41,572 bases of DNA from the IMG/VR virus record IMGVR_UViG_3300045947_000141, positions 1-41,572 of that record; one strand, written 5' to 3'. A model generated the notes under the pieces. It made no database searches, had not been told where the DNA came from, and saw nothing but the letters and a program-made list of their open reading frames with translations. This stretch comes from a virus. Both the position numbers and the translations under genes were made by a program. Below are positions 1 through 41,572 of the stretch, piece by piece; within the stretch, counting starts at the first letter, position 1, and the number at the start of each line of letters is the position of its first letter.

Positions 1-127
1 TCACGCACCTCCCTTGATCATCCGCACCACACCCTGCACCGCCGCGCGCTTCTCCTCGCGCGTGACCGCCGAGTAGCGCTCGCCGCTCTCGCCGTCTGCG
101 TGCCCGACGAGCGCACGCCGCACGAGC
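1..127. repeat. Terminal direct repeat, left copy (circular overlap)
   Basis: Bases 1-127 are identical to 41446-41572. The repeat joins the truncated right end to the left end without breaking any gene: the int stop codon at 1-3 is directly followed, on the minus strand of the circle, by the queC start at 41445. A repeat of exactly 127 bases is what a de Bruijn assembler with k=127 leaves on a circular contig, so it is best read as an assembly overlap and not as a packaged terminal redundancy. Confidence 0.93.
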
Positions 128-1221
128 TCGGACGCGTTCTGCCGCACGAGGTTGTTGCACGTGTGCCGAAGCATGTGAATCGTCGGCCGGCCGTCGAGCT
201 CGACACCAGCCGCCTTGCACACGCGCAAGATCGACTTCCGCGCGTGCGTGTTCGAGACGTACGTTGCTCCGACACGCCGCGACGGGAAGACGAGCGCACC
301 GCCGATCGCGCTGAGCTCGCGCTGGTGCTCGCGTAGTAGGTCGCGCAGCTCCTCGGGAATGACGATCGTGCGCTTGCTGCACTTCGCCTTCACGTGCCCG
401 ACATGCCCGCGCCATTGCGCGCGGCGCACACGGATCGTGCACGCGTCCAGATCGACGTCACGCCACTCGAGCGCGGACGCCTCGCCGAAGCGCAGGCCGG
501 TCCACGCCATGGTCGCGACGAGCGCCCACGCTCGACGCCACCAGGCGAAAGGCTCCGTGCGACGCTCAAGCGGTCCTACTGCCGTTGAATCGGACTGCCG
601 GGTTTTTGTCCCGGGCGCTTGAGCGCCGCACGCAACCGGCCCCGCGACCAAGAACGAGCGCAGCTCCTCGAGCGAGAGCCCGCGGCCCTCGTCCTCGATG
701 CGCTCGTCCTCGCGCACGTCCCGCTTCACGCTCACGCCCTCGACGATGTGCGTGCACTTCTCCTCGTGCGCGAACGTACGCAGCACGCGGAGGCGCCCGT
801 CGACCGTATCCGTAGCGTCTCCGCCCTCGCGAGCGCCGAGGAGCGCACCGCGCACGTCGGCGGGCTCGATCGCGTCGAGCCAGTAGTCGCCAAGGAGCTC
901 GCGCCACCACGCGACCGCGCTTCCGTACGTGCTGTGCGTGCTCGGTTTCACCGCCAGCTTCTTCTCGGCAAGCCACGCGTCCATGGCTTCACCCAGCCTC
1001 CGACGTGCGCCGCTTGGTGTCGCGCGAGTGCGCTCGTTCAGCCATTTTGCGCGCTCGCTCGCGCGGACTCTCGCCGCCTCCGGCGCGTCGGCCGCTACGA
1101 TCTGCCTGTCGATCTCGTGGCGCTTGCCGGTCTTGGGGTGAATCAGCTCCGCGCGGATCCGATACCACCGCTGCCCCAGCTCGTCCGTGTGCAAGTACGA
1201 CACTCCCGGAAATCTCTTCAT
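1..1221 (-). CDS. int: Tyrosine recombinase, phage integrase
   Basis: Site-specific recombinase, 406 aa, that should integrate the circle at a host tRNA-Gly gene and, with Xis, excise it. The N-terminal part (about 1-170) holds the arm- and core-binding region. The catalytic domain shows the family residues: Arg in TGLRFGE (about 244), a Lys in KAKCSKRT, HMLRH (His and Arg about 349/352), GH about 374 and the nucleophile Tyr in GERYS about 383. The ATG at 1221 is chosen because GAGAGG lies just upstream; the frame is open to 1287 but without a better start. Around residues 200-221 there is an extra loop encoded by a structured palindromic segment (see 563-625). The stop TGA abuts the queC ATG, so int and queC are probably co-translated. 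Confidence 0.93.
   Translation of the reverse strand: MKRFPGVSYLHTDELGQRWYRIRAELIHPKTGKRHEIDRQIVAADAPEAARVRASERAKWLNERTRATPSGARRRLGEAMDAWLAEKKLAVKPSTHSTYGSAVAWWRELLGDYWLDAIEPADVRGALLGAREGGDATDTVDGRLRVLRTFAHEEKCTHIVEGVSVKRDVREDERIEDEGRGLSLEELRSFLVAGPVACGAQAPGTKTRQSDSTAVGPLERRTEPFAWWRRAWALVATMAWTGLRFGEASALEWRDVDLDACTIRVRRAQWRGHVGHVKAKCSKRTIVIPEELRDLLREHQRELSAIGGALVFPSRRVGATYVSNTHARKSILRVCKAAGVELDGRPTIHMLRHTCNNLVRQNASELVRRALVGHADGESGERYSAVTREEKRAAVQGVVRMIKGGA
563..625 (-). repeat. 63-bp structured palindromic insert inside int
   Basis: The ends form a perfect 10-bp inverted repeat, CGCTCAAGCG at 563-572 and CGCTTGAGCG at 616-625. The interior folds as two further small hairpins: GTCC/GGAC (573-576, 592-595) and CCGGG/CCCGG around a T-rich loop (about 598-614). 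The length of 63 bases is a multiple of three and keeps int in frame. It adds about 21 residues between the core-binding and catalytic parts, a place where integrases normally have a short linker. This resembles a repeated palindromic element inserted in a coding region. A copy elsewhere in a host genome has not been checked. Confidence 0.55.
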
Positions 1222-1420
1222 CTCGACCTCTCCGAATCCACGCGTCCACGTCGGACACGTGGAAGAGCAGGATCCCTCTCGCGCCACGTCCGTACAACAC
1301 CGGGCCCTTGCCCCTGCGCACGAGCTGCCGCACCGCGCTTGGAGTGCAGCGCAAGATCTCGGCTACCTCGAGCGTCGAGAGCAGCGCGCGCACGTCCTCG
1401 CTCACGCGTGCGTCACCCAC
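989..1420 (-). CDS. xis: Excisionase-like MerR-type HTH protein
   Basis: The first 66 residues of this 143 aa frame are a compact helix-turn-helix of the excisionase/MerR group: LSTLEVAEILRCTPSAVRQL followed by a basic wing and VSDVDAWIRR. Such proteins bend DNA and steer integrase toward excision. The GTG start at 1420 overlaps the end of the upstream gene by 8 bases. The int start at 1221 lies at codon 67, exactly where the HTH domain ends, so the remaining 77 Arg/Ala/Asp-rich residues overlap the int N-terminus in another frame. That tail may have no function, simply lacking a stop in GC-rich DNA. The domain call is by motif only. Confidence 0.72.
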   Translation of the reverse strand: MGDARVSEDVRALLSTLEVAEILRCTPSAVRQLVRRGKGPVLYGRGARGILLFHVSDVDAWIRRGRDEEISGSVVLAHGRAGAAVVSDPRGADSPQDRQAPRDRQADRSGRRAGGGESPRERARKMAERAHSRDTKRRTSEAG

Positions 1421-1649
1421 GGCGCGCCCTCCGCTTGCGTTGCCGGGCGGGCACGGGCGTGGTCAGCGTCGCGAGGGGCGCATCGTAGTTGCAGTCGACG
1501 CTCACGCAGTAGGCGCTCAGCGCAGCCGGTGCGTAGTAGATCTCGTTGGCGTAGCCAACCGATCGCGAAGTCATCATCGCGGCAGCCACGGCGTCTCCGC
1601 ACCGCGGGCAGCGCGGGTATTCGCCGCTCTTGAGGGTGCGGTCAGCCAT
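1413..1649 (-). CDS. Small zinc-ribbon-like protein
   Basis: 78 aa; I do not recognise the family. Near the N-terminus YPRCPRCGDAV has a CxxC knuckle, and a second pair lies in AYCVSVDCNYD, together a plausible four-Cys zinc site. The C-terminus is basic (ARQRKRRARRG), which fits nucleic-acid binding. The ATG at 1649 overlaps the upstream stop by 8 bases and the stop overlaps the xis start by 8 bases, so it is part of the leftward chain. Its place next to xis and int is the only hint to its role. Confidence 0.6.
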   Translation of the reverse strand: MADRTLKSGEYPRCPRCGDAVAAAMMTSRSVGYANEIYYAPAALSAYCVSVDCNYDAPLATLTTPVPARQRKRRARRG

Positions 1650-1874
1650 CGCCCACCTCCGCACGCAGCGCGGCGAGGGCTGCGTCGAGTGCGTCGGACA
1701 CGTTTTGCTGGTGGTCCAGTATGTCCACGTCGTCGGCATCGGCAGTGTCGCGGTACGCCAGCGTCATCTCGAGCACGTCGAGCAGCGCCAACAGCGTCGC
1801 TCGCGCGAGTGGTTGGTGCTCCGATTCGCCCGTTGCCGCCAGCACCGCCTTCGCCCGCTCGATCACGTCGTCGC

Positions 1875-1878
<4 letters not shown>
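1642..1878 (-). CDS. Hypothetical protein, leftward operon
   Basis: 78 aa, acidic and predicted helical (VIERAKAVLAA, ATLLALLDVLEMTLAYRD, DALDAALAALRAE), without a domain I can name. The GTG at 1878 forms a GTGA overlap with the stop of the Ala-rich gene, which is the reason for preferring it over the open frame extending to 1968. No membrane segment or Cys motif is seen. Confidence 0.62.
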
Positions 1879-2472
<594 letters not shown>

Positions 2473-2483
<11 letters not shown>

Positions 2484-2823
2484 TTTTCACCTCACTCACA
2501 AGCGCGTCTCCGACGAGCGCGCGCAGGTCAGCAACGATCGCCGCCGCCGTCTTGCGGCACGGCGCCTCGCGCGAGCACCTCACAACCATGGTCACCAGCG
2601 TGCGGTGCTGCGCCTTCAGCGCTTCGACTCGGCGCAGTCCCTCGGCTGCGTCGATCACCGGTTCCACCGGCCGCACGCGCGTCACCGGCTGCCCCGGAAA
2701 CGCCGGCACAAGCGGTGCGGACGTGCGCTCCTGCACGTATTGCGCGAGCTGGTCGATGCGTTCCCACAGGTCGGCCTCGAGGCGGGCGATGCGTGCTTCG
2801 ATCGCGTCGACACGGTCATCCAT
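2473..2823 (-). CDS. Coiled-coil hypothetical protein
   Basis: 116 aa. The N-terminus MDDRVDAIEARIARLEADLW is a clear heptad coiled coil running to about residue 35; a Pro/Val linker (PLVPAFPGQPVTRVRPVEP) and a second helical part with RCSREAPCRKT follow. The ATG at 2823 lies within the last bases of the upstream HTH gene (8-base overlap), which favours it over the longer open frame. Function unknown. Confidence 0.65.
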
Positions 2824-3085
2824 TACGCGCCTCCCTCCGGCGCCGAGTCTCACCGCCGAATGCGGAAACGCGCCTGTTGCCGAAGAGCGCAGAACGCTCA
2901 ACCTGGAGCACAAACGCAACCGCGTCGAGGATTTCGTCCCATGGGCGGTGGGAGTACACCCGCATGCCGCTCTCGAAGGCGCGATACGACGTCGGCGCCC
3001 ACCCGAGCGCGAACGCCATCCGACGCACAGTAAGCTTTCGCTCGCGACGAAGCGCCCGCGCGTAGTGTCCGTTGCGATGGATCAC
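2816..3085 (-). CDS. Small HTH (XRE-like) DNA-binding protein
   Basis: 89 aa. The central stretch YARALRRERKLTVRRMAFAL followed by GWAPTSYRAFESG has the helix-turn-helix spacing of Cro/C1-type regulators, with a basic recognition segment. It could regulate the leftward operon or act as an accessory excision factor. The GTG at 3085 makes a GTGA overlap with the upstream gene. The match is to the fold pattern only; no closer relative is recognised. Confidence 0.6.
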   Translation of the reverse strand: MIHRNGHYARALRRERKLTVRRMAFALGWAPTSYRAFESGMRVYSHRPWDEILDAVAFVLQVERSALFGNRRVSAFGGETRRRREARNG

Positions 3086-3420
3086 GGCCCCACCGGCCTT
3101 CCTGCGATTAGGTCGCGAAGCTGGTCCGCGAGGAGGCCGTTCCTGAGCGCGCAGCGCAGAAGCCGGCGATAGATCCATTGCTCGTCCGCGCCGATGATCT
3201 CGAAACCGAAAAGGTGCCCATACGTGAAGCACCAGCGCTCGAGCTCGTCACGAGTTCCGCTCTCCGCTAGCGCGTCGATGTCCGCCGCCATCGCCTCACG
3301 CAGCTCGCGTGAGTCCGCGCGCAGCCGAGCGAGGTTGTCCGACTGCTCCACCACAGTCTCGTCTGCACGGTGCGCAGATGCGGTAAGGGGAGTCGGAGCG
3401 GTCCACTTACTCTCTGCCAT
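3082..3420 (-). CDS. Hypothetical protein, leftward operon
   Basis: 112 aa, helical and acidic. A polar N-terminus is followed by LARLRADSRELREAMAADID and then an aromatic stretch, RWCFTYGHLFGFEIIGADEQ, ending in a basic helix RRLLRCALRNGLLADQLRDL. No known domain. It overlaps the upstream Cys-rich gene by 14 bases and the HTH gene downstream by GTGA. Confidence 0.62.
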   Translation of the reverse strand: MAESKWTAPTPLTASAHRADETVVEQSDNLARLRADSRELREAMAADIDALAESGTRDELERWCFTYGHLFGFEIIGADEQWIYRRLLRCALRNGLLADQLRDLIAGRPVGP

Positions 3421-3619
3421 CGTCGGACTCCGGCGGTGTCAACGGCATCATGTCCGGCGTGTCCATGCGCGGGAGCACAGGGCATTCGTGCGCCACCCCG
3501 TAGAGCTCACCGCACTCGCAGCGATCGCAGTCACAGTTGCCCGCGTAGAAAACGCGGCAATCGATCTCGTGGTACTCGCTGCCGTGGAGACGCATGTAGT
3601 CCGTCAGCTTGTGCATCAT
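3407..3619 (-). CDS. Small Cys-rich protein
   Basis: 70 aa with a dense cysteine cluster, YAGNCDCDRCECGELYG plus CP further on, able to bind one zinc ion. Of the tandem ATGs at 3619 and 3616, the first forms an ATGA overlap with the upstream gene and is preferred. No function can be assigned. Confidence 0.6.
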   Translation of the reverse strand: MMHKLTDYMRLHGSEYHEIDCRVFYAGNCDCDRCECGELYGVAHECPVLPRMDTPDMMPLTPPESDDGRE

Positions 3620-3786
3620 GGCACCCATCCTCGCGCGCGGTCCTTCGCGTCCTGTGCGCAGTACTCGCAGAGCGGCGTACCATCTGCGTGCTCCGTCGTC
3701 GCCGGTTCCCAGCACGCATCGCAGACGGGGTCGTTGTCGTCTTGCGTGCGACGCACGTCCCACTCGGCGTAGTCGTAGAGCTCCAT
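3616..3786 (-). CDS. 56-aa zinc-ribbon micro-protein
   Basis: A short frame encoding 56 aa, beginning MELYDYAEWDVRR, with two CxxC pairs (PVCDACWEP and PLCEYCAQD) 16 residues apart, the classic spacing of a four-Cys zinc ribbon. The start codon overlaps the upstream stop as TGATG and the stop overlaps the next start as ATGA, so it fills what would otherwise be a gap in the overlapping chain. Too short for many gene finders. Probably a DNA- or RNA-polymerase-associated or DksA-like small zinc protein; that is speculation. Confidence 0.66.
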   Translation of the reverse strand: MELYDYAEWDVRRTQDDNDPVCDACWEPATTEHADGTPLCEYCAQDAKDRARGWVP

Positions 3787-4070
3787 CAGAGCACCGACCG
3801 GCGCATGAGCGCATCGATCTCGTCATGGTCCGTCAGCTCTGCGAGGGCGGTGTCGAGCGCATCGCGCAGCGTCCGGAGCGTACGGATAGCGACATGCAGC
3901 GCATGTGCTTCGGTCTCGCCATCCACAGTGGCGAGCACGGTGCACGTGCTGACGCGCAGCAGGGTGGCGGTCCACTTTCCGTGGTGCTCGTGCAGAGCGA
4001 TCTCGACCGGTCCCGCGTGGACGTGCGTCTGACGCTGCGTGCTCTCGTGGCGTTCGATGTGGGCGGTCAT
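3786..4070 (-). CDS. Hypothetical protein, leftward operon
   Basis: 94 aa. The first half is beta-rich (GPVEIALHEHHGKWTATLLR, TCTVLATVDGETEAH), the second half is a long helix ending in DEIDALMRRSVL. Unusually rich in His (HIERHE, HVHAG, HEHH). The ATG at 4070 makes an ATGA overlap with the operon's first gene. No known family. Confidence 0.62.
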   Translation of the reverse strand: MTAHIERHESTQRQTHVHAGPVEIALHEHHGKWTATLLRVSTCTVLATVDGETEAHALHVAIRTLRTLRDALDTALAELTDHDEIDALMRRSVL

Positions 4071-4282
4071 GCGCACGCCCTCCACGCTCCACGCCGGAGC
4101 TCTACCATCGCTGCCTCGTGCGCCTCAGCGAACGTCCGTCCCTCGCCTCGCCCGCCGGCCGTGAGCTCCGGCGTTGCGACGTAGAGCACGACGAACCAAC
4201 GTCCATGCACCTCGTGCGCTGCGCTGGCGATCACTTCCGACCGCGCTCGCGCCAGACCTGGAATCGCCACCATGGCTCCCAT
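4067..4282 (-). CDS. First gene of the leftward operon, hypothetical
   Basis: 71 aa. Residues about 20-60 read as a small beta-beta-alpha unit (EVHGRWFVVLYVATPEL, then TFAEAHEAAMVELRRG), similar in layout to the product of the next gene, so the two may be distant relatives. The ATG at 4282 is preceded by AGGAGGTG 6 nt upstream, a near-ideal ribosome site, and lies about 20 nt downstream of the predicted start of transcription from the leftward promoter. Confidence 0.66.
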   Translation of the reverse strand: MGAMVAIPGLARARSEVIASAAHEVHGRWFVVLYVATPELTAGGRGEGRTFAEAHEAAMVELRRGAWRACA

Positions 4283-4303
4283 GACCGCACCTCCTGACCG
4301 CAT

Positions 4304-4332
4304 ACTGTAGTGTGAGCACTATAGCGTGTCAA
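4304..4332 (-). promoter_or_regulatory. Leftward early promoter PL
   Basis: On the minus strand TTGACA (4327-4332, perfect -35) is separated by 17 bases from TACAGT (4304-4309, 4 of 6 for -10). It points at the leftward operon, whose first ATG with a strong ribosome site is at 4282. An operator-like dyad fills the spacer, so the repressor should shut this promoter in a lysogen. Confidence 0.78.
4306..4323. promoter_or_regulatory. Operator OL
   Basis: Read on the minus strand, TATAGTGCTCACACTACA is an 18-base imperfect dyad (TAGTG-N4-CACTA core). It has the same length, the same TATAG left arm and the same position between -35 and -10 as the better palindrome OR at 5294-5311. This is the likely binding site of the repressor and/or Cro-like protein. 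Confidence 0.55.
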
Positions 4333-4354
4333 GAAGATTTTGGATGGCTACGAT
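4326..4354 (+). promoter_or_regulatory. Weak candidate promoter for the lipoprotein
   Basis: GTGTCA (4326-4331) and TACGAT (4349-4354), each 4 of 6 matches, are 17 bases apart, and the -10 ends 6 nt before the ATG at 4361. If real, transcription would begin at or next to the start codon. Its -35 overlaps the -35 of PL on the other strand, so the two may interfere. No other promoter or ribosome site is visible for this gene. Confidence 0.3.
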
Positions 4355-4360
4355 GTCCGC

Positions 4361-4768
4361 ATGCGAATGTGCCTCGTGCTTGGGCTATTGCTTGCCGCCT
4401 GCGACCCTGGGACGGACGGGGAGGACGGCGGCCGGACTGACGCCGGGGACGCGGGGCCCGCTGCCTGTGCAGCGGCTCCGGCGTTCGCCCCTGCGTTCGG
4501 CGCAGACTACTTCTGCCCGAGCGTGGGCGACGGAGTAAGAATGGCACTTGCCGGCGAACTTGACGCTGAGCTGCTAGACGCCGGCTGCCATTCGTACGAT
4601 GACGCCGGCGCGGACGCGGGCGGCGCATGCAACCCATGGGATCGCGGGTGGGCGGTTGTCCTCGGCTGCTCGCGCTGGGAGCTCTGCCAGATCGGTATCG
4701 GAACCGCCGACGGCGGCGTGGGCTGCTACCACTGCGCGGCCTGGGGCCCAAGTCCCTGGGGGCTTTAG
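4361..4768 (+). CDS. Secreted lipoprotein, probable lysogenic-conversion gene
   Basis: 135 aa. The N-terminus MRMCLVLGLLLAAC is a short signal peptide with a lipobox (LAAC), so Cys14 should be lipidated and the protein anchored in the cell envelope. It is followed by an Asp/Gly/Ala linker (DPGTDGEDGGRTDAGDAG) of the kind common in Myxococcota lipoproteins, then a Cys-rich domain with about nine cysteines. The gene lies on the opposite strand to its neighbours, between the repressor and PL, the usual place for a moron expressed from a prophage. The TTG at 4340 would spoil the signal peptide, so the ATG at 4361 is chosen. It ends in a 4-base overlap with the repressor gene, tail to tail. It may alter phage adsorption or the envelope. 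Confidence 0.68.
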   Translation: MRMCLVLGLLLAACDPGTDGEDGGRTDAGDAGPAACAAAPAFAPAFGADYFCPSVGDGVRMALAGELDAELLDAGCHSYDDAGADAGGACNPWDRGWAVVLGCSRWELCQIGIGTADGGVGCYHCAAWGPSPWGL

Positions 4769-4780
4769 CTAGCCTTTTTT
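4761..4780 (+). terminator. Intrinsic terminator of the lipoprotein gene
   Basis: GGCT (4761-4764) and AGCC (4771-4774) form a short stem, lengthened by G-U pairs, followed by six T residues (4775-4780). It overlaps the stop codons of both converging genes and would stop rightward transcription from entering the repressor gene. Confidence 0.55.
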
Positions 4781-5259
4781 GCCGTCCCTCGTATTGCGAA
4801 AAGCACCGCCGCGTAGCGCTCGACGCTCGGTGGTTCGTCGGAGGTGTAGCGCGTAGATCCGAGTATGGTCCGCTCGGATTGGCTCATCCCCCGACCCAGT
4901 TCTGTGCTCAAAAACCGTGCCCACTCCTCGTGCTCTGACTCAGTCACCGGTTCGTCCTCTCCGAGCAGGTAGGACGTGGAGACCCCCGTCACGACTGACA
5001 GCGCGTGCAAATTTTCTGCTTCGAGATCGGGAGTGACCATTTCCTCCCACGCCAGGATGGTCGTATAGGCGACCCCCAGGGCTCGCATTAGCTCGGACCG
5101 GTTCATGCCTCGGGTGAGATAGGCGGCCCGGACGCGCTCACCGAAGTTCTGCGCCGTCTCGAGCGTGGGCTCTCGACGCCTCGGCTTTGCCCTCGGCTTT
5201 GGCTTCGCGTTCACGCCTCGCAGCGTAAGCGCGCTTGTAGCCCACGTCGTCGAGTGCAC
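4765..5259 (-). CDS. Phage repressor, HTH without a protease domain
   Basis: 164 aa. After a basic leader (AKPKPRAKPRRREP) residues about 38-100 form a Cro/C1-type HTH: FGERVRAAYLTRGMNRSELM, then RALGVAYTTILAWEEM. The C-terminal 65 residues are acidic and helical. No LexA/S24 peptidase domain is present: there is no Ala-Gly cleavage site followed by Ser/Lys motifs and the protein is too short. By position, divergent from the Cro-like gene and flanked by operator dyads, this is the lysogeny repressor. Start choice is uncertain: GTG at 5259 (possibly leaderless) or GTG at 5214. Confidence 0.75.
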   Translation of the reverse strand: MHSTTWATSALTLRGVNAKPKPRAKPRRREPTLETAQNFGERVRAAYLTRGMNRSELMRALGVAYTTILAWEEMVTPDLEAENLHALSVVTGVSTSYLLGEDEPVTESEHEEWARFLSTELGRGMSQSERTILGSTRYTSDEPPSVERYAAVLFAIRGTAKKAS

Positions 5260-5283
5260 GCGCTACAACCTACGCATTTCTTC

Positions 5284-5313
5284 TTGACGGCGCTATAGCT
5301 TCGAGGCTATACC
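5284..5313 (+). promoter_or_regulatory. Rightward early promoter PR
   Basis: TTGACG (5284-5289, 5 of 6) and TATACC (5308-5313, 4 of 6) are 18 bases apart. The -10 ends 8 nt before the GTG of the Cro-like gene at 5322, so the transcript would start at or within a base or two of that codon. No ribosome site fits between them. The spacer is occupied by the OR palindrome. Confidence 0.62.
5294..5311. promoter_or_regulatory. Operator OR
   Basis: TATAGCTTCGAGGCTATA is an 18-base palindrome matching its reverse complement at 16 of 18 positions. It lies between the -35 and -10 of PR and would also cover the -35 region of a promoter directed at the repressor gene. It shares geometry and the TATAG arm with OL at 4306-4323. 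Confidence 0.66.
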
Positions 5314-5321
5314 TCTATTGC

Positions 5322-5540
5322 GTGACCCTGTCTGAGTTTTTCCGTCGTGAGGGGCCCGGTGCGAAGTCGCGACTTCATCGCGAGTCTGGCATCGCGTACT
5401 CCACGCTGCACTGGATCGAGCGCGGAGTCACGCGCCCGCGCGCCGATACCGCGCAAAAGATCGAGCGCGCAACCGACGGCGCGGTAACGGCCGTTGAGCT
5501 CCTCGGTCTCACCGAGCCCTCGGATGAGGCTGCCGAGTAA
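5322..5540 (+). CDS. Cro-like small HTH regulator
   Basis: 72 aa. Almost the whole protein is one HTH: SRLHRESGIAYSTLHWIERG then RPRADTAQKIERATDGAVTA, the layout of XRE/Cro proteins. It is divergent from the repressor with OR between them, and is the first gene of the rightward transcript. The GTG at 5322 has no ribosome site and lies 8 nt after the -10, which suggests leaderless translation. It probably represses the repressor gene and tunes PR and PL. Confidence 0.78.
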   Translation: MTLSEFFRREGPGAKSRLHRESGIAYSTLHWIERGVTRPRADTAQKIERATDGAVTAVELLGLTEPSDEAAE

Positions 5541-6031
5541 TGGCCGACGCTCAGACACTCGCCCGCTTCGAGAGGGAAGTTTTCCACGAACCGAATACCG
5601 GGTGTTGGTTGTGGGGCGGATCGGTTCGCCCTGAAGGTTACGGAGTCCTGCCCGTGCGTGGTGCTGCGCCGATTGGCGCTCATCGGCTATCATGGGAGAT
5701 CCACCGCGGACCTATTCCAGCCGGCCTACATGTCTGTCACCACTGCGACGTTCGCTGGTGCGTAAACCCCGATCACCTGTTTCTCGGAACGCGTTCCGAC
5801 AACATGCGGGACATGCTTCGAAAGGGTCGGGCAGGACACGTAACAAAGCCTCACCGTGTTGTCCGAGGAGAACAGCAGCGCGCATCCAAGCTCAACGCGG
5901 ACCGTGTCCGCGAACTTCGTGTTCTGGCGGCTTCGGGCATGACTCAGCGCGCCTTGGCAGAGCGCTATGGCGTTACCCAGGCCGTTGTTTGGGGCGTTCT
6001 TCATCGGCGTTACTGGAGTCACGTCGGATGA
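5540..6031 (+). CDS. HNH endonuclease with C-terminal HTH
   Basis: 163 aa. Residues about 20-95 are an HNH nuclease of the homing type: GCWLWGGSVRPEGYG, AHRLSWEIHRGPIP, HVCHHCDVRWCVNPDHLFLG, with the H-N-H residues and two CxxC-type pairs. The C-terminus (RVRELRVLAASGMTQRALAE, RYGVTQAVVW) is an HTH that would give site recognition. Such genes are often selfish passengers, though an early gene in this operon could also aid recombination. The start overlaps the cro stop as TAATG. Confidence 0.85.
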   Translation: MADAQTLARFEREVFHEPNTGCWLWGGSVRPEGYGVLPVRGAAPIGAHRLSWEIHRGPIPAGLHVCHHCDVRWCVNPDHLFLGTRSDNMRDMLRKGRAGHVTKPHRVVRGEQQRASKLNADRVRELRVLAASGMTQRALAERYGVTQAVVWGVLHRRYWSHVG

Positions 6032-6540
6032 AGCGCACGCGGCACCTGTCCGAGCTCTGGCGCGCCATGGCCGCCGACGCGCTCTGGCGCGGAGAAATCC
6101 GAGACGCCCTGCGTCTCTACCTCCTCGCCTGGCAATGCAACGCGGTCGTAGAGCTCGACGACGACGAGCGCCCCGAGATCGTGCTGAGTGACGAGCGGCT
6201 TACCTCAACCAAGTGGCACGAGGCATTGACCAAGGCAATGGTGCAGATAGGGCTTCCCCACGTTGATATGGCAGAGCGGGAGCGCGCTGACGTGCTCGTA
6301 CCTGTCGATGTGGTGGACTACACGAAGTACGCGCCGGGTATTGCGCTACGCGGTGACCCGCTCGTCTGTTGCCCGCGGTGTCAAAAGACGGGCGAGGCGT
6401 GGGAGTGGAATACGCGAAATGCTGAGTACCCCGTACGCATCCACGTCGCGACGTTTACTCCGCGCGGGCGCCTGCGTCCCACTGCGTGGTGTGGCGTGTG
6501 GAAGGAAGAGGCGAAGCAAGCGCGGAAGGACGCGTGGTGA
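6028..6540 (+). CDS. Hypothetical early protein with zinc knuckle
   Basis: 170 aa, family not recognised. The N-terminal half is helical (HLSELWRAMAADALWRGEIR, DALRLYLLAWQCNAVVEL), the middle holds VCCPRCQKTGEAWEW with a CxxC pair and a later Cys, and the end is basic (EEAKQARKDAW). It starts with an ATGA overlap at the end of the HNH gene. Confidence 0.68.
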   Translation: MKRTRHLSELWRAMAADALWRGEIRDALRLYLLAWQCNAVVELDDDERPEIVLSDERLTSTKWHEALTKAMVQIGLPHVDMAERERADVLVPVDVVDYTKYAPGIALRGDPLVCCPRCQKTGEAWEWNTRNAEYPVRIHVATFTPRGRLRPTAWCGVWKEEAKQARKDAW

Positions 6541-6722
6541 CCGAGCTCGCACGCCTCCGCGCAATCGAAGCTGCCGCACGCGAGTGGGCGCGCGTGCACC
6601 GCGGGTGCTGGCCGAGCTCGCACATCCGCGAGGCCTCGCTACCGCACGAAGGCAAAGCCACCGTGCGCGACGTCAAACGCGCCGAGCTTGCGTTGCTAGC
6701 GTTGGTGGAGGGGGAGAAGTGA
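6537..6722 (+). CDS. Small hypothetical protein
   Basis: 61 aa, two helices (ELARLRAIEAAAREWARVHR and VRDVKRAELALLALVEGEK). Both ends are GTGA overlaps with the neighbours, which fixes the GTG start and supports translation within the replication operon. Function unknown. Confidence 0.6.
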   Translation: MTELARLRAIEAAAREWARVHRGCWPSSHIREASLPHEGKATVRDVKRAELALLALVEGEK

Positions 6723-7111
6723 GCGAGATCCGCTTTGTCGTCTCGGGTCCCGTCGTGCCGTGGAAGCGCACCACGCTCTACCGCGGGAAGCGTCTCACCC
6801 CGAAGCGTCAGCGCGAGTATCAGCGGCGGGTGAAGGGTGAAGCCTACGGCGCCCGCATCCGGCAGGAGTGGCCGATGAACGCGCGCTACGTGCTGCGTAT
6901 CGATGTGCACGAGCACGACGCACGCAAGCGCGATCTCGACAACTGCCTGAAGACCATCTCGGACGCGCTGAATGGCGTGCTCTGGGATGACGATTACCAG
7001 GTGGACGGGATCGTGGCGCTGCGTCGGGAGATTTGTCGCCACTCGCCTCGTGTCGAGGTGTACGTGCGTACGCTCCATAACTCTGACCGTCTTGATGACG
7101 GTGCAATGTAG
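6719..7111 (+). CDS. rusA: RusA-family Holliday junction resolvase
   Basis: 130 aa, normal length for the family. The diagnostic segment is HDARKRDLDNCLKTISDALN followed by LWDDDYQVDG: the Asp residues that bind magnesium (D-x-DN and D...DD) and the Lys in between are all present. The N-terminus FVVSGPVVPWKRTTLYRGKR is the usual first strand. It cuts four-way junctions arising during phage DNA replication and recombination, before packaging. The GTG at 6719 overlaps the upstream stop. Confidence 0.9.
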   Translation: MSEIRFVVSGPVVPWKRTTLYRGKRLTPKRQREYQRRVKGEAYGARIRQEWPMNARYVLRIDVHEHDARKRDLDNCLKTISDALNGVLWDDDYQVDGIVALRREICRHSPRVEVYVRTLHNSDRLDDGAM

Positions 7112-7145
7112 TGCTCGTAAGAGCGGAACAGTAGGAGAAAACAAA

Positions 7146-7721
7146 ATGGCAAGTTGGGCAGAAGCGGAAGCGGAGGCGAAGAGGGCGGCGGCCCGTGCGA
7201 GCACGGTTGGCAACGGGGAACCGTTGTTCATCTCGCTCAAGAACGACGGGGACAAATGCCGCATGGTGATTGTGGGGGACCCCGAGCAGCGCAAGGTGTA
7301 CTGGGTGGGAAACCGCTCGGAAGTCGTTACCAGCGCAACCGTGGTTCCCCCGGGCACCAAGGTGAAGACGAAGTGGCTCCTCAACGCATTCGACCTGGGC
7401 ACCAAGCGGATGATGATCTTCGAGTGCAATCAACAAACGTTCCGGGCGCTCGTCTCGGTCCGAGAACGCTTTCCGTTCGATAAGTGGGCGATCGAAGTCA
7501 AGCGCAACGGCGCCGCGGGTGACACCAACACCACCTACGCCGTGCTGCCTGACAAGGAGCTGACGCCCGAGCAGAAGGCGTACATCGCAAAGCAGGACAC
7601 GCACGATCTGACCGTGTTCTCCGGCGCGACTACGCACCTCTCGGTGCCGAGTAACGGAAACGGTACTTCGATTGAAGAGGCCGTGCGCAACGAGTTCCAA
7701 GACGACGAAATCCCCTTCTGA
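7146..7721 (+). CDS. Single-stranded DNA-binding protein-like
   Basis: 191 aa. The protein ends in an acidic tip, FQDDEIPF, the hallmark of SSB proteins that recruit replication partners. The body has strand-rich segments (LFISLKNDGDKCRMVIVGDP, KVYWVGNRSEVV) consistent with an OB-fold, but it is not close to E. coli SSB. It lies between RusA and the primase-helicase. The ATG at 7146 has AGGAG 8 nt upstream. It probably coats and protects single strands at the replication fork. Confidence 0.78.
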   Translation: MASWAEAEAEAKRAAARASTVGNGEPLFISLKNDGDKCRMVIVGDPEQRKVYWVGNRSEVVTSATVVPPGTKVKTKWLLNAFDLGTKRMMIFECNQQTFRALVSVRERFPFDKWAIEVKRNGAAGDTNTTYAVLPDKELTPEQKAYIAKQDTHDLTVFSGATTHLSVPSNGNGTSIEEAVRNEFQDDEIPF

Positions 7722-7731
7722 GTAACTGCGA

Positions 7732-9768
7732 ATGATGAGCAACGCGGCACCGCTACCCCCGATGGTTGACCTTGCGCTGTCTTACGCGGCGCACGGCTTT
7801 CGTGTCTTCCCGCTGAACGGAAAGGCGCCTGCCATTCCCGGGGGTAGCGGTTGCCTCGATGCCACCACGGATGCCGACGTGATCCGGGAGATGTGGAACC
7901 GGTACCCCCACGCAAACGTGGGACTCGCAGCCGGTCCTGAGTCCGGCTTCTTCGCCATTGACCTTGACGGTCCTGACGCGCGGCGTGCCTGGATGAAGCT
8001 TGTCGAGGCGCATGGCGCCATCTCCACGCGCTGCGCTCGCACCGGGCGCGAGGAGGGCGGGCTGCATATGTTCTTCCGCTGGCCTACGGGAGGCGTTCCC
8101 AATCGCCCCGAGGGTGCTTGGAGTGAGCGCGTCCTGGGTCACCGCCGCATGGGGGTGATCGCGGACGGTCGCTACGTGGTGGGCGTTGGCTCCATTCACC
8201 CGGACACGGGTCAGCAGTACGACTGGGACGACGAGCGAGTGGAGATCGCTGAGGCGCCCGCGTGGCTCGTCGCGAAGATCCGCGACGTGCGGCCCCGGCC
8301 CGCGCGAGACCCCTGGGAACTACCGGCGACCCCGGCGGGGGACTGGAGCTCATACAACCTGGCAACGCTCGACTACAAGTACGAGACCGTAGCGAGGGCG
8401 CCGGAGGGCGAGCGCATCAACAGTCTCTTCCGCGAGACGGCTTCTCTCGCGAATCTCTGTGCGACCACCGGCATGAGCGAGTCGGACATCAGGAACACGA
8501 TGATCGCCGCGTGCCGGGCGAATGGCCTCTGGGAGACGGACGGCGAGCGTCGGTGCTGCGAGACGATCAGGAACGGCATCGAGCGCGGCAAGCAGACGCC
8601 ATGGATGCCCGATTCGAAGGATGGGCCGGTGCACACCTTTCAGCAGCCTGATTCCGCGCCTGCACCGGAGCTCTCCACGCCAGACATGGCAGCGGTCTGC
8701 CGGTCCCTCCCCGGCAAGCACAAGCGCATCAGGACGTACTGCGAGCCGCTAGACGCTGCGACGGGGGCCGGCTTCCAGACGGGCCGCATCATCGCCATCG
8801 GCGGCCCGCCCGGCGTAACGAAGACGGGGTGGGCCCTGGCGATGAGCTACGCAATGGCCCGCCTGGGCGTCCAGACGTCCACGGGCCAGCACGAGGTCCA
8901 TGTCCACGTGTTTGCCGCCGACGAGCCCAGGGACGGGCTCTTGAGCCGCCTGGGGCAGATGGAGGGCGTTACCCGCTCTGACCTTGAGGACGAGGACCCC
9001 TTCGTCTCCAGGCCCGCATGGGAGCTTCTCGCGACGAGACTCGCAGCGGTCCCCCAGCTGTCCATCTGGGACCCACGCGTGGAGCGGGTGACTGTGGAGG
9101 ACGTGGCCGCCCACGCCGCACGCCGCGCGCGCGCCGATGGTGCGCGGCTAGTCCTCGTCATCGACTCCATCCAGCAAGCGCCCTTCGCGTGCGACGACCC
9201 CCGGGCCAGCACGCGCGAGCGCGTGGAGGCACGCATGCGGGCTCTGCGCCGCATCAGCGTGGAGCACGATGCCTGCATCATCGCCATCAGCGAGCTCAAT
9301 CGCTCCGCGTACAGCGGCCGTGAGGCGAAGGCGGACCTCGGCAGCTTCAAGGAGGCCGGGGGCATCGAGTACACCGCAGACCTCGCCATGACCCTCGCGC
9401 GTGTTGCGGATCCGGACCTCTTCCTGGTCCAGGTCACGCTGCACAAGAGCCGGTTCGGCGATGAGCCAGGCTTCCGCCTGCGCCGGACACCGCAGTGCAC
9501 CTTCGAAGTGCACAGCGAACCGGAAGCAGTGGACCTGGATGCCACCGTCGCCGAAGAGGCGCGGCTGGAGAAGCTCTGCAACGAGCTCGTGCTCGCGCTC
9601 GTTCGGTCCAAGGGACCGGTGACTACCCGCAACGACCTCGTGACCATGATCCGCGCCAAGCGCCAGGATGCTCAGGCAGCAGTCTCCCGGCTCATCACTT
9701 CCGGGCGCATTGAAGGTGGCAAGGGCACCCCGTTCCGGGTGTCTTACGCCACGGAGGATACGGGATAG
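7732..9768 (+). CDS. Bifunctional primase/polymerase-helicase
   Basis: 678 aa. Residues about 12-190 are a prim-pol domain: HGFRVFPLNGKAPAIPGG, DVIREMWNRYPHANVGLAAG, FFAIDLDG (the metal-binding Asp-x-Asp), GGLHMFFRWP. After a linker a RecA/DnaB-like ATPase follows, with Walker A GGPPGVTKTG at about 356 and Walker B LVLVIDSIQQ at about 473, then ELNRSAY and a C-terminal winged-helix part (about 620-675). It should prime and unwind phage DNA. A palindrome-rich region that may be the origin begins directly downstream. Start is ATG 7732 or 7735. Confidence 0.9.
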   Translation: MMSNAAPLPPMVDLALSYAAHGFRVFPLNGKAPAIPGGSGCLDATTDADVIREMWNRYPHANVGLAAGPESGFFAIDLDGPDARRAWMKLVEAHGAISTRCARTGREEGGLHMFFRWPTGGVPNRPEGAWSERVLGHRRMGVIADGRYVVGVGSIHPDTGQQYDWDDERVEIAEAPAWLVAKIRDVRPRPARDPWELPATPAGDWSSYNLATLDYKYETVARAPEGERINSLFRETASLANLCATTGMSESDIRNTMIAACRANGLWETDGERRCCETIRNGIERGKQTPWMPDSKDGPVHTFQQPDSAPAPELSTPDMAAVCRSLPGKHKRIRTYCEPLDAATGAGFQTGRIIAIGGPPGVTKTGWALAMSYAMARLGVQTSTGQHEVHVHVFAADEPRDGLLSRLGQMEGVTRSDLEDEDPFVSRPAWELLATRLAAVPQLSIWDPRVERVTVEDVAAHAARRARADGARLVLVIDSIQQAPFACDDPRASTRERVEARMRALRRISVEHDACIIAISELNRSAYSGREAKADLGSFKEAGGIEYTADLAMTLARVADPDLFLVQVTLHKSRFGDEPGFRLRRTPQCTFEVHSEPEAVDLDATVAEEARLEKLCNELVLALVRSKGPVTTRNDLVTMIRAKRQDAQAAVSRLITSGRIEGGKGTPFRVSYATEDTG

Positions 9769-9770
9769 AA

Positions 9771-10166
9771 ATGGCCTCCAAAAACATCACTCGGGAACCG
9801 GTTCCCGGAACCGCTGAGGCACTGCGAAACAGTGGTTCCCGGGTACCCGTACGGGGCGGAGCCCCGTCGGTACCGGGAACCACTGGTTCGGTGCCGGGTC
9901 TAGGGAAAACTGCGATGCCCCGGGAACCGGAACCGGTTCCGGGAACCACTGTCTACGAATCGCCTGTTTGCGATCCCCGCCAAGTGGATGGCAGGGAGAA
10001 CCGGCATCCACGTTGGGCGTTCCGACGGGTCCCGACGAAGAGAAAAGGTTGGCGTGCAGAGCTCGTCGATCGCTCGGGCAAGTACCAGGGCACCGTCGAT
10101 CCCAAGTATGCAAAGGCCATCGTCGGCGAGATCAACGCGCTGCTCGAGCGACTGGAGAAGTGCTGA
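9771..10166 (+). CDS. Protein with palindrome-encoded N-terminus
   Basis: 131 aa. Residues 1-65 are low-complexity Arg/Glu/Pro/Val/Gly/Thr (REPVPGT-type motifs) dictated by the repeated CGGGAACC/GGTTCCCG palindromes in the DNA. Residues about 75-131 are an ordinary sequence, WAFRRVPTKRKGWRAELVDR then GKYQGTVDPKYAKAIVGEI, that looks like a small conserved domain, perhaps DNA-binding. The real coding region may be only the second half. The stop overlaps the next ATG as TGATG. Confidence 0.55.
   Translation: MASKNITREPVPGTAEALRNSGSRVPVRGGAPSVPGTTGSVPGLGKTAMPREPEPVPGTTVYESPVCDPRQVDGRENRHPRWAFRRVPTKRKGWRAELVDRSGKYQGTVDPKYAKAIVGEINALLERLEKC
9792..9950. repeat. Palindrome/iteron cluster, candidate replication origin
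   Basis: GGGAACC or its complement GGTTCCC occurs at least six times in 160 bases, plus shorter GGAACC copies. CGGGAACCGGTTCCCG (9792-9807) is a perfect 16-base palindrome. At 9830-9885, CAGTGGTTCCCGGGTACC pairs with GGTACC-GGGAACCACTG (one bulged base) around an inner perfect hairpin ACGGGGC-gga-GCCCCGT (9851-9867), making a 56-nt compound stem-loop. A third cluster lies at 9919-9950. The position right after the primase-helicase gene is typical of phage origins; a mobile palindromic repeat is the main alternative. Confidence 0.6.
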
Positions 10167-10342
10167 TGAGCAACCAGGTTTCACGTGCAACCGAGCTGCA
10201 TCTCGACCGCGTCGCCATCCACAGCGCCGACCACGAGCGCACGCTGCCCTGGGTGCTGCTCGACGGGTGCTGGGTGACCGAGGCAAGGCGACCTGACGGC
10301 AAGAGCGAGCGCGTCTTCGTTCCCGCGGGAGGTGTCCGGTGA
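10166..10342 (+). CDS. Small hypothetical protein
   Basis: 58 aa, beginning MSNQVSRATELHLDRVAIHS and ending in a beta-rich stretch (LPWVLLDGCWVTEARRPDGK). It starts by a TGATG overlap, with GGAGAAG upstream, and ends in a GTGA overlap. No domain recognised. Confidence 0.6.
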   Translation: MSNQVSRATELHLDRVAIHSADHERTLPWVLLDGCWVTEARRPDGKSERVFVPAGGVR

Positions 10343-10539
10343 CCAAGCCGGCGTGGTGGCAGCTGGAGCTGAGCGCGCGCGACAACCTGATGCGCAAGAG
10401 CGCCCACAAGAGCCCCCGACGCATGAGACCCCCTCCAGCACCCCTGCGCTGCCCAGCGTGCGGCAGGGAGGCGTGGAGGCCGGACGGCGGGGAGCTCTGC
10501 GTGGGGTGTGAGCTGCGGATGCGGAGTGCACAGCGATGA
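10339..10539 (+). CDS. Small zinc-ribbon protein
   Basis: 66 aa. The C-terminal half has a four-Cys ribbon, RCPACGRE and ELCVGCEL, 16-17 residues apart; the N-terminal half is basic. Possibly nucleic-acid binding. GTGA overlap at the start, ATGA at the end. Confidence 0.62.
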   Translation: MTKPAWWQLELSARDNLMRKSAHKSPRRMRPPPAPLRCPACGREAWRPDGGELCVGCELRMRSAQR

Positions 10540-10670
10540 GACCCAAGCGAAAGCGAGTGCGATGCGTAGCCTGTGGTCGTTTGGTGCCGGACTGCCAGGC
10601 GCCGCCATATCCGGGGCACCATCCGCGCTGCGCACTTGTGCTCGAGTGGACGAGGGAGGTGACGAGGTGA
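10536..10670 (+). CDS. 44-aa Cys-containing micro-protein
   Basis: Encodes 44 aa starting MRPKRKRVRCVACGRLVPDC, with CVACG, a further Cys and another at HPRCAL: a compact zinc knuckle with a very basic N-terminus. It is linked by ATGA to the gene before and GTGA to the gene after, filling a gap in the operon, which supports it being translated. Function unknown. Confidence 0.58.
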   Translation: MRPKRKRVRCVACGRLVPDCQAPPYPGHHPRCALVLEWTREVTR

Positions 10671-11005
10671 GCAAGCAGATCCGTTGCTGCCTTTGCCACG
10701 AGATGCACGACACCATGCAGGTGGGCACCCTGCGCGTCGCTTCCTGTCCCAAGCTCCGTAGCGACGAGAGCTACATTTTCGACTTCAGCCCTGCTGATCT
10801 CACCATCTCCGTTGAGAAGACAGGGCCTGAGCCCGCACCGCCCGCACACACCGCCTCCTGCCCCGCGTGCGGCTCTCTGTGCACGACGTCCGCGATCACC
10901 CGGGACACGGTGCGTGTGGAGCTGCTGACCAGCGTGGAGCTCGAGGAGCGCGACGTCTGGCTACTCGGGTGCGAGTGTGGGCGGGAGTGGAGGGAGAGGG
11001 CGTGA
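10667..11005 (+). CDS. Multi-Cys zinc-binding protein
   Basis: 112 aa with two zinc-knuckle regions: IRCCLCHEMHD at the N-terminus and SCPACGSLC plus LGCECGREW in the C-terminal half. The middle is beta-rich (ESYIFDFSPADLTISVEKTG). It may act on host transcription or on phage DNA, but nothing more precise can be said. GTGA overlaps on both sides. Confidence 0.63.
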   Translation: MSKQIRCCLCHEMHDTMQVGTLRVASCPKLRSDESYIFDFSPADLTISVEKTGPEPAPPAHTASCPACGSLCTTSAITRDTVRVELLTSVELEERDVWLLGCECGREWRERA

Positions 11006-11271
11006 CCGAGCTCGAGCTCGAAGCAGAGTTGGCCGAGGCTGAGGCGGAGAGTGATCGCCTTCTTCGCCGCACGTGGGCCGTCAACGCGTACTACCAGGCT
11101 GAATACGAACGGGCGCGCGAAGAGTACGAGCACGTGATTGCCGAGATCCAGGCGAGACAAGCCGCAGCGTGGGAGCTACCCGACAACAAGGCGCTATGGG
11201 AGCTAGCGTGCGCAGCGGATGAGCGCCGAGTGCAAGCGCGTCAGGCGCTGAGACGGAGCAGGTCAGCGTGA
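11002..11271 (+). CDS. Coiled-coil small protein
   Basis: 89 aa, almost entirely helical with strong heptads (ELELEAELAEAEAESDRLLR, YERAREEYEHVIAEIQARQA). It lies just before the terminase genes and could be a structural or packaging accessory. The GTG start is fixed by the overlap with the upstream stop. Confidence 0.62.
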   Translation: MTELELEAELAEAEAESDRLLRRTWAVNAYYQAEYERAREEYEHVIAEIQARQAAAWELPDNKALWELACAADERRVQARQALRRSRSA

Positions 11272-11330
11272 TCCGAGATCGCATCGCAGCGATCCTTCGT
11301 CCCGTCAAGGATGGGAAGGCCGAGCCGTGA
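11268..11330 (+). CDS. 20-aa candidate micro-ORF before terS
   Basis: GTG at 11268 to TGA at 11328-11330 encodes 20 residues, ending ILRPVKDGKAEP. It has GTGA overlaps on both sides, with the coiled-coil gene and with terS, exactly like the genuine neighbours, so ribosomes could pass through it from one gene to the next. It may serve only as a coupling bridge. Short length makes this tentative. Confidence 0.4.
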   Translation: MIRDRIAAILRPVKDGKAEP

Positions 11331-11791
11331 GCGACACGCCCGACATCCCCGGCCTGGACAAGCTCCCGCCCAAGCGGAGGGCGTTTGTTCTGGCGTACCT
11401 CGGGGAGGCCGCTGGAAATGCTACCGCAGCGGCCCGTATTGCCGGCTACAAGGCGCCGACCGAAGAGGGGTGCAGGCTGCTCAGGTTTGCCGAGGTGGCG
11501 GCCATTGTGGAGGCGCACAGGCGGCGGGAGACGGCACGCGCCATCATGACGATCGAGGAGCTGCAATCCTTCTGGGCGGCTGTTGCTCGCGGGCAGATAC
11601 CAGAGGACGGTCCCGCGTCTGTGAAGGACAGGCTCAAGGCGACCGAGCTCCTCGGCAAGTCGCAGGGTGCGTTCATCGAGCGGCGGGAGATCACCGGCAA
11701 CGTGGTTCCGGTGGTCGCGATTCAGATCAACACCAGCGAAGAGCAAGCGCGAGTGATGGAGCTTGCGCGCAAGAGGAGTGAGGGCAAGTGA
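11327..11791 (+). CDS. terS: Terminase small subunit
   Basis: 154 aa. The N-terminal DNA-binding part PPKRRAFVLAYLGEAAGNAT followed by AAARIAGYK matches the Terminase_2 type helix-turn-helix; a helical oligomerisation region and a short C-terminal tail follow. It recognises the packaging site and feeds DNA to the large subunit. The large subunit gene starts 0.8 kb downstream, after three small genes. Confidence 0.87.
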   Translation: MSDTPDIPGLDKLPPKRRAFVLAYLGEAAGNATAAARIAGYKAPTEEGCRLLRFAEVAAIVEAHRRRETARAIMTIEELQSFWAAVARGQIPEDGPASVKDRLKATELLGKSQGAFIERREITGNVVPVVAIQINTSEEQARVMELARKRSEGK

Positions 11792-12054
11792 GCGTCGAAA
11801 GCAAGAAGGCTCGCGCCGAGAAGCGTGCACAGGGGTTTACGTCGGATGAGCTGCCGGAGCATGAGCCCACTGCGCGATTCGTCGGTATTTGGATCGAGCC
11901 GAACGAGGGATGGCGCGTGGGTGAGCTCGAGTTGCCGCGCTCGGTGGTCGAGCGCTACTGCGTCAAGGTGAGCACGCCGGACGTGCTCCAGATCGCGATC
12001 GCCAAGGCGGAGGAAGCGCTCGAGACGCATGCGAGCAAGGGAGTTTTGCGGTGA
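11788..12054 (+). CDS. Hypothetical protein between terminase genes
   Basis: 88 aa. Basic N-terminus (SKKARAEKRAQG), a strand-rich centre (RFVGIWIEPNEGWRVGELEL) and a C-terminal helix (LQIAIAKAEEALETHASKG). No recognised family. GTGA overlaps at both ends. Confidence 0.6.
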   Translation: MSVESKKARAEKRAQGFTSDELPEHEPTARFVGIWIEPNEGWRVGELELPRSVVERYCVKVSTPDVLQIAIAKAEEALETHASKGVLR

Positions 12055-12293
12055 CTGCTGTTGTCATCGCTGTGTGCGGCGTTGGGACCGCGCTTGTGCT
12101 TGCTGTGTGGGACTCGTGGCGCCGCGCTCTCAACGCACAGGTGCGCACCAACGAGCTGCACGTCGAGTCGATGCGTCGTGCGGACTACGAGGCGGCGACG
12201 AAGGAGCTTGCGAGGCTCGACGCGAAGGTAACCAAGATGCAATCCGACTTCGCGACGCTCGACCACACGTTGGCGGTAGGTAGGCGACGATGA
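12051..12293 (+). CDS. Single-TM protein with coiled coil
   Basis: 80 aa. Residues 2-20 (TAVVIAVCGVGTALVLAVW) form one membrane segment or signal anchor, followed by a long charged helix (ESMRRADYEAATKELARLDA). The layout resembles holin-like or spanin-like proteins but it lies among terminase genes and not with the amidase, so its role is open. Confidence 0.58.
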   Translation: MTAVVIAVCGVGTALVLAVWDSWRRALNAQVRTNELHVESMRRADYEAATKELARLDAKVTKMQSDFATLDHTLAVGRRR

Positions 12294-12601
12294 GTGACGG
12301 TTTGACGCGAGACGAGGTCCAAGCGTGGATCGACAGCCTCGGGGAGCGCGAGACGGCGATGCTCGCTCACGTGGTAGGCGAGGCTGAGTTCCGGGCCGCA
12401 TGCGAGACCCTGCGCGAATCGGCAGAACACTGCGCCAAGCTCGCTCAGCGCCTGGCAAGCGAGGACCGCAAGACGCGAAGCAAGGCGGTCCGCATGGTGG
12501 TCGCTGTGCTGTTGACGCTGCTCCGAGACGCGGAAGCCGCCGCTGCGGAGTTCTCGGGACAGCTGCCCACACAGTCACGGATCGTAAGGCTGGTGCAGTG
12601 A
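12290..12601 (+). CDS. Hypothetical helical protein
   Basis: 103 aa, almost all helix, with regular acidic and basic stretches (RDEVQAWIDSLGERETAMLA, LRESAEHCAKLAQRLASEDR). ATGA overlap at the start and GTGA overlap with the large terminase gene. Function unknown. Confidence 0.6.
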   Translation: MSDGLTRDEVQAWIDSLGERETAMLAHVVGEAEFRAACETLRESAEHCAKLAQRLASEDRKTRSKAVRMVVAVLLTLLRDAEAAAAEFSGQLPTQSRIVRLVQ

Positions 12602-14232
12602 CGAGTGCACCGCAGATCCTCTCGCTTGACGACGCTATCGCCACGATGGGCGAAGATGCTGTCGGTGATGCTGAGCTTGACCGGCTGTGGCGCGCGGGAG
12701 ACTTGAGCTATCGGCTCTCGGCGGTGCAACTGCGTGTGCGAGATGCACTCAACACGCCGGGCGCGCGCCGCGTGGGGTGGCTCGCCTCTCGACGCATTGG
12801 GAAGAGCCGTACCGCAAGCACTGTCAGTGCAGAGAAGGCGTACCATTACCCCGGGCTCTATATCCCGTACGCTGCGCCGACTGGGGAGCAGGTAGAGACG
12901 TTCATTGACCCGCACTTCACGCGGATTGCGAACGAGGCGCCTCCCGATCTCTCGCTCGACCACGTGGGCGGCGTCTGGATCACGCCGCCGCTCCAGTGGC
13001 ACGACGCAGCAGGTAACCCGGTACGCACTCGCGACGCGGGTGGCACCGAGCTCGCGCGTTTCAGGGGCACGAAGCACGAAGAAGACTTGCGCCGCAGCAG
13101 CATCAAGCCTCGCGGGTGCGATGAGCAGAAGAAGGCAGACCGCCTGCGTGGCCCGGGGACACTCTTCGCCGTGGTCGATGAGGCCCGCGACATCGACATT
13201 CTCGACTACGTCTTGACCGACGTCCTTGGCCCCATGATGTGGGAGGCGAAGAAGGTCTGGGGAGCCATGGCGGTGGCAAAGCTCTTCGTGTGCACGACTG
13301 CGCCACGCCGGCCTGACCATCCGTTCGTCAAGGTGTGGGAGCTGCTCAAGGCAATCGGCGCAGCCATCCACTCCACCATCTACGACGCTGACCACCTCAC
13401 GGCGGAGGATATCGAAGCGGCGGCACTCGAGGCGGGCGGTAAGGATACGCTTGCGTGGAGGAGAGAGGCTGAGGCCCGCATTGAGAAGGACCCGGCGCGG
13501 GCCGTGTTCCCTGAGTTCTCGCAAAGTGTGCATGTGCGAGAGCTGGAGCGTCCGGCGCACTACTTCCCGGCGGCGATCGGAGACGGTGGCTTCATCGATC
13601 TCGCGCTCTTCCTTTTCGGGTACTACCACTTCGAAAAGGCAGCGTACGTCATCGAGCGCGAGCTTGTGTTTCAGCGGACGCGCAGCGATGCGATGGACGA
13701 GGCGATCGGCAGGCTCGAGCGAGAGCTGTGGCCTGGTGTGACGGTCGAGCGACGCCGTGTAGACGCGAGTCCGCAGACGCGTGCTGACATGAACCGTGCG
13801 GAGTGGGGGCACGAGTGGAAGCGTGAACAGGGTGATCCCGAACCGCCGCACTGGCTTCCGGTAAGGAAGCCGATCGTCCGCGGCAGCACCTCGATGGAAG
13901 CGGGCGTCAACCGGGCGCGCGTGCTTCTGAAGCAGGCTGACAAGGTCTACATTCATCCGCGGTGTGAGCGGCTCATCGATCACCTCGACTCGGCCCGCTG
14001 GAACCTGGCGCGGACCGAGTTTGAGCGTGTGAAGGACGAGCAGGGCGAGCCCGTGCATCACTACGACGGCGCCGCCGCGTTCGCGTACTTCCTGCGAGAC
14101 GTGTCGACGGCGAACCCAGTGCCTGACCGCGTGCCGAGCGCGTTCGAGCTGTCGTTTCGTAAGCCTCGTCTCAAGAAGAGTGAGGACGAAAAGCTGCGAA
14201 GTCTCTTCCGGCCCGTGAGGAGTGCGAAATGA
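12598..14232 (+). CDS. terL: Terminase large subunit
   Basis: 544 aa, usual length. The packaging ATPase has Walker A ASRRIGKSRTAS at residues about 63-74 and Walker B LFAVVDEARD at about 189-198, with the catalytic Glu after the Asp. The C-terminal nuclease part contains AAIGDGGFIDLALFLFGYYH and the acidic residues typical of the RNase H-like fold. It drives DNA into the prohead through the portal encoded next. The GTG at 12598 overlaps the upstream stop; the frame is open further 5' but without support. Confidence 0.9.
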   Translation: MTSAPQILSLDDAIATMGEDAVGDAELDRLWRAGDLSYRLSAVQLRVRDALNTPGARRVGWLASRRIGKSRTASTVSAEKAYHYPGLYIPYAAPTGEQVETFIDPHFTRIANEAPPDLSLDHVGGVWITPPLQWHDAAGNPVRTRDAGGTELARFRGTKHEEDLRRSSIKPRGCDEQKKADRLRGPGTLFAVVDEARDIDILDYVLTDVLGPMMWEAKKVWGAMAVAKLFVCTTAPRRPDHPFVKVWELLKAIGAAIHSTIYDADHLTAEDIEAAALEAGGKDTLAWRREAEARIEKDPARAVFPEFSQSVHVRELERPAHYFPAAIGDGGFIDLALFLFGYYHFEKAAYVIERELVFQRTRSDAMDEAIGRLERELWPGVTVERRRVDASPQTRADMNRAEWGHEWKREQGDPEPPHWLPVRKPIVRGSTSMEAGVNRARVLLKQADKVYIHPRCERLIDHLDSARWNLARTEFERVKDEQGEPVHHYDGAAAFAYFLRDVSTANPVPDRVPSAFELSFRKPRLKKSEDEKLRSLFRPVRSAK

Positions 14233-16433
14233 ACGACGTAAAATATTCACCTTCCGATCATCGCTACTGGGCGGCCGAGGAGTCCGAGTGCATTGCAGAC
14301 GCGGTACGTTTCCGCTTCGCGGATTATCACGCGCGTGTTCAGGCGAATGGCCGCCTCGAGATGTGGCGGACGACTGACCGTTGTTACCACGGGCGCAATC
14401 CCGATGGCGGCTACGCCAACGCGCATGCGATTACGTTTGCTGGGACTTCTGGCGAAGTGGCGCAGCTCCACGTCGGACACTTCCGCCAGATCGTGGAGTC
14501 GCAGCTAACCATCGCAACGGAGCAGCGTCCTGCGATCGAGTGCACGGCTACGAGTAACGATCCCGAGGCCGTGTCCGAGACGATCGTCGCGCGACAGGTG
14601 CTCGAGTACGACCTGGACGAAGGGGACCTTGAGGAGCACTTCCACAAGGCGCACGAGCTCGCCCTCGTCACGTCCGAGGGCTACGTCGTTCAGGACTGGG
14701 ACTTTCACGGCGGCGAGCTTGTGGGCACGCGTGAGGTGCCGTCGGAGGCCGTAGACGCGAGCACCGAGGGCATCCCAGGCACCGAGGGCGAAGGCGGCAA
14801 GGAGATCGCGGACGCGTTCGGCGTGGAGCTACCGGTCTACGAGGGGGCGGTGCGCACGCGTGTGCGTCACCCCGTGGACGTGGCGCGTGATCTCGACGCC
14901 GACGAAATCAGTACGCCGCCTTGGTACATTGTCCGCTACCGCGAACGTCGCTGGAAGCTTGCGGCGATGTTTCCGGAGGACGCGGAGCGACGCGACGCCA
15001 TTCTCGATGCGCCGGGTGCTCCGCTTGACGAGTACGACCTGTGGAAGGCGGACACGAGCACGGGGAAGGACAGCGACTACGTCAATGTCCTTGTCTGCTA
15101 CCACCCGCCGGGCGGTGAGCTCCCGCAGGGGCGCATCGTGGAGTGCTTGCAGTCTGGCGGGCCGTGGCTGTTCGATGCGCCGTATCCGTACGACCACATG
15201 GTGGTGCACGCGGACGTGCCGAGCGCGGAGCTGCGCACCGCGCAGGGCTACGGGGCTAGCTGGGACATGCTGGCCCCGACGCAGGCTCTCGATGCGGTAG
15301 AGAGCGGGATCCTCTCGGTGGCTGATGCGGGCGCCCTCGTGCGCTGGAAGGCTCGTCGCGGCGAGAAGGTCGATGTTCGTCATCTTGATGGTGGGATGAC
15401 GCTCAATGAGTACGACGACGAAGGCAACCCGAATAGCAATGGACCGGAGCTCATGGACCGCCCGGAGGTGCGTTCGTCCGATTTCCAGCTTACGCAGCAT
15501 TACGAGCAGGTGATCGAGAAGCTCTCGGGCATCAACGCGACTATTCGCGGCGCGGCGGAGAGCGAGATCAAGAGCGGCGCCGACCGCGCGTTGATCGCCA
15601 CCATGGCCGTGCGCGCAAACAGCAAGCATCAGCGTGCCCTTGCGAAGCTCATGCGCTCGGTGCTCAACGCGCGGATCAAGCTGTACAAGCTCTTCGCGCA
15701 CGAGGAGCGGCTCGTAGAGTTGTCGGGCCGCGACAAGACGGGGCACGTGGTCAGCTTCTCCAGCAAGACGTTGGAGAATGTCCGACGCGTGCGTGTGGAA
15801 CTCGGTCCCGCGGACCTCCGCACGGTGGAGGGCAAGATCGTTCTCGCTGACAAAATGCTCGACGCGTACGGGCCTGGGCTGATCTCCCCCGATCGCTACA
15901 TGGCGCTGCGGACGATCGGTCGGCTTGATGACCTCGACGATCCGATCGCGGACGATAAAACGCATGCGCGTCGAGAGAACGATGCGGTGCGCGAGGGCAA
16001 GCCGATCACGTCTATGCTCTACCACCACCACGCGTGTCACATGCGTGAGCATCGGCGGGAGCTTCTGAACCTTGAGCTCGCCCCGCCGACACCGCAGTTG
16101 ATGCAGCAGATCACCACTCTGCTCAACCACATCACGCAGCACGATCAGCAGTGGCAGATGGCTCCGCTCGGTCTTCTGAAGGCGACCGGTCAGGAGCCGC
16201 ACCCGATGGCGTCCATGGGACCGATGGGACCGCCTGGTGCGGAAGCGGGTCCGCCTCCACCGCCTGGAGCCGGTCCGATGCCGCCTCCGCCTGGTGGCGG
16301 GCCAGCCAACGCTAACGGGATGCCGCCGATGGACATGGGTCCAGGCGGACCGAACCTGCCTGCCCTGCCGAACGTGGCGGGTACGGGTGAACCTTTCGCG
16401 CCGGGACAGGCGCCTCCAGGAGCAGCAGCATGA
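14229..16433 (+). CDS. Portal protein, P22-like
   Basis: 734 aa, close to the P22 portal in size. It follows terL with an ATGA overlap and precedes the scaffold, the canonical head-gene order. The N-terminus has AAEESECIADAVRFRFADYH, and the central region has helical segments (LSGINATIRGAAESEIKSGA) of the clip and stem. The last 75 residues are Pro/Gly/Met-rich (GPMGPPGAEAGPPPPPGAGP) and probably flexible inside the capsid. It forms the ring through which DNA enters and leaves. Confidence 0.82.
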   Translation: MNDVKYSPSDHRYWAAEESECIADAVRFRFADYHARVQANGRLEMWRTTDRCYHGRNPDGGYANAHAITFAGTSGEVAQLHVGHFRQIVESQLTIATEQRPAIECTATSNDPEAVSETIVARQVLEYDLDEGDLEEHFHKAHELALVTSEGYVVQDWDFHGGELVGTREVPSEAVDASTEGIPGTEGEGGKEIADAFGVELPVYEGAVRTRVRHPVDVARDLDADEISTPPWYIVRYRERRWKLAAMFPEDAERRDAILDAPGAPLDEYDLWKADTSTGKDSDYVNVLVCYHPPGGELPQGRIVECLQSGGPWLFDAPYPYDHMVVHADVPSAELRTAQGYGASWDMLAPTQALDAVESGILSVADAGALVRWKARRGEKVDVRHLDGGMTLNEYDDEGNPNSNGPELMDRPEVRSSDFQLTQHYEQVIEKLSGINATIRGAAESEIKSGADRALIATMAVRANSKHQRALAKLMRSVLNARIKLYKLFAHEERLVELSGRDKTGHVVSFSSKTLENVRRVRVELGPADLRTVEGKIVLADKMLDAYGPGLISPDRYMALRTIGRLDDLDDPIADDKTHARRENDAVREGKPITSMLYHHHACHMREHRRELLNLELAPPTPQLMQQITTLLNHITQHDQQWQMAPLGLLKATGQEPHPMASMGPMGPPGAEAGPPPPPGAGPMPPPPGGGPANANGMPPMDMGPGGPNLPALPNVAGTGEPFAPGQAPPGAAA

Positions 16434-17638
16434 GTGACGAGGGACCGACGATTGTAGGTGGTGGAAGCACCGAAGGATTACGCGAAGCGGCGCGAGCTAA
16501 AGCTGCGGCCAGGGCAGCGAACGACAGCGGCAAAGCGCCAGCATTCAAGCAAGACAGGGCCACTCCGTCCGCGGACGCAGTAGCAGACGGCGACGCGCGC
16601 GTGGCGCACAAGAAGCTCCCGACGAAGGCGCGCGAGGAGCAGTCGACTGGCGACGACGCGGACCTCGCCGCAATCGATCTTGACGACGAGCCGGCGAGCA
16701 ACGGTGATACCGCGCTCGCGGGCGACACGATCAAGATCGGGGACTACGAGCTTCCGGTCAGCGTGCTCGAGCAGCTCCCGGATGAGGTGCTCAAGCGCAT
16801 CAAGCGCAAGGTGAAGGCTGGCGGCGAAGAGCTCGAGGTCACGTTGGCGGACGCACTCGCTTCTGTACCGCAAGCGCGTGGCTGGCAGAAGCGAATGTGG
16901 GAGGCTGCGCAGAGAGAGAAGGGGGTGGACGCGAAGAGTGCGCAACTCGACATGATCGCGCGCTCCTTGGGTACCGACCCGACGGGCGCCATCGCCAAGC
17001 TCTACGGGGTCTCGCGCCGCCAGGCCGCGGATTTCCTCACGCAGCAAGCACTCGGCGCATACCAGGAGGCCGATCGACTCGACCAAATGTCGCCACAGGA
17101 GCGAGAGCGCTGGCAGCGCATGGACGAGTTGGAGCGGCGCGCAGCCCGCGCCGACGAGCTCGAAAAGCAGGAGCAGAGCCGAGAGCACGAAGCGCAGGTG
17201 GCCCGGTCCCGCGAAGGCTTCCTCGCGGACATGAAGCCCGCGCTCGAGCAGGCCGGCATCAAGGCAAACGCGTTCGCTATTCGCCGTGTCTCTGCCGTTT
17301 TGCGTGATGCGATGGACGAGGGCGTGGTGCAAGCGGTTACACCCGAGGACATTCGCTGGGCTGTGGGTGAGGTCAAGAAGGAGCTCACCGCCGAGCGCGA
17401 GGCGGAGTACGGAGACGCGGACGGCGAGGCTCTCATTGCTCGCATCGGCGAGGAACGGGCGAAGCTCATCGCCAGGGCCTATGCGAAGCGAGTCCAGACA
17501 CGCCAGGCACCAGTCGAGCGCCGGGCGGACGCGAAACCGCGGTCAGTGACCAAGGAGAAGCCGAGGAGCTTCGCGGAGTGGCAACGTCAGGCCAATGAGG
17601 CGGCGGCGCGAAGGGACCGGGCAAGGGGCTTGCGTTGA
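16430..17638 (+). CDS. Capsid scaffolding protein
   Basis: 402 aa, charged, helical, no cysteines. The disordered Ala/Lys/Asp-rich N-terminus is followed by GDYELPVSVLEQLPDEVLKR, then coiled coil (RWQRMDELERRAARADELEK), and a basic C-terminus (RDRARGLR) suited to bind coat protein. Position between portal and coat gene and the composition are those of P22-type scaffolds. It is needed for prohead assembly and leaves before packaging. Confidence 0.78.
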   Translation: MSDEGPTIVGGGSTEGLREAARAKAAARAANDSGKAPAFKQDRATPSADAVADGDARVAHKKLPTKAREEQSTGDDADLAAIDLDDEPASNGDTALAGDTIKIGDYELPVSVLEQLPDEVLKRIKRKVKAGGEELEVTLADALASVPQARGWQKRMWEAAQREKGVDAKSAQLDMIARSLGTDPTGAIAKLYGVSRRQAADFLTQQALGAYQEADRLDQMSPQERERWQRMDELERRAARADELEKQEQSREHEAQVARSREGFLADMKPALEQAGIKANAFAIRRVSAVLRDAMDEGVVQAVTPEDIRWAVGEVKKELTAEREAEYGDADGEALIARIGEERAKLIARAYAKRVQTRQAPVERRADAKPRSVTKEKPRSFAEWQRQANEAAARRDRARGLR

Positions 17639-17925
17639 GCTACTCGATTCGGCTGGAGCAGAGGCGCGCGCCGCTATCCGACGCGGCCAGAACGCGATTT
17701 TACTTCATGGCGCACCTGGCACTCCGCGGGGCTCCTGTCGACTTCGTGGCGTCATGGGTGGACGTGGATGACCGCGTTATTCGAAGTGGGACACTCTCTG
17801 TGATGGATGAGGTCTTCGCGGAGCTGGAGGGGACCGTGTACGGCGTTGCGCGCCGCGCGGTTGACGGGTTGGACGGGACCCAGCCGCTCCCGCTTGACTG
17901 GAGGCATCTCACCGGAGAGGAATAG
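17635..17925 (+). CDS. Hypothetical protein after the scaffold
   Basis: 96 aa, no known domain. It begins with TTG in a TTGA overlap with the scaffold stop; the first residues are MSYSIRLEQRRAPLSDAART. Mixed alpha/beta with a hydrophobic helix RFYFMAHLALRGAPVDFVAS. Likely a minor head or assembly factor by position. Confidence 0.55.
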   Translation: MSYSIRLEQRRAPLSDAARTRFYFMAHLALRGAPVDFVASWVDVDDRVIRSGTLSVMDEVFAELEGTVYGVARRAVDGLDGTQPLPLDWRHLTGEE

Positions 17926-18109
17926 TTTCGGCATGGGTCTCTTGACTGGACCCATAGCCTACGTCAACATCATAGAAACCCAGGTCATACCCAAGACCTG
18001 AGCCGTAGCGCAGCAAGCCATCGCGCCCTGACTCTTCGGCCAGCAATCGCGGCGAGACCGAAACGCAACCCCGCACGCAACGCGTGCGCAGCGATTCGGA
18101 GCGATTGCA
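17926..18109 (+). other. Structured 184-base leader of the coat gene
   Basis: No gene is seen. Three perfect inverted repeats lie in it: ATGGGTC/GACCCAT (17933-17939, 17949-17955), CAGGTC/GACCTG (17981-17986, 17995-18000) and CGCACGC/GCGTGCG with a 3-base loop (18072-18078, 18082-18088). The last ends about 20 bases before the coat ATG. It is the only long gap in the rightward block. A clear promoter was not found. The hairpins may stabilise the coat mRNA or regulate its translation. Confidence 0.5.
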
Positions 18110-19390
18110 ATGGTGGCAACGAAAATCGAAGTCTCGCGACTGGCGGGCTTCTTCAAGGATCGATTCGGTGAGGACGGGGACGCGCTCCCCGACGACGGCT
18201 ACGACGTACTCAGTAAGCGCATCGCGTTCGACAGTAGCCTGATGCTCGGCGAGCACGTCTCTGAGCCTGTGCTCGTGCAGGCAGAGAGCGGCATGACGTT
18301 CGCGGGTGGTGCGGTCACCGGGACCATGTTCGCCCTGAACGACCCGAACGCAGCACTTACGCAGGAAGCGAAGTGGACGTCGCAGGAGTTTGTGGTCCGT
18401 TCGCGGACCTCATGGAAGGCGCTTCGGGCGGCGCAGACGAGCGAGCAGGCCTTCGGCTCTGCGTACGACAAGCAAGTGCGCAACATGCGCCGCTCTGGCG
18501 TCTTCGCGCGCGAGTTCAGCTTGCTCTATGGCGGCTCATCGCTCGGACGTATTGAGTCGCAGACCGGCTCGAGCGGCACGCGTGTCTGGACGCTGACCAA
18601 GGCGTCGAGCTCGGCTGGAGCATGGTGGTACCTCAACGGCGTTCTCATCGATTCGTACAATGCCGAGAGCGGTGGCACGAAGCGCAACACGAACGCCGAT
18701 ATCGAGGTCACCGGCGTTGACCTGTCGTCTGCGGGAAAGATCCTGGTCTCCGTCAGCGGCAACGCGACCGACTTGACGACGATCGACGGCGATATCGCGA
18801 CGGGCAGTTTCATCCTGCTCAAGGGCGCCGAGGGCAACATGATGCAGGGCATCGACTTTGTTGCCCGCAACACCGGCACGTACGCGAACATCAGCGCGAC
18901 GACGTTTCCCATCTGGAAGTCGACTTCCATTAGCGCCTCGAGCGCTGCGGCGACCTTCGCGAAGTTCCTTCAGGCGCTCAAGGTCAACCGGCTCAAGAGC
19001 GGGCCGGGCATGCGCACGGCGATCATCAGCGAGGCGACGGCGCAGGACCTCGGCGACAACATGGCTGCGCTCCAGCGCATGGTGAACAAGAGCGGTGGCA
19101 AGATGGAGCTCGGCGCCGACTCCATCGTTTACCACGCGCTCGGCGGGCATACGATCGAGTTCCTTCCGCACGTCCTCTGCAAGGAGGGTGAAGCGTTCCT
19201 CGTGGACTTCGGCGAACTCTCGCGCATTGGGTCTACGGACTTCACGTTCGACCCGACGGGCAAGGGCGAGTACTTCGAGCACGTCTCCGGCTTCGCCGGG
19301 CTTGAGCTAATGGGGTACTGGGACCAGGGCCTTCGCGTCGCGTCGCCCGCGTCGATCACCAAGGTCACGGACATCGTCAACTCGTTCTGA
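18110..19390 (+). CDS. Major capsid protein, P22 coat-like (HK97 fold)
   Basis: 426 aa, nearly the length of P22 gp5 (430). Typical elements are the early SKRIAFDSSLMLGEHVSEPV segment, VLVQAESGMTFAGGAVTGTM, a central insertion-like domain (about 150-260) with KILVSVSGNATDL, and the C-terminal AFLVDFGELSRIG...GFAGLELMGYWDQG. It forms the icosahedral shell. It follows the scaffold and is preceded by a structured leader, consistent with high expression. GGAG lies upstream of the ATG. Confidence 0.85.
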   Translation: MVATKIEVSRLAGFFKDRFGEDGDALPDDGYDVLSKRIAFDSSLMLGEHVSEPVLVQAESGMTFAGGAVTGTMFALNDPNAALTQEAKWTSQEFVVRSRTSWKALRAAQTSEQAFGSAYDKQVRNMRRSGVFAREFSLLYGGSSLGRIESQTGSSGTRVWTLTKASSSAGAWWYLNGVLIDSYNAESGGTKRNTNADIEVTGVDLSSAGKILVSVSGNATDLTTIDGDIATGSFILLKGAEGNMMQGIDFVARNTGTYANISATTFPIWKSTSISASSAAATFAKFLQALKVNRLKSGPGMRTAIISEATAQDLGDNMAALQRMVNKSGGKMELGADSIVYHALGGHTIEFLPHVLCKEGEAFLVDFGELSRIGSTDFTFDPTGKGEYFEHVSGFAGLELMGYWDQGLRVASPASITKVTDIVNSF

Positions 19391-19402
19391 TCGGAGCATT
19401 GT

Positions 19403-20368
19403 GTGCCTGACAGCCTACTCACGATCACGGTTGGATTGCTGGAAGAGCCCGCAACGGTAACGGCGCGGGCACTTCGAACGAGCGGAGCGGAGTTTGGTCA
19501 CATGGGGGCCAAGCTCCTTGCCGATGAGCTCGCTGCCGTTGCGGCAGGCGTGCGCGACGGCAAGGTCAGCGCTCGTGTCGACTCGCTCACGCGTGGCGCA
19601 GCTGCGCAGACCATCGTTTGCGACAACGCGACGGGTACCGCGGGAGACAAGCTCTTCATCACGGTGCCGGGCCGTGCGCGGTACGCCTTCACGGCGGTTA
19701 CTGGTGCGGCTGTGGCTGCCAACGGCGAATACTCGATCGACACGAGCGATACGGCGATGGCGTCATCGTTGGTGCTGGCGATCAACGCGGTGGCTGGGAT
19801 CAAGCACATCCTCACTGCCACGTCATCCACCGACACGGTGACCGTAACCGCGCAGCTTCCGGGCACGTGGGCGCACACGATCACCTTGCTCAAGTCGGTG
19901 ACGCAGGCCGGAACGCTCACGCTCGGCGGAGCCACGCTGACGGGCGGCGACGATATCTTCACCAAGCCGCAGATCACCATCACGTTCGGGTCGGCCGATA
20001 TCGTAGCGAACGACACGATCTCGATCGGATCGATCGAGTACACATGGGTCGCAAGCGCGTCGACGGCGAACGAAATCACGCTGTCGACCACTCCGGCGAC
20101 TGCTGCGGCCAACTTCAACACGAAGATCAACGCGGACACTCGTTGGGCGGGTTTGATTACGTCCAGCGTCGTGACCGAGACGGTCACGCTGACGTGGGAG
20201 GGTGACCCTCGCGTCGGCCAGCACATTCTCATGACGATCGCCGAAACCAACTCGGGCTCGGTGGTGCTGAACGGAACCGTGCTCATCACCAACGCCGAGA
20301 GCTTCACGCTCGGAACGACCGCGACGGGCTCGAGCACGACCCGTGTGTACGGAAGGGGCGCTGCCTGA
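19403..20368 (+). CDS. Virion structural protein with duplicated domain
   Basis: 321 aa. Two beta-rich units of about 100 residues follow one another: one with DKLFITVPGRARYAFTAVTG and SSLVLAINAVAGIKHILTAT, the second with DTISIGSIEYTWVASASTAN and AANFNTKINADTRWAGLI. Both show the pattern of a strand hairpin, a helix with A-N-I/A-N-F and Thr/Val-rich strands. That suggests an internal duplication, perhaps a head decoration or tail component. GTG start 12 bases after the coat gene. Confidence 0.6.
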   Translation: MPDSLLTITVGLLEEPATVTARALRTSGAEFGHMGAKLLADELAAVAAGVRDGKVSARVDSLTRGAAAQTIVCDNATGTAGDKLFITVPGRARYAFTAVTGAAVAANGEYSIDTSDTAMASSLVLAINAVAGIKHILTATSSTDTVTVTAQLPGTWAHTITLLKSVTQAGTLTLGGATLTGGDDIFTKPQITITFGSADIVANDTISIGSIEYTWVASASTANEITLSTTPATAAANFNTKINADTRWAGLITSSVVTETVTLTWEGDPRVGQHILMTIAETNSGSVVLNGTVLITNAESFTLGTTATGSSTTRVYGRGAA

Positions 20369-20643
20369 TGCCCAAGCGCAACGCCGAGCGGGACGCGCTT
20401 GACTCGATCGTTCGCGACGCAGGCCGCGAGCGCATGGGCGAACGTGCACCAAAGGACCGGCGCGCGCCCGATCTGATGATCATGATCTCGCCTCAGCACC
20501 GTCTCCCGTCCGACGAAGAGCTGGAGGCGGAGGCTCTTGAGGATGGCGAGGATGCTTCGCTGTACGGTGAAGCGACCGACAAGGACCCGGTGCTCCCAGG
20601 TAGCGGTTCGCTCGAGCGTAAGCGTAGACGGGAGGGCCGCTGA
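20368..20643 (+). CDS. Small charged structural-region protein
   Basis: 91 aa, very hydrophilic and probably disordered, with an acidic centre (SDEELEAEALEDGEDASLYG) and a basic C-terminus (LERKRRREGR). TGATG overlaps on both sides. It may be a minor virion component or assembly factor. Confidence 0.58.
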   Translation: MPKRNAERDALDSIVRDAGRERMGERAPKDRRAPDLMIMISPQHRLPSDEELEAEALEDGEDASLYGEATDKDPVLPGSGSLERKRRREGR

Positions 20644-21404
20644 TGCCGCGGTCCACTCCCGCAGACCAGCCGCACGGTGTGCATTGGGGCGAGTACACGA
20701 GCACGGCGCAGCTCCCGAACGCGTCTGCGTCCACGACGCAGAATAACTTCCTGAACCGTGGAGATCTCGCGGTGGTCGACGGTGAGCTCTACGTGTGCAC
20801 CTCGCCAGCTCCGAGTGCCGCCACGTGGGTAGAGATGCTGCACGCCTCGAGCGTGCTGAATCTCTCGATGACTGGAAACGTCGCCACCTCAGGCACGGTC
20901 ACGGCTACGGGCGGCGTGGTCGCGACGACTCCGACTCGTGTCTTCAACGTGCAGCTCTCAGGCACTGCGATCACCGGCATCGGCACCGACGCTGCAGGAG
21001 TGTCGGGTACCGTGTACGTGTCGCAGGTCTTTTTGGCGTGTAACAAGACGCTAACGGGGATTGCTCCGTTGAACGGTACGACCGTCGGCACCAACAACGT
21101 GATCGTGGGGCTCTACAACGCGGCGGGGACGCTCGTGGCCAACTCCGCGCTTGCGGGCACGCTTGGCGCGGGAGCGGATGTGTTTCAGGAGATCCCCTTC
21201 ACCGCCACGTACGCGGCCGTGGGCCCGGCGATGTATTGGGTCTCGATCCAGCTCAACGGAACAACGCACTCGCACCAGCGGATGGGCGCGAATACTCCGC
21301 TCTGTCCGACTGCGGCGGTAGCTGGCTCGTTTGGAACGCTGCCGGCGATTACTCCGCCCACTACCTTCACCGCGGGCCAGGGCCCGATCGTGTACTTGTA
21401 CTGA
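20643..21404 (+). CDS. Putative virion decoration or fibre protein
   Basis: 253 aa, Thr/Ala/Gly/Val-rich with predicted beta structure throughout. The N-terminus (NNFLNRGDLAVVDGELYVCT) resembles the attachment segments of phage fibre-like proteins. The C-terminal 150 residues (ITGIGTDAAGVSGTVYVSQV, NVIVGLYNAAGTLVANSALA) look like a single beta-sandwich. It lies between coat and adaptor genes, so a head decoration role is also possible. Confidence 0.52.
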   Translation: MPRSTPADQPHGVHWGEYTSTAQLPNASASTTQNNFLNRGDLAVVDGELYVCTSPAPSAATWVEMLHASSVLNLSMTGNVATSGTVTATGGVVATTPTRVFNVQLSGTAITGIGTDAAGVSGTVYVSQVFLACNKTLTGIAPLNGTTVGTNNVIVGLYNAAGTLVANSALAGTLGAGADVFQEIPFTATYAAVGPAMYWVSIQLNGTTHSHQRMGANTPLCPTAAVAGSFGTLPAITPPTTFTAGQGPIVYLY

Positions 21405-21413
21405 GGTCCATGG

Positions 21414-22382
21414 GTGGCCATTACGTCAGAGTCGGTCACGTCGGACCAACTGCTCGCGCGGGTGAAGGCGCGCGCACAGGTGCCGAGCACGGAAGGTCGG
21501 CTCTCGGATGATGAGATCTACGTTTTGATCGATGACGTGATCCGCTCCTCTGTTGGTCGGGAGATCTACGACGCAGACGACGGGAGGTGGGTCAAAACGG
21601 CGCCGGACGTCGCCATTACGACGGGCATCGCGGGCTACCGCATTCCGTACCGCGCCCTTTCCTCCGGTGTAGACGAGGTGCTGCTAGTCGACAGCAGCGG
21701 CAATGCAGAGCAACTCGATTACGTAGATCGCTCCGACGTGTGGGAGTGGGGAACGCAAACGGGTGTACCGTGTGCCTACTCGATTGTCGGAGACGTCATC
21801 ACGCTCCTGCCCACTCCTACGTCCGGGTACGCGTTGCGTGTGCGTTATGTACGCAGGCCCAATGCCCTTACGGCCGTGGCCAACTGCGCTGTACTTGCCA
21901 CCGTTACCAGCGCCACTGACGTTACATATTCAAGTGTCCCGGCCTCCGGATGGACCAACGGAACCGTCCACGTTGTGGACGTCGTTGAGCGCGTTGGGAA
22001 TGTTGAAAGCTTGGAAGACGATGTCTCTGTCACCGTGGTAACAGCTTCGACGAAGCTTGTTCGCGGGAGCGGCGCGTGGGTGACCACGGGTCCGTATGCG
22101 ATCCAGGTCGGGGCGTTTGCGTGTCCATTCGGGACAAGTTGCGTGGTCCAGGTGCCAGACGTTGCCATTCCGTACGTGGCAGACCTTGCGGCGCGTGATG
22201 TGTGCGTAGCACTCGGAGACCAGGCCGGAGCTGACCTCGCCGCGCGCCTTGCCGAACAGCGGCGCACCGAGATGGTGGACGCCATTTCCGAGCGCTCGCG
22301 CATTCGGCCGAAGGTCGTGCCGCGCAACTCGCCGCTGCGTGTGGCGAGCCAGAGGGGCACGAGGTGGCGCCGATGGCCGTAA
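21414..22382 (+). CDS. Head-tail adaptor, P22 gp4-like
   Basis: 322 aa. LSDDEIYVLIDDVIRSSVGR and GYRIPYRALSSGVDEVLLVD, then YSIVGDVITLLPTPTSGYAL and RVRYVRRPN are the pattern seen in podovirus tail adaptors that bind below the portal. The C-terminus is helical and basic. GTG start with GAGG 8 nt upstream. The next gene begins inside its end, consistent with coupled synthesis of adaptor and nozzle. Confidence 0.68.
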   Translation: MAITSESVTSDQLLARVKARAQVPSTEGRLSDDEIYVLIDDVIRSSVGREIYDADDGRWVKTAPDVAITTGIAGYRIPYRALSSGVDEVLLVDSSGNAEQLDYVDRSDVWEWGTQTGVPCAYSIVGDVITLLPTPTSGYALRVRYVRRPNALTAVANCAVLATVTSATDVTYSSVPASGWTNGTVHVVDVVERVGNVESLEDDVSVTVVTASTKLVRGSGAWVTTGPYAIQVGAFACPFGTSCVVQVPDVAIPYVADLAARDVCVALGDQAGADLAARLAEQRRTEMVDAISERSRIRPKVVPRNSPLRVASQRGTRWRRWP

Positions 22383-25150
22383 GGCAGATCAAGGCAGTGG
22401 GCGGCCTCGTGACAGACCCTGGCTCGCTCGACAAGCCGGAGCAGCTCAAGACGGCGGACAACGTCCTTCTTCATCGCGAGGGCGTGATCCAGCCGCGAAT
22501 CGGCTTTGGCGACACGACGGATATCGCAAGCCGGTCCACGGACTTTCGACCGATCGCGATCGTTCCGTACAGCGGCGACCTCGTGATCCAGTCGATCGAC
22601 GGCAGCAACTACCGTCTCGAGAAAGGCAGCGCGAACACCGTCTACAGCACGACCGTCACGCCGCCGGACGCTTCGAGCTTTGGCGTCTCGTCGTTCTTCC
22701 AGGCGCGAAAGTCTCTCTACGTTGAGACGACTACTGGCCTTCAGAAGCTGACGAGTCCGGCGGCCTCTGGTCTCAGCGCTTCCGGCCTGGACGCCTCCAC
22801 GGCTTTCGGAGCCATTGCGGATACCGGTGGCGGTACGGAGCCAGTGCCGTTGGCGGATAACACGGCCGTTGCGCTGCGCTTTGTCTTCGTGAAGGAGGAC
22901 GCCAACGGCTACATTCGGCGCAGCGCGCCGAGTCCGCGCTATGTTGTGGGCAACACCGGGGCCGCCTGGCATCCCAACATGGCGGTTATCATTCTGCCAA
23001 CGTATCTGGCGGCCGGCGATACCATCGAGCTGTACCGCTCGCGCGCTGTATCGCCTGCGACGGCCACGCCAAGTGACGAGCTCTTCCTGTCGCAGGAGTA
23101 CACTGTTACGTCGGCCGACATTGCGAACGGCTGGGCAACGATTCAGGACTTCACGGCGGAGAACTCGCTCGGGCCAGCGCTCTACACGAATCCGTCGTTC
23201 GAGGGGATCGGAAAGGCGAACGCGCTGCCACCGATTGCTCGCGCGACTGCGTATTGGAGTGACGTCGCATGGTTCGGAAACACAACGCAGCGCCACAAGG
23301 TACGTGTCAAGCTCTACGACGTCGGCGGAGTTTTGGATTTCGGCCCGGGTGGGACGGTCTACAACACCACCGGCATTCAGTTCCGAACTTTCACCGCGGA
23401 CATCGCCAGCGGTACCAACACGCTGCTCAATGTTTCGAGCACGGCGGGGCTCGTGGTGGGCATGGCGCTTTGGGATAACACGGCGTTGCCGTATGCGGCG
23501 GGGACGTACTTCCCGGCCAACACAACGATCGTGAGCATCGTAAGCACGACGATCACCATGAGCGCCAACGCCACCGCGACCGCGGTAGGGCGCGAGACTG
23601 GGGCAGGCGACACCATTACCGTGGCTGGCCAAAAGCTCTTTGCTGCGGCCGCGCTCTCCGCGGTCTACGACGCCACGAATCGCGTGTTCCCCGTTTCCCA
23701 GGCAGCTGACGAAAACACGAGACGGCGGGCGACCGCGTATGGCCTGGCGTACGTAGTAAACTCATACAGCTCCACTCGCGCCCTGGTAACAGCCCTCACG
23801 GATGCAGAGACTGGTGGTCTCGAGGGCGTCATCACCTTTACCGAGGTCGGCATCGGTGGCGGTGGTTTTACCATCTCGTCTACGCGGCCCGACGCATTCC
23901 AGCCGTCGCTTGGCGTGAGCGGGATTGCGAGTGAGGCGGAGCGCAAACCGCACCGCATTTACTACAGCAAGCCGAGCGAACCTGAGGCGGTACCGTTTCT
24001 CAACTTCCTGGATATCGGCCAGGAGGGTGCTGATATCCTTGCTCTCGCTCCACTGCGTGATGCAGTTCTCCTTTTCAAGGAGGACGGCGTCTATTCGGTC
24101 GAGGGCACGCCGCCAGACTCTTGGAACGTTCGTAAACTCGATCTCGGTACGAGGCTTGTTGCGCCACAGGCGGCATGCGTGCTCGACGACGTTTGCTACG
24201 CGTGGACCGACCGCGGAGTCGTCCAGGTGTCGGCGGGGGGCGTGGTGGGCATTCCATCGCTCCCGATCGGCGTGACTCTGCGCGAGCTCCAGCGCTTGTT
24301 ACCGGCCAATGACGCCAACACCAAGCGCGGATTCTGGATGCGGCCCCACCCGCGCCTTGGTCTCGTGGTTCTTGGCACGGGAACGCTAGCCAGCTCCACC
24401 ACCGCTTCGCAGCAGTTCGTTTTCCACACCACGACCGGGCGGTGGGCGCGGTGGACTATCGATTTGCGGTGTGCGGCGTACGACACCGAGACGGACAGTA
24501 TGGTGGTCTCCCGCAACGTCGCGGCGTGGAATGCGTACTATGAGCGATCTGCTGAGTCTAGCCCAGCGAGCTACGTTGACGCGTCACTCTTGGATCTAAG
24601 CGGCTCCGTTGACGGAACTGGCCTTGTCGTGACCATCGCCAAGACTGCTTTTGGCGCGTTCACACCGGCCACCGGTGACGTGTTGGTGGACGGAGACGAT
24701 CACGTACAGCGTGTCCTGTCGGTCGTCTCCTCAGGTTCCAACTGGGCGATCACGTGCGACCTCGGTCTCGAGGGGAGCGTGTTCGACTGGTACCAGTCGT
24801 ATGGGTCCACGGTGCAATGGCTTGCGACGGTCGCGCCAGGTGTCGGATCTCGGTGGCAGGAGATGCACGTGCACCTGGCGCCGTCTCAGTCTCAGCCGAG
24901 TGCGTACGTTACCAGCTACCCGATGGTGCTCGGTGGCGCTTCGGACATTACGAATGGCGCGACGGTAACGGCTACGGTTTCCAACGCCCTCGCGGTAGAG
25001 AGTAAGCCGATCCGTGTCGGGGTACACAGAAACATCGTTCGCAATACGCACCTCTATCCTTCTCTGTCGGTGAATACCGCCGGGGTCCTGTGGCGCATCT
25101 CGGAAGTTGACTTGCACGGCACCGGCCAGAGCCAGCGGGTGGCGCGATGA
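22364..25150 (+). CDS. Tail hub/nozzle protein, P22 gp10-like
   Basis: 928 aa. The start GGLVTDPGSLDKPEQLKTAD and NVLLHREGVIQPRIGF is typical of podovirus nozzle proteins, and the later HRIYYSKPSEPEAVPFLNFL with LRDAVLLFKEDGVYSVEGTP and CYAWTDRGVVQVSAGGVVG are blades of the beta-propeller-like core. It should form the tail tube end that contacts tailspikes. Start may be GTG at 22364 or ATG at 22373; both have purine-rich sites upstream. Confidence 0.75.
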   Translation: MAPMAVRQIKAVGGLVTDPGSLDKPEQLKTADNVLLHREGVIQPRIGFGDTTDIASRSTDFRPIAIVPYSGDLVIQSIDGSNYRLEKGSANTVYSTTVTPPDASSFGVSSFFQARKSLYVETTTGLQKLTSPAASGLSASGLDASTAFGAIADTGGGTEPVPLADNTAVALRFVFVKEDANGYIRRSAPSPRYVVGNTGAAWHPNMAVIILPTYLAAGDTIELYRSRAVSPATATPSDELFLSQEYTVTSADIANGWATIQDFTAENSLGPALYTNPSFEGIGKANALPPIARATAYWSDVAWFGNTTQRHKVRVKLYDVGGVLDFGPGGTVYNTTGIQFRTFTADIASGTNTLLNVSSTAGLVVGMALWDNTALPYAAGTYFPANTTIVSIVSTTITMSANATATAVGRETGAGDTITVAGQKLFAAAALSAVYDATNRVFPVSQAADENTRRRATAYGLAYVVNSYSSTRALVTALTDAETGGLEGVITFTEVGIGGGGFTISSTRPDAFQPSLGVSGIASEAERKPHRIYYSKPSEPEAVPFLNFLDIGQEGADILALAPLRDAVLLFKEDGVYSVEGTPPDSWNVRKLDLGTRLVAPQAACVLDDVCYAWTDRGVVQVSAGGVVGIPSLPIGVTLRELQRLLPANDANTKRGFWMRPHPRLGLVVLGTGTLASSTTASQQFVFHTTTGRWARWTIDLRCAAYDTETDSMVVSRNVAAWNAYYERSAESSPASYVDASLLDLSGSVDGTGLVVTIAKTAFGAFTPATGDVLVDGDDHVQRVLSVVSSGSNWAITCDLGLEGSVFDWYQSYGSTVQWLATVAPGVGSRWQEMHVHLAPSQSQPSAYVTSYPMVLGGASDITNGATVTATVSNALAVESKPIRVGVHRNIVRNTHLYPSLSVNTAGVLWRISEVDLHGTGQSQRVAR

Positions 25151-25500
25151 AGTTGCGCGAGATCAACTTTACTGCGGGCGAGATTGTGCAGCAGATCGCT
25201 GGCTTGCTGCGTGACCTCATCGCGATCCTCAACGGCGGCATTCGCGAGTCAGAGCAAATGTTCGGCGGCATGATCTCCGCTCAGTTCATCAGCACGGTGC
25301 CAACGTACCTGGAGAGCCCGTCCAAGACGCCGCCGCTTGGGCTCCGCCTGATCCGCGCAAAGGAGCCGACGAGTGGCGACATGAAGAGCGGCAACCACGT
25401 CTCTTGGACGTGGACGACGACGGGTCAGATCAGAATCGACGCGATCGACGGGCTTACGGCCGCGACGACGTATGACCTCTTGCTAAGGCTAGAGGTGTAG
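25147..25500 (+). CDS. Small tail-region protein
   Basis: 117 aa; the first 40 residues are helical (EIVQQIAGLLRDLIAILNGG), the rest beta-rich (HVSWTWTTTGQIRIDAIDGL). ATGA overlap with the nozzle gene. Probably a minor tail component; no family recognised. Confidence 0.58.
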   Translation: MKLREINFTAGEIVQQIAGLLRDLIAILNGGIRESEQMFGGMISAQFISTVPTYLESPSKTPPLGLRLIRAKEPTSGDMKSGNHVSWTWTTTGQIRIDAIDGLTAATTYDLLLRLEV

Positions 25501-25502
25501 TC

Positions 25503-26417
25503 ATGAGTCACGACTACGGAGACATTTACGGACACAGCATTAGCCGCGACGCCCAGGGCCGGCCAGTTGACACATGGGGGATGTACACAGAGTCACCCAG
25601 TGCTAACCGGCTCATGCCGGGTATGGTGTACGAGGGCTCTGGCCGGAGCTGGTACACGCCGGGAGTGGATGAAGACTTTCTCGTAACTACCACCGGCTCA
25701 GATACGAGTGACTACGATGCCTTGACTTCCGGTCAGGCTGGTGCCTATGCAGACCCGGCGTTCGTAGCTGCCCAGCGTGCCGCGCTCGATAGGCTGCAGA
25801 GCGATGTTGGCCTTCAACAGGCTGGATACTGGCTTCCCGATACGTTGGCGAAGCGCAACCAAATCCTTGGTGCGCAGCGTCAACTCTCCAGCGGCTACGC
25901 AGGCGGACTCGCGCAACAGATGGAGGCGCGTGGCCAACTCGGGGCCAACACGCAGCAGGGGCTCGACGCGGTACTTGCGCAGCAACAGGCAACGCAGGGC
26001 TCTGTTCTTGATGCGCAGGTGGAGCAATCGGCACGCGCGAGGGCTCTGCAAGACCTGCAACGGTACAACGACATGACTGCACGCATGCGCGGACAGCAAT
26101 ACTCGGAAGAAATGGCCCGCCGCCAAGCGCTAGATCAGTGGAATCGGTACAACATGCAATATCAAAGGGACGTGCATGGACGCGACGTTGACAGGCAAAC
26201 GCAAGAGTCGGCGGACCGCGCCGATGCACGTCAGCAAGAGTGGGAGAACCGTCGCCAACTCACAGAGACGCAGGCGGGGAACACGCGGCAGGAAAATCAG
26301 CAGGAGTACGACATCGAACGCCAACAGCGAGACCACTACAATCGGTACTGGAACATGTACGGCAACATGGCAACGAGCATGATCGGTGGCGCTGCCGGCG
26401 GCGGAGGTGACGAGTAA
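25503..26417 (+). CDS. Putative ejection protein A (Gln/Ala-rich)
   Basis: 304 aa with a long Gln/Ala/Arg-rich helical centre (about 80-285) and a Gly-rich tail (GGAAGGGGDE). The segment EEMARRQALDQWNRYNMQYQ aligns with the same region of the next gene, so the two are tandem paralogues. Such small internal helical proteins next to nozzle and large internal proteins are typically packaged in the head and injected with the DNA. That role is inferred from position and composition. Confidence 0.6.
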   Translation: MSHDYGDIYGHSISRDAQGRPVDTWGMYTESPSANRLMPGMVYEGSGRSWYTPGVDEDFLVTTTGSDTSDYDALTSGQAGAYADPAFVAAQRAALDRLQSDVGLQQAGYWLPDTLAKRNQILGAQRQLSSGYAGGLAQQMEARGQLGANTQQGLDAVLAQQQATQGSVLDAQVEQSARARALQDLQRYNDMTARMRGQQYSEEMARRQALDQWNRYNMQYQRDVHGRDVDRQTQESADRADARQQEWENRRQLTETQAGNTRQENQQEYDIERQQRDHYNRYWNMYGNMATSMIGGAAGGGGDE

Positions 26418-27328
26418 TGGCACTGGACCTTGCGAATCTAGGAAGCTTCGGAGACCCGGCGCCGCGGCCCGAGTTGTCTGGCATGGGCCAGATGAGCTGG
26501 GGAAACCTGTACGACTATGCCCCCAGCGAAGAGGGCCTTGCTCCTACGTTTGCCTACGAGGGTGGGCTAAACGCCGCCGGCAGCCCGGTCTACGACGCGG
26601 ATCCTTCTCTCCTGCTCGACATGCGTCGCAGCCCGTATGCGACGCTGGACCGAGATACTCAGGGGAGCCGCGAGTACCAGCGAATGGCGCTTGCTCAACT
26701 GGAGAACGCGCTGGCGCACGAACGAGGGGGGGTGTCAGCCATCGACCGTGCGGCACTCACGCAAACGCAGGCCGCACAAGCGGCCGCAGTGGGCACCGGC
26801 GGACGCGCGGCGGACGCTGCCATGTACTCACGCGGTCTTGGCGGCTCCGGAGCCGCCATGCTGGCGTCCATGGCATCGCAGGGCGCTGCTGGGATGCAGG
26901 GCGCCGGTGATGCCGGCGCCGTTGCTGGCGCCGGTGTCCAGCGCGTTGGGCAAATGCAAGATCAGTACGCGAACACGCTGGGAAACCTTCGCGACCAGAG
27001 CATGGCGGAGCAGATGGCGCGCCGCGGTGCGGTTGAGGACCTCATGCGTTTCAACATGGATTACCGCCGCGGCGCGCGGTTTCGCGACCTCGACCGGAGT
27101 TACCAACAGGGTCGCGCCAGGTCTTCTGCGGCCCAGCGCGCCTATCAAAACAAGTACGCAGCCTTTGCTGGGTGGAACGAAGACCAGCTGTGGAAGGAGC
27201 AGCAAGCGCATCAGGACGATCTCGCGAAGCGCGAAGCTGAGATGCAGGCTATTGAAGGGCTGGCGGAGACTGCTGGCAGCCTTGCCAGCGCTGGTGGCGG
27301 CGGTGGCGGCGGGATGGGTGGAGGCTGA
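26417..27328 (+). CDS. Putative ejection protein B, paralogue of A
   Basis: 303 aa, similar plan: Tyr/Gly-containing N-terminus, Ala/Gln/Gly/Met-rich helical centre, EQMARRGAVEDLMRFNMDYR matching the upstream gene, and a poly-Gly tail. The Gly/Ala-rich stretch (SRGLGGSGAAMLASMASQGA) could insert in membranes during DNA delivery. Starts by TAATG overlap. Confidence 0.6.
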   Translation: MALDLANLGSFGDPAPRPELSGMGQMSWGNLYDYAPSEEGLAPTFAYEGGLNAAGSPVYDADPSLLLDMRRSPYATLDRDTQGSREYQRMALAQLENALAHERGGVSAIDRAALTQTQAAQAAAVGTGGRAADAAMYSRGLGGSGAAMLASMASQGAAGMQGAGDAGAVAGAGVQRVGQMQDQYANTLGNLRDQSMAEQMARRGAVEDLMRFNMDYRRGARFRDLDRSYQQGRARSSAAQRAYQNKYAAFAGWNEDQLWKEQQAHQDDLAKREAEMQAIEGLAETAGSLASAGGGGGGGMGGG

Positions 27329-29490
27329 TGCCGGACCCGGTTCGTATCGTCTCGCAGTCTTCTCGGCGGCTCACGCCTGAGGAGATCGAGGAGCGTCGTC
27401 GTGCTGAGGCTGACGCTGAGGCAGCGCGTCAGGCGTTGGCCGATTTGGAGACTCCCGCGCCCGCTCCGGTTCCCGCCGAGAGCGAAGTTGTTGCCCTGCC
27501 CGCGCCCCTTTTGAGGCCTTCGAGGCCCGTGCCCACTCCCGCACACGAGGAGCGTGCGGCGGAGATCAATCGCAGGGCGCCGGGCCACGGTCTGCGCATT
27601 ACCGCACAAGACCTCGCGGACAATGATGCGCGTACCGAAGAGCGTGTGGCAGAAGCACGCGGCCTTCTCGCTGACCCGCAGGGCTTTGTCGGACCGAGCG
27701 GCCGTGCACCTCAGCGTCCACCCGTGCAGGCCCCTGTGCGTGCCGAAGACCTTCCGATGCCGGCTCGTCCGGCGCCCCAGCCTGCCCCCTCTGCCCCTCC
27801 TGTTACCCAGCCGCAGCCGGTACCTCCCACCGGAATGCGTACGGAGGCCCCGAGCTCCGTAGCGGCGCAACCCTCGGGGGCGCCTCCGGCGCGCGCACTC
27901 GGTGCGCCAGGGGCCGCCCGTTCTCCTGAGCCGGAGTTTGTAGACCCGTCGGAGGAGCCGGACAGCCTACACGACAAGGTTCCGTCTCGCCCCGAGGGAC
28001 TCTCGCCGGAGGCGCAACGCATCGCAGACGAGCAGCAGCGCCGCATGGACGTCGTAGCGCAGCTATATGAACGCAGCCGCAACGCGGCTCAGCGGCGAAC
28101 CATCCTCAACATCTTTGGGATCCTCCTCAACGGGTTTTTCCGGTTCGTAAGCGCAGCAGGCGGCGGTGGACGCGATGGGGTCCGCCGGTTCACGCCAGTC
28201 GGCTCGAGCAGCGGCGAGCGCGCCGCAGAGCAGGAGCTCTCCGAGCGTGCCGAGCTCTGGCGCATGGCCGATGCGGTACGCGAGCAGAACGCGCAGCGTG
28301 AAGAGGCGCGCAAGGAGGAGGCGGCAGAGCGTGAGGAACGCACGGCCCAGCGAACAGCGGAGGGGCAACTGCGTGAGCGTCAGCTTGCGCTCCAGGAACG
28401 CGGCGTGGCGGCGCAGGAAGCGCACTCGCTCTCGGCGAGGCAAGAGGCGGAGGAAATGCTGCGTCGCCGCACCGCCATGCGCGACGCGAGCTCTGTGGAG
28501 TCTCAGTCCGTTCGCGATGGCTTCATGCGCGAGATCGAGATCATGCAGGGGCTCGGATGGCGCGCGCCTCGAGCGATCATGCAGGCGTTGCCCACGATGA
28601 GCGGCGAGCAGATCGAAAGCATCCGCGAGGGTGGCGCGATGCAGAGTGCCTATCGTCGCTATGGCATTCGCGGCCGCGGTGGTGTTGGCGGTGGAGCGAG
28701 TGGCGGTGGACGCGGGGCTAGTCCGGCACCCGGCGCCGTTGCCCGTGAGCAGTGGGGCACTGCTAACGACCCGTTGGTTGGAGCTGCCACCAGCGCAGGT
28801 GTGCCCGATGTGGTGGCCCGATCCATGGCCGGCGATGCTGGCGAGCGTGCACGCCTAACGCGGTCGCTTGCGACAGGGTCATTGACGCAGGGTCGCCAAG
28901 AGGCCGGTCGCCTCGATGCCGATACGCGTAACCTGGGCCGTGACCTGGACGACCAGCGGCGCATCACCAACGCCGCGGAGCGTGCGAATCAGCTTTTCCG
29001 AGGCGCGTCCGACGCGGAGTTGCGTGCTGCGTTCATGGGTGGTGCGCTTGGCGACCTTGCGCCGGAACGCATTCAGCAGTTGCGCTCCGCAGCAAATGAG
29101 TTGCAGGCAGAAACGCTCCGCGAGCGCAGCGGCGCCACCGTTAGCGATCCCGAGTTTGAGCGCACCCGACGCGAGCTCGGCACGATGCCAACGACGTCTC
29201 CGAGTGTTTCGCGCGGCTGGGTAACTCGTGCGGTGCGCCACTACCGCGACATGCGTGGACGCATTCGTGCTCGTTACGGCGATGACGTTGTCTCTGCGTA
29301 TGACCAGCGTCTGCGCCGCGAGGGCGTCGACGCCGGGAGCGCTCGCGGAAACGCAGGAGCACCAGCACAACCGACGCGCGCGCGTCGCGTAAACGTGCGC
29401 AACGCACAGGGCGAAGTGCGTTCCGTGCCCGAGAGCCAACTCGATCGCGCCCGTGCGGCTGGATGGGAGCCTGTGACTCGTGGACGATGA
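27328..29490 (+). CDS. Large internal virion protein with coiled coil
   Basis: 720 aa. The Pro/Ala-rich disordered N-terminal 200 residues are followed by a hydrophobic segment near 255-275 (TILNIFGILLNGFFRFVSAA), a long charged coiled coil (about 290-390), a Gly-rich linker and a helical C-terminus. The last residues GEVRSVPESQLDRARAAGWE resemble a motif near residue 81 of the next protein. Size and place suggest an ejection protein that forms part of the DNA conduit. Confidence 0.6.
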   Translation: MPDPVRIVSQSSRRLTPEEIEERRRAEADAEAARQALADLETPAPAPVPAESEVVALPAPLLRPSRPVPTPAHEERAAEINRRAPGHGLRITAQDLADNDARTEERVAEARGLLADPQGFVGPSGRAPQRPPVQAPVRAEDLPMPARPAPQPAPSAPPVTQPQPVPPTGMRTEAPSSVAAQPSGAPPARALGAPGAARSPEPEFVDPSEEPDSLHDKVPSRPEGLSPEAQRIADEQQRRMDVVAQLYERSRNAAQRRTILNIFGILLNGFFRFVSAAGGGGRDGVRRFTPVGSSSGERAAEQELSERAELWRMADAVREQNAQREEARKEEAAEREERTAQRTAEGQLRERQLALQERGVAAQEAHSLSARQEAEEMLRRRTAMRDASSVESQSVRDGFMREIEIMQGLGWRAPRAIMQALPTMSGEQIESIREGGAMQSAYRRYGIRGRGGVGGGASGGGRGASPAPGAVAREQWGTANDPLVGAATSAGVPDVVARSMAGDAGERARLTRSLATGSLTQGRQEAGRLDADTRNLGRDLDDQRRITNAAERANQLFRGASDAELRAAFMGGALGDLAPERIQQLRSAANELQAETLRERSGATVSDPEFERTRRELGTMPTTSPSVSRGWVTRAVRHYRDMRGRIRARYGDDVVSAYDQRLRREGVDAGSARGNAGAPAQPTRARRVNVRNAQGEVRSVPESQLDRARAAGWEPVTRGR

Positions 29491-31489
29491 GGACGAAATC
29501 GATTTCGGCGAGCCGGTGGCCGAAGAGCCACTAGATCTCGGCGTCCCCGAGGGTTTCGCTGAGACGGGCCGTCGATCCGTCGCCATGGAGCTCGATCCGA
29601 TTGAGATCCGCGGCGACCCCACGGGGCAGGGCCGCGGCTCCGATCGCACCCTTGTCGGACAGGGTACGGAGCTGGAGGTGCGCGAGATCGCGCCGACGAC
29701 ATACGCGCGGCACCGGCCGACCGGCGAAGTGCATCAAATCTTCGCTGACCAGCCGGAACTGGCGCGCGAGCGCGGCTGGGAAGTGCTCGGGCCATCCTGG
29801 AAGGAAGCGCCGCCGCAGTACGTCCCGCCGCCGGGCGCGCTCGAGCGTTTGCATGACTGGGCGCGGGAAACCTTCTCTTCGCCGCAGGCGCGTGTGGCGC
29901 CGGAGGAGATCCAGCGGTCGCAACCGTGGCGTGAGGGCTTTGATATCGAGGCCTCGCAACGGAGCATCGAACAGCCATACGAGACGCTGCCCGGCCGAGC
30001 GCGCGCGATGGCGCTCGGCGCACTCGACGCCTCGACGTTTGGTTTCTCTGACGAGCTTGCCGGCGGTATGCGAATCGGCGGCACCGACTACTCCGTGCCG
30101 ATGCCAGGCGCGGGGACGTTCGTGCGTCTCTTGTCTGAGGACCCCGTCGCTGCCGTGGGCCGCTCGCAGCAAGAAGCACGAGATGTCGCTCGCCAAGAGA
30201 TGCGAGAGGCGGAGGAGCAGCACCCGGCACCGTTTCTCGGCGGTCAAATCCTCGGCACGGCGCCCCTGGCCGCAGCTCCCGCAGGCGCCGTGACATTGCC
30301 AGGCCGCATGGCAGTCGCCGCCGGACAGGGTGCTGTTACCGGTGGACTCCGCGGCGCAGGAGAGGCGGAGGAGCTTCGCGACGTGCCGCGAGAGGCACTG
30401 ACCGGCGGCGCGGTCGAAGGGCTATTGAGCGCAGGAACGGTAGGGCTCACCGAAGGCCCGCTGGATGCGCTCGCAGGCTGGGCTCGTCGTCGCGCTGCCG
30501 CTGCGCCAGAGCACCTTGTCCGCGCTGAGCTTGCCGCGCGGGGCATCACGAGCGCGCGCGATCTCGACGCGGCCTCGCGCTTTCGTGGGGGCCGAGAGGG
30601 GCTCGTGGAGGAGCTCAATCGGATGGACGTTCCGTTGCGTCCAGACCAGGTGCCGCAGTGGGCGCAGGAGCAACTCGGGACTATCGGCCCGCGTGTTTCC
30701 GCGACAGCCGATGCACTTACCGAGCGTGGTGCAGCGGTCGACATGGGTCGTCTTGCGGGTGGAGTGGACGATCTCGCGCGCAGCGTGGAGACGCGCGCTG
30801 GCGGTCGCCAGATCGCTCAGGCGCTTCGAAGTGACGTGGCAGATCAATGGCGACGCCAAGCGTTGCTGCCCGGACGCGGCGCCGAGGGGCCTGCCGGGCC
30901 ACCCGTTCCGTTTTCCCAGGCGTGGGAGGAGCGGATGCACCTCGACGATCTCGCGGGCGACCTTCCGGCGCAGGGCCTTGGACGCGTTAGCGGTCGCCTC
31001 GCGCAGTCGCGACGGATGCTCAACGAGGAAATGACAGACCAGGCGTTGCAGACCGATCCGGCGCTCGCGCTCGAATGGCAGCAGGCGAACCGAGACTACA
31101 GCGTACCCGCCTTCCTCTCGACATTTGGTCAACAAGCGGATCGATTGAATCAGCAAGGTGGAATCAGCGGCGCTCTATCGCGCGCGCAGGGCGCGGCGCA
31201 ATTGCTCTACGGAAATCCGCTCGGAGCGGTCGAAGCCGTTGGCGGTCCAATGGTGCAGCAGGAGATCAGAATGATGCTGCCCGGGTTGCAAGCGCGACAC
31301 CTGCGCCGTGTGGTGGCCGGGCTACAGGCGAGGGGCGGCCCGCGCTCTGTGCGCTGGCTTCAAATGTTGCAGCAGGCGGAGAGCCGCGGGCCGGTCGCGG
31401 CAGCCGCTGTGCACTCGATGCTGTCGCGTACCGATCCCGAGTACCGAAGCGCAGTACAGGCGTTAGAAGAAGACGAGGAGCAGGAGTAA
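29480..31489 (+). CDS. Large internal virion/ejection protein
   Basis: 669 aa. An acidic N-terminus is followed by GEVHQIFADQPELARERGWE and, around residues 255-300, a small-residue hydrophobic stretch (LGGQILGTAPLAAAPAGAVT) able to enter membranes. The remainder is helical with an acidic end (ALEEDEEQE). It overlaps the upstream gene by 11 bases and starts with GTG. Together with the three preceding genes it forms an internal/ejection protein module. Confidence 0.58.
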   Translation: MDDEDEIDFGEPVAEEPLDLGVPEGFAETGRRSVAMELDPIEIRGDPTGQGRGSDRTLVGQGTELEVREIAPTTYARHRPTGEVHQIFADQPELARERGWEVLGPSWKEAPPQYVPPPGALERLHDWARETFSSPQARVAPEEIQRSQPWREGFDIEASQRSIEQPYETLPGRARAMALGALDASTFGFSDELAGGMRIGGTDYSVPMPGAGTFVRLLSEDPVAAVGRSQQEARDVARQEMREAEEQHPAPFLGGQILGTAPLAAAPAGAVTLPGRMAVAAGQGAVTGGLRGAGEAEELRDVPREALTGGAVEGLLSAGTVGLTEGPLDALAGWARRRAAAAPEHLVRAELAARGITSARDLDAASRFRGGREGLVEELNRMDVPLRPDQVPQWAQEQLGTIGPRVSATADALTERGAAVDMGRLAGGVDDLARSVETRAGGRQIAQALRSDVADQWRRQALLPGRGAEGPAGPPVPFSQAWEERMHLDDLAGDLPAQGLGRVSGRLAQSRRMLNEEMTDQALQTDPALALEWQQANRDYSVPAFLSTFGQQADRLNQQGGISGALSRAQGAAQLLYGNPLGAVEAVGGPMVQQEIRMMLPGLQARHLRRVVAGLQARGGPRSVRWLQMLQQAESRGPVAAAAVHSMLSRTDPEYRSAVQALEEDEEQE

Positions 31490-31491
31490 CC

Positions 31492-32046
31492 ATGGCACAG
31501 GCAGAAATCGGCGGCCTCCACGGCGCATCCACGCCGCTACCGCAGCCCGGAACAGCGGAGGTACTGCGCACCAGCGCTGTTCTCACCGCCGCGTGGGTTG
31601 CGACCGACGTGGTAAGCGTGAAGCACGCGCGCAGGGTTACGCTCTATTGCGCGTATGCGGCGGACGCGAGCGGTACTGGCAACCGAGCTCAGATCCGAGT
31701 CATGTGCACGGCGGAGCAAGACCCAACGGACGGTGGAACGCCCGACGTGGGTGATGACGTGTGGTACCCGCCTGTGATCGTCGATTCTACACCGACTGTG
31801 ACCGACCTTACGGGCACCGTAGAGTCCGGGCTAGACTACAACCTTGCGAACCATGCTGTTGTGGTTGCCCGTCCGATGGCGATCACTCTCGGCGACCCTG
31901 CGGACGCCGGCACGGACGCAAGTCGCTACGCCATTACGCTCGACGTAGGACCGTTCCTCTGGCTCTACGTTGCCGCGAAGGAACTTGGCGACGTCGACGC
32001 GGGCGATCTCGGAGTTCTCGGAATCAAGTATAGCCTTTCGACGTAA
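31492..32046 (+). CDS. Beta-rich tail-associated protein
   Basis: 184 aa, beta-sandwich-like (SVKHARRVTLYCAYAADASG, RAQIRVMCTAEQDPTDGGTP, PFLWLYVAAKELGD). AGGAG precedes the ATG. It sits between the internal proteins and the lectin-like protein and is probably a small virion or tail accessory protein. Confidence 0.57.
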   Translation: MAQAEIGGLHGASTPLPQPGTAEVLRTSAVLTAAWVATDVVSVKHARRVTLYCAYAADASGTGNRAQIRVMCTAEQDPTDGGTPDVGDDVWYPPVIVDSTPTVTDLTGTVESGLDYNLANHAVVVARPMAITLGDPADAGTDASRYAITLDVGPFLWLYVAAKELGDVDAGDLGVLGIKYSLST

Positions 32047-32047
32047 C

Positions 32048-32788
32048 ATGATCATTCGGCCATTCATCCCACCGATCGTCCCTCCGATTGCCTCGGCTTT
32101 CGGCAGCTCGCTGCCTTGGGATTCCGAGGCCGGAGGCGGGCTCTTGTTTCTGCCGTCCGGCGCCAGCGTTGGCGACTGGCGCATGGATTTCGGTGTGACT
32201 GTCGTCGGCGGCAAAGTCTCGGTCGTAGCTGACGCTAGTGGCAACGGACGTGACGCGTCGCAGGGCACCGATGCGAGCCGGCCCGCATACACGGCTGCGA
32301 GCGCGAACGTCAACGGCAAGGCTGTTGCGGTCTACACTGGGACCGAGTTTTTGCGTACGGCCGCGTTCGCAGTGTCGCAGCCGTTCGTCGTGATCCAGAT
32401 CGCCTATAACACCGCGGTCGATACGCGTGTGTCATTCGACAGCGCCGCCACGAACGTTAGTGGCGGCTACTACTCCACCACCTACCGAGGGAACGCCGGG
32501 ACCGATCGCGATACGGGTGTTGGGGGAAATACGCTAAAGGCGATTCGGATCCGATTCGAGAACACTGCGTCCGGAAGCGTCGACGCGAACGGCTCATGGA
32601 GCACTCCCGATGTTACCGGTGCACTCGGCGCCGGCACACTAAACGGAGTAACGATCGGAGCAAACCGCGATGCGCTCGGTAACGGGTTCGTCGGGGAGAT
32701 CGCGCGCACGATCGTGACCACGTCCACCGCACTCGAACCGTTCCTGTCGCACATCAACTCCATGGCGTACGGAGTAACGGTGACCTGA
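32048..32788 (+). CDS. Lectin-like (LamG/ConA fold) tail protein
   Basis: 246 aa. DWRMDFGVTVVGGKVSVVAD followed by ASGNGRDASQGTDASRPAY is the start of a concanavalin A-like lectin domain as found in phage tail and receptor proteins; strands continue to VGEIARTIVTTSTALEPFLS. It probably binds a surface glycan. The Pro-rich N-terminus (MIIRPFIPPIVPPI) may dock on the virion. The ATG at 32048 lies just after the preceding stop. Confidence 0.65.
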   Translation: MIIRPFIPPIVPPIASAFGSSLPWDSEAGGGLLFLPSGASVGDWRMDFGVTVVGGKVSVVADASGNGRDASQGTDASRPAYTAASANVNGKAVAVYTGTEFLRTAAFAVSQPFVVIQIAYNTAVDTRVSFDSAATNVSGGYYSTTYRGNAGTDRDTGVGGNTLKAIRIRFENTASGSVDANGSWSTPDVTGALGAGTLNGVTIGANRDALGNGFVGEIARTIVTTSTALEPFLSHINSMAYGVTVT

Positions 32789-33189
32789 TGGCGCACCACG
32801 TGCACGCAGACAGAAACGCCGCCATCCGCGAGGCGCTCGCGGTCGGGCGCAGTGCGTATTACACAGCCGGCGGGCGTCCACCGCTCCCGCGGTGCGACTC
32901 GCCGAAGTGGGGTGACAGCAACGTGCGTCAGGTAGGCGGCAGCGGCCCGGCCTGCACGTGCGTTGACCGCGGAGCCCCGGACGCCGCGTGTCCGTACGCG
33001 ACACGGGCGGCCGTAAACGTTATGCGTCTCGCCGATGGGCGCTACGTGGTGGAGATTTGTGATCTCCACCGGTCGCAGCGCGGCGCCGTGGTTGACGTTG
33101 ACGGTGTGCCAACGACGATCACGGATGCCGGGGCGGTTTCGCTCTCGCGAGCCGAGCTCAAAGACAAATCCACGGACTGGGAAGGCTAG
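32788..33189 (+). CDS. Hypothetical protein before the tailspike
   Basis: 133 aa with five Cys and many His residues; CTCVDRGAPDAACPYATRAA may bind metal. Strand-rich C-terminus (RYVVEICDLHRSQRGAVVDV). TGATG overlap at the start and TAGTG at the end. It may be a tailspike chaperone or adaptor; no family is recognised. Confidence 0.55.
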   Translation: MAHHVHADRNAAIREALAVGRSAYYTAGGRPPLPRCDSPKWGDSNVRQVGGSGPACTCVDRGAPDAACPYATRAAVNVMRLADGRYVVEICDLHRSQRGAVVDVDGVPTTITDAGAVSLSRAELKDKSTDWEG

Positions 33190-34712
33190 TGCGCAAAACG
33201 TGCCACGTTGATGACTACGGCGCGCGAGGAGACGGCGTCTCGCGCGACGACGAAGCGATCCAAGCCGCGATCGATCGCGCCATCCAACTCAATCGCGAGG
33301 TGGAGTTGGACGCGCGCACGTACGTTCTGCATGCGCCGCTGCGCATCCCGAACTTCGTGCACCTCCGCGGCGCATACCGCGGCGGCGACACGCCGCACGT
33401 GGGCACTGGCGACGGGCGCACGATTCTGCGCGGTGCACTGCCCATGTCCGACGTGCTCGGTGTTACCAACGGACGCACCGTACGCATCTCGGACATCGTG
33501 CTCGACGCCAACTGGCTTGCCGACCACTGCCTCTACCTCGCAGGGTGCGTGCACAGCCATTTCGAGCGAGTCACTGTTGGCGGTGCGCGCTTCGATGGCG
33601 TGCACCTAGCCAAGTTCCACAACGGCCTCTCCGTGATCAACGGCGGCAACGTCTTTCGCGCGCTGGAGACGACCGCAAACGGACGCTTCTTCCGCACGTC
33701 AGGCGTGAATACGGACCATTTGCTGGCGCAGCAGTGCCACCTGTTGATCGGCGCGAAGGCGCACGTAGCCAGCGGCGACAACGTCGTCGCGTTTAGCGGC
33801 GTCGACCTCACCGTGCTCGGGCTTCGTCCGGGAGACCCGTTGCGCGTTGTCACGGGCGCGCGCGAGTTCTTCTTGGTCCAAGGCGTGCTCTCCGACACCA
33901 CGCTTCGCGTCTCGCAAGCGCCGGACGTGACCGCCGTGGATTGCGACTTCGCGATCGGGCGTGGCGACGGCTACCACGAGGTCAATGGGAGCGGCGACAA
34001 CAACACCACGACCTTCGAAGGCGGCCTGTTTCGCAGCAACGCCGGCTACGCGATCGCGCTCGGCGGCGGATACGGATGCCGCGTATACGGTGGCCAGTTC
34101 GATTACGGACGGTTCTGGGCGGTGCGTGTCGGCTGCGACGATATCGACCCGTTGGTCGGCACGACCGTATCGATGGCGCCTGCGTTCTACTCGTCGTATT
34201 TCGAAAGCTTCGAGCGCGCGCCATTCCTCTTCCGTGCGTGCACGAGCGCCGGCGTCTACCACCCGACCGCGCCCGCGCATGGGTACGACACGCCGCACCC
34301 GGAGAGCGTGCGTGGTGTGTGGGTAGACGACGAAGGCCTCTGGCCAATCGGCACGGTGCGTTCCCGTATCCCCGCGACCAAGACGCTGGACGCGCGCCTC
34401 GAGGGGCACACGGAGCTCGGCGGCTATGTGATCCAGCCTGTACCGACCGACGTGCCGCTGGACGCGTCGGGAGTGCATTGGATCTTGCGTCCCGGCACGA
34501 CGCCCGTGCTACTTATGGGCACGCCCACGCTTGCGCTACGCGGCAGCAAGCCCCTGTGGCTGCAGAACGACGGGCCCGGCGCCGTGACTCTACAGGACGA
34601 GAGTGTGCTCGCCGGAAGCAAGCTGAAGTTGCGCAGCCCGACGTTGACGCTCGAGGAAAAGCAGATCGTGCACTTCCTCTGTGACGGTGTGCATTGGATC
34701 CAGGTGGGGTGA
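33189..34712 (+). CDS. Tailspike, right-handed beta-helix (pectate-lyase-like)
   Basis: 507 aa. The N-terminus HVDDYGARGDGVSRDDEAIQ followed by AAIDRAIQ is the signature of the Pectate_lyase_3 superfamily; beta-helix coils follow (RTVRISDIVLDANWLADHCL, HFERVTVGGARFDGVHLAKF, TTTFEGGLFRSNAGYAIALG). The C-terminal 90 residues form a separate beta domain, probably for trimerisation. It likely binds and cleaves a host surface polysaccharide. GTG start in a TAGTG overlap. Confidence 0.84.
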   Translation: MRKTCHVDDYGARGDGVSRDDEAIQAAIDRAIQLNREVELDARTYVLHAPLRIPNFVHLRGAYRGGDTPHVGTGDGRTILRGALPMSDVLGVTNGRTVRISDIVLDANWLADHCLYLAGCVHSHFERVTVGGARFDGVHLAKFHNGLSVINGGNVFRALETTANGRFFRTSGVNTDHLLAQQCHLLIGAKAHVASGDNVVAFSGVDLTVLGLRPGDPLRVVTGAREFFLVQGVLSDTTLRVSQAPDVTAVDCDFAIGRGDGYHEVNGSGDNNTTTFEGGLFRSNAGYAIALGGGYGCRVYGGQFDYGRFWAVRVGCDDIDPLVGTTVSMAPAFYSSYFESFERAPFLFRACTSAGVYHPTAPAHGYDTPHPESVRGVWVDDEGLWPIGTVRSRIPATKTLDARLEGHTELGGYVIQPVPTDVPLDASGVHWILRPGTTPVLLMGTPTLALRGSKPLWLQNDGPGAVTLQDESVLAGSKLKLRSPTLTLEEKQIVHFLCDGVHWIQVG

Positions 34713-35398
34713 TGGGCTTGCGCTTCTACGATCTCCGGAGCGCACGCATCGCCCAAGCGCCCAAGGTGCGCGTCCGCAACGGCAAGCCCGTGCTGCGCAA
34801 GCCGGAGCTCGTCAACGGGATCGTGCTGCACCAGACCGCAGCGGTATTCGGCACGAGCTCGCAGCAGATCGAGGCTGCCGGCGGTGACCGCGAGCTCGCG
34901 CTTGCACGGCGAGCGCTGCGTGTCGCCTGCCACGCAATGGCGTTCAGGGATGGCTTCGTAGTCGCTGCGAGTCCGCTGCGCTGGCACGTAAACCACGCCA
35001 ACGGGCTGAACGCGACGACGCTCGGTCTGGAGATCGACGGACTCTACTCGGGCCTACAGGACGACCCTGCCACGATCCCTCGCCGCGAAGATCTCGACAC
35101 CACGTGGCAGCGCCGTGTGCCGTCGAAGCTCACGCCGTCGACGATCGAAGCCGCCAGCGCTGCACTGACGTGGCTTGTCGAGGCGGGACGCGCGGACGGG
35201 ATGCCACTCGAATATCTCTACGCGCACCGGCAGAGCTCCGAGACGCGACGCAGCGATCCCGGGGAAGCAATCTGGAAAGCGATCGCGCTGGAGCTCGCCC
35301 CGCGCCTCGACCTGAAGATGCTCCCGCATTGGTCGAGCGGGACCGGGCGACCGATTCCGCGTGCGTGGGATCCCGAGCACGGGACGGGGCCGTACTGA
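34712..35398 (+). CDS. Endolysin, N-acetylmuramoyl-L-alanine amidase
   Basis: 228 aa, Amidase_2-like. NGIVLHQTAA carries the first zinc His (H40), HAMAFRDGFVV (H74) and WHVNHANGLNATTLGLEIDG follow, and YAHRQSSETRRSDPG gives the last His (H172) and the Asp-Pro of the active site. It cleaves the amide bond between glycan and peptide of peptidoglycan for lysis. No signal peptide, so a holin or other membrane protein must release it. TGATG overlap with the tailspike gene. Confidence 0.82.
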   Translation: MGLRFYDLRSARIAQAPKVRVRNGKPVLRKPELVNGIVLHQTAAVFGTSSQQIEAAGGDRELALARRALRVACHAMAFRDGFVVAASPLRWHVNHANGLNATTLGLEIDGLYSGLQDDPATIPRREDLDTTWQRRVPSKLTPSTIEAASAALTWLVEAGRADGMPLEYLYAHRQSSETRRSDPGEAIWKAIALELAPRLDLKMLPHWSSGTGRPIPRAWDPEHGTGPY

Positions 35399-35865
35399 TG
35401 GACGGCAACGACGTCGCGACCGGTGGAAGCGTGATTGCGCTGCTGCTCGCGCTTCTCGCGCTTCTACGCGAGCACCTCCGCAACCGCCGCCACGACAACC
35501 GCAATAAGGACCAGGTCACCATGACGGAACGTGAAGCCGACAAAGCCGAACGCATTGCGAAAGAGCAAGGGGCGATCGCGGCGGTGACGGTGCTCGGTGG
35601 CGTAATCGACGATCTCCGCGAAGAGCTCACTCGTCGTTCGGACGACTGCGACGAACAGCGCGCGCAGGACCGAGCGCAATGTGACCGCGAGATCGCCGCC
35701 GTGCGCGCCGATATCGCCGCGGTGGCTCGCCGCACGCGTGACCTCCTGCCCGAGGACACCACCGGGAAGCACGAGCTCGTGGCGATTGAGGCTCGACAGC
35801 GAAGCTCGCCCCCTCCTCCTCCGCCACGCCGTATCCCGCCGCCGCCAAGGAAGCCGCGTGTCTGA
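35398..35865 (+). CDS. Membrane protein of the lysis cassette (holin or i-spanin)
   Basis: 155 aa. Residues about 10-24 (GSVIALLLALLALLREHL) are a single membrane segment, followed by a charged coiled coil with many Asp/Arg (EELTRRSDDCDEQRAQDRAQ) and a Pro-rich C-terminus (SSPPPPPPRRIPPPPRKPRV). One membrane anchor plus periplasmic coiled coil and proline tail fits an inner-membrane spanin as well as a holin. It directly follows the amidase gene (TGATG). Confidence 0.6.
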   Translation: MDGNDVATGGSVIALLLALLALLREHLRNRRHDNRNKDQVTMTEREADKAERIAKEQGAIAAVTVLGGVIDDLREELTRRSDDCDEQRAQDRAQCDREIAAVRADIAAVARRTRDLLPEDTTGKHELVAIEARQRSSPPPPPPRRIPPPPRKPRV

Positions 35866-36127
35866 GGAAGCGCGAATCATCCTTGAACTGGTCGAGCAGC
35901 CGTGGACCGATCTCGACGCAGACGAGAGACGGCGTTTCGTGCAGTTCTTCCGGAGCCTAATCGAATCGGACGACGAGCGCGCCGCTTACAACGCCTATAT
36001 TTTCATGCGCCACCTGCGCCGCATGTACAAGCGCACGGCCGCGAGCAGCTCGCAGACACTCGCCGCACAGCGCGAGGTGGATTCGGACCGACCGACGGAC
36101 CCGCCGCCGACCGGAGAAGAGAAGTGA
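35858..36127 (+). CDS. Small hypothetical protein in the lysis cassette
   Basis: 89 aa, helical and charged (SEEARIILELVEQPWTDLDA, ERRRFVQFFRSLIESDDERA, YIFMRHLRRMYKR). GTG start overlapping the upstream gene by 8 bases. No membrane segment; could be a lysis regulator. Confidence 0.55.
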   Translation: MSEEARIILELVEQPWTDLDADERRRFVQFFRSLIESDDERAAYNAYIFMRHLRRMYKRTAASSSQTLAAQREVDSDRPTDPPPTGEEK

Positions 36128-36339
36128 GCCCGCCGACCGGGGCCTTCGTAGACCTGAGCGGCAACGCGTCGTGGACCGTCTACCTGGACGGCGTGCGCGT
36201 CCCTGGCTCGGTCGGCTGGGTGTCCCTCGAGCACGGCTGGGTAGAGCGGCTGATCCTCGAGGGCGCCGACGTCCGGCGCGCGCGTCTGCGCGGCCGCGTA
36301 GAGCTCCACCACGTGACCACAGGAGAGGTGATGCGATGA
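36124..36339 (+). CDS. Small beta-rich hypothetical protein
   Basis: 71 aa, mostly strands (GNASWTVYLDGVRVPGSVGW, VRRARLRGRVELHHVTTGEV). GTGA overlap at the start and ATGA with the lipoprotein gene. Unknown role. Confidence 0.55.
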   Translation: MSPPTGAFVDLSGNASWTVYLDGVRVPGSVGWVSLEHGWVERLILEGADVRRARLRGRVELHHVTTGEVMR

Positions 36340-36545
36340 ACACGATCGAACGCGCCTTCAACGCGCTTTGTCTTGCGGCACTCCTCGGAGCGCTGGGCGT
36401 GCTCTGCCACGGCTGCGGAGGGCAGGGGCAGCAGGTCTCGGGCACCACCGTGCGTCGCGTCGGCTGCGCCCTCGCCGTCCCCGCGTGCGCCGTGGTGACG
36501 CGCGTGTGCGAGGTGAGCGCGGCGGCGGAGAGCGGCGGGGATTAG
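36336..36545 (+). CDS. Small lipoprotein, candidate o-spanin
   Basis: 69 aa. MNTIERAFNALCLAALLGAL then GVLCHGCGGQG is a signal peptide with a possible lipobox (CHGC, an atypical Cys at -3). The mature part is short and Cys-containing. A short lipoprotein as the last gene of a lysis cassette suggests an Rz1-like outer-membrane spanin working with the membrane protein at 35398, though Pro-richness usual for Rz1 is absent. It ends tail to tail with the minus-strand gene at 36542, stops overlapping. Confidence 0.57.
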   Translation: MNTIERAFNALCLAALLGALGVLCHGCGGQGQQVSGTTVRRVGCALAVPACAVVTRVCEVSAAAESGGD

Positions 36546-36826
36546 CGGCGGCGCATCAGGCGGCGAGCCTCGCGTGTCGCGTCGGCGTAGCGCGTGAACG
36601 CTTCGATGGGCTGGTACCACTCGACCGGGCGCGTTGTTCCAAGCCCGCCACGGAGCGAGAGCACCCATGGCTCGGAGCGCCCTTCGTGCCACGCCACGCG
36701 ATACTCGCCGATCTGGACGTATCCGCCGAACGCCTTGATGGCGCGCCTGCCGTCGGAGTTCGGCATCTCGTACACCGGTGGGCCGCCAGGCGTTGCCCAG
36801 TACACGAACGGACGAGTACGCTTCAT
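36542..36826 (-). CDS. Hypothetical protein, last gene of a four-gene minus operon
   Basis: 94 aa. RPFVYWATPGGPPVYEMPNS, then a strand-rich part (AFGGYVQIGEYRVAWHEGRS) and a basic C-terminal helix (YADATREARRLMRRR). The start forms an ATGA overlap with the preceding gene. No known family. Confidence 0.62.
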   Translation of the reverse strand: MKRTRPFVYWATPGGPPVYEMPNSDGRRAIKAFGGYVQIGEYRVAWHEGRSEPWVLSLRGGLGTTRPVEWYQPIEAFTRYADATREARRLMRRR

Positions 36827-37020
36827 CCGCCCATCCGGAGGTCGCACCCCGGAGAGTGGCCCTCAGACTCAGGCTGGTTGCCGCAGCGATTGCATCGCCG
36901 TTCGCTGAGCGAACGTCCAGCCACATCCGTCGTGTCCTCGGGACACGGTGCGTGTGCTTCCAGGCGTACCACGCTGTCAAACGTGTACTTGCAGTAGGGG
37001 CACTGGTGTTCTTTCCGCAT
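36823..37020 (-). CDS. Zinc-finger micro-protein
   Basis: 65 aa with two zinc-binding regions: CPYCKYTFDSVVRLEAHAPC, which looks like a C2H2/C2HC finger, and RRCNRCGNQ with a later HSPGC. TGATG start overlap. Possibly DNA-binding regulator; by motif only. Confidence 0.63.
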   Translation of the reverse strand: MRKEHQCPYCKYTFDSVVRLEAHAPCPEDTTDVAGRSLSERRCNRCGNQPESEGHSPGCDLRMGG

Positions 37021-37241
37021 CACGCACTCCTTTCGCCCAGCATTTCGTCCAACGACGAGTCGCATTCCGGGCACACGTGGCCGCGCAAGTCGTCGATGCG
37101 AACGTATTCCGAGCGCTCGCCATCGCAGTGCTCGCAGCACGAGCCGAGCGGAAGGCAGCGGCCCCTCGTGTCCCAGTAACGTCGGCGACGAACGGTTTTG
37201 TCCGGCCGCGTCGTCTCGTCGTAGCCGCGATAGCTGGTCAT
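37020..37241 (-). CDS. Small zinc-ribbon protein
   Basis: 73 aa. CCEHCDGE and HVCPECDSS are two CxxC knuckles separated by about 20 residues, preceded by a basic region (KTVRRRRYWDTRGR). ATGA overlap with the upstream gene. Nucleic-acid binding is plausible. Confidence 0.62.
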   Translation of the reverse strand: MTSYRGYDETTRPDKTVRRRRYWDTRGRCLPLGSCCEHCDGERSEYVRIDDLRGHVCPECDSSLDEMLGERSA

Positions 37242-37453
37242 CCCCGCACCATCCCGATCCTCGGCTCGAACCCCTGCCGCCTCGCCCTGTCCGCCTCGAC
37301 CTGCGCCTGCGCCGCCGTCTGCAAATCCACTACCGCGAGGGCGACGCGCAGCGCGTCGATGGCGTCGTGGTACTGGCCCTGCGTGGCCGTAAGATTTTGC
37401 TCGAGCACAGCTTGGCCGCTCCGTAGCACCTCGCGAGCTTCTTCGATCGTCAT
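37238..37453 (-). CDS. Helical hypothetical protein, first gene of the operon
   Basis: 71 aa, two long helices (IEEAREVLRSGQAVLEQNLT and YHDAIDALRVALAVVDLQTA). The ATG at 37453 has AAGGAGG 8 nt upstream, a near-perfect ribosome site. Function unknown. Confidence 0.65.
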   Translation of the reverse strand: MTIEEAREVLRSGQAVLEQNLTATQGQYHDAIDALRVALAVVDLQTAAQAQVEADRARRQGFEPRIGMVRG

Positions 37454-37538
37454 CCTCGCATCCTCCTTCTCGACTCCGACCACCGGAGCCTCCCGCGCGC
37501 CCGCTCAGAGAGCGAGAGCCCGGGAGAGCCCGGGGGCC
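37454..37538 (-). terminator. Intergenic GC-rich inverted repeats, weak terminator candidate
   Basis: Downstream of the gene ending at 37539, two CCCGGG hexamers (37519-37524 and 37529-37534) can pair around a 4-base loop, and GAGAGC repeats lie next to them. There is no T-run, so any termination would need Rho or be partial. The rest of this gap provides the ribosome site of the next gene. Confidence 0.3.
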
Positions 37539-37793
37539 TCACTTCGGAAGGCGCACCGACGACGGGGCCTCGTAGAAGGTCGGCGCCTGCCATCCGGTCC
37601 GGGTGAACGCCCGCTCCCGCTTCCAGGCCGTCCAGCGGTAGCCGTAGCGCATGTCGCGGTACTGGCTACGCGTGAACCACACGCCGTCGCTCCGCTGCGC
37701 CGCCTGCTTCTTGCTCGTGTAGTCCACGCTGAACCCGACCAAGAACTCAACCGCGCCCTTCGTGTCCGTCATCGTCGTCGTCCCGCCTTCCAT
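37539..37793 (-). CDS. Hypothetical protein under RHH-type operators
   Basis: 84 aa, aromatic and basic in the second half (GVWFTRSQYRDMRYGYRWTA, WKRERAFTRTGWQAPTFYEA). Its promoter (37801-37828) has a -10 box ending 7 nt before the ATG at 37793, which points to that start and a leaderless mRNA; the ATG at 37772 with a weak purine-rich site is the alternative. Two CGTACGTACG palindromes cover the promoter, so it should be repressed by the RHH protein encoded just upstream. Function unknown. Confidence 0.6.
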   Translation of the reverse strand: MEGGTTTMTDTKGAVEFLVGFSVDYTSKKQAAQRSDGVWFTRSQYRDMRYGYRWTAWKRERAFTRTGWQAPTFYEAPSSVRLPK

Positions 37794-37800
37794 GACCACC

Positions 37801-37828
37801 ATTATGCGTACGTACGCCGTAGAGTCAA
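37801..37828 (-). promoter_or_regulatory. Promoter of the 37539-37793 gene
   Basis: Minus-strand TTGACT (37823-37828, 5 of 6) and CATAAT (37801-37806, 5 of 6) with a 16-base spacer. The spacer contains the palindrome GCGTACGTACGC. The -10 ends 7 nt before the ATG at 37793. Confidence 0.68.
37806..37817. promoter_or_regulatory. RHH operator site 1
   Basis: GCGTACGTACGC, a perfect 12-base palindrome between -35 and -10 of the promoter above. Its core CGTACGTACG recurs at 37833 and 38067. Confidence 0.62.
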
Positions 37829-37832
37829 TACC

Positions 37833-37842
37833 CGTACGTACG
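37833..37842. promoter_or_regulatory. RHH operator site 2
   Basis: CGTACGTACG, perfect palindrome upstream of the -35 of the 37539-37793 gene, centred 26 bp from site 1, which puts the two on nearly the same face of the helix. Confidence 0.58.
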
Positions 37843-37849
37843 AATAATA

Positions 37850-38053
37850 TCAGTCCTGGGTCGATTTCTTTCGGAGCTGGCGGCTAGCCCAGGCCAGGGA
37901 CGCCGCGCGCGCGGCCTCGGATACGCTCAGTCCGGCGGACTTGGCAGCCTGCTTTATCAGGTCCAGCTCGGGTGTGCTGAGGCGAAAATCCAACCGGTGG
38001 TCGGTCCGTGGGTGCAGGCCCGGAGGCCTGCCGCGCTTTTTGGTGGCGTCCAT
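37850..38053 (-). CDS. Ribbon-helix-helix (Arc/MetJ-type) regulator
   Basis: 67 aa. After a basic arm (ATKKRGRPPGLHPRTDHR) comes a strand LDFRLS and two helices (ELDLIKQAAKSAGLSVSEAA, RAASLAWASRQLRKK), the RHH plan. Such dimers bind short palindromes in tandem. Three CGTACGTACG sites flank this gene on both sides, one over its own promoter and two over the next promoter, so it probably represses both. The ATG at 38053 is 7 nt after the -10, without ribosome site. Confidence 0.78.
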   Translation of the reverse strand: MDATKKRGRPPGLHPRTDHRLDFRLSTPELDLIKQAAKSAGLSVSEAARAASLAWASRQLRKKSTQD

Positions 38054-38060
38054 ACTGCTA

Positions 38061-38089
38061 TATATACGTACGTACGCGCCCGCTGTCTA
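38061..38089 (-). promoter_or_regulatory. Promoter of the RHH gene
   Basis: Minus-strand TAGACA (38084-38089, 5 of 6) and TATATA (38061-38066, 5 of 6), 17 bases apart. TAG of the -35 is also the stop codon of the upstream 22-codon frame. The -10 ends 7 nt before the ATG at 38053, so the mRNA is probably leaderless. Confidence 0.68.
38067..38076. promoter_or_regulatory. RHH operator site 3
   Basis: CGTACGTACG directly abutting the -10 of the RHH gene promoter, in its spacer; identical core to sites 1 and 2. Indicates autorepression. Confidence 0.62.
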
Positions 38090-38155
38090 CCACTCATCCG
38101 GCCACGGCGTAGGCCAATACTCGCTCGGCTCGTCGCCTTCGTACGGATCAAGCAT
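38087..38155 (-). CDS. 22-aa Trp-rich acidic micro-ORF
   Basis: Encodes 22 residues, starting MLDPYEGDEPSEYWPTP, with three Trp and seven acidic residues. The ATG overlaps the upstream stop as TGATG, like its neighbours, and the frame ends inside the -35 of the RHH promoter. The composition is unusual for random GC-rich sequence. It is the last member of the long leftward chain. Tentative because of its length. Confidence 0.42.
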   Translation of the reverse strand: MLDPYEGDEPSEYWPTPWPDEW

Positions 38156-38451
38156 CACGTCTCCTTGCCGCCACGGACGGGCGGGGGCTCGGCGGACTGA
38201 CGCTCGCGGTCCCGGAGGGCGCGGAGGGCGGCGCGCAGCCGTTCGACCGTCCCTGCGAGGTCCCATTTCTCCTGGAAGTAGTCGGACGCGTACGCGCCCC
38301 AGCTTTCGATTTCGTCGATTGCCTCCGCAGCGATGCTGCGAGCCTCGTCCCGCTCCCGCTCCAGTCGATCACAGGCACGTGCGAGAAGGCATAACTCGCA
38401 GCCTTGCGGCCCGCTGGAATGCTCTGCTCGAATGCGCTCATCGTCGGTCAC
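38155..38451 (-). CDS. Helical hypothetical protein
   Basis: 98 aa. QGCELCLLARACDRLERERD begins with a CxxC and runs into a long charged helix; AAEAIDEIESWGAYASDYFQ and LRAALRALRDRERQSAEPPP follow. The phrase LRALRDRE also ends the upstream protein, so the two may share a domain. GTG start in a GTGA overlap. Confidence 0.6.
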   Translation of the reverse strand: MTDDERIRAEHSSGPQGCELCLLARACDRLERERDEARSIAAEAIDEIESWGAYASDYFQEKWDLAGTVERLRAALRALRDRERQSAEPPPVRGGKET

Positions 38452-38735
38452 GGCTTCTCCCGGTCGCGCAGGGCGCGGAGCTCGGCCAGCGTATCCTCGA
38501 CTACGGCGCTGGTTTCGAAGGCGCGCTCCACCACCGAGATCGCTTCGTCCAGCGCCGTGCGTCGTGCGCGCGCGTAGGCGACGTCCCGCTCCCTCTCCGC
38601 GCGGTCTAGCGCGGCGAGGAGTGCGCGGACGTCGACGCACTCTTCACACCCGCACGACGCAAGACTGGTCTCGAGGAATCTCTGGCGGATCACCGCCACC
38701 CTGCACTCGATCTCATGTGCGGCCTCGTCAGTCAC
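38448..38735 (-). CDS. Helical hypothetical protein, related to the next
   Basis: 95 aa: SLASCGCEECVDVRALLAAL, then DRAERERDVAYARARRTALD, ending LAELRALRDREKP. CxCxxC plus a long helix parallels the gene downstream, including the LRALRDRE ending. The start overlaps the upstream gene by 8 bases. Confidence 0.6.
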   Translation of the reverse strand: MTDEAAHEIECRVAVIRQRFLETSLASCGCEECVDVRALLAALDRAERERDVAYARARRTALDEAISVVERAFETSAVVEDTLAELRALRDREKP

Positions 38736-39147
38736 GGTCCAGCTCCTTTCGTGCGGCCTCGTAGCGTCCAGCTGCCTCGCACACGTCGGTCTCGAGGCTC
38801 ACCGCCTTACAGCACCGGTCGCAATAAGACTCCATTTCGTAGGCGTTCTCGTGTCCGCAGAAACCGTCAAGGCCTACCTCGTCTCGCCAGCACACCACGG
38901 CGGTAGCCATCGCGTCCGCCGCCTGCACGATCGCGCGCAGGCGGGTGAGCTCGTCCACGACCGCGTAGTGTGCCTCCACCAGCGTCTCGGTGCCTGCGGT
39001 GGGATCGCCTGGACAGATCGCCCGCCGCAGGCGCTCGTATTGCTCGCGCCAGTGTCCCTCGTCCAGGCGCAGGCGGGCGAGCTCGGCGTGCGCAGTCTCT
39101 AACTGCTGTTGGACGACTCCCACGGCACGAAGCTCCCATTCATCCAT
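38728..39147 (-). CDS. Coiled-coil protein with C-terminal zinc motif
   Basis: 139 aa. The N-terminal 90 residues are helical (VVQQQLETAHAELARLRLDE, HYAVVDELTRLRAIVQAADA). The C-terminal part has GFCGHENAYEMESYCDRCCK and a later Cys, a plausible zinc site. Eight-base overlaps at both ends. Function unknown. Confidence 0.62.
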   Translation of the reverse strand: MDEWELRAVGVVQQQLETAHAELARLRLDEGHWREQYERLRRAICPGDPTAGTETLVEAHYAVVDELTRLRAIVQAADAMATAVVCWRDEVGLDGFCGHENAYEMESYCDRCCKAVSLETDVCEAAGRYEAARKELDRD

Positions 39148-39361
39148 CGTCTCTCTCCTCCGCTCTCAGCACCTCACGGCCGTCTCCGTTCGGCCGCACG
39201 ATCACGCCGCGGCAGTGCGAGCTATCGGGCTGCCGCATGCTGCACCGCAGACCGATCTGCGCCTCGCTCCACGTCTTGCGCCTGCACGCGGTGCACACGC
39301 CGACGGGCGTCGGGTCCAGCAGCTTCGCGAGCTCCTCTTTGAGAGGCTTGCGCTCACTCAT
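39140..39361 (-). CDS. Small zinc-ribbon protein
   Basis: 73 aa. GVCTACRRKTW and LRCSMRQPDSSHC form a four-Cys site (CxxC...C...C). The N-terminus is a basic helix (SERKPLKEELAKLLDP). The start overlaps the upstream stop by 8 bases. Confidence 0.62.
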   Translation of the reverse strand: MSERKPLKEELAKLLDPTPVGVCTACRRKTWSEAQIGLRCSMRQPDSSHCRGVIVRPNGDGREVLRAEERDDG

Positions 39362-39629
39362 CACGTTCCTCCTCGGCGTGCGGCGGGGTGTCGGCATCGG
39401 CGGACTCGATCGTGACGTAGCACCACGTGTACAGGAGGGGGCCCAGCACTCTCGCCTGCTCCGACGTTACACGCACCGAGAACTCGGGCTCGTATCCGAA
39501 GCGCTCGAACACGGCAAAGCACGGCCCGGTCCCGCTGAACGATGTCCCGCTGCCCACCTTGATTAGCCGAGCATGGATCTTCACTCGCGTCCCCGGGCGC
39601 GACCCCGGGACAGTCTTACGATCGCTCAC
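39354..39629 (-). CDS. Beta-rich hypothetical protein, first gene beyond attP
   Basis: 91 aa, strand-rich (TRVKIHARLIKVGSGTSFSG, EFSVRVTSEQARVLGPLLYT). The GTG at 39629 forms a GTGA overlap with the stop of the dpdA-queD frame, so in the circular phage it is coupled to that gene; in a prophage the two would lie at opposite ends. Function unknown. Confidence 0.6.
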   Translation of the reverse strand: MSDRKTVPGSRPGTRVKIHARLIKVGSGTSFSGTGPCFAVFERFGYEPEFSVRVTSEQARVLGPLLYTWCYVTIESADADTPPHAEEERDE

Positions 39630-40834
39630 TTCACGTCACTCCTCGCGGCCTCGCCGCGTTCTGAATCGCCCGTATTTCCCACCGATTCGGCGCCTTCTGC
39701 GCTAGGTGGTGTGCTTCCCAAGCTGAATGTCGCCGGTTCGATCCCGGTCACCCGCTCTTGAAAACGGGGCAAATGCTTGATGTTCTTGGTGCTGGAGTAC
39801 TGAACATCCGTTTGAAACCCCGGCTCGATCCCCGGCAAACTTTCGACGTCGCCCGGCTCGCAGATGGCCGCGCTCCGCCCGTTCTCACGCACCACGAGCC
39901 GCGAGAGGACGACCTCTCCCCAAAGATGCGTCGAGAGCCTGCGCCAGAGCCAGACCGTGAGATGCTCGCTCGTAGGGTTCTCGAGCCCCTCGATCTCGTT
40001 CAGGTAGCGATGGTCGAGCATCTTGCCGGCGATGGCGTCCCACGCCGCGTCAAGCATCCCGAAGTCGCGCACCCAACCCATTGTTGGATCGACGGGCCCG
40101 CTCACTTCGATTTCGACCTCGTACGTGTGTCCATGCAGCCGCGAACACTTGTGGTCTGCCGGAACATTCGGCAGCCGATGCGCCGCCTGAAACGTGTACG
40201 TGCGCGAAATCTTCATCGTCCGATCCACCTTTGCGAGTAGGTTTGGTTCATTGCGCCACCGGTCGACGCGGGGCACGTTGTCGCCGAAGCGCGTGCCTGA
40301 CGTGCCGTCAACCGAGTCCGCTCCGCTGTCGAGGCACCAGCGCATCCGCGCTCGCGTGTTCACGCGGCCAACGTGGTAGTAGATGTTCCGCTCGCCACAC
40401 CACCATCCCCACGGAACAATGTTCGCGTCCTTCCACGCATCGGAGCCGCCGAGGAAGATGCCGCGATTCGGGCGGCCGTCTAGCAACTCTTCCACGAGCT
40501 CGTGCGACATGCCGTCTTGCACGGCGAGCAGTACGCGCCGAAATCCATCAAGTCGCGGAAGCCACTCGCGAGCGAGCCGCGCTGTCTGATCGCCATCGGC
40601 TACGACATCGGGCGCGATGATGAAATCGGCATCCGCGCCGAGTCGCTCCACGGCACGATCGAAGCGCGCGAAGTCATACGGTCGACCGTCGCGGCACGTC
40701 CATGCGCCGTTGTCGAGCGCGTATCGGAACCCTTCGTTGCGTAGACTGCCGAACGCCGAGATGAAGAGCCGCCAACCCTTCGCGCACATGGCGGCGAGGT
40801 TCTTGCGGGTTCCGGTTCGTGAGGCGTACATCAT
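39626..40834 (-). CDS. dpdA-queD: DpdA-QueD fusion: DNA 7-deazaguanine transglycosylase plus CPH4 synthase
   Basis: 402 aa in one frame. Residues 1-206 resemble short phage DpdA proteins, TGT-fold enzymes that exchange guanine in DNA for a 7-deazaguanine: RYALDNGAWT (Asp41), FIIAPDVVADG (Asp76), AVQDGMSH, GIFLGGSDAWK and GADSVDGTS. Residues 207-328 are a complete QueD (6-carboxytetrahydropterin synthase): His219, Cys230, His234/His236 in KCSRLHGH, His275 in LDHRYLN, GLENPTSEH and Glu317. An internal ATG at 40216 has AAGGTGG 8 nt upstream, so free QueD may also be made. Residues 329-402 have no family counterpart and cross the tRNA-Gly half. The ATG at 40834 overlaps the queC stop (TGATG). The enzyme pair would use host-supplied FolE and QueE. 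Confidence 0.82.
   Translation of the reverse strand: MMYASRTGTRKNLAAMCAKGWRLFISAFGSLRNEGFRYALDNGAWTCRDGRPYDFARFDRAVERLGADADFIIAPDVVADGDQTARLAREWLPRLDGFRRVLLAVQDGMSHELVEELLDGRPNRGIFLGGSDAWKDANIVPWGWWCGERNIYYHVGRVNTRARMRWCLDSGADSVDGTSGTRFGDNVPRVDRWRNEPNLLAKVDRTMKISRTYTFQAAHRLPNVPADHKCSRLHGHTYEVEIEVSGPVDPTMGWVRDFGMLDAAWDAIAGKMLDHRYLNEIEGLENPTSEHLTVWLWRRLSTHLWGEVVLSRLVVRENGRSAAICEPGDVESLPGIEPGFQTDVQYSSTKNIKHLPRFQERVTGIEPATFSLGSTPPSAEGAESVGNTGDSERGEAARSDVK
39713..39757 (+). other. attP: attP core: 3' half of tRNA-Gly(CCC)
   Basis: From GCTTCCCAAGC, the 3' side of an anticodon arm with CCC anticodon, the sequence continues as a tRNA-Gly 3' half: T-arm GCCGG-TTCGATC-CCGGT (39732-39748), acceptor strand CACCCGC (39749-39755) and discriminator T. 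The matching 5' acceptor strand GCGGGTG, D-arm and 5' anticodon stem are absent, so this is not a functional tRNA. Tyrosine integrases often use tRNA 3' halves as attachment cores, which restore the host tRNA on integration. It lies within the 3' end of the dpdA-queD frame on the opposite strand. Confidence 0.82.
39779..39808. repeat. Inverted repeat beside attP
   Basis: GATGTTC (39779-39785) and GAACATC (39802-39808) form a perfect 7-bp dyad around 16 bases, 22 bases to the right of the attP core. It could be a binding site for integrase arms or Xis, or a hairpin in the dpdA-queD mRNA. There is no T-run to suggest termination. Confidence 0.4.
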
Positions 40835-41445
40835 CACCGCGCTGGGTCGGACTCGCCGATCTCCGCAAACGCCCGCGCGCGCACCTCGCACGCCAAGCAC
40901 TCACCGCACTTCACCGGACGTCGTGCGCCAGCGTCTTTCGGTGCGTAGCAGCTCCACGTAAGCGCCACTGCGTCCCAAGCCCCCGGAACGCTCCGCGCCA
41001 AAGACAACGTTTCGGCCTTGGTTTTGTGAACGAGCGGCGCGTCGAGCCGCGCCCCGAGCGCCAGCCGTAGGACGTCATCGAGCGCAAGGATGAACTCGGG
41101 CCGGCAGTCCGGGAAGCGCTCCGCATCATCAGCACAGCACCCCATGACCACCGTGCCGCCGGGGACGTGTGCGGCGGCGAGGGACGCAAGGATGGCGTTG
41201 CGGCCGGGCACCACGACGTCTCCGACACCATCGATCAGCGCATTCGAGCACCACGGAATCGTCGCCTTCGCTTCGATGAGCCTGACCCCGGCCTGGCTCG
41301 CAATCTGTCTCGCTGACGTGAGCTCGGTTGCGTGCCGTTGCCCGTAGTCGATCGACAACGCCATCACCGACGCAAACCGCTCCCGAGCGAGGTGAAGACA
41401 AATCGCCGAATCGAGCCCGCCGGACAACAGCACGCACGCCTGCAT
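40834..41445 (-). CDS. queC: 7-cyano-7-deazaguanine (preQ0) synthase QueC
   Basis: 203 aa. It turns CDG into preQ0 using ATP and ammonia. The PP-loop motif SGGLDS is at 8-13, DYGQRHATE at 33-41, VPGRNAILASLA at 79-90, CADDAERFPDCRPEF at 104-118, and the zinc site is Cys166, Cys180, Cys183, Cys186 (VKCGECLAC). All expected catalytic and zinc residues are present and there is no added amidotransferase domain. The ATG at 41445 abuts the int stop across the circular junction, and its stop overlaps the dpdA start, so int, queC and dpdA-queD form one unit. With DpdA next to it, the product is probably destined for phage DNA and not only tRNA queuosine. Confidence 0.93.
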   Translation of the reverse strand: MQACVLLSGGLDSAICLHLARERFASVMALSIDYGQRHATELTSARQIASQAGVRLIEAKATIPWCSNALIDGVGDVVVPGRNAILASLAAAHVPGGTVVMGCCADDAERFPDCRPEFILALDDVLRLALGARLDAPLVHKTKAETLSLARSVPGAWDAVALTWSCYAPKDAGARRPVKCGECLACEVRARAFAEIGESDPAR

Positions 41446-41572
41446 TCACGCACCTCCCTTGATCATCCGCACCACACCCTGCACCGCCGCGCGCTTCTCC
41501 TCGCGCGTGACCGCCGAGTAGCGCTCGCCGCTCTCGCCGTCTGCGTGCCCGACGAGCGCACGCCGCACGAGC
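41446..41572. repeat. Terminal direct repeat, right copy
   Basis: Identical to 1-127 and encodes the same C-terminal end of int on the minus strand; it is not a second gene. It shows that the sequence is circular. Confidence 0.93.

Follow-up and report, generated by a model that had tools for sequence, protein, structure and literature searches.

In the 7-deazaguanine DNA-modification pathway, QueE and QueC act between the QueD and DpdA steps. The preQ0 cassettes of phages Rosebush and CAjan encode QueC, QueD and a DpdA-type enzyme, as well as FolE and QueE, all as separate genes (PMC6884629). Phages devoid of biosynthesis genes have also been described, and were proposed to possibly use the 7-deazaguanine precursors of their host (PMC6884629). 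The phage analysed here shares QueC, QueD and a DpdA-type enzyme with Rosebush and CAjan, but it has neither FolE nor QueE, and its dpdA and queD are fused into one reading frame. The enzymes and the likely pathway are of a known kind, and the question arises as to how such a fusion was formed and what it produces.

The window, that is, the whole stretch of 41,572 nucleotides that was analysed (IMG/VR record IMGVR_UViG_3300045947_000141), carries at its two ends an exact direct repeat of 127 bases (1-127 and 41446-41572), so that the genome is complete and circular, with a length of 41,445 bp. The phage is temperate, and across the circular join the genes follow the order int-queC-dpdA-queD on one strand. 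The circularity, the integrase, the attP-like site and the non-QueD tail had all escaped the preliminary description of this DNA. The features of this region are the following:

41446-41572, no strand: direct terminal repeat, identical to 1-127.
1-1287, minus strand: tyrosine integrase (Pfam Phage_integrase, E 2.4e-14), preceding queC when the circle is closed.
40834-41445, minus strand: queC (Pfam QueC, E 1.8e-43), its stop overlapping the dpdA start.
40217-40834, minus strand: mini-DpdA domain, a predicted TGT/DpdA-like TIM barrel, fusion residues 1-206 (phrog_15826, E 3e-35; pLDDT 93.7; TGT and DpdA matches in the PDB; hhalign 97.3%, E 2.6e-11).
40214-40232, minus strand: putative internal ribosome site AAAGGTGG (40225-40232) and queD ATG (40214-40216), from SD energy and frame translation.
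39842-40216, minus strand: QueD domain, fusion residues 207-331 (Pfam PTPS, E 1.3e-30; TIGR03367 above cut-off; invariant residues).
39626-39841, minus strand: C-terminal tail, residues 332-402, with no QueD counterpart, overlapping the attP-like site.
39713-39757, plus strand: attP-like, equivalent to the 3' half of a tRNA-Gly(CCC) (score 24 against E. coli glyU over 45 nt).

The integrase stop overlaps the queC ATG region across the circular junction (TGAATG), and the queC stop overlaps the dpdA ATG (TGATG), so that queC indeed lies immediately before the fusion, where a preliminary description of this DNA had placed it. Elsewhere in the genome we found a P22-type portal (weak match), an SU10-type adaptor, a terminase small subunit and a primase-polymerase/helicase; the last is a single protein (7732-9768, plus strand) joining a primase-polymerase to a DnaB-type helicase. 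A GC-rich tandem repeat, with periods of 9, 12 and 21, is present at 1990-2181.

QueC retains the SGGLDS motif and a four-cysteine zinc motif, C-x13-CxxCxxC, whose spacing differs from the C-x8-CxxCxxC described previously (PMC13329287). It scores below the cut-off of the QueC equivalog TIGR00364 (132.7 against 150.3 bits), and PADLOC ranked QueC above QatC for this gene. No match to GTP cyclohydrolase I (FolE) and none to radical SAM proteins was obtained in the complete genome; QueE, a radical SAM protein, is therefore absent. The earlier view of the locus as a compact 7-deazaguanine module was in this respect overstated, and the FolE and QueE steps would have to be supplied by the host.

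The fused frame itself (39626-40834, minus strand) runs through 402 codons, from a DpdA-like domain into a complete QueD, with no stop in between, as had been reported. Residues 208-326 match Pfam PTPS/QueD (E 1.3e-30), and the QueD equivalog TIGR03367 is passed with 94.3 bits for a cut-off of 89.25. The zinc histidines, the catalytic cysteine, the Asp-His pair and the glutamate are all kept (H13, C24, H28, H30, D68, H69 and E111 are invariant in the alignment). The limits first proposed for this domain, residues 207-328, are nearly right, but the alignment brings its end closer to residue 331, where most other QueD proteins terminate, and the tail that follows (332-402) is not QueD. In Vibrio phage nt-1 (L309, 1487-2419), the QueD-like protein is 310 aa long and contains PTPS twice, which might reflect a tandem duplication.

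The N-terminal domain is less readily identified. It went unrecognised in searches with Pfam, PADLOC and the PDB sequences, and its residues 2-198 match phrog_15826 (E 3.4e-35), a family annotated as of unknown function. An AlphaFold model built from the 52-member family alignment predicts an alpha/beta TIM barrel (pLDDT 93.7); its matches in the PDB include the TGT 3blo (E 3.6e-4) and the DNA preQ0 insertase DpdA, 7ui4 (E 2.4e-3), although other TIM barrels score similarly. Comparisons with single sequences (E. coli Tgt, phage 9g DpdA, Sonali gp87) were weak, and the relationship became clear only against the family profile of longer phage DpdA proteins, 9g DpdA included (hhalign 97.3%, E 2.6e-11). 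In this profile alignment the DNGA, PD and VDGT motifs pair with the acidic motifs of DpdA, and D41, D76, Q106, G129-G130 and D176 are invariant in the 52-member alignment. D41, D76 and D176 are the predicted catalytic aspartates (general base and nucleophile). The TGT-type zinc motif (CxCxxC...H) is not present in the 206 residues. Judged by profile and structure comparison, its only ties to characterised DpdA, the domain is a distant and diverged DpdA relative, in keeping with the preliminary assignment of residues 1-206. Taken together, the TIM-barrel model, the profile match and the invariant residues make its identity as a DpdA-like transglycosylase well supported; its substrate may be DNA. 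We know of no biochemical activity for this short family.

Mini-DpdA proteins are also encoded in many proteobacterial genomes (loci L088-L144), with no que genes detected beside them, and on plasmids such as NZ_CP142123 and NZ_CP096947, where they are annotated as hypothetical. In an Erythrobacter phage (L005, 7460-8503) and a Stutzerimonas plasmid (L306, 1656-2798), a PAPS-reductase-like gene lies near mini-DpdA.

We fetched 159 distinct mini-DpdA sequences, the window included, the viral scans contributing the best 80 of larger match lists. queC was found in the same-strand locus for 37 of them and queD for 24; in 12 of the 159, queD lies directly downstream of mini-DpdA, in a separate frame. 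The window holds the only DpdA-QueD fusion of this set, and since the viral scans kept the best 80 of larger match lists, other fusions may exist. Nor was such a fusion described in the literature that we searched, a search that was not exhaustive and does not prove absence; to this extent the initial remark that no described fusion was known holds. One plasmid match that continues about 20 residues beyond the join was discarded, because its frame ends there and does not enter a QueD.

The relatives also suggest what may have happened at the join. Most stand-alone mini-DpdA proteins end a little beyond the helix next to the DGT motif, just where the frame of the window continues, and in several neighbours dpdA and queD meet through an ATGA overlap or an abutting stop and start. 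Frame translation of the window reveals the same ATGA, with a TGA overlapping the queD ATG, but out of frame (+1); the fusion is thus one base away from the usual layout. Because the C-terminal similarity to DpdA can be followed in frame as far as 'NLLA', at most 8 codons from the join, a small indel in the last dpdA codons would be the simplest origin. An exact search for the window junction, with the run allowed to vary, returned no second copy, nor did any close relative turn up that could prove the indel.

The start of queD appears to have been preserved within the fused frame. The internal ATG at 40216 is preceded, 8 nt upstream, by AAAGGTGG, with a pairing energy of -7.2 kcal/mol against the anti-SD. 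The phage's own gene starts have similar values, and as strong a site is found at only 9 of the 114 other in-frame internal ATGs, so that the strong ribosome site noted initially holds up and free QueD is probably made in addition to the fusion.

Downstream of QueD, the tail (residues 332-402) is antisense across a tRNA-Gly-like site at 39713-39757, which is probably attP. This reading is based on a half-tRNA alignment to glyU, which scores 24 here and about 14 in the best windows of the rest of the genome; ARAGORN and Rfam called no tRNA. Four proteobacterial genomes were searched for the tRNA-Gly pattern, which none of them contained, so that no host tRNA gene could be named. Near 39823 there is another stretch resembling a T-arm. 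If the site is attP, integration would replace the last 30 to 40 residues, which are hence unlikely to matter, and the tail is probably non-functional.

Our preferred reading, held with moderate confidence, is that of an ordinary 7-deazaguanine DNA-modification cassette in which loss of a stop created the fusion, free QueD being produced from the internal start. The temperate phage would carry, next to its attachment site, the co-directional int-queC-dpdA-queD cassette. The FolE of the host would make the GTP-derived precursor, phage QueD, host QueE and phage QueC would convert it to preQ0, and mini-DpdA would swap guanine in DNA for preQ0, a modification that would probably shield the DNA of the phage from restriction. 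Where dpdA and queD normally overlap by ATGA or abut, the two frames would here have become one, for which a small indel in the final dpdA codons is the simplest cause; translation from the dpdA start would then give DpdA-QueD and translation from ATG 40216 free QueD, the fusion having no special role beyond being tolerated. What speaks against this reading is that mini-DpdA is also encoded in many proteobacterial genomes and on plasmids with no que genes at its side, and that neither a close relative supporting the indel nor, to our knowledge, a biochemical activity of the short family has come to light.

Three other explanations are considered. The one that survives best, although we find it rather unlikely, is an error of assembly or sequencing, in which a contig indel of one base would mask the stop that normally ends dpdA, while in the phage itself dpdA and queD would be separate, overlapping genes. 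One base does restore the usual ATGA layout, and all fetched relatives are unfused. However, the only run at the join site is an AAA, which carries no special risk of error; the frame of 402 codons is intact elsewhere, and the exact end repeat closes the genome.

Less probable is a selected bifunctional enzyme, in which QueD tethered to DpdA would tie synthesis of the preQ0 precursor to DNA insertion, co-localising supply with insertion or fixing stoichiometry, alongside free QueD; as the frame runs through the putative attP, the tail would then not be the same in the phage and in the prophage. The fused frame is intact, conserved residues are kept in both domains, and both domains fold in a model of the fusion (mean pLDDT 90.5, residues 189-203 being of low confidence), a model whose alignment is imperfect around the join, so that it allows no conclusion on how the two domains are arranged. 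Against this, no other fusion occurs among the 159 sequences, the QueE and QueC steps intervene between the two activities, the internal queD start is retained and the non-QueD tail spans the probable attP. Moreover, there is no dedicated linker, and the join coincides with the point at which, in relatives, a stop overlaps or adjoins the start of queD; this is more readily explained by a small stop-loss than by the evolution of a bifunctional enzyme.

Finally, mini-DpdA might modify tRNA or protein, because proteins like QueC are involved in the deazaguanylation of proteins as well (PMC13329287); it would then be akin, for instance, to the QueC-like and TGT-like proteins of type IV CBASS that attach deazaguanine to protein. 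A Cap10-CdnD complex is among the PDB matches as well as DpdA, and many members have no que neighbours, but we judge this quite improbable given a QueC that looks standard by Pfam and motif and that PADLOC puts above QatC, an adjoining QueD that points to preQ0 synthesis, and the profile link to phage DpdA.

The fusion, the only one of DpdA and QueD found in these searches, is by itself modest news unless it proves real in the phage and functional. It also places an uncharacterised short family, phrog_15826, beside queC and queD, which makes that family a testable candidate DNA-modification enzyme. Among known systems, the 464-aa DpdA2 of Vibrio phage nt-1 (phrog_10773) is likewise a predicted phage DNA 7-deazaguanine transglycosylase (PMC6884629), but it has no detectable similarity to mini-DpdA, and was rejected as its parent family. 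DpdA of the phage 9g type (phrog_887) is closer: it is also a TGT-like transglycosylase found beside que genes, and its motifs align with those of mini-DpdA in profile comparison (DNGA/DSGA, PD/LD, VDGT/TDSS). It is however longer (about 300 aa against 206), gives no significant single-sequence match and belongs to a separate phrog family. The proteins named 'DpdA-like tRNA-guanine transglycosylase' by SEA-PHAGES (for example Arthrobacter phage Sonali gp81 and Mycobacterium phage GreaseLightnin gp55) belong, by tblastn and alignment, to the same short family; their genes stand alone, whereas that of the window is fused to QueD.
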